From Micromonospora siamensis (GTDB lineage Bacteria > Actinomycetota > Actinomycetes > Mycobacteriales > Micromonosporaceae): 64,000 bases of DNA. Each line of letters starts with the position of its first letter. The first letter of the stretch is position 1. The translations under genes were made by a program, and so were the position numbers. The notes below the pieces were generated by a model. The model made no database searches. It was given only the letters and a program-made list of their open reading frames with translations, and was not told the DNA's origin. The stretch covers positions 2,356,001 to 2,420,000 of the forward strand of contig NZ_LT607751.1 in the NCBI RefSeq assembly GCF_900090305.1, in the 5' to 3' direction. Positions 1 to 64,000 of the stretch are shown here, in pieces.

Positions 1-1
1 G

Positions 2-142
2 CTGCTCTCGGTGCGGTCGCTGGCCGCCGCCCAGCGGGTGGTCAACAAGGTCGCCCGGCAACTCGGCCGTCCCGACCTCGCGGTGGAGCCGCGGGCGACC
101 CGCGAGGCGGCCCTCTCCACGGCGGACCCGGCCACCCGCTGA
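2..142 (+). CDS. C-terminal end of an unidentified protein (partial)
   Basis: Only the last 46 codons are inside the window, ending in TGA at 140-142. The visible tail contains SLAAAQRVVNKVARQLGRP and ends ADPATR. Codon use is typical of the neighbours, so it is a real coding end, but too little is visible to name a family. It reads toward the Mrp operon, about 150 bp upstream of it. Confidence 0.5.
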   Translation: MLSVRSLAAAQRVVNKVARQLGRPDLAVEPRATREAALSTADPATR

Positions 143-295
143 CCCCGGCCGCCCGGGCGGTCAGGCCGCCCGCACCCGGCGAGTCGCCCGGCGAATCTCG
201 CGAAAACGGCCCGTGGCGGCCGGGAACTGACGTCTGATCGTTCCTGGCCGGGGCGTTTCCTCCCGGCGCCCCACCGGCCGACGGGGGAGGGACGG

Positions 296-3130
296 GTGCT
301 CGTACTGCTGCTCCTCCACCTCGTCGCGGCCCTGGTCGCGCCGCTGCTGGTGCACCGGTGGGGACCCCGGGCCTGCTATCCGCTGGCGCTGGCGCCGGCC
401 ACCGCGTTCGGCTGGGCGCTCACCCGCACCCCGGCGGTACGCGACGGCGGCGCGGTCGTCGAGACGTACGACTGGATCGCGCAGCTGCACCTCGACGTGG
501 CGCTGCGGATGACGACGCTCTCCTGGTTGATGACCCTGCTGGTCGGCGGGGTCGGCGCGCTGGTGCTGGTCTACTGCGGACGGTACTTCGAGCCGGGCTC
601 GGTCGGGCTGGCCCGGTTCGTGGCGGTGCTGGTGGCGTTCGCCGGGGCGATGCTCGGCCTGGTGCTCGCCGACGACCTGCTGCTGCTCTACGTCTTCTGG
701 GAGCTCACCACCGTCTTCTCGTACCTGCTGATCGGGCACAGCACGGAACGCCGGTCCAGCCGCTGGGCCGCCGCCCAGGCGTTGACCGTGACCACCCTCG
801 GCGGCCTGGCCATGCTGCTCGGCTTCCTGATCCTCGGCGCGCACGCCGGCAGCTACCGCTGGTCGGCGATCTCCGGCGCGCCCCTGCCGGGCGGCACCAC
901 GGTCGCGGTGGCGGTGCTGCTGATCCTCACCGGCGCGCTGGCCAAGTCGGCGATCGTGCCGTTCAACGCCTGGCTGCCGGTGGCCATGGCGGCGCCCACC
1001 CCGGTCAGCGCGTACCTGCACGCGGCGGCGATGGTGAAGGCGGGCGTCTACCTGATCGGGTTGCTCGGCCCGGTGCTCGCCGGCGTCGGCCCGTGGCGGC
1101 CCGTCCTGCTCACCCTCGGTCTGGTCACCATGCTCGCCGGCGGCTGGGCGGCGCTGCGCCAGTGCGACCTGAAGCTCCTGCTCGCGTACGGGACGGTCAG
1201 CCAGTTGGGCCTGCTCGCCGTGGTGATCGGCGCCGGCACCCCCGACGCGGCGCTCGCCGGGGTGGCGATGCTGCTGGCGCACGCGCTGTTCAAGGCCGCG
1301 CTCTTCCTCGTCGTCGGCATCATCGACCATGACGTCGGCACCCGCGACCTGCGGGAACTGTGCGGGGTGGGACGGCGGGCGCCGGTGCTGGCCACGGTGG
1401 CCGCGCTCGCCGCCGCCTCGATGGCCGGGGTGCCGCCGCTGATCGGCTTCGTGGCCAAGGAGGCGGTCCTCGCCGCGTCGACCGAGCGGCCGCTGCTGCT
1501 CGCCGGGCTGGTGGTCGGCTCCGCGCTCACCGTCGCCTACAGCGTCCGGTTCCTGTGGGGCGCGTTCGGCAGCCGGCCCGGGATCGCGCCGACCCAGGTG
1601 ACGCCGGCCCCGTTGGCGATGCTGCTGCCCCCGGCCCTGCTCGCCCTGGCCGGGTTGGCCGCCGGTCCGGCCGCCGCCGCACTGGACGGCCTGCTCCGCC
1701 CGTACGCGGAACTCTTCGGCGTCCCGCACGAGAAGCTGGCGCTCTGGCACGGCCTGACCCCGGCCCTCGGCCTGTCGGCCCTGGTCCTCGCGGGCGGCTT
1801 CGGCCTGCACGCGGTCCGCGGCCCGCTCGCCCCGGCGCTGGCCCGGCTGCGCTCACCGGTGGGCGGCAACCAGGGGTACGAGTGGGTCACCCACCGCTTC
1901 GACCGGCTGGCGATCGAGGTGACCAGCGTGACCCAGCGCGGCTCCCTGCCGCAGTACCTGGGGGTGATCCTGCTGACCCTGATCCTGGTGCCCGGCGGGG
2001 CGCTGTTCACCGCCCGGCCGTGGCGGTCCCGGATCGCCCTCTGGGACACCCCGTTGCAGCTGGTCGTCGGCCTGGTGATCACGGTGGCGGCGGTGCTGGC
2101 CGTCGGCGCCCGCCGCCGGCTCACCGCGATGCTGCTGGTCGGCGTGACCGGCTACGGCGCGGCGATGATGTTCGTGCTGTACGGCGCGCCGGACCTCGCG
2201 CTGACCCAGTTCCTGGTGGAGACCGCGACCATCGCGGTGTTCGTGCTGGTGCTGCGCCGGCTGCCGGAGCGCTTCTCGGCCCGGCCGCTGCGCCGCAGCC
2301 GCTGGGTACGCCGGCTGATCGGCGTCGGCGTGGGCGTGGTGCTGGCCGGGTTCGCGCTGGTGGCGGCCGACTCCCGGACGGCCGTGCCGATCTCCACCGC
2401 CTTCCCGGACCTGGCGGTGGCGCAGGGCTACGGCCGCAACGTGGTCAACGTGATCCTGGTCGACATCCGGGCCTGGGACACCATGGGGGAGATCTCGGTG
2501 CTGGTGGTGGCCGCGACCGGGGTGGCCAGCCTGATCTTCGAACGGTCCCGGACCGGGCCCCGGCCGCGCCGGGCCGAGCCGGTCGCGCCCCACCCGGACG
2601 ACCGGCCGGTCTGGCTGCGCGGTGGGGCGACCCTGCACGAGCGCCGCCGGTCGATCGTCTTCGAGGTGGTCACCCGGCTGATCTTCCACACGGTCGTGCT
2701 CTTCTCCCTGTTTCTGCTCTTCTCCGGTCACAACGCCCCCGGCGGTGGGTTCTCCGGCGGCCTGGTGGCGGGCCTCGCGCTGACCGTGCGCTACCTGGCC
2801 GGCGGCCGGTACGAGCTGGCCGAGGCGGCGCCGGTGAGCGCCGGCACGGTGCTCGGCGCCGGCCTGGCCGTCTCGGTGGGCAGCGGCGTGGTGGCCCTGC
2901 TGACCACCGGCACCGTGCTGGAGAGCACCAAGGTCGACCTGCCGCTGTCCTGGCTGGGCGGGCCCTATCTGGTGACGTCGCTCTTCTTCGACATCGGGGT
3001 CTACCTGATCGTGGTCGGCTTGGTGCTGGACATCCTGCGCAGTCTCGGCGCCGAGGTAGACCGGCACGTCGAGGCGGCCGGCAAGTCGGAGCGGGGGCTG
3101 GTGGTCGACCACGAGGGGGACCCGACGTGA
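296..3130 (+). CDS. mrpA: Mrp-type Na+/H+ antiporter, fused subunits A and B
   Basis: Main subunit of the multisubunit monovalent cation/proton antiporter in the cytoplasmic membrane. The 944-aa product is almost entirely hydrophobic. The first ~500 residues are the NuoL-like proton channel module, with the conserved WLPVAMAAPTPVSAYLHAA segment. An MrpA-specific C-terminal region follows. Residues ~775-925 form an MrpB domain (SGHNAPGGGFSGGLVAGLAL), which explains why no separate mrpB gene is present. GTG at 296 follows a GGGGAGGGA ribosome site. It opens a six-gene operon with 4-bp overlaps. The family exports Na+ or other cations in exchange for protons and supports pH and salt tolerance. 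Confidence 0.95.
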   Translation: MLVLLLLHLVAALVAPLLVHRWGPRACYPLALAPATAFGWALTRTPAVRDGGAVVETYDWIAQLHLDVALRMTTLSWLMTLLVGGVGALVLVYCGRYFEPGSVGLARFVAVLVAFAGAMLGLVLADDLLLLYVFWELTTVFSYLLIGHSTERRSSRWAAAQALTVTTLGGLAMLLGFLILGAHAGSYRWSAISGAPLPGGTTVAVAVLLILTGALAKSAIVPFNAWLPVAMAAPTPVSAYLHAAAMVKAGVYLIGLLGPVLAGVGPWRPVLLTLGLVTMLAGGWAALRQCDLKLLLAYGTVSQLGLLAVVIGAGTPDAALAGVAMLLAHALFKAALFLVVGIIDHDVGTRDLRELCGVGRRAPVLATVAALAAASMAGVPPLIGFVAKEAVLAASTERPLLLAGLVVGSALTVAYSVRFLWGAFGSRPGIAPTQVTPAPLAMLLPPALLALAGLAAGPAAAALDGLLRPYAELFGVPHEKLALWHGLTPALGLSALVLAGGFGLHAVRGPLAPALARLRSPVGGNQGYEWVTHRFDRLAIEVTSVTQRGSLPQYLGVILLTLILVPGGALFTARPWRSRIALWDTPLQLVVGLVITVAAVLAVGARRRLTAMLLVGVTGYGAAMMFVLYGAPDLALTQFLVETATIAVFVLVLRRLPERFSARPLRRSRWVRRLIGVGVGVVLAGFALVAADSRTAVPISTAFPDLAVAQGYGRNVVNVILVDIRAWDTMGEISVLVVAATGVASLIFERSRTGPRPRRAEPVAPHPDDRPVWLRGGATLHERRRSIVFEVVTRLIFHTVVLFSLFLLFSGHNAPGGGFSGGLVAGLALTVRYLAGGRYELAEAAPVSAGTVLGAGLAVSVGSGVVALLTTGTVLESTKVDLPLSWLGGPYLVTSLFFDIGVYLIVVGLVLDILRSLGAEVDRHVEAAGKSERGLVVDHEGDPT

Positions 3131-3606
3131 CGCGCAGCGGGGCCGGGCCGACGCTGGTGCTCGTGCTGGCCGTCGGCGTGCTCGCCGCCACCGGCGTGAC
3201 GCTGCTGCTGGAGCGCAGCCTGACCCGGATCCTGCTCGGGGTGATCCTGCTCGGCAACGGGGTGAACCTGCTCATCCTGCTGGCCGGCCGGTCCGGTGAG
3301 GCGCCGCTGGTGGACGGCGTCGACGGCGGCCGGATGAGCGACCCGCTGTCGCAGGCCATGGTGCTCACCGCCATCGTGATCACGTTCGGGCTGACCGCCT
3401 TCCTCGCCGCGGTCGCCTACCGCAGCTGGTACCTCACCGGCGACGACGAGGTGCAGGACGACCTGGAGGACCGGCAGGTCGTCCAGCTCGCCGAGCGCAA
3501 CGAGGTGGCCAACCGCGACCTCGGGGGCGAGGGCCCCGGCGACGACCCGGAGCAGGTGGACCCCGGCCCCGCCCGGCGCCGGCTCAGACGGGCGACCGAG
3601 CAGTGA
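3127..3606 (+). CDS. mrpC: Mrp antiporter subunit C
   Basis: A 159-aa NuoK-like small membrane subunit. Three membrane segments occupy the first ~100 residues, with the family core GVILLGNGVNLLILLAG and the SDPLSQAMVLTAIVITFG signature. The last ~55 residues are a charged cytoplasmic tail (DDEVQDDLEDRQVVQLAER), longer than in many homologues. The start GTG overlaps the mrpA stop by 4 bp, indicating translational coupling. It is expected to assemble with MrpA and MrpD. Confidence 0.93.
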   Translation: MTRSGAGPTLVLVLAVGVLAATGVTLLLERSLTRILLGVILLGNGVNLLILLAGRSGEAPLVDGVDGGRMSDPLSQAMVLTAIVITFGLTAFLAAVAYRSWYLTGDDEVQDDLEDRQVVQLAERNEVANRDLGGEGPGDDPEQVDPGPARRRLRRATEQ

Positions 3607-5114
3607 GCATGAGCGAGCTCGTCCCGCTGCCGGTGGTGGTGCCGTTGCTGGGCGCCGCGCTGACCCTGCTGCTCGACCGGTGGCCCCGGGTCCAGCGGAC
3701 GGTCAGCGTGGTCGCGCTCGGCACCAACCTGGTCGTCGCGCTGGTGCTGCTGACGTGGGCGTACCGGCACGGGCCGGTGGTGACGCAGGTGGGCGGCTGG
3801 CCGGCGCCGGTGGGCATCGTGCTGGTCGCCGACCAGTTGGCGGCGCTGATGCTGGTGGTCTCCTCGGCGGTCACCCTCTGCGTGCTGCTCTACTCCATCG
3901 GGCAGGGCCGCGGGGAGACCAGCGAGTCCGCGCCGGTGAGCATCTACCACCCCACCTACCTGGTGCTGACCGCCGGCATCACCAACGCGTTCCTCGCCGG
4001 GGACCTGTTCAACCTCTTCGTCGGCTTCGAGATCCTGCTCGCGGCGAGCTTCGTGCTGATCACCCTGGGCGGCACCGAGTCCCGGATCCGCACCGGCTCC
4101 ACGTACGTCGTGGTCAGCCTCCTGTCCTCGATGCTCTTCCTCACCGCGGTGGGCCTGGTGTACGCGGCCACCGGCACCCTCAACCTGGCCCAGCTCGCCA
4201 CCCGGCTCGACGCGCTGCCGCCCGCCGTACGCCTGGGGTTGCAGTTGATGCTGCTGCTGGCCTTCGGCGTCAAGGCGGCGGTCTTCCCGGTCTCCGCCTG
4301 GTTGCCGGACAGCTACCCGACGGCGCCGGCCCCGGTGACCGCGGTCTTCGCCGGCCTGCTCACCAAGGTCGGCGTGTACGCGATCATCCGGACCGAGACG
4401 CTGCTCTTCCCCGGCGGCGAGGTCGCCGGGCTGCTGATGGTGGTGGCCGGGCTGACCATGCTGGTCGGAGTGCTCGGCGCGGTGGCCCAGTCGGACCTGA
4501 AGCGGCTCTTCTCGTTCACCCTGGTCAGCCACATCGGCTACATGATCTTCGGGGTGGCGTTGAGCACCACCGCCGCGCTCTCCGGAGCGATCTTCTACGT
4601 GGTGCACCACATCACCATCCAGACCACCCTGTTCCTGGTCGCCGGCCTGGTCGAGGAGCGGGCCGGCAGCACCGACCTGCGCCGGCTCGGCGGCCTGGCC
4701 CGGGTCGCGCCGCTGCTGGCGGTGCTCTTCTTCGTGCCGGCCATGAACCTGGCCGGCATCCCACCCTTCTCCGGCTTCCTCGGCAAGCTGGGACTGCTCC
4801 AGGCCGGCGTGGCCGTCGGCGGCGGGCTCGCCTGGGTGCTGGTCGTCGCGGGTACGGTGACCAGCCTGCTCACCCTCTACGCCGCCTCCCGGGTGTGGAA
4901 CATCGCGTTCTGGCGGGCACCCCAGATCGCCACCGCCGAACCGGTGACCCGGCTGCCCAACCTGATGGTCGGCGCCACCGCCGCCCTGGTGGTGCTCGGC
5001 TTGACCCTGACCGTGGCCGCCGGGCCGCTGTTCCGGGTCACCGCGGACGCCGCCGCCGACCTGCGCCAACGCACCCCGTACGTGCGGGCCGTGCTGCCCG
5101 CGGGCACCCCGTGA
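3603..5114 (+). CDS. mrpD: Mrp antiporter subunit D
   Basis: A 503-aa NuoM/NuoN-like proton-translocating subunit with about 14 hydrophobic segments. Family landmarks are FGVKAAVFPVSAWLPDSYPT (conserved Lys and Pro of the channel helix), the following TAPAPVTAVFAGLLTKVGVY, and SDLKRLFSFTLVSHIGYM. The GTG at 3603 overlaps the mrpC stop. An ATG two codons later (3609) is the alternative start. It is paired with MrpA as the second channel module of the antiporter. Confidence 0.94.
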   Translation: MSMSELVPLPVVVPLLGAALTLLLDRWPRVQRTVSVVALGTNLVVALVLLTWAYRHGPVVTQVGGWPAPVGIVLVADQLAALMLVVSSAVTLCVLLYSIGQGRGETSESAPVSIYHPTYLVLTAGITNAFLAGDLFNLFVGFEILLAASFVLITLGGTESRIRTGSTYVVVSLLSSMLFLTAVGLVYAATGTLNLAQLATRLDALPPAVRLGLQLMLLLAFGVKAAVFPVSAWLPDSYPTAPAPVTAVFAGLLTKVGVYAIIRTETLLFPGGEVAGLLMVVAGLTMLVGVLGAVAQSDLKRLFSFTLVSHIGYMIFGVALSTTAALSGAIFYVVHHITIQTTLFLVAGLVEERAGSTDLRRLGGLARVAPLLAVLFFVPAMNLAGIPPFSGFLGKLGLLQAGVAVGGGLAWVLVVAGTVTSLLTLYAASRVWNIAFWRAPQIATAEPVTRLPNLMVGATAALVVLGLTLTVAAGPLFRVTADAAADLRQRTPYVRAVLPAGTP

Positions 5115-5668
5115 CCGCCGCCGGCCGGTCCGGCCGGTACGGGCGCCGCCGCGACCAGCTGGCCGCGCTCGGCTGGCTGGTGCTGGTGTGGAACCTGCTC
5201 TGGGGGAAGTTCTCGGTGGGCAACCTGGTGGGCGGGGTGCTGGTGGGCGGGGCGGTGCTGCTCTTCTTCCCGCTGCCGCCGGTCTCCTTCGCCGGCCGGC
5301 TGCGCCCCCGGGCGCTGCTGGTGCTGGCCGGGACGTTCGTCGTCGAACTGGTCAGCGCCAGCGCCCACGTCGCCGCCATCGCCGTCCGCCCCGGCTACCG
5401 GCCGCGCGGGGCGATCATCGGGGTCCGGCTGCGGGTACGCACCGACCTCAACCTGGCGCTCACCGCCGAACTGCTCTCACTGGTCCCCGGCACGCTGATC
5501 CTGGAGGTGGACCGGGACGCCGGGATCCTCTACGTCCACGTCCTCGACGTGCGCGGACCGGCCGACCTGACCGGCTCCCGGGACCGGGTCCTCGCCGTCG
5601 AGGAACGCATCGTCCGGGCGGTCGGCTCGGACGCCGAGCTGCGCCAACTCACCGGAGGCACCCCGTGA
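5111..5668 (+). CDS. mrpE: Mrp antiporter subunit E
   Basis: A 185-aa MrpE/MnhE family protein. After a basic N-terminus there are two or three membrane helices (residues ~15-85), then a soluble domain carrying the family core LTAELLSLVPGTLILEVD and DAGILYVHVLDV. The GTG start overlaps the mrpD stop by 4 bp. This subunit is needed for assembly of the Mrp complex in characterised systems; its direct transport role is unclear. Confidence 0.92.
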   Translation: MTAAGRSGRYGRRRDQLAALGWLVLVWNLLWGKFSVGNLVGGVLVGGAVLLFFPLPPVSFAGRLRPRALLVLAGTFVVELVSASAHVAAIAVRPGYRPRGAIIGVRLRVRTDLNLALTAELLSLVPGTLILEVDRDAGILYVHVLDVRGPADLTGSRDRVLAVEERIVRAVGSDAELRQLTGGTP

Positions 5669-5928
5669 CCGTCGTCCTGGCCGTCGTGCTGACCGTGCTG
5701 CTGTCGGTCACCGCCCTGCTCGCCCTGGCCCGCATCTACCGGGGGCCGTCGCTGCTGGACCGGGTGATCGCCGCCGACCTGCTGCTGGCCACCATGCTCG
5801 GCTCCGTCGGCGCGGAGGCCGCCGTGACCCGGCACGCCACCACCCTGCCGGTGCTGGTGGTGCTCTCGCTGCTGGGCTTCGTGGGGTCGGTGGCGCTGGT
5901 CCGCTTCGCCGCGAGGGAGGAAGCATGA
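5665..5928 (+). CDS. mrpF: Mrp antiporter subunit F
   Basis: An 87-aa three-helix membrane protein of the MrpF/PhaF family. The conserved RIYRGPSLLDRVIAADLL motif follows the first helix, with an acidic residue in the second helix region. GTG at 5665 overlaps the mrpE stop. Length and position (fifth of six) match the canonical mrp order with A and B merged. Confidence 0.92.
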   Translation: MTVVLAVVLTVLLSVTALLALARIYRGPSLLDRVIAADLLLATMLGSVGAEAAVTRHATTLPVLVVLSLLGFVGSVALVRFAAREEA

Positions 5929-6275
5929 GCGTCGTCCTCGACGCCCTCGGCGCGGTGGCGCTGGTGGCCGGCGCGCTGCTCAGCCTCGCCGCGGGGATCG
6001 GGGTGCTGCGCTTCCCCGACGTGCTGGACCGGATGCACGCCGCCACCAAACCGCAGGTGCTGGGCGTGCTGTTCCTCCTGCTCGGGCTGGCGCTGCGGCT
6101 GCGTACCCCGGCGGACCTGGGCATGATCGCGTTGGTCGGGATCTTCCAGCTGGCCACCGCGCCGGTGGCGGCCCAGATGATCGGCCGGGCGGCGTACCGG
6201 TCGGGGCGGGTCGACCGGGACCTGCTCGACGTCGACGAGCTGGCCGAGCACGAGCCACCCCGAGCGACCCGATAG
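5925..6275 (+). CDS. mrpG: Mrp antiporter subunit G
   Basis: A 116-aa MrpG/MnhG protein and last gene of the operon. It shows three hydrophobic segments and the conserved GVLRFPDVLDRMHAATK motif after helix one. ATG at 5925 overlaps the mrpF stop and is preceded by GAGGGAGGAAGC. The C-terminus is a charged cytoplasmic tail (residues ~90-116). No clear terminator hairpin follows before the next promoter region at about 6300. Confidence 0.92.
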   Translation: MSVVLDALGAVALVAGALLSLAAGIGVLRFPDVLDRMHAATKPQVLGVLFLLLGLALRLRTPADLGMIALVGIFQLATAPVAAQMIGRAAYRSGRVDRDLLDVDELAEHEPPRATR

Positions 6276-6301
6276 GGGACGGCGGGGCACTTTGTCCCAC
6301 C

Positions 6302-6333
6302 TTCAGCGGGCGTTCAGCGGACGCCGATAGAAT
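6302..6333 (+). promoter_or_regulatory. 11-bp direct repeats and -10 box before the CNNM operon
   Basis: TTCAGCGGGCG (6302-6312) is followed directly by TTCAGCGGACG (6313-6323), identical at 10 of 11 positions. A -10-like TAGAAT lies at 6328-6333. Back-to-back 11-bp GTTCA-type units resemble streptomycete PhoP boxes. Other response regulators also bind tandem 11-bp repeats, so the regulator is a guess. The predicted transcription start falls at about 6340. Confidence 0.5.
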
Positions 6334-6340
6334 TGCTGGC

Positions 6341-6442
6341 ATGATCGACTCCTCTGCCCCGGAGGGCAGCAGTAGCCAGCCGGGTCGTGCCCGGCGATTC
6401 CCCGCCCCGACGTCCCCGGGAGCCCTGAGCGTCCCGTGTTGA
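6341..6442 (+). CDS. possible leaderless upstream ORF (33 aa)
   Basis: ATG at 6341 lies 7 bp after a TAGAAT -10 box, the geometry of leaderless transcripts common in actinobacteria. The frame runs 33 codons, encodes a Ser/Pro/Arg-rich peptide ending SVPC, and stops at 6440-6442, overlapping the GTG (6436) of the next gene in another frame. The arrangement suggests a coupling or attenuation peptide. There is no homology evidence, and the ORF could be chance. Confidence 0.35.
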   Translation: MIDSSAPEGSSSQPGRARRFPAPTSPGALSVPC

Positions 6443-7788
6443 TCGTCGTCGGCCTCGTCCTCATCATCGTCCTCACCGCGGCCACGGGATACTTCGTGGC
6501 CCAGGAGTTCGGCTACGTCGCGGTGGACCGCGGCAAGCTCAAGCAGCTGGCCGACGGCGGTGACCAGAAGGCCGCCAAGGCCCTCGAGGTCACCGGCCGC
6601 CTCTCCTTCATGCTCTCCGGCGCCCAGCTCGGCATCACGGTGACCGCCCTGCTGGTCGGTTACGCCGCCGAGCCGTACCTCGGCGCCGGGCTGGCCGAGC
6701 TCTTCGACTCGGCCGGCGTCTCCACCGCGGTCAGCCTCACCCTGTCGGTGGCGCTGGCCCTGATCATCGCCACGGTCGTGCAGATGGTCCTCGGCGAGCT
6801 GGCCCCGAAGAACCTGGCCATCGCCCGCGCCGAGCCGCTCGCCCGGGCCCTGGCCGGCTCCACGCTGATGTACATGAAGATCGCCGGCCCGCTGATCACC
6901 CTCTTCGACCGGGCCGCCGTGCGGCTGCTCCGCCGGGTCGGCATCGAGCCGATCGAGGAGCTGCCCAGCGGGGCCACCCCGGAGGACCTGGAACAGATCA
7001 TCGCCGAGTCCCGCGAGGAGGGGCACCTCGACGCCGAGATGTCCGACCTGCTCGACCGGGGTCTCGACTTCCGGGAACTGACCGCCGGGGAGGCCATGGT
7101 GCCCCGGGTCGACGTGCACACCGTACGGGCGGAGGACCCGGTCAGCCGGGTGGTGGACCTGCTCGACACCGGCCACTCCCGCTTCCCGGTCCGCGGCACC
7201 GAAGGCGTCGACGACCTCGTCGGCGTGGTCGGCATCGCCGACGTGCTCGGCGTGCCGCCGGCGCAGCGGGCCACCACCGCCATCAGCGCAGTGGCCACGC
7301 CGCCGCTGCTGGTGCCGGAGACCCTGCCGCTGCCCACCGTCCTGGACCGGCTGCGCTCCGGGCACCGCCAGCTCGCCTGCGTCGTCGACGAGTACGGCGG
7401 CTTCGCCGGCGTGATCACGCTGGAGGACATCGCCGAGGAACTGGTCGGCCCGATCCGCGACGAGGACGACCCGCCCGAGCGTGCCCCCGCCCGCCAGGAC
7501 GACGGCTCCTGGGTGGTGCCCGCGCGCTGGCGGATCGACGAGGTGGCGGACAGCACCGGCATCGCGCTGCCCGAGGCCCCCGAGTACGACACCCTCTCCG
7601 GGCTGGTCATGCGGGAGCTGGGCCGGGTACCGGAGGTCGGCGACCGGCTGGAGATCGAGCTGGCCGCCGACGGTGACGAGGCCGGCAGGGCGCTGGTCGA
7701 GGTGCTCGCCGTGGACCGGCACGTGGCCGACTCCGTACGGCTGCGGACCACCGCCGGCGCCCGCCGCGGTGAGGAGGAGGCGGCATGA
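6436..7788 (+). CDS. CNNM/CorC (DUF21-CBS-HlyC) membrane protein 1
   Basis: A 450-aa member of the family often labelled hemolysin C, CorC or CNNM. An N-terminal DUF21 domain with about four membrane segments (residues ~1-180) carries SGAQLGITVTALLVGYAAEP and VLGELAPKN. A CBS pair follows (~200-345, with VPRVDVHTV and CVVDEYGGFAGVITLEDIAEE), then a CorC_HlyC C-terminal domain (~360-440, WVVPARWRIDEV). Characterised relatives are Mg2+ transporters or regulators, so divalent-cation export is the best inference. The start is taken as GTG at 6436; no strong ribosome site precedes it. It is coupled to the next paralogue by a 4-bp overlap. Confidence 0.88.
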   Translation: MLIVVGLVLIIVLTAATGYFVAQEFGYVAVDRGKLKQLADGGDQKAAKALEVTGRLSFMLSGAQLGITVTALLVGYAAEPYLGAGLAELFDSAGVSTAVSLTLSVALALIIATVVQMVLGELAPKNLAIARAEPLARALAGSTLMYMKIAGPLITLFDRAAVRLLRRVGIEPIEELPSGATPEDLEQIIAESREEGHLDAEMSDLLDRGLDFRELTAGEAMVPRVDVHTVRAEDPVSRVVDLLDTGHSRFPVRGTEGVDDLVGVVGIADVLGVPPAQRATTAISAVATPPLLVPETLPLPTVLDRLRSGHRQLACVVDEYGGFAGVITLEDIAEELVGPIRDEDDPPERAPARQDDGSWVVPARWRIDEVADSTGIALPEAPEYDTLSGLVMRELGRVPEVGDRLEIELAADGDEAGRALVEVLAVDRHVADSVRLRTTAGARRGEEEAA

Positions 7789-8849
7789 GCCCCGGTGTGG
7801 CACTGCTGGTCTCCGTCCTGCTGCTCGCCCTCAACGGCTTCTTCGTGGCCGCCGAGTTCGCCCTCGTCGCGTCCAAGCGCTACCGCCTGGAACAGGCGGC
7901 GGCCGGTGGCGGCCGGGCGGCGCGGGCCGCGCTGGACGGCGTACGCGAGCTGTCCCTGATGCTGGCCGGCGCGCAGCTCGGCATCACGCTCTGCACGCTG
8001 GGCCTGGGTGCGCTGGCCGAGCCGGCGATCGAACACCTGCTCAGCCCGGTGCTGCACGCGGTCGGGCTGCCCACCGCGGCCAGTCACGTGGTGGCGCTGG
8101 TGTTCGCGCTCGGCCTGGTGACCTTCCTGCACCTGGTGGTCGGCGAGATGGCCCCGAAGTCGTGGGCGATCACCGACGCGGAACGGTCGGCGACCCTGCT
8201 GGCGCTGCCCTTCCGGGCCTTCGCCCGGGTGGCCCGGCCGGTGCTGTCCGCGCTCAACGCCCTGGCCAACGGCATGCTGCGACTGGTCGGCGTGCAGCAG
8301 CAGGACCAGCTCGCCCAGGTGCACGGCCCGAGCGAGCTGCGCATCCTGCTGGAACAGTCCCGCGAGCACGGCCTGCTCGAGGCCGGGCAGCACCAGATGC
8401 TGACCAGCATGCTGGAGTTGCAGGGCACCACCGTCGCCCAGGTGATGGAGCCGTTCGACCGGATCGTCACGGTCGGCCGGCACGACCCGGCCGAACGGGT
8501 CGAGCAGGTGTCCCGGGACAGCGGCCGGTCCCGGCTCGCGGTCCTCGACCCCAGCGGCGAGGTCTGCGGCCTGGTGCACGTACGCGAGGCGGTCCGGGCG
8601 GTCACCACCGGCCGGGCGGCCACCGCGGGCGAGCTGATGTCCCCGTCGTTCACCCTCCCGGCGACCTCCTCGGTCACCGAGGCGGTGGCCGCGATGCGGG
8701 CCCGGCAGTCCCAGCTGGCGCTGGTCCGTAACGGCGGCGGCCCGACCCGTCCGATCGGGTTCGTCGCGCTGGAGGACCTGCTGGAGGAGGTCATCGGCGA
8801 GTTCGACGACGAGACCGACCCGGTGCCGCGCGGCCGACGCCTCCGCTGA
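7785..8849 (+). CDS. CNNM/CorC (DUF21-CBS) membrane protein 2
   Basis: A 354-aa paralogue of the preceding protein. It has a DUF21 membrane domain (residues ~1-185, LNGFFVAAEFALVASKRYR, AGAQLGITLCTLGLGALAEP, VVGEMAPKS) and a CBS pair (~200-335, ending GFVALEDLLEEVIGEFDDE). It lacks the C-terminal CorC_HlyC domain of its partner. ATG at 7785 overlaps the upstream stop by 4 bp. Such tandem pairs are common in actinobacteria and may work as a heteromer; that is inference. Confidence 0.88.
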   Translation: MSPGVALLVSVLLLALNGFFVAAEFALVASKRYRLEQAAAGGGRAARAALDGVRELSLMLAGAQLGITLCTLGLGALAEPAIEHLLSPVLHAVGLPTAASHVVALVFALGLVTFLHLVVGEMAPKSWAITDAERSATLLALPFRAFARVARPVLSALNALANGMLRLVGVQQQDQLAQVHGPSELRILLEQSREHGLLEAGQHQMLTSMLELQGTTVAQVMEPFDRIVTVGRHDPAERVEQVSRDSGRSRLAVLDPSGEVCGLVHVREAVRAVTTGRAATAGELMSPSFTLPATSSVTEAVAAMRARQSQLALVRNGGGPTRPIGFVALEDLLEEVIGEFDDETDPVPRGRRLR

Positions 8850-8880
8850 CCCGATCCGCGTCCGAACTGACCCGTACCGC

Positions 8881-8924
8881 CCGCCGCCTGCCGCACCGAT
8901 CACCCCGTGTGCGGCAGGCGGCGG
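8881..8924 (+). terminator. strong hairpin after the CNNM pair
   Basis: A perfect 16-bp inverted repeat: CCGCCGCCTGCCGCAC at 8881-8896 and its complement at 8909-8924, with a 12-nt loop. It starts 31 bp after the CNNM stop codon. There is no T-run, as usual for very GC-rich actinobacteria, so terminator function is inferred from position and stability. Confidence 0.6.
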
Positions 8925-9090
8925 TGTCGGTATGGTCCCGCCGGCGGTGGCTCTGCGACGGCCTGACCAGCCCGTCCGCCGGCAGGTCGGGCCGCCGCGT
9001 GAGGGCGGCGGGGCGGGTTCGGAACCGGCGCGGCCGGGAAAGCGGCCCGTCGACGACCGGACCGGGGCGACGGGGACGGGGGAGCGGCGG

Positions 9091-10017
9091 ATGCGGCTGA
9101 CCGGGGTGGACCGCGGGGCCGGCTGGTCCGGGCTCACCGTGCAAACCACCCTGACCAATCCGAGCACCCGGCCGGGGCTGCGCCTGCCGGGCCGGGTGAT
9201 CCTCGCCGCCGGGCCCGACGACGTCCCGATCCAGGATCTGCTGTTGGGGCTGGTCACCCAGGTCGAGCCGGCCGACCCGGGCAAGCCGAAGCAGCTGGTC
9301 CAGTTCCACCAGGTGCCGATCGGCGGCCGGTTCGTGGTGCCGGCCGGCCGGCGGCGGGCCGTGGACTTCGCGATCCCGCTGCCCTGGGAGACTCCGGTGA
9401 CCATCTTCGGCGGGGTGCCGTTGCTGAGCCTGCGGATGGGGCTGCGGACCGTGGTCCGGGTCGACCCGGAGCGGGAACAGGGCGCGATGGTGCCGGTCTT
9501 CGTCCATCCCCTCCCCACCCAGCAGCACATCCTGGCGGCCCTGGACACCCTCGGCTTCGTCATGCGGCAGGCCGGGTTCCAGCAGGGGCGGCTCCCCGGC
9601 GTGCAGCAGACCCTGCCGATGCACCAACGGTTGGGCTACTGGGTGGCGCCGCTCTACGCCGGTCCGATCACCGAGCTGGAGGTGATCTTCGTGACGAACT
9701 CGGCCGGCCTGGAGGTGCTCCTCTGGTGTGACCGGCGGCAGTCCCTCGCCGGGATCAGCCACCAGAGCGTCAGCCGGTTCCGGGTCTGGCACGCCGGCGC
9801 CGACCAGCGGGACTGGGTCGCCGTGCTGGACGGCTGGCTCCGCGAGACGATCAACCGGCACGCGGCCGCCGCCGCGCACGCCGACTGGTCCGCCCGGATC
9901 ACCGAATCCGCGCACGTCAGCCGGCGCCCCGACGAGCCGGTCCGGCCCGGCTACGGGCTGGGCGGCACGGCCGGTGGAGGCGGCATCGGCGGCGGAGGCG
10001 GCGGCGACGGCACCTGA
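9091..10017 (+). CDS. Spo0M-like sporulation-control protein
   Basis: A 308-aa protein matching the Spo0M (arrestin-like) family. It has an N-terminal beta-rich domain with TNPSTRPGLRLPGRVILAAG and IQDLLLGLVTQVE. A second domain carries RMGLRTVVRVD, HPLPTQQHILAALDTLGF and QQTLPMHQRLGYWV. A glycine-rich C-terminus ends GGGGGGDGT. The ATG at 9091 is chosen because GGGGGAGCGGCGG precedes it and the upstream in-frame extension to 8932 overlaps low-complexity sequence near the hairpin. Bacillus Spo0M affects sporulation and cell envelope; the role here is unknown. It is transcribed alone. Confidence 0.85.
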   Translation: MRLTGVDRGAGWSGLTVQTTLTNPSTRPGLRLPGRVILAAGPDDVPIQDLLLGLVTQVEPADPGKPKQLVQFHQVPIGGRFVVPAGRRRAVDFAIPLPWETPVTIFGGVPLLSLRMGLRTVVRVDPEREQGAMVPVFVHPLPTQQHILAALDTLGFVMRQAGFQQGRLPGVQQTLPMHQRLGYWVAPLYAGPITELEVIFVTNSAGLEVLLWCDRRQSLAGISHQSVSRFRVWHAGADQRDWVAVLDGWLRETINRHAAAAAHADWSARITESAHVSRRPDEPVRPGYGLGGTAGGGGIGGGGGGDGT

Positions 10018-10045
10018 GCGCCGCCCGCGCCGCCGCCCGCCGGGG

Positions 10046-10714
10046 TCAGATCGAGGCGGTGGCCAGTTTGATGCTGAACCCGAGGAAGAGCGCGGCGATC
10101 GCCGTGGTGCCACCGGCGGCGAGCCGGCGACGTTGGCGGAACTGGGCGGCCAGGAACGTTCCGGCGAAGATCAGCGCGGTCAGGTAGAGCGCGCTGGTCA
10201 CCTGCACGATCAACCCGAGCAGCAGGAACGACAGCGCCGGCCAGGCGTAACCGGGGTCGACGAACTGGATGAAGAACGAGATGAAGAACAGGATCGCCTT
10301 GGGGTTGAGCAGACTGATCACCAGCGCCTTGCGGAACGGGCTGCGCATCGCCGCCGGCTCCGCGGCGTCGATCAGGCGCGGCGCCGCCGGGTCGTTCCGG
10401 TCCCGCCAGCGCCGCCACGCGCCGCGCAGCATGGTCAACCCCACATAGCCGAGGTACGCCGCACCGGCGTACTTGACCACCAGGAACAGCGGAGGGTACG
10501 CCCGCAGCAGCGAGGCCACCCCGACGGCGGAGAGGAACATCAGCACCCCGTCGCCGACGAAGACGCCGCAGGCCGCCCGGTAGCCCGTGCCCACCCCCCG
10601 CTTCGCGGCCGTGGAGAGCACGAAGAGGGAGTTCGGACCGGGCAGCAGCACGATGGCCACGGTCCCCAGCAGGTACGTCCAGATGTCGGTGATGCCCAGC
10701 ACGCCGGCCATCAT
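10046..10714 (-). CDS. LysE/RhtB-family amino acid exporter (LeuE-like)
   Basis: A 222-aa membrane protein with about six hydrophobic segments. The LysE family landmark LPGPNSLFVLSTAAKRG lies at residues ~23-39, followed by KYAGAAYLGYVG and FRKALVISLLNPKAILFF. Relatives export leucine and other neutral or basic amino acids. Two adjacent ATGs exist; the first (10714) overlaps the stop of the upstream flavin-binding/GNAT gene as ATGA, so the two are translationally coupled. The operon is probably controlled by the divergent MocR regulator. Confidence 0.88.
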   Translation of the reverse strand: MMAGVLGITDIWTYLLGTVAIVLLPGPNSLFVLSTAAKRGVGTGYRAACGVFVGDGVLMFLSAVGVASLLRAYPPLFLVVKYAGAAYLGYVGLTMLRGAWRRWRDRNDPAAPRLIDAAEPAAMRSPFRKALVISLLNPKAILFFISFFIQFVDPGYAWPALSFLLLGLIVQVTSALYLTALIFAGTFLAAQFRQRRRLAAGGTTAIAALFLGFSIKLATASI

Positions 10715-11958
10715 GACCCGACCGGGGCCGCCGGGCGAAGTCGTTCCCGCAGCGTGGCCTGTGCTTCTGGCCACTCGTCGGCGAGCATCGAATAGAGCGC
10801 CGACTCCCGCCAGGTGCCGTCGGCCCGCCGGCGGTTGGCCCGCAGCGTCCCCTCCCGAGTGGCGCCGAGCCGCTCGATGGCCCGCCGGGACTGCTCGTTG
10901 TGCACGTTGGTCTGCCAGGTCACCCGGACCGCGTCCAGCTCGTCGAAGGCGCGGGTGAGCAGCAGCAGCTTGGCCTCGGTGTTGATGCCGCTGCGCCACC
11001 AGGGCCGGCCGAGCTGGGTGTAGCCGATCTCCACCGTGCGCAGGTCGTCGTCGGGTTGGTAGTAGGAGGTGGTGCCCACGACCGCCCCGGTCGTCGCGCA
11101 GCGCTGCACCCACGGCATCCGGACACCGCGCTGCTGGGCGTCCAGGGCGGCGCGGATGTTGCCTGCCGTCTCCTCGACGCTGCGCGGGCGGGGACTGCCG
11201 ACGTACCGCCACACCTCCTCGTCGTCGAGGGCGGCGTACAGCTCCTCGGCGTGGTGCTCCGCCAGCGGTTCCAGCAGCACGTGCTCGCCGCGCAGCACCA
11301 CCGGCTCCAGCCAGGGCGAGCGGACCGGTCGCAGGTACGCCGGCACCGGCGCGGTGACCCCGGTGTCCGACTCGGGCGCCCCGGCGGTCACCCGCAACGG
11401 CAGCACCCCCGCCCAGTAGGGCAGGTCGAGATCGGCCGGCTCGTCGCGGACGCCGCCGGTGCGGGCGCGCACCGACACCTCGCGCAGCGGCAGCGCCAGC
11501 ACGGCCGTCTCGGCGAGTTCCCGCCGGCTGGGCGGCCGGCTGTCGGCGGCCCGTCCGACGGCGGCCTTCTCCACCAGCGCGGTCAGCACGGCCAGCTTCT
11601 CGCGTTCGTCGGTGACCAGCCGGGCGGTGCCGTGCGCGACCACCGACCGGTAGTTGGCGCTGTGGTGGAACTGGGACCGGCCGAAGATCAGGCCGTCGAG
11701 ATGGGTCACGGCCACGCAGACCGGCAGCCCGGCGTCGCCCCGGGCGGCCAACAGCGGCCGGCTGCCGGTGGAGCCGTGCAGGTAGAGGGTGTCGTCGACG
11801 CGGACGTGCAGGGTGGGGAGCACCCGCGGCTCGCCGTCCACCACGAACCCGAGGGCACAGTGGTACGCCTCGTCGAGCACCGCGTGGGCGGCGGCCCGGT
11901 CGTAGCTCATCCGGTCGCGGGTGCGGGTGGCGGTGGTCCGTTCGGTGCGGGGGTACAT
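10711..11958 (-). CDS. bifunctional PNPOx-like FMN-binding / GNAT acetyltransferase
   Basis: A 415-aa fusion. Residues ~1-200 are a pyridoxamine-5'-phosphate-oxidase-like split-barrel domain (NimA-type), with ILDEAYHC-like AVLDEAYHCALGFV, LYLHGSTGSR and RSVVAHGTARLV. Residues ~225-405 are a GNAT domain with YYQPDDDLRTVEIGYTQLGR and NTEAKLLLLTRAFDE. The combination is recurrent in actinobacteria. The start at 11958 (MYPRTERTT) has AAGGTGGG upstream; a further in-frame ATG exists at 12006 but lies past the promoter and operator. The substrate is unknown; detoxification by acetylation with export by the coupled LysE protein is a reasonable inference. Confidence 0.85.
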   Translation of the reverse strand: MYPRTERTTATRTRDRMSYDRAAAHAVLDEAYHCALGFVVDGEPRVLPTLHVRVDDTLYLHGSTGSRPLLAARGDAGLPVCVAVTHLDGLIFGRSQFHHSANYRSVVAHGTARLVTDEREKLAVLTALVEKAAVGRAADSRPPSRRELAETAVLALPLREVSVRARTGGVRDEPADLDLPYWAGVLPLRVTAGAPESDTGVTAPVPAYLRPVRSPWLEPVVLRGEHVLLEPLAEHHAEELYAALDDEEVWRYVGSPRPRSVEETAGNIRAALDAQQRGVRMPWVQRCATTGAVVGTTSYYQPDDDLRTVEIGYTQLGRPWWRSGINTEAKLLLLTRAFDELDAVRVTWQTNVHNEQSRRAIERLGATREGTLRANRRRADGTWRESALYSMLADEWPEAQATLRERLRPAAPVGS

Positions 11959-11972
11959 GCGACATCCCACCT

Positions 11973-11986
11973 TTGTTCTAGTACAA
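11973..11986. promoter_or_regulatory. palindromic operator between MocR and the PNPOx/GNAT gene
   Basis: TTGTTCTAGTACAA is a near-perfect palindrome around CTAG (12 of 14 positions). On the plus strand TACAAT at 11982-11987 is a good -10 box 9 bp before the MocR GTG at 11997, suggesting a leaderless regulator mRNA. On the minus strand the same bases sit just upstream of the PNPOx/GNAT start. TTGT-N6-ACAA with central CTAG is a form known for GntR-type operators. Autoregulation and control of the divergent gene are inferred. Confidence 0.6.
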
Positions 11987-11996
11987 TCCTCGAACT

Positions 11997-13334
11997 GTGG
12001 CAGCACATTATCAGATCGTCGGGGCGACGTCGGCCCAGATTTCGGCCAGCGTGGAGACGGGCATCCGCACCGGCGCCCTGCCGCCCGGGGCCGCCCTGCC
12101 GGCCGTTCGCGCCCTCGCGGCCGAGCTGGCGGTCAGCCCTGCCACGGTCGCGAAGGCGTACCAGGAACTGCGGCTGCGGGGTCTGGTCGCCACCGCCGGC
12201 CGGCACGGCACCCGGGTGCGGCCCCGACCGCCGGTGGCCGCCACCCGCTCGGCGCTGCGCCCGGCGCCCGCGCCCGGGGCCCGCGACCTGTCCCGGGGCG
12301 AACCCGACGCGCGGCTGCTGCCACCGCTCGGCCCGCACCTGGCCGCCCTGGCCACCGAGATCGGCCCGCCGGCCGGCTACGCCGCCACCGCGGTGCTGCC
12401 GGCGTTCGCCGCGACGGCCCGGGAGCGCCTCGCCGCCGACGGCGTTCCGGCCACCGAGCTGACCGTGACCGCTGGCGCGCTGGACGGCATCGAACGGCTG
12501 CTCACCGCCCACCTGCGCCCCGGCGACCCGGTCGCCCTCGAGGATCCGGGCTGGGCCAACCTGCTCGACCTGGTCGCCGCGTTGGGGTTGCGCCCGATCG
12601 CCGTGCCCGTCGACGAGCAGGGGCCGACCGAGAACGGGGTGCGCGACGCCCTCTCCCTCGGCGCCCGGGCGCTGATCGTGACCGCCCGGGCCCAGAATCC
12701 GACCGGCGCCAGCGTCTCCGCCGACCGGGCCGCGGCGCTGCGCTCCCTGCTCACCGGCCGGGACCTGCTGCTGATCGAGGACGACCACGCCGCCGAGCTG
12801 GCCCGCGTACCGTTGCACCCGCTCGCCGGGGTGACCACGGCCTGGGCGTTCGTCCGGTCGGTGAGCAAGCCCTACGGGCCCGACCTCCGGCTGGCCGTGC
12901 TGGCCGGCGACGAGGCGACGGTCGCCCGGGTCGCCGGCCGGGCCCGGGCCGGCGCCGGCTGGGTCTCCACCGTGCTGCAACGCCTGGTCCTCGCCCTCTG
13001 GCAGGACCCGGCCGTCACGGAACTGGTCGGTCGGGCGGGGGAGAGCTACGAGCGGCGACGGTCGGCGCTGCTGGCCGCGCTCGACACACGGGGGCTGCCC
13101 GCCCTGGGTCGCTCGGGGATCAACGTCTGGCTGCCGGTGCCGGACGAGACCAGCGCCGTCACCGCCCTGCGGGACGCCGGCTGGGCGGTCGCCCCCGGCG
13201 CGTTGTTCCGGTTCGGCGCCCCGCCCGGCCTGCGGATCACCGTGAGCGCCCTGGACGACGCTGATGTCGCGCCGCTGGCCGACGCGCTGGCCCGCGCGGT
13301 GCGGCCCGCCGCGCACGACGGCTTCACCGCCTGA
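11997..13334 (+). CDS. MocR-family (GntR-HTH/aminotransferase) regulator
   Basis: A 445-aa regulator. Residues ~1-75 are a GntR winged helix (GIRTGALPPGAALPAVRALA, then ATVAKAYQELRLRGLV). Residues ~95-440 have the fold type I aminotransferase shape. The PLP-binding lysine is probably K291 in RSVSKPYGPDLRL, and a QNPTGA motif is present. MocR proteins sense PLP or amino-compound ligands rather than acting as aminotransferases. GTG at 11997 lies close to a -10 box with no ribosome site. The divergent partner is a PNPOx-like gene, a typical MocR context. Confidence 0.88.
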   Translation: MAAHYQIVGATSAQISASVETGIRTGALPPGAALPAVRALAAELAVSPATVAKAYQELRLRGLVATAGRHGTRVRPRPPVAATRSALRPAPAPGARDLSRGEPDARLLPPLGPHLAALATEIGPPAGYAATAVLPAFAATARERLAADGVPATELTVTAGALDGIERLLTAHLRPGDPVALEDPGWANLLDLVAALGLRPIAVPVDEQGPTENGVRDALSLGARALIVTARAQNPTGASVSADRAAALRSLLTGRDLLLIEDDHAAELARVPLHPLAGVTTAWAFVRSVSKPYGPDLRLAVLAGDEATVARVAGRARAGAGWVSTVLQRLVLALWQDPAVTELVGRAGESYERRRSALLAALDTRGLPALGRSGINVWLPVPDETSAVTALRDAGWAVAPGALFRFGAPPGLRITVSALDDADVAPLADALARAVRPAAHDGFTA

Positions 13335-13385
13335 CGGGCGCGGCGCGGTCGCGTGAGAGCCGCCACGCGGGGTAGAACCTTGCGC

Positions 13386-14087
13386 ATGGCCGAGACCGAG
13401 AGCGCACCCGGTGCCCAGCAGTTCATCCCGCCGCAGGCCGACACGATCGACGAGCTGCGCGCCGCGGCCACCGGCTGCCAGGGTTGTGAGCTCTACCGGG
13501 ACGCCTCACAGACCGTCTTCGGTCGGGGCGACGAGAGCGCCCGGCTGGTCCTCGTCGGCGAGCAGCCCGGCGACATGGAGGACCAGAAGGGACTGCCGTT
13601 CGTCGGGCCGGCCGGCCGGCTGCTGCGCCGGGCGGTGGACGACGCCGGCATCGACCCCGGCCACATCTATCTGACCAACGCCGTCAAGCACTTCCGCTTC
13701 GAGTTGCGCGGCAAGCGCCGCATCCACCAGACCCCGGACCGGGTGCACATCACCGCCTGCCGGCCCTGGCTGGTCGCCGAGTTCGCCCGGCTGCACCCCG
13801 AGGTGGTGGTCGTGCTCGGGGCCACCGCGGCGAAGGCGCTGCTCGGCCCGGCGTTCCGGGTGACGAAGCAGCGCGGCGAACTGCTGCCCTGGCCGGCGTC
13901 GGCCCAGCACCCCGAGGACTTCGCGCGGGTGCCGGTGGACAGCGCGGGCAAGGTCGCCGACGCCCAGGCCGCCCAACTGCTCGCCACCATCCACCCGTCG
14001 GCCGTGCTGCGCGCCGACGACCAGGACAAGGCGTACGAGGGGTTGGTCGCCGACCTGACCGTGGTGGCTCGGGCCCTGGCCGGATAG
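13386..14087 (+). CDS. udgX: UdgX-type uracil-DNA glycosylase/crosslinking protein
   Basis: A 233-aa family-4-like uracil-DNA glycosylase with the features of UdgX. It has CQGC near the N-terminus (C31, C34, iron-sulfur ligands), GEQPGDMED at 58-66, and the UdgX-specific insertion KRRIH at 110-114 followed by QTP. In Mycobacterium smegmatis UdgX the histidine of this loop forms a covalent bond with the abasic product. H114 is retained here, so the same chemistry is expected. The HPSAVLRA motif is near the C-terminus. The ATG at 13386 is preferred over an upstream GTG at 13353 because TAGAAC sits 10 bp before it and family length fits. Confidence 0.92.
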   Translation: MAETESAPGAQQFIPPQADTIDELRAAATGCQGCELYRDASQTVFGRGDESARLVLVGEQPGDMEDQKGLPFVGPAGRLLRRAVDDAGIDPGHIYLTNAVKHFRFELRGKRRIHQTPDRVHITACRPWLVAEFARLHPEVVVVLGATAAKALLGPAFRVTKQRGELLPWPASAQHPEDFARVPVDSAGKVADAQAAQLLATIHPSAVLRADDQDKAYEGLVADLTVVARALAG

Positions 14088-14149
14088 CCGACCCTGGTCG
14101 ACCGTCCACACGGGATTGCCGGGTGCGCGCGTGGGGTAACTGGCCGTCC

Positions 14150-14683
14150 ATGCCCGAGGACCGTGCCACCCGCCGCCAGGCGTTCGACCGGCTGCCCGGC
14201 CTGGCGATGTTCGCCGTGCTCTGGCCGGTGCTGACCGTGCTCGTCGCGTTGCCGATGCGGTGGCTCTTCGACCGTTCCGAGCCGTTCGACGAGGCGCTGC
14301 TCAGCGCCGCCCAGAGCGTCGTCTGGCTCGGCCCGGTGCTGGTCCTGACCCGCAACGTGGGCCCCGATCGGCGGGGTGCGATGGACCCGGACGGCGCGGC
14401 CCTGCGGGACGCCCTGCGGCAGGGCGAGCCCCCGGCCGACGAGCGGCTGCGGGCTGCGCTGCCGGCGTACCTGCGGCGGCAGCGGCGGGCCACCGTGGCG
14501 GGCCTGGCGGTGGTCGTGGCATGCTGCGCCGCGCTGATCCTGCTGGCCGCCGGCCAGAAGATCGACTGGTACTGGGCCGTCGTCTACGGCCTGGTCGCGG
14601 TCGTCTCGGCCGTCGTCGCCGCGATCACCCTGACCCGGGTACGCCGGTTGGCGCAGTACCGCACCGACCGGCTCGTGGCCTGA
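14150..14683 (+). CDS. unknown membrane protein, tandem paralogue 1
   Basis: A 177-aa protein of no recognised family. It has two hydrophobic segments in the N-terminal half (FAVLWPVLTVLVALPMRWLF and QSVVWLGPVLVLT) and two near the C-terminus (VAGLAVVVACCAALILLAA, VVYGLVAVVSAVVAAITL), with a soluble stretch ADERLRAALPAYLRRQRR between. It closes with TRVRRLAQYR. An in-frame GTG at 14123 would add nine residues. The next gene has the same layout and shared motifs, so the pair arose by duplication. Confidence 0.7.
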   Translation: MPEDRATRRQAFDRLPGLAMFAVLWPVLTVLVALPMRWLFDRSEPFDEALLSAAQSVVWLGPVLVLTRNVGPDRRGAMDPDGAALRDALRQGEPPADERLRAALPAYLRRQRRATVAGLAVVVACCAALILLAAGQKIDWYWAVVYGLVAVVSAVVAAITLTRVRRLAQYRTDRLVA

Positions 14684-14684
14684 C

Positions 14685-15191
14685 GTGGTCGGTGACCAGG
14701 TGGGTCCGGTCCGGATGCGCCGGATTCCGCCGCTGCTGCGGTTCGTGGTCGCCTGGGTGTTCGCCACGGTGGTCGCCCTGCCGGTGCGGCTGCTGATCAT
14801 CCGGGACGAGGGCCTCGTCGAGCAGGTGCTGGGCGCATCGATGTTCGCGCTGGCGATGGCCCCCGGGGCGTTCGGCGGTGCGCCATGGCTGCCAACTGCT
14901 CCCGACGAGAAGGCGATGCGCAGGGCCGTACGCGACGGGGTGCCGCCGGACGACGACCGGCTGCGGGCGGCGTTGCCCGCGCGGCTGGCGTGGTTGCGTC
15001 GGGGCGCCCGCTACGGCCTTCTCGCCGGCCTGGTGTGGCTGGTCCTCCTGGCCGCGGTCGGAACGCGGGACCCCGACCGGACCCTCTGGGTGGCCACCTT
15101 CGCCCTGATCGGCCTGGTTCTTACCGTCCTGGCGGCGCGCACCCTGGCCCGGGTTCGCCGATTGGCACGACAGCGCCCCAACCGGCCCTGA
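14685..15191 (+). CDS. unknown membrane protein, tandem paralogue 2
   Basis: A 168-aa membrane protein with the same plan as its upstream neighbour: helices at residues ~15-35 and ~45-62, then DDRLRAALPARLAWLRRG, two further helices, and LARVRRLARQR at the end. The GTG at 14685 begins 1 bp after the preceding stop and gives an N-terminus the same length as its paralogue. ATG at 14715 is the alternative start. Function unknown. Confidence 0.7.
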   Translation: MVGDQVGPVRMRRIPPLLRFVVAWVFATVVALPVRLLIIRDEGLVEQVLGASMFALAMAPGAFGGAPWLPTAPDEKAMRRAVRDGVPPDDDRLRAALPARLAWLRRGARYGLLAGLVWLVLLAAVGTRDPDRTLWVATFALIGLVLTVLAARTLARVRRLARQRPNRP

Positions 15192-15234
15192 TCGCCCCTG
15201 GGCAGCGCGACTGAGCGGTGCCACACTGGCCCGC

Positions 15235-16374
15235 ATGGAACAGCATCTCTACGAGCCCGTGCACGAGGAGTTCCGCGACCTGTGCCGGGAGTTCCTGGCC
15301 CGCGAGGCGGTCCCGCACCACCAGCGCTGGGAGGCCGACGGGATCGTCGACCGGGGGGTGTGGCGCAAGGCCGGCGCCGCCGGACTGCTGGGCATGGATG
15401 TCGACACCGACCACGGCGGCGGTGGGCAGCGCGACTTCCGGTTCAACGCGGTGCTCGACGAGGAGATCGTCGGCTCGGGGTGCTCGGGGCTCGGCTTCGG
15501 CCTGCACAACGACGTGGTGGCGCCGTACCTCACCGAGCTGGCCAGCGACGAGCAGCGCAAGCGTTGGCTGCCCGGGTTCTGCTCCGGCGACCTGGTCACC
15601 GCGATCGCGATGAGCGAGCCGGGGGCCGGCAGCGACCTGGCCGGCATCCGCACCAGCGCGGTCCGCGACGGCGACTCGCTGGTGCTCAACGGCCAGAAGA
15701 CGTTCATCACCAACGGCGAGCTGGCCGACCTGGTGATCGTGGTGGTCCGCACGTCCGACCAGGGCGCGCACGGGGTCAGCCTGGTCGTGGTGGAGACCGG
15801 CACCCCCGGCTTCACCCGGGGTCGACGGCTGGCGAAGGTGGGGCTGAAGGCCAACGACACCGCTGAGCTGTTCTTCGACGACTGCCGCGTGCCGGCGGAG
15901 AACCTGATCGGGACCGAGAACCACGGCTTCTACCACCTGATGGCGAACCTGCCCCGGGAGCGGCTGAGCATCGCCGTCGCCGCGGTCGCCGCCGCGGAGA
16001 AGCTGCTCGCGATCACCCTGGACTACGCCCGCTCCCGGGAGGCGTTCGGCCGGCCGATCGGGAAGTTCCAGCACAACCGCTTCCTCCTGGCGGAGCTGGA
16101 CACCGAGGTCACCATCGCGCGGACCTTCGTCAACCACTGCGTCGCCGAGTTCAACGCCGGTCGGCTCTCGGTCACCGACGCCGCCAAGGCCAAGTGGTGG
16201 ACCACCGAGTTGCAGAACAAGGTCGCCGACCGGTGCCTCCAGCTGCACGGCGGTTACGGCTTCATGCTGGAGTACCCGGTGGCCAAGGCGTGGCTGGACG
16301 GCCGGGTGCAGACGATCTACGGCGGCACCACCGAGATCATGAAGGAGATCATCGGGCGCGGGTTGGGCCTCTGA
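15235..16374 (+). CDS. acyl-CoA dehydrogenase
   Basis: A 379-aa FAD-dependent acyl-CoA dehydrogenase oxidising acyl-CoA to enoyl-CoA. Family motifs are TAIAMSEPGAGSDLAGIRTSA (substrate/flavin loop), LNGQKTFITNGELADL, and the C-terminal LQLHGGYGFMLEYPVAK with QTIYGGTTEIMKEIIGR. The medium-chain catalytic Glu position reads IYGGT, so it is not Glu. E242 in LPRERLSIA aligns with the catalytic Glu of isovaleryl-CoA and long-chain dehydrogenases, suggesting that subgroup. ATG at 15235 gives the usual family length. No pathway partner is adjacent. Confidence 0.92.
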   Translation: MEQHLYEPVHEEFRDLCREFLAREAVPHHQRWEADGIVDRGVWRKAGAAGLLGMDVDTDHGGGGQRDFRFNAVLDEEIVGSGCSGLGFGLHNDVVAPYLTELASDEQRKRWLPGFCSGDLVTAIAMSEPGAGSDLAGIRTSAVRDGDSLVLNGQKTFITNGELADLVIVVVRTSDQGAHGVSLVVVETGTPGFTRGRRLAKVGLKANDTAELFFDDCRVPAENLIGTENHGFYHLMANLPRERLSIAVAAVAAAEKLLAITLDYARSREAFGRPIGKFQHNRFLLAELDTEVTIARTFVNHCVAEFNAGRLSVTDAAKAKWWTTELQNKVADRCLQLHGGYGFMLEYPVAKAWLDGRVQTIYGGTTEIMKEIIGRGLGL

Positions 16375-16498
16375 CGGTTCGGCCGGGGTGGCGGGGCGCG
16401 ATTCGCGGTAGGTCGGCCCGGGGCAGAACCGGGGTGCAGGCGGCCGGGCGGTTGCGCAAGGATGAGGCGGCGTACCGCCCCTTACCGAGGAGCCCCCG

Positions 16499-17797
16499 AT
16501 GGCCACCGACCTGACCGCTGCGGCACCGACCCGCCCCGACGTCGCGTCGATCCAGCGTCGCACCCTGCGACTGCTCTTCGGCACCCAGATCATCGGCGGC
16601 ATCGGGGTGACCATCGGCATCGCCGTCGGCGCGCTGCTGGCCGCCCGGATCGCCGGCACCGCGGTGGCCGGCCTGGCGCAGAGTGCCGGGGTGGTCGGCG
16701 CGGCGCTGCTCGCCGTCCCGGTCACCCGGATCATGACCGGGCACGGCCGCCGGCCGGGCCTGGTGTTCGCGTACCTGGTGGGGGCGGCCGGCGGGGTGCT
16801 GGTGGTGGCCGCGGCGGCCACCGGGTGGGTGCCGTTGCTCTTTCTCGGCATGCTGCTCTTCGGCGGCGGCACCGCGGCCAACCTTCAGGCCCGCTACACG
16901 GCGGTGGACCTGGCCGAGCCGGCCCGCCGGGGGCGGCAGCTCTCGATGATCGTCTGGGCCACCACGATCGGCGCGGTGGCCGCCCCGAACTTCGCCGCGC
17001 TCGCCGACCGCACCACCCACCGGTGGGGGCTGCCCACCCTGGCCGGCCCGTTCGCCTTCAGTGCCGCGGCGTTCGTGCTGGCCGCGGTCGTAATCCTGGT
17101 TCTGCTGCGGCCGGACCCGCTGCTCACGGCGCGCCGACTGGCGGCGGCCGGCCCGGTCGCCGAGCCGGCCGCGTCCGCCGGGCGCGGCGCGGGCATGCGC
17201 GCGGCCTGGCAGGTGGTACGCGAGCGCCCGGCCGCCCGGCTCGGCATCGCCGCCGTGGCCGTCGGTCACCTGGTGATGGTCGCGGTGATGTCGATGACCC
17301 CGGTACGCCTCGGCGAGTACCACGCCGACGCCGACGTGCTGCGGGTGGTCGGCATCGTGCTCAGCGTGCACATCGCCGGCATGTACGCGTTCTCCCCGGT
17401 GGTGGGCTGGCTGACCGACCGGCTCGGCCGGCGGGCGGTGATCCTCGGCGGGGTGGGTGTGCTGCTGGCCGCCTGCGCGGTCGCCGGCACGGCCGGGCAC
17501 CACACGCCGGGGCTCTCGGTCGGGCTGGCCCTGCTCGGCCTGGGCTGGTCGGGAACCATGGTGGCCGGCTCGACGCTGCTGTCCGAGTCGGTGCCGACCG
17601 ACGTGCGGCCGAGCGTGCAGGGCCTCTCCGACCTGACCATGGGGCTGGCCGGGGCGGGTGCGGCGGCGCTGAGCGGCTTTGTGATGCGGGTGACCGACTA
17701 TCCGACCCTGACCCTGCTCGCCGCGATCGCGACGGTGCCGCTGGTGGCGCTAGCGTTGCGTCGGGTGCCCGTCCGGGTGCCCGACGAGGAGGAGTGA
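16499..17797 (+). CDS. MFS transporter
   Basis: A 432-aa major facilitator with 12 predicted membrane segments split by a loop at residues ~195-235. Visible motifs include RIMTGHGRRPGLVFAYLVGA (motif A-like, after helix 2), ARYTAVDLAEPARRGRQLS and the second-half repeat GWLTDRLGRRAVILGGVG. No substrate can be inferred. ATG at 16499 follows CCGAGGAGCCCCCG. The DUF3046 gene starts 4 bp after its stop, so the transporter may be read through into the recA region. Confidence 0.85.
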   Translation: MATDLTAAAPTRPDVASIQRRTLRLLFGTQIIGGIGVTIGIAVGALLAARIAGTAVAGLAQSAGVVGAALLAVPVTRIMTGHGRRPGLVFAYLVGAAGGVLVVAAAATGWVPLLFLGMLLFGGGTAANLQARYTAVDLAEPARRGRQLSMIVWATTIGAVAAPNFAALADRTTHRWGLPTLAGPFAFSAAAFVLAAVVILVLLRPDPLLTARRLAAAGPVAEPAASAGRGAGMRAAWQVVRERPAARLGIAAVAVGHLVMVAVMSMTPVRLGEYHADADVLRVVGIVLSVHIAGMYAFSPVVGWLTDRLGRRAVILGGVGVLLAACAVAGTAGHHTPGLSVGLALLGLGWSGTMVAGSTLLSESVPTDVRPSVQGLSDLTMGLAGAGAAALSGFVMRVTDYPTLTLLAAIATVPLVALALRRVPVRVPDEEE

Positions 17798-17801
17798 TCA
17801 C

Positions 17802-18002
17802 GTGCGGCTGACCGACTTCTGGGCTCGCCTGGAGGAGGCGTTCGGGCCGGGCTACGCGGCCAGCATCGCCCGTGACCAGGTTCTCTCCCAGCTGGGCGGA
17901 CGGACCATCGAACAGGCGCTGAGCTCGGGTGAGCAGACCCACGTCGTCTGGCGGGCGGTGGTCGCCGCCTATCCCGACCGGGTGCCCGCCCGGCTGCGCT
18001 GA
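17802..18002 (+). CDS. DUF3046 family protein
   Basis: A 66-aa protein matching DUF3046: [19 protein letters not shown], then [16 protein letters not shown] and [20 protein letters not shown]. It is found immediately upstream of recA across actinobacteria. GTG start at 17802 after GAGGAGTGATCAC. Function unknown; its constant association with recA-recX suggests a DNA-repair link, which is inference. Confidence 0.88.
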
Positions 18003-18039
18003 GCAGCCTTTCCGGCCCGTCCGCGTGTCGCTTGCCGAG

Positions 18040-18055
18040 TCGTACAGGTGTTCGG
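18040..18055 (+). promoter_or_regulatory. SOS (LexA) box upstream of recA
   Basis: TCGTACAGGTGTTCGG matches the actinobacterial SOS consensus TCGAAC-N4-GTTCGA at 10 of 12 fixed positions. It lies between a -35-like TTGCCG (18032-18037) and a -10-like TATTGT (18057-18062), so LexA binding would block the promoter. The lexA boxes in this window share the same type of half-sites, and one has the same AGGT spacer. Confidence 0.75.
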
Positions 18056-18187
18056 CTATTGTCCACAGCGGGGTGCTCGTCCACAGCTCGCGGCCCGTCG
18101 GCTGGTTTTCTGTCGGACCCAGCGCCTAGCGTGTCCCGCGTGACGCGAAGCTCAGGAAAGACGCCGGCGAAGGCAGGGGTGGCAAAC

Positions 18188-19234
18188 ATGGCCGCAGGGC
18201 CCGACCGGGAGAAGGCACTCGACCTTGCTCTCGCACAGATCGACAAGCAGTTCGGCAAGGGTTCGGTGATGCGGCTGGGCGAGCGCCCGGTCGTCCAGAC
18301 GTCGGTCATCCCGACCGGCTCCATCGCCCTCGACGTGGCGCTGGGCGTGGGCGGGCTGCCCCGCGGCCGGGTCGTCGAGATCTACGGCCCCGAGTCCAGC
18401 GGTAAGACCACGGTCGCCCTGCACGCGGTGGCCAACGCGCAGCGGGCCGGCGGCATCGCGGCCTTCGTCGACGCCGAGCACGCGCTCGACCCGGAGTACG
18501 CGAAGGCCCTCGGTGTCGACACCGACGCCCTGCTGGTCTCCCAGCCGGACACCGGCGAGCAGGCGCTGGAGATCACCGACATGCTGGTCCGCTCCGGCGC
18601 GATCGACATCATCGTGATCGACTCGGTCGCCGCGCTGGTGCCGCGCGCCGAGATCGAGGGTGAGATGGGCGACAGCCACGTCGGCCTCCAGGCCCGGCTG
18701 ATGAGCCAGGCGCTGCGGAAGATCACCGGTGTGCTCAACAACACCGGCACCACGGCGATCTTCATCAACCAGCTCCGCGAGAAGATCGGCGTGATGTTCG
18801 GCAGCCCGGAGACCACCACCGGTGGTCGGGCGCTGAAGTTCTACGCCTCGGTCCGGCTCGACGTGCGCCGCATCGAGAGCCTCAAGGACGGCACCGACGT
18901 GGTCGGTAACCGCACCCGGGTCAAGGTCGTGAAGAACAAGGTCGCCGCGCCGTTCAAGCAGGCCGAGTTCGACATCATGTATGGCAAGGGCATCTCCCGC
19001 GAGGGCTCGCTGATCGACGTCGGCGTCGAGCAGGCGATCATCCGCAAGTCCGGCGCCTGGTACACCTACGACGGCGACCAGCTGGGCCAGGGCAAGGAGA
19101 AGGCCCGCGAGTTCCTCAAGGAGAACCCGGACGTCGCGGCCGAGATCGAGAAGAAGATCCTCGAGAAGCTCGGTGTCGGGGTCGGTGCGGGCGACGCCGC
19201 CGGTGGCCCGGAGCTGCCGCCGGTCGACTTCTGA
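18188..19234 (+). CDS. recA: recombinase RecA
   Basis: A 348-aa RecA: ATP-dependent strand exchange and co-protease for LexA self-cleavage. Walker [10 protein letters not shown] at residues 66-74; Walker [20 protein letters not shown]; the L2 region [18 protein letters not shown]; a C-terminal acidic end. The ATG at 18188 ([15 protein letters not shown]) gives the standard N-terminus. In-frame starts upstream to 18032 would run through the SOS box and promoter and are rejected. recX follows 11 bp downstream. Confidence 0.98.
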
Positions 19235-19245
19235 TCCGCTGAGTC

Positions 19246-19944
19246 GTGGCAGGACGACGCGCCCGTACGGGGCGGGGCTGGGATGCCAGCCCGCCCCGCA
19301 CGGGTGACGCCAACGACACGCCCCGCCCCCGACGCGGACGCCGTGCCCGGTCCGGGGAGGCCGACCCGGAGGTGACTCCGGCTCCGCCCCGGGACGAGGC
19401 CGAGGTGGCCCGGGAGATCTGCCTGCGGCAGCTGGCGGTCCGCCCGCGTACCCGGGCGGAGCTGGCCGGGGCGCTGACCAAGCGGGGCATCTCCGACGAG
19501 GTGGCCGCGCAGGTCCTCGACCGGTACGACGAGGTCGGCATCATCGACGACGCTGCCTTCGCCCGGGCCTGGGTCTCCAGTCGGCACAACGGTCGCGGGC
19601 TGGCTCGGCGAGCGCTGGCCAACGAGTTGCGCCAGCGCGGGGTGGACGGCGAGGTGGCCAGCGAGGCGCTGGGCGAGCTGGACGAGGAGACCGAGGCCGA
19701 GACCGCCCGCGCGTTGGTCGAGCGGAAGCTGCGCTCCGCCCGGGGTGAGCCGGACGCGGTCTTCCGGCGGCTGGTCGGCATGCTGGCCCGCAAGGGTTAC
19801 CCGCCGGGTGTGGCGATCCGCGCGGTGAAGGACGCCCTCGCCGCGCAGAGCGCCGAGGCGGCCGAGTTCGCCGACCGGATCGACGCCGACGCGCTCGCCG
19901 ACGCGGAGGGCGAACTGGACCGCGACACCCGCTCCCTCGACTGA
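19246..19944 (+). CDS. recX: regulatory protein RecX
   Basis: A 232-aa RecX, an inhibitor and modulator of RecA filaments. The first ~55 residues are a disordered Arg/Pro-rich extension. The RecX three-helix repeats follow, with AREICLRQLAVRPRTRAELA, YDEVGIIDDAAFARAWVSSR, GRGLARRALANELRQRGVD and FRRLVGMLARKGYPPGVAIR. GTG at 19246 lies 11 bp after recA, so the two are co-transcribed and SOS-controlled together. Confidence 0.93.
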   Translation: MAGRRARTGRGWDASPPRTGDANDTPRPRRGRRARSGEADPEVTPAPPRDEAEVAREICLRQLAVRPRTRAELAGALTKRGISDEVAAQVLDRYDEVGIIDDAAFARAWVSSRHNGRGLARRALANELRQRGVDGEVASEALGELDEETEAETARALVERKLRSARGEPDAVFRRLVGMLARKGYPPGVAIRAVKDALAAQSAEAAEFADRIDADALADAEGELDRDTRSLD

Positions 19945-19989
19945 GGCGGTCTCCGCCGACCGCCGGGCGGTCCGGGTGATGATGGGCCG

Positions 19990-20691
19990 GTGCTGAAAGC
20001 CTGTCTCAACGGCGGCCGTGGCCGCGACGAACATCCCGCGGTGCCGCTCACCCCGACGGAACTGGCTGCCGACGCCGCCAGGTGCGCCGCGGCCGGTGTC
20101 GCGGCGGTGCACATCCATCCGCGCGACGACACCGGCGCCGAGTCCCTCGACGCGGAGCCGGTGGCCGCCGCGGTCACCGCGATCCGCGCCGCCCGGCCCG
20201 GCCTGCCCGTCGGGGTGAGCACCGGCGCGTGGATCGAGAAGGATCCCGCCGACCGCGTCGCCGCGGTGCACGCCTGGACGGTGCTGCCCGACTTCGCCTC
20301 GGTCAACGCCCACGAGGAGGGTGCGGAGATCGTCGCCGAGGCCCTGCACGAGCGTGGTGTCGAAGTCGAGGCGGGGCTCTGGACACCGGCCGCGGTCGAG
20401 GCGTACCGAGGTTGGCGGGTGCCGGCCCTTCGCCTGCTGATCGAGTGCATGACCCAGGATCGGGAGCGGGCGCTGGCCGATGCGGCGGCGATGCTCGACC
20501 TGGTCCCGTCCGGGGTGCAGGTACTGCTGCACGCCGAGGGCGCGGCCGTCTGGCCGGTGCTCGCCGAGGCGGTGCGCCGGGGACTGGCCACCCGGATCGG
20601 CCTGGAGGACACCGTGGAGCTGCCCGACGGGTCGCCCGCCCCCGACAACGCAGCCCTGGTGCGCGCCGCCCGCGACCTCGGCGCCCACTGA
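19990..20691 (+). CDS. BKACE-family (DUF849) beta-keto acid cleavage enzyme
   Basis: A 233-aa protein of the 3-keto-5-aminohexanoate cleavage enzyme family. These are zinc-dependent TIM barrels that cleave a beta-keto acid with acetyl-CoA. Visible are the opening ACLNGGRGRDEHPAVPLTP, the metal site HIHPRDDTGAES, GVSTGAWIE, SVNAHEEGAEIV and the end GLEDTVELPDGSPAPDN. It is shorter than the ~270-300 aa of characterised members, with loops trimmed. The substrate is unknown. GTG start at 19990. Confidence 0.85.
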   Translation: MLKACLNGGRGRDEHPAVPLTPTELAADAARCAAAGVAAVHIHPRDDTGAESLDAEPVAAAVTAIRAARPGLPVGVSTGAWIEKDPADRVAAVHAWTVLPDFASVNAHEEGAEIVAEALHERGVEVEAGLWTPAAVEAYRGWRVPALRLLIECMTQDRERALADAAAMLDLVPSGVQVLLHAEGAAVWPVLAEAVRRGLATRIGLEDTVELPDGSPAPDNAALVRAARDLGAH

Positions 20692-20710
20692 CCGCCGCAC
20701 CCGGTCGACC

Positions 20711-20814
20711 CGGCCCGGTCGTCACCGCGTCCGGCCGGGTGCCACCGCGTCCGGCCCGGTGTTTTCACTGAGCCCGGCCCGGTGTTTCACTGAGCCCGGG
20801 CCCGGCGGTCACCG
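20711..20814. repeat. degenerate 20-22 bp tandem repeat, about five units
   Basis: Five head-to-tail units start at 20711, 20732, 20752, 20774 and 20796. Each begins with CCGGCCCGGT or a close variant, followed by a TCACCG- or TCACTGAG-type half. Units 3 and 4 are nearly identical, differing by one T in a run. The array begins 20 bp after the BKACE stop and contains no ORF. Confidence 0.7.
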
Positions 20815-20928
20815 GGCGGGGGCGACGGGCGTGGCGGGTCGTGGTGAATGTCCGCTGGTGTCCGGCACGTGATCAGCGGTGGGTGACGTGACAAATTCTC
20901 TCCGTTCGGGGGGTTTGATCATGAGTCC

Positions 20929-20958
20929 TTGACCGAACCGCCTTCGGAGACCTAGCCT
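20929..20958 (+). promoter_or_regulatory. candidate sigma70-type promoter for the RNase Y leader
   Basis: TTGACC at 20929-20934 and TAGCCT at 20953-20958 are separated by 18 bp, a good vegetative promoter for this GC content. Transcription would start at about 20965, leaving a leader of about 375 nt before the RNase Y start. Confidence 0.5.
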
Positions 20959-20964
20959 CGCCTT

Positions 20965-21340
20965 ACAGGCTCACATTGCCCGACCAGCGCAGGCTAAGCG
21001 CACAACATAGATCTCGTAACAGAACAGCATCACTTTCGACCGGCGACCTCGCCGGTCGCTGGCGACGGCTCCGGACTGGCCGGTCCGGAGCTGACGGATA
21101 ACTGCATCCGGCCACTGGTGGCGTCCGTGTGGACGTCGCCGGTGGAGACCTACCCACGGCCAGCCGCTCCGGTCGGGCGTCCACAGCCGCAGGGTGCGTG
21201 CCATCGGCACGGTCGCTGCGGCCCCGACGTTCAGGGGAGGCGGCCATGGCGGGTCGGCAGAGGTTCACCGGTGGTCCCCCACGAGGTGTCCGTACCGACG
21301 TGGCGGCACCGGCCCGTACCAGGGCACCACGGACCGGCGC
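20965..21340 (+). other. long non-coding leader before RNase Y
   Basis: About 375 bp without a convincing ORF. An in-frame extension of RNase Y back to 21194 exists, but it lacks the family N-terminal membrane segment at its start and shows poor coding character. I recognise no known riboswitch or conserved RNA here. The stretch is less GC-rich at 20980-21040 than flanking genes. Confidence 0.35.
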
Positions 21341-23107
21341 ATGAACGCCTTCGACGTGGTGATCCTGGCCGTGGTGCTGCTGCTGGCCGTGGTCGTGGTC
21401 GGCGCGGTGCTGTTCGGCGTACGCGCGATGCGTCGGATCGGCGCGGCGCCGGCCCCCGAGGATCCGGCCTTCATCGCCGAGAAGGACCGCCAGGAGCAGT
21501 CCCTGGCCGCTTTGCGTACCGCCGCGGACGAGGTCAACAGCACCATCGACGTGGCGAAGTCGGCCGCCGCGGCGGCCCGTACCGAGGCGGCCGCCGCGAA
21601 GGCCGAGGCGAAGGCGGCCCGGGCGGAGGCCCGTCGGGTCCTCGACGACGCCCGCGCCGAGGCGGACACCATCCTGGAACGGGCCCACAAGCAGGCCGAG
21701 GCGGACGCCGAACAGCTGCGTACCACCGCCCGGCGCAGCGGCGAACGCGAGGTCGCCGTGCTCGCCGCGACGACCCGGGAGCAGGCCGCCGAGGTGGAGC
21801 GGCGGGCGGCCCGGATGGACGAGCGGGAGCGGCTGCACACCGAGGAGGTGGAACGCCTGGCCGAGCGGGAGCGGCAGCTCACCGCCGCCAGCGCGGCCCT
21901 CGCGGCCCGGGAGTCGGCCCTGGCGGAGCGGGAGCAGGCGGTCACCGAGGCGGAGGAGCAGCGGCGCCGTGAGCTGGAACGGGTGGCGGGCCTGACCGCC
22001 GACTCGGCCCGCGCCGAGCTGATCGAGGTGATCGAGACGCAGGCCAAGCGGGAGGCCGCGCTGCTGGTACGGGACATCGAGTCCGACGCCCGCAACACCG
22101 CCGAGCAGCGCGCCCGGCACATCGTGGTGGACGCCATCCAGCGGGTGGCCAGCGAGCAGACCGCGGAGAGCGTGGTCAGCGTCCTGCACCTGCCGGGCGA
22201 CGAGATGAAGGGCCGGATCATCGGCCGGGAGGGTCGCAACATCCGCGCCTTCGAGTCGGTGACCGGGGTCAACCTGATCATCGACGACACCCCCGAGGCG
22301 GTGCTGCTCTCCTGCTTCGACCCGGTACGCCGGGAGGTCGGCCGGCTGACCCTGGAGAAGCTGGTCCTCGACGGGCGGATCCACCCGCACCGGATCGAGG
22401 AGGTGCACGACCTGGCCCGCCAGGAGGTGGAGGAGCTCTGCCACCGGGCCGCCGAGGACGCCCTGGTCGAGGTCGGCATCACCGAGATCCACCCGGAGCT
22501 GGTCACCTACCTGGGCCGGCTGCGCTACCGCACCTCGTACGGGCAGAACGTGCTCAAGCACCTGGTGGAGACCGCGCACATCGCCGGGATCATGGCCGCC
22601 GAGCTGCGGTTGGACGTGCCGACCATCAAGCGCAGCGCGTTCCTGCACGACATCGGCAAGGCGCTCACCCACGAGGTGGAGGGCAGCCACGCGATCATCG
22701 GCGCCGACCTGGCCCGCAAGTACGGCGAGAGCGAGGACGTGGTGCACGCCATCGAGGCGCACCACAACGAGGTGCCGCCGCAGACCATCGAGGCGGTGCT
22801 CACGCAGGCCTCCGACGCCTGTTCCGGCGGGCGGCCGGGGGCGCGGCGGGAGAGCTTGGAGGCGTACGTCAAGCGGCTGGAGCGGATCGAGGAGATCGCG
22901 GCCGGCAAGCTCGGCGTGGAGAAGGTCTTCGCCATGCAGGCGGGCCGGGAGATCCGGGTGATGGTCAAGCCGGACGACGTCGACGACATCGGCGCCGCCG
23001 TGCTGGCCCGGGACGTGGCCAAGCAGATCGAGGAGGAGCTGACCTATCCCGGTCAGATCCGGGTGACGGTGGTCCGCGAGTCCCGGGTCACCGAGATCGC
23101 CCGCTGA
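21341..23107 (+). CDS. rny: ribonuclease Y
   Basis: A 588-aa membrane-anchored endoribonuclease that initiates mRNA decay. An N-terminal membrane helix (residues ~5-25, VVILAVVLLLAVVVVGAVLF) is followed by a long Ala/Glu/Arg coiled coil (~40-235). The KH domain holds MKGRIIGREGRNIRAFESV, and the HD metal site is FLHDIGKALTHE (H436, D437). The ATG at 21341 places the helix at the N-terminus as in all family members. It is monocistronic and ends at a strong bidirectional terminator. Confidence 0.95.
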   Translation: MNAFDVVILAVVLLLAVVVVGAVLFGVRAMRRIGAAPAPEDPAFIAEKDRQEQSLAALRTAADEVNSTIDVAKSAAAAARTEAAAAKAEAKAARAEARRVLDDARAEADTILERAHKQAEADAEQLRTTARRSGEREVAVLAATTREQAAEVERRAARMDERERLHTEEVERLAERERQLTAASAALAARESALAEREQAVTEAEEQRRRELERVAGLTADSARAELIEVIETQAKREAALLVRDIESDARNTAEQRARHIVVDAIQRVASEQTAESVVSVLHLPGDEMKGRIIGREGRNIRAFESVTGVNLIIDDTPEAVLLSCFDPVRREVGRLTLEKLVLDGRIHPHRIEEVHDLARQEVEELCHRAAEDALVEVGITEIHPELVTYLGRLRYRTSYGQNVLKHLVETAHIAGIMAAELRLDVPTIKRSAFLHDIGKALTHEVEGSHAIIGADLARKYGESEDVVHAIEAHHNEVPPQTIEAVLTQASDACSGGRPGARRESLEAYVKRLERIEEIAAGKLGVEKVFAMQAGREIRVMVKPDDVDDIGAAVLARDVAKQIEEELTYPGQIRVTVVRESRVTEIAR

Positions 23108-23116
23108 ACGACACCG

Positions 23117-23148
23117 AAAAGGGCCGGCCCGTGCGGGCCGGCCCTTTT
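23117..23148. terminator. bidirectional terminator between rny and the glu operon
   Basis: GGGCCGGCCC (23121-23130) and its second copy (23135-23144) form a 10-bp stem with a GTGC loop, flanked by AAAA before and TTTT after. It is a classical intrinsic terminator on both strands, ending rny from the left and gluD from the right. Confidence 0.88.
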
Positions 23149-23161
23149 GACGTACGACGGA

Positions 23162-24130
23162 TCAGTTGCCGCCCGCACCCTCGGCCTGCGAGGTCAGCGC
23201 GGTGGCCGGCGCCTGCTGGGCAGGAAGGCCCTTCGAGCTGCGGCCCCGGGCCAACCGGCGCTGCACGTACTGCGCCAGCTTGGACAGCGAGTAGTTCACC
23301 ACGATGAACAGCACGCCGATCACCACGTACACCTGGATCGGGTTGCCGAGCACGCCGATGATCTGCTTGCCGATGTTCAGGGTCTCCTCGTAACTGATGA
23401 TGAAGCCCAGCGAGGTGTCCTTGAGCACCACGACCAGCTGGCTGATCAGCGCCGGCAGCATGATCCGGAACGCCTGCGGCAGCAGGATCATCCGGGTGGT
23501 CTGCAGCGGGGAGAGCCCGATCGCGGCGGCGGCCTCGGCCTGCCCGCCCGGCAGCCCCTCCATGCCGGAGCGGAGGATCTCGGCGATCACCACCGAGTTG
23601 TAGATCGTCAGACCGATGACCAGATACCACAGGCTGTCGAAGGTGACCCCGAACTCGGGGAAGCCGCGGGCCACGAAGAAGATCGTGATGACGACGGGCA
23701 GCCCTCGGAACACCTCGACGCAGACCCGGGTGGCCGCCGACAGCAGCACGCTGAGCCCGCGCAGCAGGTAGGACAGCGGCGTCGCCAACCCGGTGAAGCG
23801 GCGGCGCGTCAGGCTCTTGAGCTGGATCCGCAGGACGGCCAGCAGGGTGCCGACCACCAGCGAGGCGACGATGGCCAGCGCCGCCGCGGTGAGGGTGCGC
23901 TTCAGGCCGAGACCGAGCCGGTCCCACACCTGGGAGAAGTTCTCGTCGGAGGGGTCGACCAGCGGGCCCCACAGCTCCATCGAGAACTGGCCCTTGTCGG
24001 CCAGCGGCCGGTAGATCAGGAAGTACGCCCCGGCGAGCAGCAGCACACCGGCGACGACGCTGGCGATCAGGGTGATCCGGCGCTGTCGTGGCCCCGGGAC
24101 GTCGTACAGGACGCTGTTCTGCTGGCTCAT
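23162..24130 (-). CDS. gluD: glutamate-type ABC transporter permease GluD
   Basis: A 322-aa His/Glu/Gln/Arg/opine-family permease. A membrane helix at residues ~20-40 precedes a long periplasmic insert and then the permease core, with LKRTLTAAALAIVASLVVG and the EAA loop GQAEAAAAIGLSPLQTTRMI followed by LPQAFRIMLPALISQLV. It has an extended C-terminal tail (QQAPATALTSQAEG). The start overlaps gluC by 4 bp. It completes the gluABCD importer with GluC. Confidence 0.92.
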   Translation of the reverse strand: MSQQNSVLYDVPGPRQRRITLIASVVAGVLLLAGAYFLIYRPLADKGQFSMELWGPLVDPSDENFSQVWDRLGLGLKRTLTAAALAIVASLVVGTLLAVLRIQLKSLTRRRFTGLATPLSYLLRGLSVLLSAATRVCVEVFRGLPVVITIFFVARGFPEFGVTFDSLWYLVIGLTIYNSVVIAEILRSGMEGLPGGQAEAAAAIGLSPLQTTRMILLPQAFRIMLPALISQLVVVLKDTSLGFIISYEETLNIGKQIIGVLGNPIQVYVVIGVLFIVVNYSLSKLAQYVQRRLARGRSSKGLPAQQAPATALTSQAEGAGGN

Positions 24131-24834
24131 CGGGCCACCGCCTGTCGCTTCTCCAGCCGGTCCAGCAGGGCGCCGAGCGGCACGGTCATGATCAGGTAGC
24201 CGACCGAGATGCCGATGGCGACGGGGATGAAGGCGTACCCGCCGGCCGAGGTGAGCTGGTCGGCGGTCTGGGCGAGGTCGCCGACCACCCCGAAGAAGCC
24301 GACCAGCGCCGAGTTCTTGATCATCGCGATGATCACCGAGCCGAGCGGGACGACCGAGGCCTTCCAGGACTGCGGCAGCACCACGTGGCGCAGGTTCTGA
24401 CCGAAGGTCAGGCCGAGCGAGCGGGCGGCCTCCGCCTGGCCCGGTGGCACGGCGTTCACACCGGAGCGCAGCGCCTCACAGACGAACGCCGCGGTGTAGA
24501 GGGTCAGGGCGATCAGACCGAAGCGGAAGTACGGCAGGTCGGTGCCGAGCCGGCTGAAGATCGAGTCCAGCCCCGGGATGCGCAGGAAGTCGGCGTTGGA
24601 GCCGAGGGCCGGCAGCCCGAAGGCGGCGAAGAACAGCACCACCGTCAGCGGCATGTTGCGGAAGATGGTCACGTACGCGGTGCCGACGGCGCGCAGCGGC
24701 GGCACCGGGGAGATGCGGAGCACCGCCACGACGGCGCCCAGGACGAGGGCGCCGATCGCGGCGAGCACGCAGATCTGGAGGGTGAGCCAGAAACCGCCCG
24801 CAAAAACGTCGAACTTGTCGATGAGCACGTTCAC
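24127..24834 (-). CDS. gluC: glutamate-type ABC transporter permease GluC
   Basis: A 235-aa polar-amino-acid permease. Hydrophobic helices begin at FWLTLQICVLAAIGALVLG; the conserved IFRNMPLTVVLFF segment and the EAA loop GQAEAARSLGLTFGQNLRHV follow. A GTG start is at 24834, 39 bp downstream of gluB. It pairs with GluD to form the membrane channel for the importer energised by GluA. Confidence 0.93.
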   Translation of the reverse strand: MNVLIDKFDVFAGGFWLTLQICVLAAIGALVLGAVVAVLRISPVPPLRAVGTAYVTIFRNMPLTVVLFFAAFGLPALGSNADFLRIPGLDSIFSRLGTDLPYFRFGLIALTLYTAAFVCEALRSGVNAVPPGQAEAARSLGLTFGQNLRHVVLPQSWKASVVPLGSVIIAMIKNSALVGFFGVVGDLAQTADQLTSAGGYAFIPVAIGISVGYLIMTVPLGALLDRLEKRQAVAR

Positions 24835-24873
24835 GGGTTGGTATTCCTCCCCACCCTCCAGGTCGCGGTCAGA

Positions 24874-25752
24874 TCAGTAGCGGTTGACGGCCGGCGGGCT
24901 GCCCAGCTCGGCGCCGAACTTGCCGGCGGTGTCGTCCCACGCCTTCTTCCAGCTGCCGTCTGAGTACGCCTTCTCCAGCGTGTCGTTGATGAAGTTACGG
25001 AACGCGGTGTCCTCCTTCTTCACCCCGATGCCGTACGGCTCCTTGGTGAAGTTCTCGCCGGCCAGCTTGAAGGACGACTCGTCCTTGGCGATGTAGCCGA
25101 GCAGGATCACGTTGTCCGTGGTGACGGCGTCCACCTGGCCGCCCTTGAGGGCGTCGCGGCACTTGTCGTACGTGTCGAAGAGCACCAGCTGGGTGGCGAC
25201 GTCCTTGACGTACTTCTTGATCTCCTCGGCCGGCGTGGAGCCGGTCACCGAGCAGACCTTCTTGGTGCCGTCCTTGAACGAGTCCGGACCGGTGATCGTG
25301 GAGTCGTCCTTCTTCACCATGATGTTCTGGCCGGCCTCGTAGTACGGCCCGGCGAAGGAGACCCGCTCCTTGCGCTCGTCCTTGATCGTGTAGGTCGCGG
25401 CGACCAGGTCGACCGTTCCGTTCGCGATCACGTCCTCGCGCACCTTCGACGGCGTCTCGACGTACTCGATCTTGTCCTCGGGGATGCCGAGCTCCTTGAC
25501 GATGAGCTTGGCGATCTCGACGTCGAAGCCCTCCGGCTTGCCCGACAGGCCCTTCTGGCCGAAGCCGGGCTGGTCGAACTTGGTGCCGACCTTGATCTTC
25601 TGGGCCTTGTGCAGCCGCTCCATGGTGCTGCCGGCGGGGAAGGACTTGCTGCCGGCACCGGTGCCCTCGTCGGCGTCATCGCCGCCACAGGCGGCCATGC
25701 CGAGCGCCAGGGTGGCGGCCGCGGCGAGCGCGGCCACGCGCTTCAAACGCAT
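24874..25752 (-). CDS. gluB: glutamate-binding lipoprotein GluB
   Basis: A 292-aa extracytoplasmic solute-binding lipoprotein. The signal peptide is MRLKRVAALAAAATLALGMA, with lipobox cysteine in LGMAACGGD, then a disordered linker. The SBP_bac_3 domain follows, with GFDVEIAKLIVKELGI, VDLVAATYTIKDERKE and VDAVTTDNVILLGY. The ATG at 25752 is preferred to 25758 because AAGGAG ends directly at the upstream ATG, giving proper spacing only to the second. It delivers glutamate or a related acidic amino acid to GluCD. Confidence 0.92.
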   Translation of the reverse strand: MRLKRVAALAAAATLALGMAACGGDDADEGTGAGSKSFPAGSTMERLHKAQKIKVGTKFDQPGFGQKGLSGKPEGFDVEIAKLIVKELGIPEDKIEYVETPSKVREDVIANGTVDLVAATYTIKDERKERVSFAGPYYEAGQNIMVKKDDSTITGPDSFKDGTKKVCSVTGSTPAEEIKKYVKDVATQLVLFDTYDKCRDALKGGQVDAVTTDNVILLGYIAKDESSFKLAGENFTKEPYGIGVKKEDTAFRNFINDTLEKAYSDGSWKKAWDDTAGKFGAELGSPPAVNRY

Positions 25753-25810
25753 ACTCATCTCCTTCTTCGACGGAACCCACCGGGGGACGGCGTGCTCCAA
25801 CTACGGATGC

Positions 25811-26566
25811 TCAGTGCGTGAGGATCTTGGAGAGGAAGTCCCGGGCCCGCTCGCTGCGCGGGTTGGCGAAGAACTCGGTCGGGGGAGCGTCCTCGACGAG
25901 CTGCCCGTCGGCCATGAAGATGACCCGGTTGGCGGCGTGCCGGGCGAAGCCCATCTCGTGGGTGACCACGACCATGGTCATCCCCTCGCTGGCCAGCGAC
26001 GTCATCACGTCCAGCACCTCGCCGACCATCTCCGGGTCCAGCGCGCTGGTCGGCTCGTCGAAGAGCATCGCCTTGGGCTGCATGGCCAGCGCGCGGGCGA
26101 TGGCCGCCCGCTGCTGCTGGCCGCCGGAGAGCTGCGCGGGGAACTTGTCGGCCTGGTTGGCGATGCCGACCCGGTCGAGCAGGGCCAGGCCGCGCTCGCG
26201 GGCGGCGGCCGGCTTCTCCTTGCGGACCTTCACCGGGCCGAGGGTGACGTTCTCCAGGATCGTCTTGTGGGCGAAGAGGTTGAACGACTGGAACACCATG
26301 CCGACCTCGCTGCGCAGCTTCGCCAGCTCCCGCCCCTCGGCGGGCAGCGGCCGCCCGTCGAAGGTGATGGTGCCCGAGTTGATCGGCTCCAGCCGGTTGA
26401 TCGTCCGGCACAGCGTCGACTTGCCCGAGCCGGAGGGGCCGATCACGACCACGACCTCACCCTTGCCGACGGAGAGGGACACGTCGTCGAGCACGTGCAG
26501 CGGGCCGAACCACTTGTTGACCCCGTCCAGCACGATGAGCGGTTCGCCCGTCGTCACGTCGTCCAC
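25811..26566 (-). CDS. gluA: glutamate-type ABC transporter ATP-binding protein GluA
   Basis: A 251-aa polar-amino-acid ABC ATPase and first gene of the gluABCD operon. Walker [10 protein letters not shown] at 43-51, Q-loop [14 protein letters not shown], signature LSGGQQQR, Walker [14 protein letters not shown], and the H-switch [13 protein letters not shown] are all intact. A minus-strand -10-like TACAGT lies at 26619-26624, about 55 bp upstream. It is divergent from selD. Confidence 0.94.
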
Positions 26567-26764
26567 CGTCCTGTCGTTCGGCTGAGTCCGGCCGGCCGTC
26601 CGGCCACCGGTTCCGGCAACTGTAGGCGGGGTGACGTGGCGGAACGCAACTCAGTTGGTCACGGAGCGGTAACACCGGTTCCGATCCGCACCGGGAGTCC
26701 GAATTCCGCGGCGATCCGGTCCCCTGCGGTGGCGCCCGCGACACCTTGCCGAGATCATGAGGGG

Positions 26765-27754
26765 ATGACCTCACCGGTACGGCTGACCGATTACGCCCGC
26801 GGCGGTGGGTGTGCGTGCAAGATCCCGCCCGGCGAGCTGGAGACCATGGTGGCGGGTCTCGGCCCGGCCAGCGGCACTGCCGAGCTGCTGGTCGGCCTGG
26901 AGAACGGCGACGACGCCGCGGTGGTCCGGCTGGACGAGCGGACCGGGCTGGTCAGCACCGCCGACTTCTTCACCCCGGTGGTCGACGACGCGTACGACTG
27001 GGGGCGGATCGCGGCGGCCAACGCCCTGTCCGACGTGTACGCGATGGGCGGCACCCCACTGGTGGCGCTCAACCTGCTCTGCTGGCCGCGCGGCGTGCTG
27101 CCGCTGGAGTTGGCCCGGGAGGTGCTGCGCGGCGGTCAGGACGTGGCCCGGGGGGCGGGCTGTCACCTGGCCGGCGGGCACAGCGTCGACGACGAGGGCC
27201 CGAAGTACGGCCTGGCCGTCACCGGGGTGGTCCGCCCCGAGGAGTTGATCACCCTGGACGCCGGCCGGGCCGGCCTGCCGCTGTCGCTGACCAAGCCGCT
27301 CGGGGTGGGCGTGCTGAACACCCGGCACAAGGCCACCGGGGAGGTCTTCGACGAGGCGGTCGCGTCGATGAGCGCGCTGAACCGGGACGCCGCCCGCGCG
27401 GCCGTCGCGGCGGGGGTGCGGTGCGGCACCGACGTGACCGGGTTCGGGCTGCTCGGGCACGCCTCGAAGCTGGGCCGGGCCAGCGGCCTCACCGTCGCCC
27501 TGGACACCGCCCGGGTGCCGTACCTGGCCGGTGCGCGGGAGGCGCTGCGCGACGGGTACGTCAGCGGCGGCAGCCGGCGCAACCTGGAGTGGGTCACCCC
27601 GTGGACGGACTTCGGCGCGGCCGGCGAGGACGAGCGGCTGCTGCTGGCCGACGCCCAGACCTCCGGTGGGCTGCTGGTCGCCGGGGAGGTGCCCGGGGCG
27701 CCGGTGATCGGCGAGCTGCTGCCCCGGGGGGAGCACCTGGTGGTGCTCCGCTGA
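26765..27754 (+). CDS. selD: selenide, water dikinase (selenophosphate synthase)
   Basis: A 329-aa SelD making selenophosphate from selenide and ATP. The catalytic loop reads GGGCACKIPP: C16 and K19 correspond to the essential Cys17 and Lys20 of E. coli SelD, so this is a Cys (not Sec) form. The ATP/Mg motifs GDDAAVVRLDE, TADFFTPVVDDAYDWGRIAA and AGGHSVDDEGPKYGLAVTG are conserved, as is TDVTGFGLLGHA. No selA, selB or tRNA-Sec gene is adjacent, so its use (selenocysteine, tRNA selenouridine or a selenium cofactor) cannot be told from this window. ATG at 26765. Confidence 0.93.
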   Translation: MTSPVRLTDYARGGGCACKIPPGELETMVAGLGPASGTAELLVGLENGDDAAVVRLDERTGLVSTADFFTPVVDDAYDWGRIAAANALSDVYAMGGTPLVALNLLCWPRGVLPLELAREVLRGGQDVARGAGCHLAGGHSVDDEGPKYGLAVTGVVRPEELITLDAGRAGLPLSLTKPLGVGVLNTRHKATGEVFDEAVASMSALNRDAARAAVAAGVRCGTDVTGFGLLGHASKLGRASGLTVALDTARVPYLAGAREALRDGYVSGGSRRNLEWVTPWTDFGAAGEDERLLLADAQTSGGLLVAGEVPGAPVIGELLPRGEHLVVLR

Positions 27755-27980
27755 CCCGTCGCCACCCCCGGCGCGACACGGTCGTCAGGCATGCCCGGGA
27801 GCGGCACCGTACCCGATAAACTGTCATCTTTCCGCTACTCGGAGCAACGTCGCCCGAGGAAATTTTGCCCGGAATGGTCACAGACCGGTAACTTGCCCCC
27901 GGCTGAGGTCATATGCCCCCCACCATCGAGATGACGGCCCGATCCGGAGGCCGGTGGGACGAGCACAGCGAGGAGGCGGC

Positions 27981-28454
27981 ATGACCGAGCTGTGGAACTG
28001 GAGAATCGACGGGTCACGCCCGGAGGTGGTGTACCCGGCGCTGGCCGAGGCGCTCGGCCGGGTGGTGATGCCCCTCGCGGTGGCCGACCCGCTGCGCCTG
28101 CCCGCGTACGCGGTGGTCTGCGACGTATGGGAGGCGCCGGGCGAGTTCGGCACGGTGGTGGACTGCTACGGGGTGCCCGAGCGCCTCTCCGAGCAGGCCT
28201 GCGTCGCGGCGCTCGCCCGGCTGCTGGGGCGCGACTGCCTGCTCGCCGACGACACGCTGGACGCCGGCCGGCACCTGCTGGTGGCGCCGGACGGCACCGT
28301 TCGCCCGGTCCACTTCGATGTGACGGAGACCGACGACGGTGAGGAGCTGAGCAACCGGCGGCCCTGCACCACGGCCGACCCCCGCTGCCGGGGGTGGTGC
28401 CAGCGGTCCCGCTGGGCGCCGGACTCGGTCGCCCCGGTGCTCGCCGCGGCCTGA
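27981..28454 (+). CDS. hypothetical protein
   Basis: A 157-aa soluble protein with no recognised family. It begins MTELWNWRIDGSRPEVVYP and is rich in acidic residues, with a cysteine-bearing tail (RPCTTADPRCRGWCQRSRW). ATG at 27981 follows a strong GAGGAGG ribosome site. It sits 226 bp after selD and converges with the DUF2277 gene 15 bp further on. Confidence 0.65.
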   Translation: MTELWNWRIDGSRPEVVYPALAEALGRVVMPLAVADPLRLPAYAVVCDVWEAPGEFGTVVDCYGVPERLSEQACVAALARLLGRDCLLADDTLDAGRHLLVAPDGTVRPVHFDVTETDDGEELSNRRPCTTADPRCRGWCQRSRWAPDSVAPVLAAA

Positions 28455-28469
28455 CCGCGGCCGGGGTGG

Positions 28470-28703
28470 TCAGGAGCCGGCGCCGGCCGTCCGGCCACCC
28501 CCGCGGACCACGAGCTGGTCGAGCAGGGTGGCGGTGGCGGCGGCGACGGCCGCCACCGCGGCGTCGAAGGCGGCCGCGTTGTGCGGGGCGGGCGCCCGGA
28601 ACCCGGAGATCTTCCGGACGTACTGCAACGCGGCCGCGTCGATGTCCGCGGGGGTGACCTCCGGGGCGTACGGCTCCCGCAGCGTCTTGATGCTCCGACA
28701 CAT
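28470..28703 (-). CDS. DUF2277 family protein
   Basis: A 77-aa protein clearly matching DUF2277: MCRSIKTLREPYAPEVTPAD, followed by DIDAAALQYVRKISGFRAP and AAFDAAVAAVAAATATLLDQL. The family is widespread and uncharacterised. The ATG at 28703 is preceded by GAGGAGGAG. It is divergent from the FxSxx precursor gene, with about 150 bp between them. Confidence 0.85.
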   Translation of the reverse strand: MCRSIKTLREPYAPEVTPADIDAAALQYVRKISGFRAPAPHNAAAFDAAVAAVAAATATLLDQLVVRGGGRTAGAGS

Positions 28704-28755
28704 GGTGCGCTCCTCCTCGTGACACCCACGGCGGGTGCCTGCTGCCGTACCGACG

Positions 28756-28784
28756 GTGACAACGGGTCGAGTCTTGTCTATTCT
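28756..28784 (+). promoter_or_regulatory. candidate promoter of the Fxs operon
   Basis: GTGACA at 28756-28761 and TATTCT at 28779-28784, with a 17-bp spacer, lie about 70 bp upstream of the precursor GTG. This is the only good promoter-like pair before the tightly packed fxs genes, so it probably drives the whole operon. Confidence 0.45.
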
Positions 28785-28857
28785 GGCAACGGATCAGAGC
28801 CCTTCGAGCCACGCTGCCGCTCGCGCTTCCCGCGCCCGGGCCCCCCGGAGACTCATT

Positions 28858-29046
28858 GTGGACCAGACGCCCTCCCGTCACCTTCCGCCGTCCCTCGACG
28901 TTCTGACGCGCAGCCTGCACACCCCGCTCGGCCGGGTCGCCACCGAGCACCCCGACACGGTCGCGCTGGTCCGGCGGCGGGTCCTGCCCCACGACGCCAC
29001 CCCGCCGGTCGCCGTGCCGGTCGCCGGCTTCAACTCCGCCATCTGA
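28858..29046 (+). CDS. fxsA: FxSxx-COOH cyclophane peptide precursor FxsA
   Basis: A 62-aa peptide ending in F58-N59-S60-A61-I62, exactly the FxSxx-COOH signature of Fxs precursors. The leader contains SLDVLTRSL and HPDTVALVRRR; a Pro/Ala/Val-rich stretch precedes the core. In characterised three-residue cyclophane (triceptide) systems the radical SAM partner links the aromatic ring of the first residue to the beta-carbon of the third, here Phe58 to Ser60. GTG at 28858 has GGAG 7 bp upstream; a longer in-frame start at 28735 would overlap the promoter. Only one core is present. The maturase gene starts 3 bp downstream. Confidence 0.88.
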   Translation: MDQTPSRHLPPSLDVLTRSLHTPLGRVATEHPDTVALVRRRVLPHDATPPVAVPVAGFNSAI

Positions 29047-29049
29047 GGG

Positions 29050-31512
29050 ATGGCCGGCCGGCACGGCGCCACCGACCCGGGCGTCTCCGGCCGGCCGATC
29101 AGCCAGTACGTCCTCAAGGTGCACAGTCGCTGTGACCTGAGCTGCGACCACTGCTACGTCTACCAGGAGGCCGACCAGACCTGGCGGACCCGACCGGTCC
29201 GGATGGCGCCGGAGACCGTCCGGGCCGCCGCCCTGCGGATCGTCGAGCACGCCCGGGCGCACCGACTGCCCGTGGTGCACGTCGTGCTGCACGGCGGTGA
29301 GCCGCTGCTGCTCGGCGCCGACGGCCTGCGGCAGGTGCTGGCCGAGCTGCGGGCGACGATCACCCCGTGGACGGGTCTCGACCTGCGCATGCAGACCAAC
29401 GGCGTGCTGCTCGACGAGGAGCTCTGCCGGCTGCTCGCGGCGTACGACGTCAGGGTGGGGGTGTCCCTCGACGGTCACCGGGCGGCGAACGACCGGCACC
29501 GGCGCTTCGCCCACGGCGGCACCAGCCATCCCCAGGCCCGCCGGGCGTTGGCCCTGCTCCGCCGGCCCGAGTTCCGCGGCAGCTACGCCGGCATCCTCTG
29601 CACCGTCGACGTGCGCAACGACCCCGACCGGGTCTACGCGGCGCTGCTCGCCGAGGAGCCGCCCCGGATCGACCTGCTGCTGCCGCACGCCACCTGGGAC
29701 CGGCCGCCCTGGCGACCTCCCGGCACCCCCACGCCGTACGCCGACTGGCTGGGCCGGATCCACCGGCGCTGGGTGGCCGACGGCCGTCCGGTGCCGATCC
29801 GGCTCTTCGACGCCCTGGCCCCCGGCGCGACCGGCGGCGGCACCGAGGCGGTCGGCCTCGCCCCGGCCGACCTGCTCGTGGTGGAGACCGACGGCAGCTG
29901 GGAGCAGGTCGACTCGCTCAAGGTGGCGTTCCACGGCGCCGCCGGCACCGACCTGGACGTCTTCGGCCACCCCGTCGACGAGGCGGCCCGGCATCCCGGC
30001 GTCGCGGTCCGGCAGGAGGGGCTGGCCGGGCTCTGCGCCACCTGCCGGGCCTGCCCGGTGGTGGCCCGCTGCGGCGGCGGCCTGTATCCGCACCGCTGGC
30101 GCTCCGGCAGCGGGTTCGACAACCCGTCGGTCTACTGTTCCGACCTGCGGGCGCTGATCGCCACGATCGACGCCACCCCGCCCGGCGCCGCCGCCCGGCC
30201 ACCGCAGCGGGCGGGCGCCCCCGCGAAGCCACCGGCCGTGCCCCGCCAACGAGAGCCCGCCTCCCACCGGCCCGAGGCGGCCCCCCGCCGGCAGTCAGCC
30301 GCGACGCCGCCGGTGGGGGAGCCGATGGGCACGGACGCCCTGGCCGACGAGCTCGCCACCGGCCACGGCGGACCGGAGGCCCTCGACCTGCTCGCCCGCA
30401 CCCAGCTCGCCATCACCCGGGCGTTGCTGGCCAGCTGGCGCGACGTCGCGGGGGACAGCGCCGCCTGGCGACTCCTCACCGACCTCGACGCCACCGCCCC
30501 CGAGGCGGTCGCCACGGTGCTGGCGCACCCGTTCGTCCGTCCCGCGCTGGTACGCCGGCTCGACCGCCCCGCCCCGACCGGCGGCCCCGACGCCGACCCG
30601 CTGCCCGCCCTGGCCGCCGCGGCGGCCGTCCACGCGGGTGTCGAGGCGGCGGTGGCGGTCCCGGTACGCGCCGGGGCGGTCCTGCTCCCCACCCTCGGCC
30701 GGCTGAGCGTCCCCGGAACGAAAGACGCGCTGCTGACGGTCGCGGCGGGCGGCTTCCGGATCCGGGCCGGCGGGCAGGAGTGGCGGGTGTCGCCGGGCGT
30801 CGCGCCACCGCCCGGCTGGCAACCCACCCGCCGGGCACCGGTCACCGGCACGACCGTCGACATCGAGGACACCGACCCGGAGCGGGACTGCTACGGCGAG
30901 CCGGTGGCCTCCCAACTGGACGGCGCGGCGGCTGGGGCGCTGGCGCGTACCCTCGCTGCGGCCTGGCGGGTCGCGCACCGCGACGTGCCCGCGCACGGCC
31001 GGACGCTCGACGCCGGGCTGCGGGCCGTGGTGCCGCTCGCCCCCGACCCCACGGCGCCGCTGCGCAGCGCCACCGCCCGGCAGGCGTTCGGCGCGGTCGC
31101 CGTGGCCCCCGTCACCGACCCGGAGACCCTGGCCGTGCTCCTGGTCCACGAGTGGCAGCACGCCAAGCTCGGCGCCCTGCTCGACCTGGTCGACCTCGTC
31201 GACTCCGCCTCGCCGGTGCTGACCCGGGTCGCCTGGCGCACCGACCCCAGGCCCGCCGAGGGGGTGCTCCAGGGGGCGTACGCGCATCTGGCGGTGACCG
31301 AGGTGTGGCGGGCCCGGGCCCGCAGGCCCGACGCGGACGTCGCCCGGCGGCACGCCGCCCGCTACCGGGACTGGACCCGTGACGCCCTGGACGCTCTGCT
31401 GGCCGGCGGGGCGCTCACCGGGACCGGCGAGCGGTTCGTCCGGCGGATGCGGGACACCCTGGAGGACCGGATGCGGGACACCGTGGAGGAGTCGCGTGCT
31501 GGCGGCGACTGA
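29050..31512 (+). CDS. fxsB: FxsB radical SAM/SPASM maturase fused to an HExxH domain
   Basis: An 820-aa two-part enzyme. Residues ~15-385 are a radical SAM/SPASM domain: the 4Fe-4S motif CDLSCDHC (C28, C32, C35), HGGEPLLL, MQTNGVLLDEE, VSLDGHRAANDRHRR, and SPASM cysteines C329, C332, C335 and C341 (CATCRACPVVARC). A Pro/Ala-rich linker (~385-430) leads to a C-terminal domain (~440-820) with an intact metal-type motif HEWQH at 700-704. That domain resembles the HExxH peptide beta-hydroxylase-like extension found in Fxs and related loci. Predicted roles are cyclophane formation on FxsA and a second modification. ATG at 29050; its end overlaps the next gene by 17 bp. Confidence 0.92.
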   Translation: MAGRHGATDPGVSGRPISQYVLKVHSRCDLSCDHCYVYQEADQTWRTRPVRMAPETVRAAALRIVEHARAHRLPVVHVVLHGGEPLLLGADGLRQVLAELRATITPWTGLDLRMQTNGVLLDEELCRLLAAYDVRVGVSLDGHRAANDRHRRFAHGGTSHPQARRALALLRRPEFRGSYAGILCTVDVRNDPDRVYAALLAEEPPRIDLLLPHATWDRPPWRPPGTPTPYADWLGRIHRRWVADGRPVPIRLFDALAPGATGGGTEAVGLAPADLLVVETDGSWEQVDSLKVAFHGAAGTDLDVFGHPVDEAARHPGVAVRQEGLAGLCATCRACPVVARCGGGLYPHRWRSGSGFDNPSVYCSDLRALIATIDATPPGAAARPPQRAGAPAKPPAVPRQREPASHRPEAAPRRQSAATPPVGEPMGTDALADELATGHGGPEALDLLARTQLAITRALLASWRDVAGDSAAWRLLTDLDATAPEAVATVLAHPFVRPALVRRLDRPAPTGGPDADPLPALAAAAAVHAGVEAAVAVPVRAGAVLLPTLGRLSVPGTKDALLTVAAGGFRIRAGGQEWRVSPGVAPPPGWQPTRRAPVTGTTVDIEDTDPERDCYGEPVASQLDGAAAGALARTLAAAWRVAHRDVPAHGRTLDAGLRAVVPLAPDPTAPLRSATARQAFGAVAVAPVTDPETLAVLLVHEWQHAKLGALLDLVDLVDSASPVLTRVAWRTDPRPAEGVLQGAYAHLAVTEVWRARARRPDADVARRHAARYRDWTRDALDALLAGGALTGTGERFVRRMRDTLEDRMRDTVEESRAGGD

Positions 31513-32320
31513 CCCGTCGACGGTCGCGGCGCACCGGGCCCGGCTCGCCGCCGGCCTGCGGGCGCTCGGCCTGCGGCCCGGCCAGGACGTGCTGGTGCAC
31601 TGCTCCCTGCGCCGGCTGGGCCGGCCGCCGGGCGGGCCGGCCACCCTGGCCGCGGCGCTGCGGGACGTCCTCGGGCCGGACGGCACGCTGCTCGTGCCCA
31701 CCGAGAACGCCGGCAACTCGACCACCTCGCGCGCCTACCGGGCCGCCGTGGCCGGCCTGACCGCCGACGAGCTGGCCGCCTACCACGCGGCGATGCCGGG
31801 CTGGGACCGGGCGACCACGCCGTCGGAGGGCACCGGGGCGTTCGCCGAGCACGTCCGGCTCACCCCCGGCGCGGTCCGCAGCGACCACCCGCAGACCTCG
31901 TTCACCGCCCTCGGGCCGCGCGCCCACCGGTTCACCGACGGGCACGAGCTGGAGTGTCACCTGGGGGAGCGGTCCCCGCTGGCCCGGCTGTACGACGCCG
32001 ACGGCCGGGTGCTGCTGCTCGGTGTGGGCTGGGCGGCCTGCACCGCGCTGCACCTGGCCGAGTACCGGCTGCCGGTGCCGCCGCCGACGCGCCGCTACCA
32101 CTGCTACCGCCGGGTCGACGGGGAGCGGGTGCCGCTGGAGTTCACCGGGCTGGACCTGGACGACACCGACTTCCCGGCGGTGGGCGCGGCCCTGGACGCC
32201 ACCGGGGTGGTCCGCCACGGTCGGGTCGGCGACACCACGGCCCGACTGCTGCCGGTACGCGCCACAGTGGACCTCGCCGTCGCGTGGTTCACCGCCAACC
32301 GGCCGGGCACACGGCGTTGA
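31496..32320 (+). CDS. AAC(3)-family N-acetyltransferase in the Fxs operon
   Basis: A 274-aa protein of the aminoglycoside 3-N-acetyltransferase fold family. It shows QDVLVHCSLRRLGRPPGG, GTLLVPTENAG, the conserved HPQTSFTALGPRAHRFTDGH, LLLGVGWAACTALHLAE and RRVDGERVPLEF. GTG at 31496 lies inside the end of fxsB, after GGAGGAG. AAC(3)-like genes recur next to FxSxx systems. In this context acetylation of the modified peptide or of another operon product is as likely as antibiotic resistance; the substrate is unknown. Confidence 0.85.
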   Translation: MLAATDPSTVAAHRARLAAGLRALGLRPGQDVLVHCSLRRLGRPPGGPATLAAALRDVLGPDGTLLVPTENAGNSTTSRAYRAAVAGLTADELAAYHAAMPGWDRATTPSEGTGAFAEHVRLTPGAVRSDHPQTSFTALGPRAHRFTDGHELECHLGERSPLARLYDADGRVLLLGVGWAACTALHLAEYRLPVPPPTRRYHCYRRVDGERVPLEFTGLDLDDTDFPAVGAALDATGVVRHGRVGDTTARLLPVRATVDLAVAWFTANRPGTRR

Positions 32321-32372
32321 CGTGGGGACTACGCTGATGGTCCGGCCGCGTGGGGAGGGCGGAGGCGCATCG

Positions 32373-33032
32373 GTGAGCACAGTGGACGCACCCGCCGCGA
32401 CGCGGGCCCCGCTGTTCTTCCTCAGCTACTCCCGCCCGCCGTTCCGCCGCTCCACCCCCGGCGCCACCGATCCCGTCCTGCGCTTCTTCGAGGACCTGTC
32501 GGTCCACGTCAGCGAGCTGGTCGGGCCGGAGACCGGGGTCGACGCCGGTTTCATGGACAGCGCCATGACCGGCGGGGAGCGGTGGACCCCGGAGCTGCTG
32601 CGCGCCGCCGGGACCTGCCAGGTCTTCGTCCCCCTGCTCTCCAGCGCGCTGATCGGCAGCGCCTGGTGCGGGATGGAGTGGGACGCCTTCTCCCGCCGCC
32701 GACTGGTGCCGCAGGGCGGCGGCGGGCCCGGCCACGCCACCGCGATCGTGCCGGTCACCTGGTCGCCCACGGACGACGCCCGGCTGCCCCGGGTGGTCCG
32801 CGACATCCAACGGTTCTCGCCCACCCCGATGCCGGATCCCGACATCGTGCGGCAGTACGAGCGGGAAGGGGTCTACGGCTTGCTCACCATGCGGATGGAG
32901 AACGCGTACCAGGCGGTCGCCTGGCGGCTCGCCCAGCGCATCGTCGAGATCCACCGGTCGTTCCGGGTGGAGCCCCGGGTGCCCGCGGGCTTCGGTGAGC
33001 TGCGGAACCTCTTCGCCGGGGAGGAACGGTGA
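32373..33032 (+). CDS. TIR-like protein of the Fxs system
   Basis: A 219-aa TIR-like protein. It opens with PLFFLSYSRPP, continues AGTCQVFVPLLSSALIGS, and carries WCGME with E102 at the position of the catalytic Glu of TIR NADases (WCxxE). The C-terminal half has RFSPTPMPDPDIVRQYEREG and a helical end. GTG at 32373 follows GGGCGGAGG; an in-frame ATG at 32337 is possible. The stop overlaps the start of the second TIR-like gene. Whether it hydrolyses NAD is unknown. Confidence 0.82.
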   Translation: MSTVDAPAATRAPLFFLSYSRPPFRRSTPGATDPVLRFFEDLSVHVSELVGPETGVDAGFMDSAMTGGERWTPELLRAAGTCQVFVPLLSSALIGSAWCGMEWDAFSRRRLVPQGGGGPGHATAIVPVTWSPTDDARLPRVVRDIQRFSPTPMPDPDIVRQYEREGVYGLLTMRMENAYQAVAWRLAQRIVEIHRSFRVEPRVPAGFGELRNLFAGEER

Positions 33033-34288
33033 GCCCCTACGGCGCGGCGCCCGGCACGTACTTCTTCCTCAGCTACGCCCACTCCGCGCCGCCGCAGGGC
33101 GCGCGGACCGACACCGACGTCTGGGTACGCCGGTTCTTCACCGACCTGTCGGCCGCCGTGGCTGAGCGGGCCCGACCGACGCCCGGGATGCGGATCGGCT
33201 TCTTCGACCAGCACATCCCGGTCGGGGCGGACTGGAAGGCCGCGCTGGCCGAGGCGATCAGCGGCGCGCAGGTCTTCGTCCCGCTCTACTCACCCGGCTA
33301 CTTCCGGCGCCCGTGGGCCCTCGGCGAGCAGGAGTCGTTCCGGGCCCGGCTCGCCGCGGCCGGGGCGACCGGCGACCGGGACGGGCACGTCGCCCCGGTG
33401 CTGTGGATCCCGTTCCCGTACGGCGAGACCGGTCCCGAGCTGGCGGCGGCGCTGGAGCGGGGCCGGGAGATCCCCGGGTACGCCGAGAACGGTGTCCGGG
33501 CGCTCTGCATGCTGTCGGCCTACGCCGACCCGTACCGCGACCTGCTGGCGGGACTGGCCCGGCACATCGTGGACGTCGCCGAGCGGCATCCGCTGGCCCC
33601 CTCCCGCGCCCCCGGCCTGGACGAGGTGGCCCGGCCGGTGCCCGGCGACCCGGACCTGGTGGTGGCCGTCCTGGCCCCCACCCGCGACCGGCTCCCGCCC
33701 GGCCGGGCCGTGCAGCCGTACGCCGGCGCCGGCCGGTCCTGGCGCCCCTTCGGTGGGCAGCAGGAGCTGCCGGTCGCCGAGTACGCCGCCAGCACCGCCG
33801 AACGGCTCGGCCTGTCGGCGCGGACGGTCGACTTCGACGGGGCGGGCGAGCTGCTCGACCGCCGCCCGGCGGTGCTGCTGATCGATCCGTGGCTCGCCGC
33901 GGCGCCCGGCGCGGTGGGTTCCCTGGTCGGCGCGGTACGCGGGCTGCGGCCCTGGGTGGTGCCCCTGGTGATCACCGACGGCGAAGACCCGCAGGACGCC
34001 ACGCGACTCGCCGAGGACGTCACGGACATGCTGCACAATGCGGGCGTGCCCCAGGTCAAGCAGGCCCGGAGCGTGACGGAGTTCGCCGGCCTCATCCCCG
34101 CGCTGGTGACCGAGGCCCGCCGGCAGTACCTCAAACACGGCCCGGTGACGGAGTTCCCCCCGCCGCCCGAGCCGCCACCCAGCCTGCGGCACGGGCCGGA
34201 GCCGCGTCCCCGGCCCGGCACCCGCCTCGACCCGCCGCCCGCCCACGACGATCCGGCGTCGCCGCGTACCCACGGAGAGAACCGATGA
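33029..34288 (+). CDS. fxsC: TIR-like protein FxsC
   Basis: A 419-aa protein. Residues ~10-195 are TIR-like (TYFFLSYAHS, GMRIGFFDQHIPVGADWK, AQVFVPLYSPGYFRRPW), with E100 in PWALGEQE at the catalytic-Glu position but Ala replacing the usual Cys. Residues ~205-360 form a second alpha/beta domain (VVAVLAPTRDRLPPGR, PAVLLIDPWLAAAP), typical of FxsC. The last 50 residues are Pro-rich and disordered. GTG at 33029 overlaps the previous stop, and its own stop overlaps fxsT. Confidence 0.85.
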   Translation: MSPYGAAPGTYFFLSYAHSAPPQGARTDTDVWVRRFFTDLSAAVAERARPTPGMRIGFFDQHIPVGADWKAALAEAISGAQVFVPLYSPGYFRRPWALGEQESFRARLAAAGATGDRDGHVAPVLWIPFPYGETGPELAAALERGREIPGYAENGVRALCMLSAYADPYRDLLAGLARHIVDVAERHPLAPSRAPGLDEVARPVPGDPDLVVAVLAPTRDRLPPGRAVQPYAGAGRSWRPFGGQQELPVAEYAASTAERLGLSARTVDFDGAGELLDRRPAVLLIDPWLAAAPGAVGSLVGAVRGLRPWVVPLVITDGEDPQDATRLAEDVTDMLHNAGVPQVKQARSVTEFAGLIPALVTEARRQYLKHGPVTEFPPPPEPPPSLRHGPEPRPRPGTRLDPPPAHDDPASPRTHGENR

Positions 34289-37200
34289 GCAACGATCGCG
34301 AAGGTCAGGTCGTCACGTTCTACTCGTTCAAGGGTGGAACGGGTCGGACCATGGCGCTGGCCAACGTGGCCTGGATCCTGGCCGCCAACGGCCGACGGGT
34401 GCTGGTCGCCGACTGGGACCTCGAATCCCCGGGCCTGCACCGCTTCTTCCACCCGTTCCTCGACGCCGAGGCGATCCAGAACACCAGCGGCGTCATCGAC
34501 ATGATCCGCGACTACGAGTGGGAGACCACCCGCACCGTGGACCGGCCGGACCGCTGGGTCGAGCAGTTCGCCCGGGTCGGCCGGCACGCGTTCTCCCTGC
34601 GCTGGGACTTCCCCGACGGCGGCAGCCTGGACTTCCTCTCCGCCGGCCGGCAGAACAGCGACTACGCCGTCTCGGTCAGCGGCCTGGACTGGGACAACTT
34701 CTACAACCGGCTGGGCGGCGCGCAGTTCTTCGAGGCGCTGCGCGCCGACATGAAGCGCGAGTACGACTACACCCTGATCGACAGCCGCACCGGCCTGAGC
34801 GACGTCGCCGACATCTGCACCCTGCACCTGCCGGACACCCTGGTCGACTGCTTCACCCTCAGCGACCAGGGGATCGAGGGCGCGGCCGGGGTGGCCCGCT
34901 CGGTCCGGGACCGGTTCCGCCGCCGGCCGATCCGGATCCTGCCGGTGCCGATGCGGGTCGACCAGGCCGAGAAGGAGAAGGCGGAGGCCGGCCGGTCGCT
35001 GGCCATGCGCCGGTTCCTCGGGCTGCCGTCCGGGATGACCGAGCCGGAACGCCGGCGCTACTGGGCGGCGGTGGAGGTGCCGTACCGGCCGTTCTACGCG
35101 TACGAGGAGACCCTGGCCACCTTCGGGGACCCTCCCGGCTCGCCGACCTCGCTGCTGGCCGCGTTCGAGACGCTGACCGGGATCCTCACCGACGGCGAGG
35201 TGAGCGCGCTGCCGGTGATGGTGGAGTCCGTCCGCGAGCGGGGCAAGGCCCGGTTCCGCCGCCGCGCCGAGGCCGTCGACGACCAGATCGTGCTCCGGTA
35301 CGCCCCGGAGGACGCGGTCTGGGCGGAGTGGCTGGAACGGGTGCTCAGCTCGGCCGGGATGCGGGTGGTCGACCCCGGCTCGGCGGTCGGCTCGGCGGCC
35401 ACCCCGGCGCCCCGGACGCTGACCGTGGTCTCTCCGGCCTACCTGGCGACCCCACCGGGCGGCCTGCCGCCCCGCGAGCCGAGCACCGGCTCGACCGCCC
35501 TCGCCGTCTACGTGGCCGACCTGCGACCGCTGGCCGAGTTCCCCGCGCAGGCCGCCACCCACCTGGTCAACGTCAGCGCGGAGACGGCGGTGGAGCGGGT
35601 GCTGCGGCTGGTCGGCCGGCCGGTGCCGGCCGCGGCCCAGGGTGCGCCCGCCGGCGGCAGCCGCTACCCGGGCACCGATCCGACCGTCTTCAACGCCCCC
35701 AACCGCAACGCCCGGTTCACCGGCCGCGAGGACGACCTGGCCGAGCTGCGCCGGCAGTTGCAGAGCGGGCGCAGCGCGGTGGTGCTCCCCGTCGCCCTGC
35801 AGGGCATGGGCGGGGTCGGCAAGACCCAGCTCGCCCTGGAGTACGTCTACCGCTACCGCGGCGCGTACGACGTGGTCTGGTGGATCGTGGCGGACCCGCC
35901 GCAGTTCGTCGACACCGCCCTTGCCGACCTGGGCGCCCGCCTCGACGTGCCGGCCGGCCCGACGCTGCCCGACTCGGTGCGCAACACCCTCCAGGCGCTC
36001 GGCCGGGGCCGACCCCACGAGCGGTGGCTGGTCGTCTTCGACAACGCCGAGGAGCTCGAGCACATCGAGCAGTTCCTGCCGCAGGGGCCGACCGGCCACG
36101 TCCTGCTCACCTCCCGCAACCGGGCGTGGGGGGAGCGGGCCAACCCGATCCAGGTGGACGTCTTCGACCGGGCGGAGAGCGTCGCGCACCTCGCCCAGCG
36201 GGTCCCGGCGATCAGCGCCGAGGAGGCCGACCGGGTCGCCGACGCCCTGGGGGACCTGCCGATCGCGGTCGCCGCCGCCGGGGCCTGGTTGGCGGAGACC
36301 GGCACGCCGGTCCCGGACTATCTGCGGCTGATCGAACGGCACGGGCCGAGCGCGCTGTCGGTGGAGGCCACCTGGGACCTGTCGCTCAACCGGCTGCGCG
36401 ACCAGGCGCCGGCCGCGTACCGGCTGTTGCAGCTCTGCTCGGTGCTGGCGCCGGAGATCGCCCTGGAGCTGATCTACAGCGACGAGATGGCCGCGGCCCT
36501 GGTGCCGTACGACCCGGCAGTCTCCGAACGGCTGGTCCGGGGCGCCCTGGTCCAGCAGATCAACCGCCTCGCCCTGCTCAAGTTGGACGTGCAGGGCGGC
36601 CGGATCCAGGTGCACCGGCTGTTGCAGGCGGTGGTCCGGGACCGGATGACCGCCGAGGAGGTCACCGAGGCCCGGCACCAGGTCCACCTGGTGCTGGCCG
36701 CGTCCCGCCCGCGCGGCGACGTCGACGACCCCGGCACCTGGCCTCGGCTGCGGATGCTCTGGCCGCACCTGGAGGTGTCGGAGGCGCTGACCTGCGCGGA
36801 GGAGACGGTCCGTCAGCTGCTGATCGACCGGGTGCGCTACCTGTGGCAGCGCGGCGGCCTAGACCAGGCCGACGAGTTCAGCCGGCGGGTCGACGAGATC
36901 TGGTCGGCGCAGGCCGCCGGCCCGGACGGCGGTGGGGCGCTGCCCCGGCAGCTGCTGCACCTGCGGTTCAACCGGGCGAACATCCTGCGCAGCCTCGGCC
37001 GGTTCGCCGAGGCGCGGGACCTCGACGAGGCGGTCCTGGCCGAGCAGCGCCAACTCCTCGGCGAGCTGCACCCGCACTCGCTGATGACCGCCGGCAGCCT
37101 CGCCGGTGATCTGCGGGCCCTCGGCCGGTACGCCGAGGCGCTGGAACGCGACCGCTCCACCTACGCCTCCTGGGTGCAGGTGCTCGGCGAGGACGACCGG

Positions 37201-38148
37201 CGGACGTTGAGCGCCGCCAACAACCTCGCCGCCTCCTACCGGCTGGTCGGGGACTACCGGTCGGCGCGGCGCTGGGACGACGAGGTGCACCAGCGGCGCC
37301 GGCTGGTGCTCGGCCCGACCAACCCGTACACGTTGCTCTCCGCGGTCCGGCTCGGCGGCGACCTGCGGGAGGCCGGCGAGTACGAGAAGTCGGTGCTGCT
37401 GCTCCGCGAGGTGTACGACCGCTACGTCGAGGTGCTGGGCGGCGAGGACCAGCTCACCCTCACCGCCCAGGTCAACCTGGCGGTCTCGCTGCGCAGCGTG
37501 GGCCGGCCCGCCGACGCCGCGCCGATGTTCGAGGCCGCGTACCGGACGCTGGCCGACCGGTTCGGGCCGAACAACCCGGACACGGTGGCCTGCCGGTCGA
37601 GCCGGGCGGCGAACCTGCTCGCGGTCAACGACGAGGCCCGGGCGCTGAGCGAGATGGCCGCAGTGGCCCGCGCGTACGAGGAGGAGCTGCGCCTCGGCCC
37701 GACGCACCCGCACACGCTGGCCACCTTGAGCAACCGGTCCGCCGCCGAACGCGCCCTCGGCCGCCGGTCCGAGGCCCGCGCCACCGCCGGGCGGGCGGTG
37801 GACGAGTTGCGCAAGGTGCTCGGCCTCGACCATCCGCACACCCTCGCCGCGGAGGTCAACCACGCGGTCTGCCTCGCCGAGGAGGGGGAGTGGGCGCCGG
37901 CCCTGGACCGGTTGCGGGACACCGCCCGGCGGCATGGCCACGCCATCGGCGCGACCCACCCGGACACCCTGCGCTGCCTGGGTGACCTCGCCCTGGTCGC
38001 GGGGCGGGCGGGTGCCGGTGCGGCCGAGGCCGACGCCGAGGCCGCCGCCGACCGGCTGGCCGAGGTGATCGGGCAGGAGCATCCGAGCGTGCAGACGCTG
38101 CGGGAGCGCCGGCTGGTGGTCCGGGTGATCGACCCCAACCCGTTCTGA
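34285..38148 (+). CDS. fxsT: FxSxx-COOH system TPR protein FxsT (P-loop, TIR-like, NB-ARC, TPR)
   Basis: A 1287-aa multidomain protein. Residues ~1-300 are a MinD/ParA-like NTPase with deviant Walker A FKGGTGRTMALAN (16-22) and YTLIDSRTGLSD. Residues ~330-445 are a degenerate TIR-like module (QIVLRYAPEDAVWAEWLERV). Residues ~470-760 are an NB-ARC/STAND NTPase: ARFTGREDDLAELRRQL, Walker A GMGGVGKT at 507-514, WLVVFDNAEELEHIEQFLP, and HVLLTSRNR. From ~870 to the end are tetratricopeptide repeats with HPHSLMTAGSLAGDLRALGR-type units and acidic Asp/Glu spacing. ATG at 34285 overlaps fxsC by 4 bp. Last gene of the operon. Confidence 0.9.
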   Translation: MSNDREGQVVTFYSFKGGTGRTMALANVAWILAANGRRVLVADWDLESPGLHRFFHPFLDAEAIQNTSGVIDMIRDYEWETTRTVDRPDRWVEQFARVGRHAFSLRWDFPDGGSLDFLSAGRQNSDYAVSVSGLDWDNFYNRLGGAQFFEALRADMKREYDYTLIDSRTGLSDVADICTLHLPDTLVDCFTLSDQGIEGAAGVARSVRDRFRRRPIRILPVPMRVDQAEKEKAEAGRSLAMRRFLGLPSGMTEPERRRYWAAVEVPYRPFYAYEETLATFGDPPGSPTSLLAAFETLTGILTDGEVSALPVMVESVRERGKARFRRRAEAVDDQIVLRYAPEDAVWAEWLERVLSSAGMRVVDPGSAVGSAATPAPRTLTVVSPAYLATPPGGLPPREPSTGSTALAVYVADLRPLAEFPAQAATHLVNVSAETAVERVLRLVGRPVPAAAQGAPAGGSRYPGTDPTVFNAPNRNARFTGREDDLAELRRQLQSGRSAVVLPVALQGMGGVGKTQLALEYVYRYRGAYDVVWWIVADPPQFVDTALADLGARLDVPAGPTLPDSVRNTLQALGRGRPHERWLVVFDNAEELEHIEQFLPQGPTGHVLLTSRNRAWGERANPIQVDVFDRAESVAHLAQRVPAISAEEADRVADALGDLPIAVAAAGAWLAETGTPVPDYLRLIERHGPSALSVEATWDLSLNRLRDQAPAAYRLLQLCSVLAPEIALELIYSDEMAAALVPYDPAVSERLVRGALVQQINRLALLKLDVQGGRIQVHRLLQAVVRDRMTAEEVTEARHQVHLVLAASRPRGDVDDPGTWPRLRMLWPHLEVSEALTCAEETVRQLLIDRVRYLWQRGGLDQADEFSRRVDEIWSAQAAGPDGGGALPRQLLHLRFNRANILRSLGRFAEARDLDEAVLAEQRQLLGELHPHSLMTAGSLAGDLRALGRYAEALERDRSTYASWVQVLGEDDRRTLSAANNLAASYRLVGDYRSARRWDDEVHQRRRLVLGPTNPYTLLSAVRLGGDLREAGEYEKSVLLLREVYDRYVEVLGGEDQLTLTAQVNLAVSLRSVGRPADAAPMFEAAYRTLADRFGPNNPDTVACRSSRAANLLAVNDEARALSEMAAVARAYEEELRLGPTHPHTLATLSNRSAAERALGRRSEARATAGRAVDELRKVLGLDHPHTLAAEVNHAVCLAEEGEWAPALDRLRDTARRHGHAIGATHPDTLRCLGDLALVAGRAGAGAAEADAEAAADRLAEVIGQEHPSVQTLRERRLVVRVIDPNPF

Positions 38149-38162
38149 CCGGCACGCCGCGC

Positions 38163-38298
38163 GCCCTGCCGGTCCGCAGGCCCTGCCGGTCCGCACGCCC
38201 TGCCGGTCCGCACGCCCTGCCGGTCCGCGCGCCCTGCTGGGCCGTGCGCCTGGTCGGGCCGCGCGCCTGGTCGGCCCGCGCCCTGGCCGGGCCGATGG
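38163..38298. repeat. 17-bp minisatellite after fxsT, eight units
   Basis: Eight contiguous 17-bp units start at 38163, 38180, 38197, 38214, 38231, 38248, 38265 and 38282. The first four read GCCCTGCCGGTCCGCAS or one-base variants; the last four drift to GCCTGGTCGGSCCGCGC forms. The array starts 15 bp after the fxsT stop and ends 26 bp before the hydrolase stop. No ORF on either strand uses it convincingly. Confidence 0.85.
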
Positions 38299-38323
38299 CG
38301 TCCGGGGGTCCGTCGGCCGGCGG

Positions 38324-39256
38324 TCAGAGCCGCGGGGCGGTGGCCAGCTCGGGGGTGGTCAGCCAGGCCAGGGTCTGCGGCAGGATCTCCACCGCGCCGA
38401 AGTGCGCGGCGCCCGGCTGCACCTGGACCTCCGCGTTGGCGATCCGGGCGGCCAGCCACCGGGAGTGCGCCACCGGCGAGAAGCGGTCCTGCTCGCCGTG
38501 CCACAACCGGACCGGCGCCCGGATGGCGCCGAGGTCGAAGTCCCAGGCGCGGCGCAGGGCGAGCACGTCGTCGATCCAGCCGTCCGGGCCGTGCCGCAGG
38601 GCCTCGGCGTACATGTCGGTGAGCAGCCGGCGGATCGTCACGTCGTCCACCACCCGGATGTCGGACTCGCTGAGCTGCGGGCGGAGCACCTCGAGCAGGG
38701 TCATCGGGTCCCGCTGGGCGTTGCGCGCCCGCTCGGTCAGCGACAGCTTCAGCTCGGTGGCGTCCTCGTCGGCCAGCCCGTAGTCGTCGACGTTGCCCTC
38801 GGTCATGCCGGAGTACCAGTCCAGGTCCGGGGCGCCGGCCGGGGCCAGCCCCACCAGGACCGCGGCCCGGGTCACCCGCTCGGGCAGCAGCGCCGCGCAG
38901 GCCAGGGCGTGCGGCCCGCCACCGGAGCGCCCCACCACGGCGAACCGGTCGATGCCGAGCGCGTCGGCGATCGCCGCCACGTCGGCCGCCGCGTCGGCCA
39001 CCCGGCGGCCCTCCTGCCGGTCGGAGTCGCCGTAGCCGGGCCGGTCGTAGCAGACCAGGTGCACGCCGAGGCGGTAGAGCACGACCGGCCGGGGGCGGGG
39101 GCCGCTGCGGCTGCCCGGGGTGCCGTGCAGCAGGAACACCACCGGCCCGTCCGGGGCGCCGGAGGTCTCCACCGCGAGTCGCCGCCCGTCGCCGGCGACG
39201 ACGATGCGCTCTGCCGCGTTTTGTAGCGTCACGGTGGCCTCCCGCGGGTTCGTCAT
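38324..39256 (-). CDS. alpha/beta hydrolase
   Basis: A 310-aa alpha/beta-fold hydrolase. Oxyanion region VVFLLHGTPGSRSGPRPR, then VCYDRPGYGDSDRQEGR, nucleophile elbow VVGRSGGGPHALA with the catalytic Ser, an acid in LWHGEQDRFSPVAHSRWL, and the catalytic His in QPGAAHFGAVE. The substrate is unknown; epoxide hydrolase or esterase activity is possible. The ATG at 39256 is chosen because GGGGGAG precedes it; the frame stays open to 39376. Monocistronic and divergent from miaB. Confidence 0.87.
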   Translation of the reverse strand: MTNPREATVTLQNAAERIVVAGDGRRLAVETSGAPDGPVVFLLHGTPGSRSGPRPRPVVLYRLGVHLVCYDRPGYGDSDRQEGRRVADAAADVAAIADALGIDRFAVVGRSGGGPHALACAALLPERVTRAAVLVGLAPAGAPDLDWYSGMTEGNVDDYGLADEDATELKLSLTERARNAQRDPMTLLEVLRPQLSESDIRVVDDVTIRRLLTDMYAEALRHGPDGWIDDVLALRRAWDFDLGAIRAPVRLWHGEQDRFSPVAHSRWLAARIANAEVQVQPGAAHFGAVEILPQTLAWLTTPELATAPRL

Positions 39257-39443
39257 GTGCTCCCCCGAGTCGGAGACGCGTATCGGTGGTGCAAAGACCC
39301 CGAAACCGCCCAGAACACAGTCCTGCTGTGCAGCGTACTGCCCGGCGGATGCCCCCGCCATGGGCCGCCGGGTCAATGCCGGGCGGACGGGTCGGCCGAG
39401 CGGGCCGCTACCCTGGTAGCCCGAGGAAAGGGGCGCCGAGCAG

Positions 39444-40922
39444 GTGGCTAGGACCTACAACGTCGTCACGTACGGCTGCCAGATGAACGTGCACGACTCC
39501 GAACGCATCTCCGGCCTGCTGGAGCAGGCGGGATACGTGCGCGCACCCGGCGGGGACGAGACCCCCGACGTGGTCGTCTTCAACACCTGCGCGGTCCGGG
39601 AGAACGCCGACAACCGGCTCTACGGCAACCTCGGCCGGCTCCGCCCGGTCAAGGACAAGCACCGCGAGATGCAGATCGCCGTCGGCGGCTGCCTGGCCCA
39701 GAAGGACCGCGGCGAGATCGTCCGCAAGGCCCCCTGGGTGGACGTGGTCTTCGGGACCCACAACATCGGCTCCCTGCCGGTGCTGCTGGAGCGGGCCCGG
39801 CACAACGCCGCCGCCGAGGTGGAGATCCTGGAGTCCCTCGACGTCTTCCCCTCCACGCTGCCCACCCGCCGCGAGTCGACGTACGCGGGCTGGGTGTCGA
39901 TCTCGGTGGGCTGCAACAACACCTGCACCTTCTGCATCGTGCCGTCGCTGCGCGGCAAGGAGAAGGACCGTCGCCCCGGCGACATCCTCTCCGAGGTGCG
40001 CGCCCTGGTCGACGAGGGTGTGCTGGAGGTGACCCTGCTCGGGCAGAACGTCAACTCCTACGGCGTGGAGTTCGGCGACCGGTACGCCTTCGGCAAGCTG
40101 CTGCGCGCCTGCGGTGACATCGACGGGCTGGAGCGGGTCCGGTTCACCAGCCCGCACCCGAAGGACTTCACCGACGACGTGATCGCCGCGATGGCGGAGA
40201 CGCCGAACGTCTGCCACTCGCTGCACATGCCGTTGCAGTCCGGCTCCGACGACGTGCTGAAGGCGATGCGCCGGTCGTACCGGTCGGAGAAATACCTCGG
40301 CATCATCGAGAAGGTCCGCGCGGCGATGCCGGACGCGGCGATCACCACCGACATCATCGTCGGCTTCCCGGGCGAGACCGAGGCCGACTTCCAGCGCACC
40401 CTGGACGTGGTCCGCGAGTCCCGGTTCTCCTCGGCGTTCACCTTCCAGTACTCCAAGCGCCCCGGCACCCCGGCGGCCACCATGGACGGCCAGCTTCCCA
40501 AGCAGGTCGTGCAGGAGCGCTACGACCGGCTGATCGCCTGCGTCGAGGAGATCACCTGGGCGGAGAACAAGAAGCTCGTCGGCGAGCCGGTCGAGGTGCT
40601 GGTCGCCGTCGGCGAGGGGCGCAAGGACGAGCGCACCGGCCGGATGTCCGGCCGGGCCCGCGACGGCCGCCTGGTCCACTTCGACGCCGGGTCGCTGGCC
40701 GGGCGGATCCGGCCCGGCGACATCGTGCACACCACCGTCACGTACGCCGCCCCGCACCACCTCAACGCCGACGGCGAGCCGCTGTCGCACCGGCGTACCC
40801 GCGCCGGTGACGCGGCCGAGGCGGGACGCTCCCCGCGTACCCCCGGGGTGTTGCTCGGGCTGCCCACGGTCGGCGCGCCGACCACGCCGCCCGCGCCCGC
40901 CGGGGCCTGCTCCGCGCACTGA
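39444..40922 (+). CDS. miaB: tRNA-2-methylthio-N6-dimethylallyladenosine synthase MiaB
   Basis: A 492-aa radical SAM methylthiotransferase acting on i6A37 of tRNA. The N-terminal cluster ligands are C12, C49 and C83 (YGCQMN, NTCAV, GGCLA). The radical SAM motif CNNTCTFC supplies C157, C161 and C164. The radical SAM core ends near residue ~380 (YSKRPGTPA) and a TRAM domain follows (~385-445). The last ~45 residues are a Pro/Ala-rich tail ([12 protein letters not shown]). The GTG at 39444 is preceded by GGAAAGGGGC. MiaA, which makes its substrate, is 4.5 kb downstream. Confidence 0.96.
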
Positions 40923-40933
40923 CGCGACGCCTC

Positions 40934-40966
40934 GACGGCCGGGACCCGCCACGGGTCCCGGCCGTC
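40934..40966. terminator. bidirectional terminator between miaB and the cellulase gene
   Basis: GACGGCCGGGACCC (40934-40947) pairs perfectly with 40953-40966 around a 5-nt loop. It lies between two convergent stop codons, so it can serve both genes. There is no T-run. Confidence 0.75.
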
Positions 40967-40973
40967 GGCGTCC

Positions 40974-42903
<1,930 letters not shown>

Positions 42904-42976
42904 GGTCACGCTCGATCCTGGATGTGGTGGCGTCGCGGACCCGAGGAGGCCACTACATCCAGGAAGTAGCGTGATC
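42904..42976. repeat. long imperfect inverted repeat
   Basis: GGTCACGCT (42904-42912) and TCCTGGATGTGGTGGC (42916-42931) pair with GCCACTACATCCAGGA (42949-42964) and AGCGTGATC (42968-42976). The arms are 25 paired bases with two G-T wobbles and a 3-nt internal loop; the hairpin loop is 17 nt. It could be a transcript hairpin or a small dispersed repeat of the MITE type. Confidence 0.7.
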
Positions 42977-42996
42977 TGGGCGCGGGGCGGACAGTC

Positions 42997-43030
42997 GGAA
43001 GCCCCCGACCCGTCAGGGTCGGGGGCTTCC
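42997..43030. terminator. terminator after the DUF349 gene
   Basis: GGAAGCCCCCGACCC (42997-43011) and its complement (43016-43030) form a perfect 15-bp stem with a GTCA tetraloop. It lies 16 bp beyond the stop codon of the minus-strand DUF349 gene. Confidence 0.85.
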
Positions 43031-43046
43031 GGGGTAGGAACTGGGG

Positions 43047-44255
43047 TCAGCCGGCCTGTTCGGCGAGCTGCAGGAACCGGCGCTTCGAGGCGAGGGCCTG
43101 CTCGGCCTCCTTGACGCGGCGGGCGTCACCGGCGGCCTGCGCGCGGGCCAGCCGCTCCTCGGCCTCCGCGACCTGCGCCCGCATCTGGGCCAGCAGCGGG
43201 TTGTCCTCCTTGGTGGTACGCCGCCACGCCGAGTCCATCACCTCGCGGACCTTGTCGTCGACGGCGCGCAGCCGGCGCTCCAGTCCGGCGGCGGCCTCGC
43301 GGGGCACCCGGCCGGCCTCGTGCCACTGCGCCTGGATCTCCCGAAGCTTGGCCTGGGCGCCCTTCGGGTCACCGTCGACGTCGAGCGCCTCGGCCTCGGC
43401 CAGCAGCGCCTGCTTGCGCTCCAGGTTCGCCTTCTGCTCGTTGTCCCGGGCGGAGAAGACCTCGCTGCGGCGGCTGAAGAACGCGTCCTGGGCGGCCCGG
43501 AACCGTTCCCAGAGCTTCTGCTCGGCCTCCTTGGAGGCCCGCGGCGCGGTCTTCCACTGGTTCATCAGGTCCTTGAGCTGGTTGGCGGTCGCCGCCCACT
43601 CGGTGGAGTCCTTGAGCTTCTCGGCCTCGGCGACCAGCTCCTCCTTGACCTGCTGCGCCTGCTTGCGCTGCTGGTCCAGGGTGGCGAAGTGGGCGCCTCG
43701 CCGGCGGGTGAAGCCGTCCCGGGCGGCGGCGAACCGCTTCCACAGCTCACCGTCGGCCTTCTTGTCGACCCCGCGGATGGTCTTCCACTCGTCGAGGATC
43801 TCCTTGAGCCGGTCCCCGGCGGTCTTCCAGCCGGTCGACTCGGCGGCCAGCTTCTCCGCCTCCTCCACCAGGGCCGTCTTGCGGGCCAGCGCCTCGGTAC
43901 GGGCGGCGTCGCGGGCGGCGCGGGCCTCCCCGGCCTTCTCCTCGGCCACCACGGCGAGCTTGTCCAGGCGCGCCACCAGGGCGTCGATGTCGCCCACGAC
44001 GTGCGCCTCGGGCAGCGTGGCCCGGATCCGCTTGATCGTGGTCAGCGAGTGACCAGCGTCCGCAGCGCCCGAGTTGAGCCGCGCCTCGGTCAGGTCAACC
44101 TCGGTGACCAGGTCGGCGTAGCGGCGGGCGAAGTGGGCCAGCCCCTCCTCGGGCGCCCCCGCCTGCCAGGATCCGACCACCCGCTCACCCTCGGCGGTCT
44201 TGACGTAGACGGTGCCGTCCTCGTCCACCCGTCCGAAGGCAGTCCAGTCGCTCAT
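43047..44255 (-). CDS. DUF349 domain protein
   Basis: A 402-aa, highly charged helical protein with repeated DUF349 units. Each has the pattern WKTAGDRLKEILDEWKTIR, LWKRFAAARDGFTRRRGAHF, LKDLMNQWKTAPRASKEAE and LWERFRAAQDAFFSRRSEVF. The N-terminal ~60 residues contain DEDGTVYVKTAEGERVVGSW. Long coiled-coil stretches make up the rest. ATG at 44255. DUF349 proteins are widespread in actinobacteria and lack a settled function. Confidence 0.88.
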   Translation of the reverse strand: MSDWTAFGRVDEDGTVYVKTAEGERVVGSWQAGAPEEGLAHFARRYADLVTEVDLTEARLNSGAADAGHSLTTIKRIRATLPEAHVVGDIDALVARLDKLAVVAEEKAGEARAARDAARTEALARKTALVEEAEKLAAESTGWKTAGDRLKEILDEWKTIRGVDKKADGELWKRFAAARDGFTRRRGAHFATLDQQRKQAQQVKEELVAEAEKLKDSTEWAATANQLKDLMNQWKTAPRASKEAEQKLWERFRAAQDAFFSRRSEVFSARDNEQKANLERKQALLAEAEALDVDGDPKGAQAKLREIQAQWHEAGRVPREAAAGLERRLRAVDDKVREVMDSAWRRTTKEDNPLLAQMRAQVAEAEERLARAQAAGDARRVKEAEQALASKRRFLQLAEQAG

Positions 44256-44714
44256 GTGCCCATCCTCGTTCTCCCGGCGTCGACGGGACACCCCCGCGAC
44301 GCCGCCACGGCGCAGCCAAGTTACTTCGGGCATTGTCACAGGTCCGACCCGGTGCGTGTCGAGCGCCTGTCGTCGACCGTGACCATACGGTGTCGTAAGG
44401 CCCTGATGGGGGTATCCGCGCGGGACGTATCGGTCATCCGACCGCCGCGGAGTGGCGTGGCCCACTCCCTCGCCCGAGGAATCGGTGCCGACCGGCACCC
44501 GTCCACTGTGCCGCAGGCCCGCCGCCCGCGCGCCACCAGCCGGCCCCTGCCGTCGGCCCGCCACGCGGGCGGCTCTGCGGGTGGACCGACCCGGAGCCTG
44601 GTTGCCGCGCCGCCGGCCCGACGCGCCTGTCCGGGTGACCCGGTTGCCCCGCCAGCGGCGTGACCGGGCCAATCTGGTCGCCGTGCGCACCGCCGGGGCC
44701 GCTACCGTTGCCTG
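44256..44714. other. intergenic region between DUF349 and the dioxygenase-like gene
   Basis: About 460 bp separating divergent genes. Open frames cross it on both strands, but none has a recognisable product or a ribosome site. The less GC-rich part at 44310-44430 probably holds the two promoters. No RNA gene or repeat was recognised. Confidence 0.3.
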
Positions 44715-45434
44715 GTGCCACTGGTCGCCGCCGCCGTCTGCCCCCATCCGCCGCTGCTCGTCCCCGAGCTGGCCGGCGCCGCCGCCCCCGAGTTGGACGA
44801 GCTGCGTGACGCCTCCGACGCCGCCGTCGCCGGTCTCCTCGCCGCCCGCCCCGACGAGTTGCTCCTGGTCGGCGACGGGCCCACGACCACCCGGTTCGAC
44901 CCCGCCGACTCCGGCTCGCTGCGGGCGTACGGGCTGGATCGCGCGGTCCGGCTGTGGAAGGTCAACTGTGCCGGTGCCGAACGGTTGCCGCTGAGTCTGA
45001 CCATCGGCGCCTGGCTGCTGGGTCGCACGGGCACCGAGCTGCCCCGACTGGCCCGGTCGGTCGCCACCGACGCCTCGCCGGACGAGTGCGCCGAGCTCGG
45101 GGCGACCCTCGTGGCCAGCTCCGAGCGGCGGGTGGCGCTGCTGGTGCTGGGGGACGGGTCGGCCTGCCGGGGCACCAAGGCACCCGGCTACGACGACCCG
45201 CGCGCAGAGCCGTACGACGAGGGGGTGGCCCGGGCCCTGGCCGACGCGGACACCGCCGCCCTGCTCGACCTGGACCCAATGCTCGGCGCGGAGCTGCGGG
45301 TGGCCGGCCGTGGGCCCTGGCAGGTGCTGGCCGGTGCGGTCCGCGCGGCGGGTGGCGACTGGCGCGGCGAGCTGCTCCACTACTCGGTGCCCTACGGCGT
45401 CGCCTACTTCGTGGCCTCCTGGGGGCGGGCATGA
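44715..45434 (+). CDS. class III extradiol dioxygenase-like protein upstream of miaA
   Basis: A 239-aa protein resembling the LigB-type subunit fold. N-terminal VAAAVCPHPPLLVPELAG provides a metal-type His, then LLLVGDGPTTTRFDPAD, LLVLGDGSACRGTKAPGYDD and LHYSVPYGVAYFVASW. The second metal His of active LigB enzymes is not evident, so catalysis is uncertain. A gene of this type lies directly before miaA in many actinobacteria. GTG at 44715; its end overlaps miaA by 4 bp, so the two are coupled. Confidence 0.75.
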   Translation: MPLVAAAVCPHPPLLVPELAGAAAPELDELRDASDAAVAGLLAARPDELLLVGDGPTTTRFDPADSGSLRAYGLDRAVRLWKVNCAGAERLPLSLTIGAWLLGRTGTELPRLARSVATDASPDECAELGATLVASSERRVALLVLGDGSACRGTKAPGYDDPRAEPYDEGVARALADADTAALLDLDPMLGAELRVAGRGPWQVLAGAVRAAGGDWRGELLHYSVPYGVAYFVASWGRA

Positions 45435-46342
45435 CCGGCGGTGTGGTGGCCGTGGTCGGACCGACCGCGGCGGGCAAGTCGGCGCTGAGCATCGCCCTGG
45501 CGCACGCCCTCGACGGCGAGGTGGTCAACGCCGACTCGATGCAGCTCTACCGGGGCATGGACATCGGGACGGCGAAGCTGACCCCGGCGGAGCGGGAGGG
45601 CGTGCCGCACCACCTGCTGGACATCTGGGCGGTGACCGAGCCGGCCAGCGTCGCCGAATACCAGCGGCTGGCCCGGGCCGCGGTCGACGACATCCTGGCC
45701 CGGGGAAAGGTGCCGCTGCTGGTGGGCGGCTCAGGGCTCTACGTCCGCGCGGTGCTGGAGCGGTTCGAGTTCCCCGGCACCGACCCCGCCGTCCGGGACC
45801 GGCTGGAGGCCGAGCTGGCCCAGACGGGCCCGGGACCGCTCCACGAGCGGCTGCGCGCCGCCGACCCGACCGCGGCGGCCGGCATCCTGCCCGGCAACGG
45901 CCGGCGGATCGTCCGGGCCCTGGAGGTGATCGAGCTGACCGGCGCGCCGTTCACCGCGTCGCTGCCCGAGCCGACGCCCTACTACCCGTCGGTGCAGCTC
46001 GGCGTCGACCTGGACACCGCGCTGCTGGACGAGCGAATCGCCCTGCGGGTGGACCGGATGTGGGCCGACGGGCTGGTCGGGGAGACCCGCGAGCTGGCCG
46101 GCCGGGGTCTCGCCGAGGGGCGGACCGCCGGCCGGGCACTCGGCTACCAGCAGGTGCTGCGCTTCCTGGCCGGTGAGCTGACCGAGACCGAGGCGCACGA
46201 CGAGACGATCCGGGCCACCCGGCGCTTCGTACGCCGGCAGCGGTCCTGGTTCCGGCGTGACCCGCGGATCCACTGGCTGGACTCCGCAGCCGACGGCCTT
46301 GTCGACACTGCCCTGCGGCTGGTCGCCGAGCATCGGCCATGA
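45431..46342 (+). CDS. miaA: tRNA dimethylallyltransferase MiaA
   Basis: A 303-aa enzyme adding dimethylallyl to A37 of tRNAs that read U-starting codons. P-loop GPTAAGKS at residues 10-17, the substrate loop VNADSMQLYRGMDIGTAK, VGGSGLYVRAVLE, the conserved RRIVRALEV and the C-terminal GYQQVLRFL and RQRSWFRRD. ATG at 45431 overlaps the preceding gene. MiaB modifies its product further. Confidence 0.96.
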   Translation: MTGGVVAVVGPTAAGKSALSIALAHALDGEVVNADSMQLYRGMDIGTAKLTPAEREGVPHHLLDIWAVTEPASVAEYQRLARAAVDDILARGKVPLLVGGSGLYVRAVLERFEFPGTDPAVRDRLEAELAQTGPGPLHERLRAADPTAAAGILPGNGRRIVRALEVIELTGAPFTASLPEPTPYYPSVQLGVDLDTALLDERIALRVDRMWADGLVGETRELAGRGLAEGRTAGRALGYQQVLRFLAGELTETEAHDETIRATRRFVRRQRSWFRRDPRIHWLDSAADGLVDTALRLVAEHRP

Positions 46343-46349
46343 TGGGGGC

Positions 46350-47201
46350 GTGGAGTTCACCAAGGGGCACGGCACCGGCAACGACTTCGTCATCCTCCCC
46401 GACCCGGACGGCGCCCTCGACCTGACGCCCGAGCTGGTCGCCGCGATCTGCGACCGGCGGCGAGGTGTCGGCGGCGACGGCGTGCTGCGGGTGGTCCGGG
46501 CCGCCAAGCACCCCGACGGCGCGGCCCTGGCCGGCGAGGCCGAGTGGTTCATGGACTACTGGAACTCCGACGGCTCGTTCGCCGAGATGTGCGGCAACGG
46601 CGCCCGGGTCTTCGTCCGCTACCTGCTGACCACCGGGCTGGCTGAGCCGGAGGGCGCGGCGCTGCCGGTGGCCACCCGAGCCGGCCTCGTACGCGCCCGC
46701 GTCGAGGGGGACGCCATCGCGGTCGAGATGCGCCGCCCCCGGCTGTTCGACGCCTCGGTCGCCACCCTGGGCGGCCTGACCCTGCCGGGCACCGCCGTCG
46801 ACGTCGGCAACCCGCACCTGGTCTGTCCGCTGCCGGCCGGCCTGGACCTGGCGACTCTCGACCTGGGCCGCGCGCCGGACTTCGACCCGGCGGTCTTCCC
46901 GGACGGGGTGAACGTCGAGTTCACCGCGCCCGGCGAGCCGGTGGCCGGCGTCGACGGGCACGTGCTGATGCGGGTCTACGAGCGCGGCTCGGCCGAAACG
47001 CTCTCCTGCGGCACCGGGACCTGCGCGGTCGCGGCCGTCGCCCTGCGCGATCTCGGCCGGGACACCGGCACGGTGGCCGTCGACGTCCCCGGCGGGCGGG
47101 TCACGGTGACCGTCACCGACGACACCTGCTGGCTGGTGGGCCCCGCCGTCCTGGTCGCCGCCGGCGCCCTCGACCCCACCGCCCTGACCCCCACCCCCTG
47201 A
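46350..47201 (+). CDS. dapF: diaminopimelate epimerase DapF
   Basis: A 283-aa PLP-independent epimerase interconverting LL- and meso-diaminopimelate for lysine and peptidoglycan. Both catalytic cysteines are visible: C81 in AEMCGNGARV and C220 in LSCGTGTCAV. The N-terminus KGHGTGNDFVILPD is typical. The GTG at 46350 lies 7 bp after the miaA stop, so the genes are probably co-transcribed. The last ~15 residues are a Pro/Thr tail. Confidence 0.96.
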   Translation: MEFTKGHGTGNDFVILPDPDGALDLTPELVAAICDRRRGVGGDGVLRVVRAAKHPDGAALAGEAEWFMDYWNSDGSFAEMCGNGARVFVRYLLTTGLAEPEGAALPVATRAGLVRARVEGDAIAVEMRRPRLFDASVATLGGLTLPGTAVDVGNPHLVCPLPAGLDLATLDLGRAPDFDPAVFPDGVNVEFTAPGEPVAGVDGHVLMRVYERGSAETLSCGTGTCAVAAVALRDLGRDTGTVAVDVPGGRVTVTVTDDTCWLVGPAVLVAAGALDPTALTPTP

Positions 47202-47260
47202 CCCACCCCCCACCCCTGCCCCACCCCACCCCTGCCACGCCGTGGCGCCCCGCCACCGGT

Positions 47261-47325
47261 GCGTTGATCAAGGATTCTTCGTCAAGCCAACGGTCGGAAA
47301 CTGACGCAAACTTCTTGATCGATGC
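47261..47325. repeat. intergenic palindrome, copy 1
   Basis: GCGTTGATCAAG (47261-47272) pairs with CTTGATCGATGC (47314-47325) through 10 Watson-Crick and two G-T pairs, around a 41-nt centre. It starts with the same GCGTTGATCA word as the second palindrome 120 bp downstream, so both appear to belong to one repeat family. It lies between the convergent dapF and malic enzyme genes. Confidence 0.65.
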
Positions 47326-47381
47326 GCCGGGGTGGACCGGGCGCCCCCGGCCGGGGTGAGCTGCCGGGTGCGGCGGGGAAG

Positions 47382-47445
47382 CGTTGATCATGAAGTTGGC
47401 GGGTGGGTTTGTCCGGTTTCCGGACCGCAAACTTCATGATCAACG
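47382..47445. repeat. intergenic nested palindrome, copy 2
   Basis: CGTTGATCATGAAGTT (47382-47397) is perfectly complementary to 47430-47445. Inside it a second hairpin, GTCCGG-TTT-CCGGAC, occupies 47411-47425. The nested structure between convergent genes could act as a terminator, and its composition differs from coding sequence. Words of this type look like a dispersed small repeat. Confidence 0.75.
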
Positions 47446-47507
47446 GGGCGTGGGCGGGGCGGACGCGTCCGGGCGTGGGCGGGGATGGACGGTGTCGGGC
47501 GGGGCTG

Positions 47508-49028
47508 TCAGGGGGTGGCGGAGGCTTCGGCGGCGATCTCGGGGAGGTCGGCCGGGGCCGGCGGGGTGGTGGGGGCCGGCGCCGGGGTGGCGTTGGGGTC
47601 CGCGGGGGAGGGGTCGGCCGGGGTCAGGATGGCGCCGGGGTTCTGGGCGGCGGCGCGGACGGCGGCGGCGACCGCCGGGGCCACCCGGGAGTCGAAGACG
47701 CTCGGCACGATCACCGTCGGATTGATCTTGTCCTCACCGACCACGTCGGCGATCGCCCGGGCGGCGGCCAGCGCCATCTCCTCGGTGAACTCCTCCGCGT
47801 GCGCGTCGAGCATGCCGCGGAAGACGCCGGGGAACGCGAGCACGTTGTTGATCTGGTTGGGCTGGTCGGAGCGGCCGGTCGCCACGATGGCGGCGTGCTT
47901 GCGGGCCTCCCGCGGGTCGACCTCCGGGTCCGGGTTGGCCAGCGCGAAGACGATCGCGTCCTTCGCCATCCCGGCCACGTCGTCGCCGGTGAGCAGGTTG
48001 GGCGCGCTGACCCCGATGAAGACGTCGGCGCCACGGACCGCGCCGGCCAGGTCGCCCGCGTAGCCGGCCTTGTTGGTGTTGTCGGCCAGCCACTGCCAGG
48101 CCGGGTTGAGCCCGGTCATCCCGCGGTGCAGGGCGCCCTGCCGGTCGTACGCGATGATGTCGCCGACGCCCTGGCGCAGCAACAGCTTCATGATCGCGGT
48201 GCCGGCCGCGCCGGCGCCGGAGACCACGACCCGGACGTCCGCGAGCTGCTTGCCCACGACGCGCAGCGCGTTGGTCAGCGCGGCGAGCACGCAGATGGCG
48301 GTCCCGTGCTGGTCGTCGTGGAAGACCGGGATGTCCAGCAGCTCGCGCAGCCGGGCCTCGATCTCGAAGCAGCGCGGCGCGGCGATGTCCTCCAGGTTGA
48401 TCCCGCCGTACGCGGGCGCGATGGCCTTCACGATGGCGACGATCTCGTCGGTGTCCTGGGTGTCGAGCACGACCGGCCAGGCGTCCACCCCGCCGAAGCG
48501 CTTGAACAGGGCCGCCTTGCCCTCCATCACCGGCAGCGAGGCGGCCGGGCCGAGGTTGCCCAGGCCGAGCACGGCGGAGCCGTCGCTGACCACGGCGACG
48601 GTGTTGCGCTTGATGGTGAGTCGGCGGGCGTCGGCGGGGTTCTCGGCGATGGCCTGGCAGACCCGGGCGACCCCCGGGGTGTACGCGCGGGACAGCTCGT
48701 CGCGGGTGCGCAGCGACACCTTGGAGCTGACCTCGATCTTGCCGCCGAGGTGCAGCAGGAAGGTGCGGTCGGAGACCTTGCGGACGTCGACCCCGTCCAG
48801 CGCGGTGAGCGCGTCGACCACCTGGTCGGCGTGGCTGGCGTCGGCGGTGTCGCAGGTCAGGTCGACGATCACGTTGGTCGGGTCGGAGTCGACCACGTCC
48901 AGCGCGGTGACGATCGCGCCGGCCTCGCCGACGGCGGTGGTGAGCCGGCCGATCGACGACGCGTCCGCGGGGACCGCGATCCGGATCGTGATCGAGAATC
49001 CGGCGCTCGGCAGTCGGGTGATGGCCAC
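47508..49028 (-). CDS. NAD(P)-dependent malic enzyme with N-terminal ACT domain
   Basis: A 506-aa malate dehydrogenase (oxaloacetate-decarboxylating) producing pyruvate. Residues ~5-85 are an ACT-like regulatory domain ([20 protein letters not shown]). The malic domain (~100-250) has [39 protein letters not shown] and [16 protein letters not shown] with [13 protein letters not shown]. The NAD domain has [19 protein letters not shown] Pro/Ala-rich tail follows. GTG at 49028 has GACGAGGAGA upstream; the longer frame to 49160 lacks support. Confidence 0.92.
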
Positions 49029-49226
49029 GGAACAATTCTCCTCGTCAACGCTGACAGCTCGACTCGCATTTCTACCCGCCCGACCGGCGCTGCCGGTATC
49101 CGCCCCCGCTACTGACGGGTACTGACCCGGGCATATAGCGGGTGCGTCCGGCGTTGCCACATGTCAGGATTACTGATACGCGCTGGAAACACCCCGGCAG
49201 CGGACATAAACGACAGGAGACGCGGC

Positions 49227-50681
49227 TTGCGCGACGAGGAGACCTACCTCACCTACACCGACGACGACGAGACGGACGCCACCACCGGCGAGTTCGAGCT
49301 CTCGGAGCGGCAGGCACTACGGCGGGTCCCCGGTCTCTCCACCGAACTCACCGACATCACCGAGGTCGAATACCGCCAGCTGCGGCTGGAGCGGGTCGTC
49401 CTGGTCGGGGTCTGGACCGAGGGCACCCAGGCGGACGCGGACAACTCCCTCACCGAGCTGGCGGCACTGGCCGAGACGGCCGGCTCGCAGGTGCTCGAGG
49501 GGCTGATCCAGCGCCGCAACCGGCCGGACCCGGCCACCTACGTCGGGCGGGGCAAGGTCGACGACCTGGGCGCGGTGGTGCTCTCCACCGGCGCCGACAC
49601 GGTCATCTGCGACGGTGAGCTGTCCCCGTCGCAGCTGCGCAACCTGGAGCAGCGCACCAAGGTCAAGGTGGTCGACCGGACGGCGCTGATCCTGGACATC
49701 TTCGCCCAGCACGCCAAGAGCAAGGAAGGTAAGGCCCAGGTCGAGCTGGCCCAGCTCGAATACCTGCTGCCCCGGCTGCGCGGTTGGGGTGAGACCCTCT
49801 CCCGGCAGAGCGGTGGTTCCGGCCGTGGTGGCGGCGCCGGCGGCGGCGTGGGTCTGCGTGGCCCCGGTGAGACGAAGCTGGAGACCGACCGGCGCCGGAT
49901 CCGGCACCGCATCGCCCGGCTGCGCCGCGAGATCAAGGGCATGAAGACGGTACGCCAGACCAAGCGCGCCCGGCGTACCCGCAACGCGGTGCCCGCGGTG
50001 GCGATCGCCGGCTACACCAACGCCGGCAAGTCCAGCCTGCTCAACCGCCTGACCGGGGCCGGGGTGCTGGTCGAGAACGCGCTCTTCGCCACCCTCGACC
50101 CGACCACCCGCAAGGCGACCACCGCCGACGGCCGGCTCTACACCCTCTCCGACACGGTCGGTTTCGTCCGGCACCTGCCGCACCAGATCGTCGAGGCGTT
50201 CCGCTCCACGCTGGAAGAGGTCGCCGACTCCGATCTGGTGGTGCACGTCGTCGACGGCACCCACCCGGATCCGGAGGAGCAGGTCCGCGCGGTCCGCGAG
50301 GTGCTCGCCGAGGTGGGCGCCGACCGGCTGCCGGAGCTGCTGGTGGTCAACAAGACCGACGCGGCGAACGAGGACGAGCTGCTGCGGCTCAAGCGGCTCT
50401 GGCCGGACGCGGTCTTCGTGTCGGCCCGCGCCGGCCGGGGGATCGACGGGCTGCGCGCCGCCATCGAGGCGCGGCTGCCCCGCCCGGCGGTGGAGGTCCG
50501 CGCGGTCCTGCCGTACGACCGGGGTGACCTGGTCGCCCGGCTGCACCGCCAGGGCGAGGTGCTGAGCACCGCGCACCTGCCGGAGGGCACGTTGCTGCAC
50601 GTGCGGGTCAACGAGGCGCTCGCCGCCGAGCTGGCGCCGTTCACCACCACGGAGCAGGAGGCGGTGGCGGCCGTCCGGTGA
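49227..50681 (+). CDS. hflX: ribosome-associated GTPase HflX
   Basis: A 484-aa HflX GTPase that splits or rescues stalled ribosomes. The N-terminal domain has RQLRLERVVLVGVW and DPATYVGRGKVDDL; a Gly-rich linker RQSGGSGRGGGAGG precedes LRGPGETKLETDRR. The G1 motif GYTNAGKSS is at ~262-270, followed by LFATLDPTTR, DTVGFVRHLPH and NKTD. The start is set at TTG 49227 because AGGAGA precedes it by 6 bp. The extension to ATG 49161 uses tta, ata and aga codons unlike this genome and has no ribosome site. Confidence 0.92.
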   Translation: MRDEETYLTYTDDDETDATTGEFELSERQALRRVPGLSTELTDITEVEYRQLRLERVVLVGVWTEGTQADADNSLTELAALAETAGSQVLEGLIQRRNRPDPATYVGRGKVDDLGAVVLSTGADTVICDGELSPSQLRNLEQRTKVKVVDRTALILDIFAQHAKSKEGKAQVELAQLEYLLPRLRGWGETLSRQSGGSGRGGGAGGGVGLRGPGETKLETDRRRIRHRIARLRREIKGMKTVRQTKRARRTRNAVPAVAIAGYTNAGKSSLLNRLTGAGVLVENALFATLDPTTRKATTADGRLYTLSDTVGFVRHLPHQIVEAFRSTLEEVADSDLVVHVVDGTHPDPEEQVRAVREVLAEVGADRLPELLVVNKTDAANEDELLRLKRLWPDAVFVSARAGRGIDGLRAAIEARLPRPAVEVRAVLPYDRGDLVARLHRQGEVLSTAHLPEGTLLHVRVNEALAAELAPFTTTEQEAVAAVR

Positions 50682-50731
50682 CCCGATGCGGCGTCACCCG
50701 GCGGCCGGGGCGGGCATGCGACACTGGTCGA

Positions 50732-52468
50732 ATGCGCCGCGCTGTTTCCTCGGTCACGGTTGCCCTCGGCCTGCTGGGGGCGACCGTGGCGTTCTCCGGT
50801 GTCGTTCAGGCGGCCCCGGCGTCGTCCGCTCCCGTCCCCGGCAAGAAGCGTTGCACAGTCACCGACGAACGGCTCCGTGAGCTCTCCGGCCTGGTGGCCA
50901 CCAAGTCGGGCTACGTGGTGATCAACGACGGCACCGACAAGGAGAGCCGCAAGCGGGTCTTCTTCCTCGACACCAAGTGCGAGATCGCCAAGGAGCCGGT
51001 GCGCTACTCCGCCAAGGGGCCGTTCGACACCGAGGATCTGGCGCTGTCGCCGGACAAGAAGACCCTCTGGATCGCCGACACCGGTGACAACATCACCAGC
51101 ACCGAGCGCCGTACCCGGGTCGCGGTCTGGACCATGCCGGTCGACGGCTCGGAGCGGCCGGAGCTGCACCGCCTGTCGTACCCGGAGGGCAAGCCGCACG
51201 ACGCCGAGGCGCTGCTGGTCGGCGCGAACGGGCTGCCGCTGATCATCACGAAGGTGCCCAGCGGCCCGGCCGAGATCTACACCCCGACCGGTAAGCTGAA
51301 GACCGGCGACACCGACCCGGTGCCGATGAAGAAGGTCGGCCAGATCACCCTGCCGAAGACCAACACCGACAACCGGCTGGGTGCCTTCGGCCGGGTCTCG
51401 ATCACCGGCGCCGCCCGTTCGCCGGACGGCAAGCGGGTGGTGGTGCGCACCTACGCCGACGCCTTCGAGTACGACGTCACCGGTGACGACCTGGTCGGCG
51501 CGCTGACCACGGGCAAGCCGCGGGTGACGCCGCTGAGCGACCCGTTCGGCGAGGCGATCTCCTACACCCCCGACGGGAAGCTCTTCGTCACCGTCTCCGA
51601 CGGTGGCGAGCTGGCCCCGGACGATCCGATCGACATCCTGGCCTACACCCCGTCGAAGACCGGCGCGGAGGCGCTCGCCGCCGAGGGCGGCGATCCGGCC
51701 GCGAAGCCGAAGGCGGAGCAGTCCTGGTTCTCCTCGCTGAGCCTCAACCAGATCACCTACCTGATCGCCGCGGTGGGCGTGCTGGGCGCGCTGCTGGTCG
51801 GCGCGGGGATCTTCGGCATCCTGCGGGCGCGCAAGCAGCGCGCCGCCGGCCCGGGGCGGGACGACACCGACCAGTCGGACCTCGACGAGTCCGGCAACCT
51901 CGCCGACCCGGACGACGGGCCGGGTGGTTGGGCGGGCACGGGCTACGGCGGCGCAGCTCCGTCGGGCGGCGTGTACGGCGCCCCACCGCCGGTGGGTGCC
52001 GGCCGCAACGGCACTCCGGTCAACGGCGCGCCCGGCCGGGCCCCGGGCCAAAGCGGCGGCGTCTACGGCGGCGGCGGTGACCGTCCGGCCGGTGGCGGCG
52101 GGGTCTACGGCGGCGGTGGTGGCGGCCGTCCGGCCGGTGGCGGGGTCTACGGTGGCGCCCGCCCGGCGGAGGCCGGCGGCCGGGGCGCCGGTGGCCGGGG
52201 CGGCGGCGGTGGCGTGTACGGCGGTCAGCCCGCCGGTGGCCCGCCGCCGGGCAACCCGCCGGCGGGCGGTCGGGGCGGCGTCTACGGCGGCGCCGGCCGG
52301 GCCGAGCCGCCGCGACGTGCCGAGCCGCCCCGCCGGGGCGACCGCCCCTACGGGGAGTCCGGCCCCGGTTGGGGCGGCGACGAGAACGGCCGGAGCGGCG
52401 AGGGCCGGGGCGGTGGCCAGTACGGCGGCTACGGCGGCCGGGAACAGCACCGGGGCGACCGCTACTGA
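50732..52468 (+). CDS. secreted, membrane-anchored propeller-like protein with GGVYGG tail
   Basis: A 578-aa protein of no named family. The signal peptide ends GVVQAAPASS (residues ~1-30). Residues ~40-330 are beta-rich with propeller-like blade motifs (DTEDLALSPDKKTLWIADTG, ITGAARSPDGKRVVVRTY, SYTPDGKLFVTVSDGGE). A single membrane helix lies at ~345-370 (QITYLIAAVGVLGALLVGAG). The rest is Gly/Pro/Tyr-rich with six GGVYG units and ends charged. Topology predicts an outside propeller and an inside low-complexity tail. ATG at 50732. Related proteins are frequent in actinobacteria and uncharacterised. Confidence 0.75.
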   Translation: MRRAVSSVTVALGLLGATVAFSGVVQAAPASSAPVPGKKRCTVTDERLRELSGLVATKSGYVVINDGTDKESRKRVFFLDTKCEIAKEPVRYSAKGPFDTEDLALSPDKKTLWIADTGDNITSTERRTRVAVWTMPVDGSERPELHRLSYPEGKPHDAEALLVGANGLPLIITKVPSGPAEIYTPTGKLKTGDTDPVPMKKVGQITLPKTNTDNRLGAFGRVSITGAARSPDGKRVVVRTYADAFEYDVTGDDLVGALTTGKPRVTPLSDPFGEAISYTPDGKLFVTVSDGGELAPDDPIDILAYTPSKTGAEALAAEGGDPAAKPKAEQSWFSSLSLNQITYLIAAVGVLGALLVGAGIFGILRARKQRAAGPGRDDTDQSDLDESGNLADPDDGPGGWAGTGYGGAAPSGGVYGAPPPVGAGRNGTPVNGAPGRAPGQSGGVYGGGGDRPAGGGGVYGGGGGGRPAGGGVYGGARPAEAGGRGAGGRGGGGGVYGGQPAGGPPPGNPPAGGRGGVYGGAGRAEPPRRAEPPRRGDRPYGESGPGWGGDENGRSGEGRGGGQYGGYGGREQHRGDRY

Positions 52469-52478
52469 CGAGACGACG

Positions 52479-52510
52479 CGGCCCGGGTCACCGCGTGGTG
52501 ACCCGGGCCG
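52479..52510. terminator. bidirectional terminator between the propeller gene and lexA
   Basis: CGGCCCGGGTCAC (52479-52491) pairs perfectly with 52498-52510 around a 6-nt loop, in the gap between convergent stop codons. There is no T-run, as for other hairpins in this window. Confidence 0.75.
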
Positions 52511-52523
52511 ACGCGTACGCGGG

Positions 52524-53309
52524 TCAGATCCGGCGGAGCACCGCGACGACCCGACCCATGATGGTGGCGTCGTCGCCGGGGATCGGGTCGAAGGCCGGGT
52601 TCTGCGGCATCAGCCAGACGTGGCCGTCGCGCCGCCGGTAGGTCTTGACGGTCGCCTCGCCGTCGAGCATGGCGGCCACGATGTCGCCTGCCTCGGCGTT
52701 CGGCTGCTGCCGGACCACCACCCAGTCGCCGTCGCAGATCGCCGCGTCGAGCATCGAGTCGCCCTTGACCTGGAGCATGAAGACCTCGCCCTCACCGACC
52801 AGCTCGCGGGGGAGGGGGAAGACGTCCTCCACCGCCTGCTCGGCGAGGATCGGGCCACCGGCGGCGATTCGGCCGAGCATCGGCACGTACGCCGGGGCAG
52901 GGCGCTGGGAGCGGCTCAGCTCGTCGTCGACGGCGTCGGCGGGGGCGCGGACGTCGACCGCGCGGGGGCGGTTCGGGTCGCGGCGCAGGAAGCCCTTCTT
53001 CTCCAGCTCCTTGAGCTGGTAGGCGACGCTGGACGGGGAGACCAGGCCGACGGCCTCGCCGATCTCCCGGACGCTCGGCGGGTAGCCGTGCCGTTCCACC
53101 CAGGTGCGGATGAACTCCAGGATCCGGCGTTGCCGAGCGGTCAGGTCGACCGTGGCCGGGTCGGGAAAGGCGCTGACCACCGGGGTGACCGGGCGCACGG
53201 CGGGTTGCCCCGTCCGGCTGCGCGCGGCGCCCCGGCGCCGAGTGGCCGGCGGACCCGCCTCGGCGATCGGCTGCGGGTTCTTCGGCCGGCTGGCCCGGTC
53301 CTCGGTCAC
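52524..53309 (-). CDS. lexA: SOS repressor LexA
   Basis: A 261-aa LexA with a long disordered N-terminal extension (~50 residues). The winged-helix DNA-binding domain (55-115) has [36 protein letters not shown] and [17 protein letters not shown] [12 protein letters not shown]. Cleavage site A150-G151 in RIAAGGPI, catalytic S185 in GDSMLD and K222 in ATVKTYRR are intact. The start is GTG at 53309, which has AGGGAGGAC upstream; the frame is open to 53444, but that would place the start inside the SOS box. It represses recA and itself until RecA promotes cleavage. Confidence 0.96.
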
Positions 53310-53413
53310 GTCCGTCCTCCCTGGTCGGCGCTGGGGTGCCTCGGCGGCTCGTGGTGCGTACGGTGATGCTGCGACCGGATGCGCCGCTCGGGCGTCGTCC
53401 GGTTGATCCTGAC

Positions 53414-53452
53414 CGTATAGGTGAGATCGGTCATTTTCAAACATCTGTACGA
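53414..53452 (-). promoter_or_regulatory. lexA promoter with overlapping SOS box
   Basis: On the minus strand GTTTGA (53437-53442) and TATACG (53414-53419) form a -35/-10 pair with a 17-bp spacer. The SOS box TCAAACATCTGTACGA at 53437-53452 (10 of 12 fixed positions match the consensus) covers the -35 element. Autorepression of lexA follows directly. Transcription would start near 53407, about 100 nt before the GTG. Confidence 0.7.
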
Positions 53453-53487
53453 CATCTCTCGGCGTGTCGGGCCGAAATCCTGGAATT

Positions 53488-53503
53488 CCGAACAGGTGTT
53501 CTG
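53488..53503. promoter_or_regulatory. second SOS box upstream of lexA
   Basis: CCGAACAGGTGTTCTG matches TCGAAC-N4-GTTCGA at 9-10 of 12 fixed positions and shares its AGGT centre with the recA box. It lies 36 bp upstream of the first lexA box. It may be a second lexA operator or serve a plus-strand transcript toward nrdR; neither can be decided from sequence. Confidence 0.6.
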
Positions 53504-53659
53504 CTAAATGGTACGTCGCCGTCGAACGCGTGTTCTATCTGCGTGTCCCGTGACCGTCGCGGGGGGTTCGGCGTTGGGCTCGTCGGCGCGGCCGTTCGCG
53601 CCGGAGAGGGGGTGGATCTCGGCAGTGATTCACACGACGCGCCGGACACGCCGACCAAC

Positions 53660-53688
53660 TTGACCACGCTTGTCGGGCGGCATAGGTT
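53660..53688 (+). promoter_or_regulatory. promoter of the nrdR-nrdJ operon
   Basis: TTGACC (53660-53665) and TAGGTT (53683-53688) are separated by 17 bp, one of the best promoter matches in the window. The start would be near 53695, directly on the first NrdR box, leaving about 168 nt of leader before nrdR. Confidence 0.65.
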
Positions 53689-53691
53689 CAA

Positions 53692-53738
53692 CCCCTAGAT
53701 GTAGTAGTCACACGGGCGTAAGTTGCCTACAGGTTGGG
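53692..53738 (+). promoter_or_regulatory. paired NrdR boxes
   Basis: Core CTAGATGTAG at 53695-53704 fits the NrdR consensus CWATATATWG at 8 of 10 positions, and CTACAGGTTG at 53727-53736 at 7 of 10. Their cores are 32 bp apart, about three helical turns, the spacing known for NrdR operators. The first overlaps the predicted transcription start, so the operon is probably autorepressed by NrdR. Confidence 0.6.
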
Positions 53739-53862
53739 TTCGACTACCGACCGCACTCCCGTACCGTCTCCTCCGGCGGCGGCCGTCGACCACGGCCCCG
53801 GCGGATCGACGCGTGCCCAGGTGCGAACGGGTCGCCCCGCGGTCGATGAAGGAGGACAGGCG

Positions 53863-54444
53863 ATGCGGTGTCCGTACTGCCGGCATGCCGACTCCCGGGT
53901 GGTCGACTCGCGGGAGGCCGACGACGGCCAGCTCATCCGTCGGCGGCGGTCCTGCCCGGAGTGCGGCAAGCGGTTCACCACGGTGGAGGAAGCGGTCCTC
54001 GCGGTGGTCAAGCGCAGCGGGGTGACCGAGCCGTTCAGCCGCACCAAGATCATTGGCGGGGTGCGCAAGGCGTGCCAGGGCCGGCCGGTCGACGAGGACT
54101 CGATCGCGCTGCTCGCCCAGAAGGTCGAGGAGACCGTGCGGGCCAAGGGCGCCGCCGAGCTCCCCAGTCACGAGGTGGGCCTGGCGATCCTGGGCCCGCT
54201 GCGTGACCTGGACGAGGTGGCCTACCTGCGGTTCGCCAGCGTCTACCGGTCGTTCGACTCGCTGGCCGACTTCGAGCGCGAGATCGAGACGCTGCGGGCC
54301 GCCGCCCGCGCCCGCGAGGGCGCCGCGGCCGGTGCCGATGCGACCGAGCCCGCCGGGGCCGGTGCGACCGAGCCCGCCGGGGCCGGTGCGACCGAGCCCG
54401 CCGGGGCCGGGGCGGCGGGGGCCGCCGTCGGCCGTACCACCTGA
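53863..54444 (+). CDS. nrdR: transcriptional repressor NrdR
   Basis: A 193-aa nucleotide-sensing repressor of ribonucleotide reductase genes. A zinc ribbon (MRCPYC...SCPECGKRF, four Cys) opens the protein and an ATP-cone follows (~45-140: [20 protein letters not shown] and [20 protein letters not shown]). Residues ~150-193 are an Ala/Gly extension with three tandem copies of an 8-residue ATEPAGAG unit, absent from typical ~150-aa NrdR. ATG at 53863 is preceded by GGAGGACAGG. nrdJ is 68 bp downstream. Confidence 0.95.
54340..54411 (+). repeat. 24-bp tandem repeat in the nrdR 3' end
   Basis: Three 24-bp units (54340-54363, 54364-54387, 54388-54411) are identical except for the last base of the third. 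They encode the ATEPAGAG repeats of the NrdR tail. In-frame unit length means copy-number change would keep the reading frame. Confidence 0.85.
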
Positions 54445-54512
54445 TTTTTCTTTCGGATCTACGACAGTCGACGACGCGCGGCGCGTGACCGCGCAGCGAG
54501 GGGGCGGATGAG

Positions 54513-57389
<2,877 letters not shown>

Positions 57390-57400
57390 CGTACGACATC

Positions 57401-57432
57401 GCGAGGGCCGGCACCGATGTGCCGGCCCTCGC
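57401..57432. terminator. bidirectional terminator after nrdJ
   Basis: GCGAGGGCCGGCA (57401-57413) pairs perfectly with 57420-57432 around a 6-nt loop. It separates nrdJ from the convergent monooxygenase gene. Confidence 0.82.
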
Positions 57433-57444
57433 TGGCGTCCGGGG

Positions 57445-58560
57445 TCAGGAGTTGACCTCGTCGAAGAGGGCCAGGGCCTGGGCGGGATCCGGGCTCACCA
57501 GGCGTTCCAGCCCGGCCGCCGTGATCCTCGCCCACCTGGCGGCCCGCGCCCACATCCGTACCTCGAAGTCGCGGACGGCCCCGGCCAGGTCCTCCGGGTC
57601 GGCGGCGACGGCCTCGGCGAGTTCGGCGCCCTCCAGCATCGCGAGGTTCGCGCCCGCTCCCAACGGCGGCATCAGATGGGCGGCGTCACCCAGCAGCGTC
57701 ACTCCGGGAACGTGCGGCCAGGTGTGCGGGACCGGCAGCACGTGCAGCGGGCGGGGGACGAAGGTGGTGCCGCGGCGCAGCAGGTCGAGGACGGGGGCGG
57801 CCCAGCCGTCGAAGAGCGCCAGCAACCTCGCCCGCACGGCCTCGACGTCGTTCGGTTCGAGGCCGGTGTGCCAGTCCAGCGGCGTGCGGAACTGGGCGTA
57901 CACCTTGACGTGGCCGCCGCTGTTGCGCTGGGCGACCAGACCCCGGTTCACGCCGTACACGGCCAGCGAACCGTCACCGACCAACCTGGCGAGGTCTGGG
58001 TGGCGGGCGTCGACGTCGTCGAGGGACGTCTCGACCATGGTGACGCCGGTGTAGTGCGGCGTCGCCGACGAGAGCGCCGGGCGTACCCGCGACCAGGCGC
58101 CGTCGGCGCCGACCACCAGGTCGTACGCCTCCTGTGGTCCATCGGTGAAATGGACCAGGACGCCGTCCCGGGTCCCCGGCACCACCTGCGTCACGCCCCG
58201 GCCCCACTGGACGTCGAGCGGGCCGAGCAGCAGGTCACGGAGCTGCCCGCGGTCGATCTCGGGATTGGCCGGGTCGTCCAGCCGGGCCGGCCAGTCGCGC
58301 AGGACGGTCCCGTCCGTGGCGAGGAGGCGCATGGCCTGTCCCTCGGGGCGGGACAGCGCCCTGAACTCCGCCAGCAGCCCCGCCTTGTCCAGAGCGAGCT
58401 GGCCCATCCCCGGGTGCAGGTCCAGGGTGCCGCCCGGTGGGCGAGCGTGGGGGTCGGGATCGCGTTCGAGGACGGTGACGGGGTGGCCGTGACGGTGCAG
58501 AACGCGGGCGAAGGTGAGCCCGGCGGGGCCCGCGCCGACCACGGCGATACGACGTCTCAT
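57445..58560 (-). CDS. TetX-like FAD-dependent monooxygenase
   Basis: A 371-aa class A flavoprotein monooxygenase. FAD motif RIAVVGAGPAGLTFARVLHR at the N-terminus, TLDLHPGMGQLALDKAGLLAEF (closely like the TetX segment), DLVVGADGAWSRVRPAL, and the second FAD motif GVTLLGDAAHLMPPLGAGANLA. Length and motifs place it with TetX-like enzymes, which hydroxylate tetracyclines or other aromatics. The substrate is not inferable here. ATG at 58560; monocistronic. Confidence 0.88.
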   Translation of the reverse strand: MRRRIAVVGAGPAGLTFARVLHRHGHPVTVLERDPDPHARPPGGTLDLHPGMGQLALDKAGLLAEFRALSRPEGQAMRLLATDGTVLRDWPARLDDPANPEIDRGQLRDLLLGPLDVQWGRGVTQVVPGTRDGVLVHFTDGPQEAYDLVVGADGAWSRVRPALSSATPHYTGVTMVETSLDDVDARHPDLARLVGDGSLAVYGVNRGLVAQRNSGGHVKVYAQFRTPLDWHTGLEPNDVEAVRARLLALFDGWAAPVLDLLRRGTTFVPRPLHVLPVPHTWPHVPGVTLLGDAAHLMPPLGAGANLAMLEGAELAEAVAADPEDLAGAVRDFEVRMWARAARWARITAAGLERLVSPDPAQALALFDEVNS

Positions 58561-58618
58561 GTCGGTGCACTGTATGCCCGTGTCGCGTATCCCGAGGGGA
58601 CGGCGTGGGGGCCCGTTG

Positions 58619-58795
58619 TCACCGTCCCTCGGGGTTCTCCTGCTCGAAGCGGCTGGTCAGGTTGTCGGTGAGCCGGGTGTAGCGGGAGATCTCGATCCGG
58701 GCCTGTGGGGCTGCCACCCGCACCTGCTCCAGGAAGTTCACCACTCCCGTCCCGACCAGCATGGTCCGTCGGCGGTTGCGGCCGTACACCACCAT
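58619..58795 (-). CDS. small hypothetical protein (58 aa)
   Basis: A 58-aa frame beginning MVVYGRNRRRTMLVGTG and continuing LEQVRVAAPQARIEISRYTR, with the GC-rich third positions typical of this genome. A GGAG lies 8 bp before the ATG at 58795. It is 58 bp upstream of the monooxygenase gene on the same strand, so co-transcription is possible. No family recognised. Confidence 0.5.
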   Translation of the reverse strand: MVVYGRNRRRTMLVGTGVVNFLEQVRVAAPQARIEISRYTRLTDNLTSRFEQENPEGR

Positions 58796-58902
58796 GACCG
58801 TGCTCCGTCGTCTGTCCTACCCGGACACACCGCCCGCGCCACCTCGGCGGAATCGGCCCGCGACTGGCGTTGCGGAAGGGTTACCAGGAGTAGGATTCAG
58901 GG

Positions 58903-59286
58903 ATGGCCGCAGCCCAGGACCCCCGCCACCACGACCCACTGCCCGACGTGCCGCCCAGCATCTCCCTCGACGGCGGCGTCAATCTGGCGGTGTCCGAGAT
59001 CGCCGACTTTCTGGTCAGTGTCCGTGACGATCGCGGCAACAGCGACAACCTGCGTTGGTGGGCCCAGCAACAGCTCGACGAGATCCAGGACCTTCGCCAG
59101 GCCGCACGTCGAGCGGCCGCGGACGATCCCGATCGCTCCCACCGGCTCGCGCGCGCCCTGCGCTACAGCGCCGCGCCTCGCCTGAGCAGGGAAGCCGTCA
59201 GCCAGGTCGATCACGCCATCGCCCGCGCCGAGGCCGACGCCGAGCGAATCTACGGCGACGGCGACAGGGGACAGGCTGCCGCATGA
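58903..59286 (+). CDS. hypothetical protein coupled to a PIN-domain gene
   Basis: A 127-aa soluble, mostly helical protein with no recognised family. It contains ISLDGGVNLAVSEIADFLVS and a central Arg/Ala-rich helix (EIQDLRQAARRAAADD), then REAVSQVDHAIARAEADAER. ATG at 58903 follows CCAGGAGTAGG. Its stop overlaps the PIN gene by 4 bp, the layout of an antitoxin-toxin pair; an antitoxin role is only inferred from position. Confidence 0.65.
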   Translation: MAAAQDPRHHDPLPDVPPSISLDGGVNLAVSEIADFLVSVRDDRGNSDNLRWWAQQQLDEIQDLRQAARRAAADDPDRSHRLARALRYSAAPRLSREAVSQVDHAIARAEADAERIYGDGDRGQAAA

Positions 59287-59645
59287 CCCGCCCGAGGGTC
59301 CTGGACATCTCCGCACTGCTGGCTCTTCACAAGGGCCACCCGCAGGTGTTCCATCTGCTCACCCGCGCCGACGCCGGTGAGGTCACGGTGGTCATTCCGG
59401 CGACTGTGCTCGCGGAGGCCAATTTCACCATGCAATACACGGAGAGCGAGTGGGAGGCGATCCTCCTGATCGCCGGCATCACCGTTACTCCGCTGTCGCA
59501 GCACATCGCCGTGGAGGTCGGCGGGTGGCGCGGCGATCTGGCGACCCGACACACGGTGCACGAGGCGCGTGCGGTGCGGGGAGTGGTGGTGACCTGCGAT
59601 CCCGGTGGTTACCAGGGATATCAGGTGCCGCTGTTGGCGATGTGA
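59283..59645 (+). CDS. PIN-domain-like protein (possible VapC-type toxin)
   Basis: A 120-aa protein with PIN-like order. An N-terminal Asp in RVLDISALLALHKG, a conserved Glu in ATVLAEANFTM, and a C-terminal VVVTCDPGGYQGYQ with an Asp near the expected metal site. VapC-type PIN proteins are metal-dependent RNases. The usual second acidic cluster is less clear, so activity is uncertain. ATG at 59283 overlaps the preceding gene's stop. Confidence 0.65.
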   Translation: MTRPRVLDISALLALHKGHPQVFHLLTRADAGEVTVVIPATVLAEANFTMQYTESEWEAILLIAGITVTPLSQHIAVEVGGWRGDLATRHTVHEARAVRGVVVTCDPGGYQGYQVPLLAM

Positions 59646-59706
59646 CCGCACGTCCCTTGCCGCTACTTCTCGGCGCGGGTGGCGCCACCCCGTTTCGGTC
59701 GCCGAC

Positions 59707-60504
59707 ATGATCGAGGATCTGCCGGCCCGATTCCTGGCTCGCGTCGACCGACTGTTGCCGGGGTATGTGCGCGGGTTCTACGTCGTCGGGTCGGCCGCGT
59801 TGGGAGCCTGGCTGCCCGGGGTCAGCGACCTGGACGCGGTCATCCTGACCTCCCGCACGGCGACAGAGGAGGACCTGAGCCGGCTGCGGGCCGTACACGA
59901 GCAGATGCCGGCGGAGCCGCATCTCGACGGCGTCTATCTCGATCCGGCACTGGCCCGGCGCTGGCCGGCCGACCGGCGGCCGGTGCCGTTCGTGGTGGAC
60001 GGGCGGTTCATCACGAGGGAGCCGTGCGGGGAACTCACGCCGGTCCTCTGGCTGACACTGCGTCGGTACGGCATCCGGGTACGCGGTCCGGAGGTCGGTG
60101 ACCTCGGCGTACGGGTCGACCAGGAGCAGCTGCGCCGGTACAACCTGGAGAACCTGCGGGACTACTGGGGCGGGGCCGCGGCCGCGCTCTCGGCCGCGCT
60201 GGCCCGTGTCCCCGAGGATCAGGTGGTCGATGCGGATCGGGTGGCATGGTTCGTGCTGGGTCCGGCTCGGCTGCACCACACGTTGGCCCGCTCCGACGTG
60301 ATCTCGAAGGCGGCTGCCGGGGCATACCTGGGTGAGCTCTTCCCGGAGTACGCCGACCTCGCCCGACGGGCGGTCCGGTGGCGGGCGGGGGAGTCGGAGC
60401 GGTTCACCGCAGGGGATCTGGCCACGGCGGTGCGCAGCGTGAACGCGGTGGTGGGCGACGCGTGGCGACGATTCGGCGATGACCCGGTGACTAAGCCTTC
60501 GTGA
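59707..60504 (+). CDS. AadA-like nucleotidyltransferase
   Basis: A 265-aa protein with a nucleotidyltransferase core YVVGSAALGAWLPGVSDLDA (GS-x10-D-x-D metal site) and a C-terminal helical domain similar to the DUF4111 region of streptomycin/spectinomycin adenylyltransferases (YNLENLRDYWGGAAAALS, VAWFVLGPARLHHTLA, KAAAGAYLGELFPEYADLAR). Resistance is possible, but many chromosomal members have other substrates. ATG at 59707 is chosen; the frame is open to 59605. Its 3' end overlaps the convergent next gene by 14 bp. Confidence 0.8.
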   Translation: MIEDLPARFLARVDRLLPGYVRGFYVVGSAALGAWLPGVSDLDAVILTSRTATEEDLSRLRAVHEQMPAEPHLDGVYLDPALARRWPADRRPVPFVVDGRFITREPCGELTPVLWLTLRRYGIRVRGPEVGDLGVRVDQEQLRRYNLENLRDYWGGAAAALSAALARVPEDQVVDADRVAWFVLGPARLHHTLARSDVISKAAAGAYLGELFPEYADLARRAVRWRAGESERFTAGDLATAVRSVNAVVGDAWRRFGDDPVTKPS

Positions 60505-60898
60505 TCATCGACGTGCCGGCGAGAGCGAGGGAGAACATCCGCTCGAACGCCGCTCGGACGCCCGGGTCCCGATCGAGCCGCTCCAACGACTCGAACCGCG
60601 CCGGATGAAGGTCGACCGTGGCCAGCCCTCCGCCGGCATCGTGACCCGCCGTCGAGAACAGCAGAAGACAGCGGTAGGCCCTAAGTTCGCCTCCCCGCTC
60701 CTCGCGCATGAACGACTGGAGGAACATGGGGTCTGGCTTGACCTGGCTACAAAGTGCTTCGACCGAGGACCAGCGGGTTCCCCATTGGCGGCCTTCCGCC
60801 TCCAGTTGGATCTCGATCAGGGCGTCGAAGCTGATCTGGCACACGCGGAAGTCAGGGTCGGTCACCCGGATCCAAGCCGCCGGTCTGATCCCTACCAC
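60491..60898 (-). CDS. hypothetical protein
   Basis: A 135-aa protein of no recognised family with VCQISFDALIEIQLEAEG, LCSQVKPDPMFLQSFMRE and LRAYRCLLLFSTAG. Codon use is less biased than in flanking genes. The only start in frame is GTG at 60898; the frame continues upstream to a stop near 60941 with no better start, so the N-terminus is uncertain. Its stop overlaps the convergent nucleotidyltransferase. Confidence 0.5.
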   Translation of the reverse strand: MVGIRPAAWIRVTDPDFRVCQISFDALIEIQLEAEGRQWGTRWSSVEALCSQVKPDPMFLQSFMREERGGELRAYRCLLLFSTAGHDAGGGLATVDLHPARFESLERLDRDPGVRAAFERMFSLALAGTSMITKA

Positions 60899-60972
60899 GG
60901 TCGACCAGGATTCTCCGTTGACGCTGGCCGGTGATGGCAGTCAACCGACTGTGTCCGGGGGATGCTTGTCGG

Positions 60973-61143
60973 CTAGCGCTTCAGGCCGGTGACGAAGGTC
61001 GACCAGGCGTCACCGCTGAAGCGGAGGATCGGGCCGTCGGCATCCTTGCTGTCGCGGACCTCGACGGCCGGCTGCACGTGCCTCGCTTCGACACAGGCGC
61101 CGTTGCTGCCGCTCCGGCTGCTCTTGCGCCACTGCGAGTCCAC
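60973..61143 (-). CDS. DUF397 protein
   Basis: A 56-aa protein beginning MDSQWRKSSRSGSNGACVE and continuing VRDSKDADGPILRFSGDAW, the DUF397 signature. A GGAGG sits 6 bp before the GTG at 61143. It lies 10 bp after the HTH-DUF5753 gene on the same strand. These pairs are abundant in actinomycetes (BldB/WhiJ-type loci) and are thought to act together; DUF397 members may be small antagonists or partners of the HTH protein. Confidence 0.88.
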   Translation of the reverse strand: MDSQWRKSSRSGSNGACVEARHVQPAVEVRDSKDADGPILRFSGDAWSTFVTGLKR

Positions 61144-61153
61144 GCTCTGCCTC

Positions 61154-61996
61154 CTACTCCCTTTGCCCTGCGTTCCGAATCTCCTCGATCATGGCGGCCG
61201 AGTCGCTGGGTGACAAGGCCGCGCCGCGCAGGCTGTTGAACACCACCGTACAGCGGCGCACATCCTCGCCTTCTGCGTAGAGGTCGCCAGTCAGGCCCTC
61301 GATGTAGACGACACTCGGACCGTCGGCGAAGTTGAGGACGTGGAAGCTCGACATCATGGCCGCGTAGGCACCCTCCCGAAACGGGATGACCTGAAGGGTG
61401 ACGTTCCACCGCTTGCCTGCGTCGAGAAGAGCGGTGAGCTGGTCGGCCATGACCGCTGACCCACCGATCTGACGGCGTAGCACCGCCTCGTCCAGCACAG
61501 CGACGAGGCGCAGCTTTCCGGAGCCGATCAGCTCCTGGCGTTGGGTTCGTACGGCAACCCGACGCTCGACGGCATCGGGAGACGGCTCGAAGGGATCTTC
61601 GGCCATCATCGCGCGTGCGTAGCCGGGTGTCTGGAGAAGCCCAGGCACCACCAGTGTCTCGAAGTTGTGCACCTCTTCAGCGGCCGACTCCAGGCCGATG
61701 TACTGGCGGTACGACGACGGCAGGTCGCCGTACTTCGCCCACCAGCCGCGCTGCTTACCGGTTTTCGCCATGGACAGCAACGTGTCCCGCAGTTCCGCGT
61801 CGGTGACGCCGTACCGGTCGAGCAGAGCATTGAGCGCGGGCCCCTTGATGCCGACCCGCCCCGCCTCGATTCGTCGCAGCGTGCTGGCCGACACCTCGAT
61901 GACCTCGGCGGCCTGCTCGGCGGTCACGGTGGCGTCTTCCCGGACCCGCCGGAGCTGCGCGCCGAGCTGGAAGCGAACGAAGGTCGGACTTTCCAT
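61154..61996 (-). CDS. HTH (XRE) regulator with DUF5753 domain
   Basis: A 280-aa regulator. Residues ~10-70 are a Cro/CI-type HTH (LGAQLRRVREDATVTAEQAA, EVIEVSASTLRRIEAG). Residues ~95-275 are a DUF5753 domain with YIGLESAAEEVHNFETLVVP, GLLQTPGYARAMM and VLDEAVLRRQIGG, then VIPFREGAYAAMMSSFHVL. ATG at 61996. It is coupled with a DUF397 gene and divergent from four small genes, a WhiJ-like module that may regulate development in streptomycetes. Confidence 0.9.
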   Translation of the reverse strand: MESPTFVRFQLGAQLRRVREDATVTAEQAAEVIEVSASTLRRIEAGRVGIKGPALNALLDRYGVTDAELRDTLLSMAKTGKQRGWWAKYGDLPSSYRQYIGLESAAEEVHNFETLVVPGLLQTPGYARAMMAEDPFEPSPDAVERRVAVRTQRQELIGSGKLRLVAVLDEAVLRRQIGGSAVMADQLTALLDAGKRWNVTLQVIPFREGAYAAMMSSFHVLNFADGPSVVYIEGLTGDLYAEGEDVRRCTVVFNSLRGAALSPSDSAAMIEEIRNAGQRE

Positions 61997-62066
61997 GACG
62001 GTGATTGTGCCGGGGCCGCCGTCGTGTGGCCCAGTGACACGCTCGGTCCAACTGCACGCGTGTTGT

Positions 62067-62096
62067 TGACTACCTAAAAATGCGCGCGCAAAATTA
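62067..62096 (+). promoter_or_regulatory. candidate promoter of the four-gene small cassette
   Basis: TTGACT (62067-62072) and AAAATT (62091-62096) are separated by 18 bp in an AT-richer gap of about 110 bp between the HTH gene and the divergent small genes. The palindromic word GCGCGC lies in the spacer. Confidence 0.4.
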
Positions 62097-62140
62097 GCGA
62101 CGCAGGTCCGATGTCACCAGTGCAACGCGCCAGGGGGGGT

Positions 62141-62329
62141 ATGCCGAAGCGGGTGTCGTACGACGAGTACCTGCTCGCCGTCGCGCTGACCCTGGCCCGC
62201 CGGCACCGTCCCATCTGGTCCTGGCGGCACTGGCGTCGGATCTGCCGCTGTGGCGCCGACCTGCCCTGCCGCGCCCGCCACCGCATCCCCATCCGTCGCG
62301 GCCACTGGCCGGGGGAGGAGCCCCGATGA
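62141..62329 (+). CDS. small hypothetical protein, cassette gene 1
   Basis: A 62-aa basic protein starting MPKRVSYDEYLLAVALTLAR with a W/R/C-rich second half (WSWRHWRRICRCGADLPC). ATG at 62141 follows a CAGGGGGGG ribosome-site-like run; an in-frame ATG at 62111 would add ten residues. Its stop overlaps the next ATG by 4 bp. Unknown function. Confidence 0.65.
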   Translation: MPKRVSYDEYLLAVALTLARRHRPIWSWRHWRRICRCGADLPCRARHRIPIRRGHWPGEEPR

Positions 62330-62505
62330 CCGACCCGCAGGTACGCCAGATCCTCGCCGTACACCTGCCCGACCTCGCCGCACTCTGCGCCGGCTGCCGC
62401 GCGTGGTGGGCGCGGCTCGCCCCGTACCCCTGTCACCAGGCGGAGTGGGCCGCCCGCCGGCAGGCCCGGGCGGCGACAAGGCGTTTCCTGGACGGACTGC
62501 CGTGA
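62326..62505 (+). CDS. small hypothetical protein, cassette gene 2
   Basis: A 59-aa protein (MTDPQVRQILAVHLPDLAAL, then CAGCRAWWARLAPYPCHQAE). It is frame-linked by overlaps at both ends: ATGA with gene 1 and GTGA with gene 3. A GGGAGGAG lies before its ATG. The Cys/Trp content resembles gene 3. Unknown function. Confidence 0.65.
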   Translation: MTDPQVRQILAVHLPDLAALCAGCRAWWARLAPYPCHQAEWAARRQARAATRRFLDGLP

Positions 62506-62720
62506 CCACCCACGGTCCGGTCCTTCCGCTGTGGACCTGCGGTGGCTGCTCAGCGCCTTGGCCCTGTGCGACCCGGCGCAAGGAGCTGCGCGCCGAGTTC
62601 GACGGCGCGCCGGTCAGTCTGGCCCTCTACCTGGGGTCGTATCTGGTCTGGGCGGCGGAGGATCTGGGGCACGTGCCGGCCGGGCTGCTGCACCAGCGCT
62701 TCCTGGGGTGGGTGCGGTGA
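62502..62720 (+). CDS. small conserved actinobacterial protein, cassette gene 3
   Basis: A 72-aa protein with LPLWTCGGCSAPWPCATRRK followed by LYLGSYLVWAAEDLGHVPAG and a closing LLHQRFLGWVR. This pattern recurs in small proteins encoded beside HTH-DUF5753/DUF397 loci in actinomycetes (my recollection of the family). The GTG start overlaps gene 2, and the stop overlaps gene 4. Function unknown. Confidence 0.75.
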   Translation: MTTHGPVLPLWTCGGCSAPWPCATRRKELRAEFDGAPVSLALYLGSYLVWAAEDLGHVPAGLLHQRFLGWVR

Positions 62721-62929
62721 GCGTCATCCGGCCCGGCGACGAGCGGTACCACTACAGCGACCACTCGCACCGGTGGATACCGCCGGATCCCGACTACGAC
62801 CAGGAAGCCTGGAACGCCATCGTCCGCCAGCACCAGCAGCGGCACCTGGCCGAGCTGACCAGGCCGCCGGCAGGCGGTGACTGGCGGCGCGCGAGCGGCG
62901 GTGGACCGGATCGCGCGCCGACGGTATGA
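62717..62929 (+). CDS. small hypothetical protein, cassette gene 4
   Basis: A 70-aa, His/Tyr/Asp-rich protein (MSVIRPGDERYHYSDHSHRW, then IPPDPDYDQEAWNAIVRQHQ). The GTG at 62717 overlaps the gene 3 stop. It ends the cassette, 73 bp before the toxin-antitoxin pair. Unknown function. Confidence 0.65.
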   Translation: MSVIRPGDERYHYSDHSHRWIPPDPDYDQEAWNAIVRQHQQRHLAELTRPPAGGDWRRASGGGPDRAPTV

Positions 62930-62976
62930 CGCGCTTCGTTGAATTGGTGCCGGTCTCCTCTTAGTTCCCCGCCGAG

Positions 62977-62994
62977 CGGTACCGCATGGTACCG
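62977..62994 (+). promoter_or_regulatory. palindromic operator of the toxin-antitoxin pair
   Basis: CGGTACC-GCAT-GGTACCG is a perfect 7-bp-arm palindrome ending 8 bp before the antitoxin ATG. A TACCGT -10-like box (62990-62995) overlaps its right arm, so the transcript may be leaderless. Antitoxin binding here would give autorepression, the usual control of Phd-type pairs. Confidence 0.65.
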
Positions 62995-63002
62995 TTCGGC
63001 GT

Positions 63003-63302
63003 ATGGAGAGGATCACGCTGAGAGAGTTTCGTGACGGTGCGGGCCGGGTGCTGGAGGGCGTCGAGCGCACCGGTGACCCCGTCATCATCACGAAGTACGA
63101 GCGGCCAGTGGCCGTTCTGATCGGCATTGACGAGTGGGAGGAGATCGAGGCGTTGCGGGACCGTCGGGACTCCGCCGTGATCGAGCGTTCCCGTACCGAA
63201 GGCCAGTTCGTGCCGCTCTCAGCGGCCCTGGAGTCGCTCGGAGTTGATCCGCGTGAGGTGGAGGCGCTGCTGGCCGAGCGGACCAACGGTGCGGCGGCGT
63301 GA
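63003..63302 (+). CDS. Phd/YefM-type antitoxin
   Basis: A 99-aa antitoxin. The N-terminal Phd/YefM DNA-binding fold is MERITLREFRDGAGRVLEGV, then DPVIITKYERPVAVLIGIDE and WEEIEALRDRR; the C-terminal ~40 residues are the toxin-binding extension. ATG at 63003 directly follows the operator without a ribosome site. The stop overlaps the toxin start by 4 bp. Confidence 0.87.
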   Translation: MERITLREFRDGAGRVLEGVERTGDPVIITKYERPVAVLIGIDEWEEIEALRDRRDSAVIERSRTEGQFVPLSAALESLGVDPREVEALLAERTNGAAA

Positions 63303-63541
63303 AGGTTCAGATCGACCGGGACGTGCTGATCTGGCTGCACAAGCAGCCACGCAACGTCTTCCTGACCGTCCTGAGCGCGATCCTCGGCCTGGTGTCCGAT
63401 CCGACGCCGCAGAACTCCACCGAGATGCGCAACGGGTCCGGGCGTCGACTCCGCGTTGGTGACTACCGAGTGCTCTACGGTCTCGACGGCGACGAGTTGA
63501 CCATTCACGCGGTCGGGCATCGTAAGGACGTCTACTCCTGA
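63299..63541 (+). CDS. RelE/ParE-type toxin
   Basis: An 80-aa RelE-like toxin. It has QIDRDVLIWLHKQP, a central GSGRRLRVGDYRVLYGLDGD with the Arg/Tyr-rich strand of the family, and HAVGHRKDVYS at the end. RelE toxins cleave mRNA in the ribosome; ParE members act on gyrase. The RHRKDVY-type ending favours RelE. GTG at 63299 overlaps the antitoxin stop. Confidence 0.85.
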   Translation: MKVQIDRDVLIWLHKQPRNVFLTVLSAILGLVSDPTPQNSTEMRNGSGRRLRVGDYRVLYGLDGDELTIHAVGHRKDVYS

Positions 63542-63620
63542 GCCGCCCGGACTCGGCGGGGCCTGACCAGACCGTTGGGCGGGGCAGCGCACCCGGCCGA
63601 TCCGGACGAGGATCGACGGC

Positions 63621-64000
63621 ATGACGACCGCCGACAGCTACGCCGCGTTCGCCGCCCGCGAGGCACGCGGCGTCTCGCCCGCGTACGAGCGCCTGGCGCT
63701 GGCCGTGTCCCGCGACGCCGAACTGCTCGCGCTGCTCGACCCGCTGCCGCCGGCGAAGCGGCAACCCAACCTGCTCTTCGGTGTCGTCCGCCTGCTCGGC
63801 GGCCCGGTCGAGGACCCGGCCGCCTTCCACGACTGGACGGTCGCGCACTGGCCGGCCGTCGAGGAGCAGATCCGGGTACGCGCGACGCAGACCAACGAGA
63901 TCGGCCGGTGTGCGGTGCTGCTGCCGGTGCTGGCGGCGCTGCCCCAACCGCTCGCGCTGCTGGAGGTCGGGGCCTCGGCCGGACTGAACCTCTATCCCGA
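63621..64000 (+). CDS. DUF2332 family protein (partial, runs off the window)
   Basis: The first ~126 residues of a DUF2332 protein: MTTADSYAAFAAREARGVSP, then LLDPLPPAKRQPNLLFGVVR and the family core QTNEIGRCAVLLPVL followed by LLEVGASAGLNLYP. The last motif resembles a SAM-type glycine loop, but the family function is unknown. ATG at 63621; the gene continues beyond 64000. Confidence 0.85.
   Translation, partial: MTTADSYAAFAAREARGVSPAYERLALAVSRDAELLALLDPLPPAKRQPNLLFGVVRLLGGPVEDPAAFHDWTVAHWPAVEEQIRVRATQTNEIGRCAVLLPVLAALPQPLALLEVGASAGLNLYP

Follow-up and report, generated by a model that had tools for sequence, protein, structure and literature searches.

A stand-alone FxSxx-COOH (fxs) locus of Micromonospora siamensis and its convergent alpha/beta hydrolase gene

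Which genes make up a bacterial locus that places a modified peptide beside TIR and STAND proteins, and what might such a locus do for its host? The question is raised by a gene block in a 64,000-nucleotide stretch of Micromonospora siamensis DNA (contig NZ_LT607751.1, positions 2,356,001 to 2,420,000; hereafter the window). For FxSxx systems, families have been named, and no function was found in the literature searched, largely without subscription journals.

Layout and assignment of the locus

A preliminary description of the window recognised six reading frames as a single block. The frames and the junctions between them were checked on the sequence and are as described. The features, in window coordinates, are as follows.

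28756 to 28784, forward strand: putative operon promoter, GTGACA-17-TATTCT (sigma-70-like match)
28858 to 29046, forward strand: FxsA precursor, 62 amino acids, GTG start, C-terminus AGFNSAI (by position and conservation)
29050 to 31512, forward strand: FxsB, radical SAM/SPASM maturase fused to an alphaKG-HExxH domain (NCBIfam), after a 3-bp gap
29098 to 30168, forward strand: radical SAM/SPASM part of FxsB, residues 17–373 (TIGR04269, 540 bits)
30952 to 31449, forward strand: HExxH domain of FxsB, residues 635–800, HEWQH intact (TIGR04267, 148.5 bits)
31496 to 32320, forward strand: AAC(3)/FrbF-like acyltransferase, 274 amino acids (PF02522, 255 bits), 17-bp overlap with FxsB
32373 to 33032, forward strand: short FxsC, single TIR domain, WCxxE motif (NF040588, 149.7 bits), after a 52-bp gap
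33029 to 34288, forward strand: full FxsC, two TIR-like domains, residues ~6–188 (with Glu100) and ~208–371, 4-bp overlap with short FxsC
34285 to 38148, forward strand: FxsT, comprising a ParA/MinD-like ATPase, a degenerate TIR-like part, NB-ARC and TPR, 4-bp overlap with full FxsC
38156 to 38294, no strand: 17-bp tandem repeat array, 8.2 copies, between the convergent ends of FxsT and the hydrolase
38324 to 39256, reverse strand: fxs-linked alpha/beta hydrolase, the seventh gene, convergent with FxsT (locus survey, triad, flanks)

The gene identities first proposed stand, with NCBIfam profiles over cut-off except for FxsA. The bit scores in the block (cut-off in brackets) are TIGR04269 540 (370), TIGR04267 148.5 (40), NF040588 149.7 and 154.3 (130), TIGR04276 69 (55), NF040586 952 (300) and NF047398 140 (90). 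As the FxsB, FxsC and FxsT models all pass in one block, the fxs assignment holds. This is a stand-alone FxSxx-COOH (fxs) locus of the usual make-up and of the Micromonospora type, a kind already in print (PMC7159879) and in NCBIfam. The block was also called complete at six genes; it is not, as a seventh, convergent gene lies just beyond its end.

Kaur et al. (eLife 2020) described a stand-alone FxSxx peptide-processing system with an AP-ATPase (PMC7159879). Like the locus here, it has an FxSxx peptide, a radical SAM/SPASM enzyme and a zincin-like HExxH protein, and in actinobacteria its AP-ATPase carries an added MinD/ParA-like domain; FxsT has this domain (NF047398, 140 bits, Soj/ParA fold). 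The section of that account on this system names neither an AAC(3)-like enzyme nor an alpha/beta hydrolase (PMC7159879), both of which the locus here has.

Other loci were compared in a survey of 108 (the window and 107 fetched: 94 from the genus and 10 from wider taxa over the FxsB cut-off, and 3 below it), a set that leaves out most genus matches below that cut-off. A second set of named loci was divided by genus by hand. Between 28600 and 29060 there is a single sigma-70-like promoter match, against a mean of 0.0 in shuffled sequence (50 shuffles). Its first base, 28756, is the start originally given for the block. The 9-mer GACGGTGAC recurs 5' of fxsA in 24/61 fused-maturase loci, and the hexamers and spacing are readable in the relatives L084, L087, L062, L066 and L073, the last two having TATCCT as the second hexamer. 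The sequences ATTGTGGAC, at the fxsA start, and CCCCGGAGA, upstream, occur in 23 loci each. A common operator 5' of fxsA was rejected: the top 9-mers are found in at most 25 of the 61 loci and are absent from the printed loci at other sites.

The precursor and its maturase

The FxsA tail, FNSAI, has the F-x-S-x-x form of a precursor, and the residue numbers Phe58 and Ser60 given earlier are correct. Against TIGR04268, FxsA scores 20 bits (curated cut-off 28; E 0.0006; 42/62 residues), so FxsA is assigned by its position and its conservation. As TIGR04268 spans only 44 positions and all partners pass their cut-offs, the locus is assigned to fxs on its other features. An ORF ending in F.S.. lies within 200 nt upstream of the maturase in 61/61 fused-maturase loci; as the regular expression itself fixes F and S, what was measured is the presence of such an ORF at every locus. 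The F-x-S-x-x tail is found in 74/80 named loci. A second motif, PLxx(x)[ILV], is present in the last 75 residues of FxsA in 60/61 fused loci. Outside its motifs the FxsA sequence is variable.

The tail modification could be permanent, full-length FxsA being the functional product, a small protein that docks on FxsT by its modified C-terminus with no leader removal, and the hydrolase having its substrate elsewhere (an acyl or ester group, or an NAD-derived product). The spacing of exactly two residues after Ser (61/61 loci by the regular expression, 74/80 named loci), the PL motif and an esterase as the top hydrolase match are consistent with this arrangement; however, the PL motif equally fits a leader recognition site and the variability of FxsA speaks against it. 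We consider a permanent tail unlikely.

FxsB had been described as a radical SAM/SPASM maturase with an HExxH domain, and both parts are over cut-off, with TIGR04269 (which we take to be IPR026335, the FxsB family) and TIGR04267 respectively. The CxxxCxxC motif is present in 61/61 fused loci and HExxH is intact in 56/61. The solved relatives closest to FxsB are ChlB radical SAM 9gm3 (residues 17–371) and 22nu (residues 410–817), so that the fused radical SAM and alphaKG-HExxH system ChlB/ChlH aligns with both halves. The earlier view of Fxs maturases as cyclophane-forming agrees with a review that, in the part available, lists the triceptide maturase MscB in IPR026335 as a characterised enzyme making a C4(Phe)-Cbeta(Ser) cyclophane (PMC11002830). 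The same ring is expected on FxsA, and a Phe58–Ser60 cyclophane is predicted.

The zincin-like enzyme was taken by Kaur et al. as a precursor-cleaving peptidase (PMC7159879), whereas a fused HExxH enzyme was later shown to be an alphaKG hydroxylase, according to PMC12636437. The domain of FxsB has the features of an alphaKG-HExxH peptide hydroxylase (148.5 bits over a cut-off of 40, HEWQH present). The targets of ChlH are His and Asp in a different peptide (PMC12636437), residues with no conserved-position counterpart in the FxsA tail. The x of FxSxx was rejected as a general HExxH target: it is Gly in 22/56 HExxH-intact loci, and FxS is kept in L125, L126, L127 and L156, which have lost HExxH (the fifth such locus, L076, is a contig fragment).

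The seventh gene and the constant gene set

The hydrolase gene is present in 57/61 fused-maturase loci and in 0/47 other loci, and the association extends over flanks that fall into 10 clusters on the upstream side and 13 on the downstream side (54 loci per side). Its Ser-Asp-His triad is conserved. Copies with at least 57% identity number 57, in 56 of 121 genus genomes, and the next copy is at 48%. By genome lists compiled by hand and then compared, 55 of these 56 are among the 57 genomes that carry a fused locus; the remaining one is G023, in which a contig start truncates the fxs locus. FxsT occurs without the hydrolase in 2/59 survey loci (L063, L065) and in 8/66 named loci, among them L188 (M. 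noduli), which is probably the same genome as L063. The hydrolase belongs with the fused-maturase fxs cassette and not with the other type. Its closest solved relative is a named esterase, not a peptidase. No report of a hydrolase as an fxs component was found in the literature searched, largely without subscription journals and seen in part. New here are this component, the tandem-TIR model of FxsC with its invariant Glu, and an AAC-like protein that is optional and below the resistance cut-off.

Most loci of this type also carry the rest of the gene set expected near FxSxx precursors. FxsC and FxsT are both present in 59/61 fused-maturase loci, and FxsT lies downstream of FxsB in 66/71 named loci that extend 8.5 kb or more beyond it; in three loci (L180–L182) the fetched stretch contains FxsC–FxsT and lacks FxsB. 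Seven genes form the constant part of the cassette, and this composition is well established. The distances of FxsB, FxsC, FxsT and the hydrolase co-vary (r 0.94–0.97, 57 loci; in 500 permutations no pair exceeded 0.218), which could in part be plain vertical descent.

The AAC(3)-like gene is found in 54/61 fused loci and not in 7/61 (one a contig fragment). The AAC(3)-like label stands for the family, PF02522 (255 bits), which it shares with FrbF (closest solved relative, 3sma, 150 bits) and the AAC(3) acyltransferases; it does not stand for resistance. The protein differs from them in reaching only 166.6 of the 270 bits of the NCBI aminoglycoside equivalog NF033082 and in having a peptide maturase as its genomic partner. 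An aminoglycoside-resistance role was rejected, the protein being below cut-off and optional. Core-lysine acylation was likewise rejected, as 5/61 precursors carry Lys in the last 15 residues. A related PF02522 gene (~50% identity) occurs elsewhere in the same genome and in many other genus genomes.

Among the fused loci compared, the constant gene set holds no transporter. ABC-type ATPase ORFs occur within 6 kb upstream in 34/61 loci, the window included, about 3 to 6 kb away, so the peptide might still be exported. One such ORF, in L145, has matches in 34/61 loci, spread over several flank groups, and its relatives place it among the ABC ATPases; the partner ORFs found in L145 and in L158 are presumably ABC ATPases, to judge from their motifs. 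These upstream ATPases are of several unrelated kinds, with 27–41% identity from one flank group to another in most cases, and the majority lie on the opposite strand. An ordinary RiPP antibiotic cluster, in which an exported cyclophane peptide kills competitors and the AAC protects the producer, would agree with the RiPP-type maturase, the frequent AAC(3)-like gene and the upstream ATPases. It is very improbable, however: the ATPases differ among flank groups, and that of the window goes with an amino-acid-type solute-binding protein and permease; the AAC-like gene is missing from some loci, and its product falls short of the resistance cut-off; and the STAND/TIR proteins would be left unexplained.

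TIR and STAND proteins and a proposed function

The two proteins called TIR-like are confirmed by NF040588 (149.7 and 154.3 bits). A Glu is found at the catalytic position in 44/44 short and 59/59 full FxsC proteins; in the window it is Glu102 of short FxsC and Glu100 of full FxsC. It aligns with the plant TIR Glu, which we take to be the catalytic residue, in weak sequence matches (E 0.0023–0.014); the WCxxE motif of short FxsC aligns weakly with the plant L6 TIR (E 0.0023). The structure model of full FxsC has two TIR-like folds, and full FxsC is likely a tandem TIR with the invariant Glu at the catalytic position of the first domain. By sequence and model, FxsC has the TIR fold and the Glu position of a TIR NADase; full FxsC differs from the SPARTA TIR and plant RPP1/RUN1 in its second TIR-like domain. 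Foldseek against the PDB (E <= 0.001) gave three matches only, all RPP1 chains, with TM ~0.2.

Mean identity is 0.757 for the ParA part of FxsT, 0.54 for the TPR and 0.458 for the TIR-like part, as compared to 0.585 for FxsB. The TPR is not hypervariable and thus shows no mark of an arms race that would point to direct phage sensing. None of the PADLOC defence models fits, the only matches at E <= 0.01 being partial ones to viperin and PDC-M28B. The suggestion of signalling or defence rather than an antibiotic is reasonable given the invariant TIR Glu and a constant part without a transporter; the ATPases upstream of 34/61 loci weigh against it.

A different role, which we regard as somewhat unlikely, has the modified peptide signalling differentiation, internally or at short range, in filamentous actinomycetes, with TIR/STAND as a developmental or housekeeping switch and not a killer. 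The hosts of the named loci (Micromonospora, Actinoplanes, Kitasatospora, Streptomyces, Streptosporangium and kin) would suit this role. One upstream flank cluster is common to 21/54 loci and a selD-like gene adjoins 23/60 other loci, which indicates long retention at one site; such retention and the high conservation of the FxsT ParA part also fit. No plasmid record has 80% of FxsB at E <= 1e-40 (in 14 records the match is confined to the radical SAM part, at <50% identity), and no phage match was found at E <= 1e-20. Against a developmental signal stand the retained TIR Glu, the many chromosomal sites and the patchy distribution, with a fused locus in 57/121 genus genomes and any FxsB over cut-off in 11/396 genomes drawn across the phylum.

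The reading that we tentatively favour, at a little short of an even chance, is that this seven-gene stand-alone fxs cassette is a TIR/STAND module for conflict or signalling, linked to a peptide and working inside the cell. The radical SAM part of FxsB would join Phe58 and Ser60 of FxsA in a C-terminal three-residue cyclophane, a step strongly supported by the family, and the fused alphaKG-HExxH part would hydroxylate the peptide, which the family also supports. We infer that the AAC(3)/FrbF-like enzyme, where present, might then acylate a peptide amine or hydroxyl, and that the convergent serine hydrolase might trim or de-acylate the peptide; with fused HExxH domains now known as oxygenases, it is the sole hydrolytic enzyme left in the constant set. 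The peptide would be kept inside the cell as a ligand or inhibitor of FxsT (ParA–TIR-like–NB-ARC–TPR), and FxsT may gate the FxsC TIR proteins. NAD+ cleavage or production of a nucleotide signal by these proteins would lead to dormancy, death or a developmental response.

A more specific form, to which we assign a low probability, has the hydrolase as the missing maturation or release enzyme of FxSxx peptides and the ringed peptide as the intracellular ligand that either represses or triggers a tandem-TIR NAD-consuming response via the ParA-STAND sensor. If true, this would be a RiPP that acts within the cell that makes it, switching an immune-like system. Given the seven-gene set and the likely tandem TIR, the function of fxs comes down to four assayable questions: ring formation, hydroxylation, NAD+ cleavage and the action of the hydrolase on the modified peptide.

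The six-gene block and its relatives

The six open reading frames placed at 28756-38148 by the preliminary description, together with their junctions, were confirmed in the window sequence. FxsB matches TIGR04269 and TIGR04267, both FxsC proteins match NF040588 (the second also TIGR04276), and FxsT matches NF040586 and NF047398 (NCBIfam, all above cut-off); the AAC-like protein belongs to PF02522. FxsA ends in FNSAI and scores 20 bits with its own NCBIfam model, under the 28-bit cut-off. Its start at 28858 is the favoured candidate over a longer ORF from 28735 because of conservation at the former (ATTGTGGAC and CCCCGGAGA, each in 23 of 61 loci).

Features of the window
25472-28703: selD-like ORF and DUF2277 gene, flanking the operon
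28756-28784: promoter match
28858-38148 (+): FxsA, FxsB, AAC-like protein, short FxsC, full FxsC and FxsT
38156-38294: 17-bp tandem repeat, 8.2 copies, occupying the convergent FxsT-hydrolase gap
38324-39256 (-): alpha/beta hydrolase

The genome (single contig, 6.25 Mb) has one FxsB above cut-off. It also encodes a second FxsT-like protein (TIR-NB-ARC-TPR, 854 aa, 645 bits to NF040586; fetched locus L176, 8279-10843, minus strand), flanked by a TetR-type gene and a gene for a BTAD-domain regulator. Among the fetched loci that carry a name, the closest relative is Micromonospora mirobrigensis (L185), with the last 20 residues of FxsA identical and the hydrolase 98% identical.

FxsB was found above cut-off in 79 of 121 genomes of the genus and in 11 of 396 sampled across the phylum. 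The locus set (n = 108) comprises 107 loci fetched around hits and the window. The maturase is fused to the HExxH domain in 61 loci (type 1, as in the window) and unfused in 47. Each of the 61 type 1 loci has, at most 200 nt upstream, an ORF that ends in F.S.., with Ile as last residue in 47, Ala at position -7 in 55 and Val at position -8 in 53. HExxH is unbroken in 56 of the 61, FxsC and FxsT are present in 59, and AAC in 54. Comparison with other Fxs loci, proposed in the preliminary description, gave the window's gene order as the most frequent (27/108 loci, window included); 14 further loci lack only the short FxsC.

Several variants were observed. TIGR04276 matches above cut-off, counted manually (n = 47), lie near FxsB on the same contig in 42 cases and apart in three; the other two belong to fragmented loci or assemblies and are on a different contig. 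The AAC-like gene carries an in-frame TGA, as if decaying, in three genomes (G111, G020:C51, G007) among those with precursors ending ARFGSVA or ARFGSAA. Upstream of FxsB, two genomes of the same order (L128, L129) seem to encode multi-core precursors, in which GNFNSFI or GNFSSFI units are repeated. Loci of Kitasatospora, Streptomyces and Streptacidiphilus (L209, L216, L220, L241, L257, L259) have tandem doubled FxsC-FxsT blocks, in some with FxsB also doubled. Fifteen unfused loci have FxsT on the opposite strand (L100-L106, L108-L111, L113, L115, L117, L123), mostly with no FxSxx ORF seen upstream on the FxsB strand. A small opposite-strand ORF adjoins FxsB in these loci (tails in four of them WQSAIDGDD, FESALDGED, WESAIDGDD and FQSALDGED; C-terminal matches in 13/15), and the tails read as an FxSxx-like core extended by acidic residues.

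A convergent hydrolase downstream of FxsT

The convergent alpha/beta hydrolase is present in 56 of the 60 other type 1 loci, and the remaining flanking genes tested in 4 to 24. Counted by position, it occurs in 57/61 type 1 loci, in 56 of these convergent and -22 to +176 bases from the FxsT stop. Four loci lack it. L063 and L065, with tandem FxsT, show no hydrolase in an additional ~6.5 and 8.9 kb; L165 is also without FxsC and FxsT, and the hydrolase of that genome is on another contig; L076 is a contig fragment, the rest of the locus, with the hydrolase, being L183 of the same genome. Two consecutive FxsT genes occur in L063, L065 and L188, with the hydrolase absent at that place.

At 57% identity or more, there are 57 copies in 56 of the 121 genus genomes. 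These are 55 of the 57 genomes that have a type 1 locus, plus G023, in which a contig start truncates the fxs locus; the next copies are at 48% and lower. The association is kept over 10 clusters of upstream flanks and 13 of downstream flanks, each from 54 loci, counts possibly inflated by short or diverged flanks. The named loci are the best 80 of 589 relatives, hence close ones only, and some are also in the survey. Among them, 71 extend at least 8.5 kb downstream and 66 of these have FxsT, with the convergent hydrolase in 58/66 and AAC in 41/66; outside Micromonospora, the hydrolase is found in 48/55 (manual count).

Ser151 and Asp297 are present in 57/57 hydrolases and His325 in 56/57 (350-aa ORF numbering); we take these to be the catalytic triad from the motifs of the fold family. 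Among the best 120 of 3,871 relatives, names, if any, are generic (for example 'alpha/beta hydrolase' or 'pimeloyl-ACP methyl ester carboxylesterase'). One genome (G031) has an in-frame TGA in its hydrolase match. The copy number of the 17-bp repeat may vary between loci, because the FxsT-hydrolase gap is 176 bases in the window and 102 in L084.

No hydrolase was found at E ≤ 1e-5 in the 47 unfused loci; an FxsT-like NB domain is present in 40 of them. Three loci (L180, L181, L182) hold FxsC-FxsT pairs with no FxsB in the fetched 12-20 kb; the genome of one (G102) has no FxsB above cut-off. These three also lack the hydrolase, apart from one unplaced weak match (38 bits, L181). Because it is absent from both groups, the hydrolase goes with the peptide arm and not with the TIR/STAND arm.

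Upstream flank and transporters

No transporter was found in the constant gene set of the 61 fused loci. In 34/61, window included, ABC-type ATPase ORFs are found 3 to 6 kb ahead of FxsB, which, as an impression, seems commoner than would be expected. In the window and in the relatives at its site, the ATPase is accompanied by an amino-acid-type solute-binding protein and a permease on the opposite strand; in other, unrelated flank groups, the ATPases are of different kinds, only 27-41% alike. We take them as flank genes, with peptide export a possible role. The selD-like ORF (a label given from sequence features) and the DUF2277 gene recur in 23/60 and 24/60 other fused loci, which represent one common chromosomal site.

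Proposed pathway

From family membership and solved relatives, FxsB would form the cyclophane and its HExxH domain would hydroxylate the peptide. PMC7159879 regards the zincin-like enzyme as cutter of the FxSxx precursor. For fused enzymes, this view is superseded by αKG hydroxylation (Nat. Chem. 2024, as told in PMC12636437), which leaves no assigned peptidase in the cassette. The hydrolase is the sole hydrolytic enzyme of the constant gene set and would be a candidate for release of the peptide. As an optional component, AAC is a side step in the pathway. Distances of FxsB, FxsC, FxsT and hydrolase co-vary (r 0.94-0.97, 57 loci), as for a unit, and vertical descent may account for part of this. 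The FxsT TPR region is not unusually variable, which speaks against FxsT as an arms-race sensor.

Stand-alone FxSxx systems for peptide processing that include a MinD/ParA AP-ATPase are already in print (PMC7159879), and the passages of that paper on this system do not link the AAC(3)-like enzyme or the alpha/beta hydrolase to it. The present analysis adds the hydrolase, a reading of FxsC as a tandem TIR protein and the boundary of the cassette.
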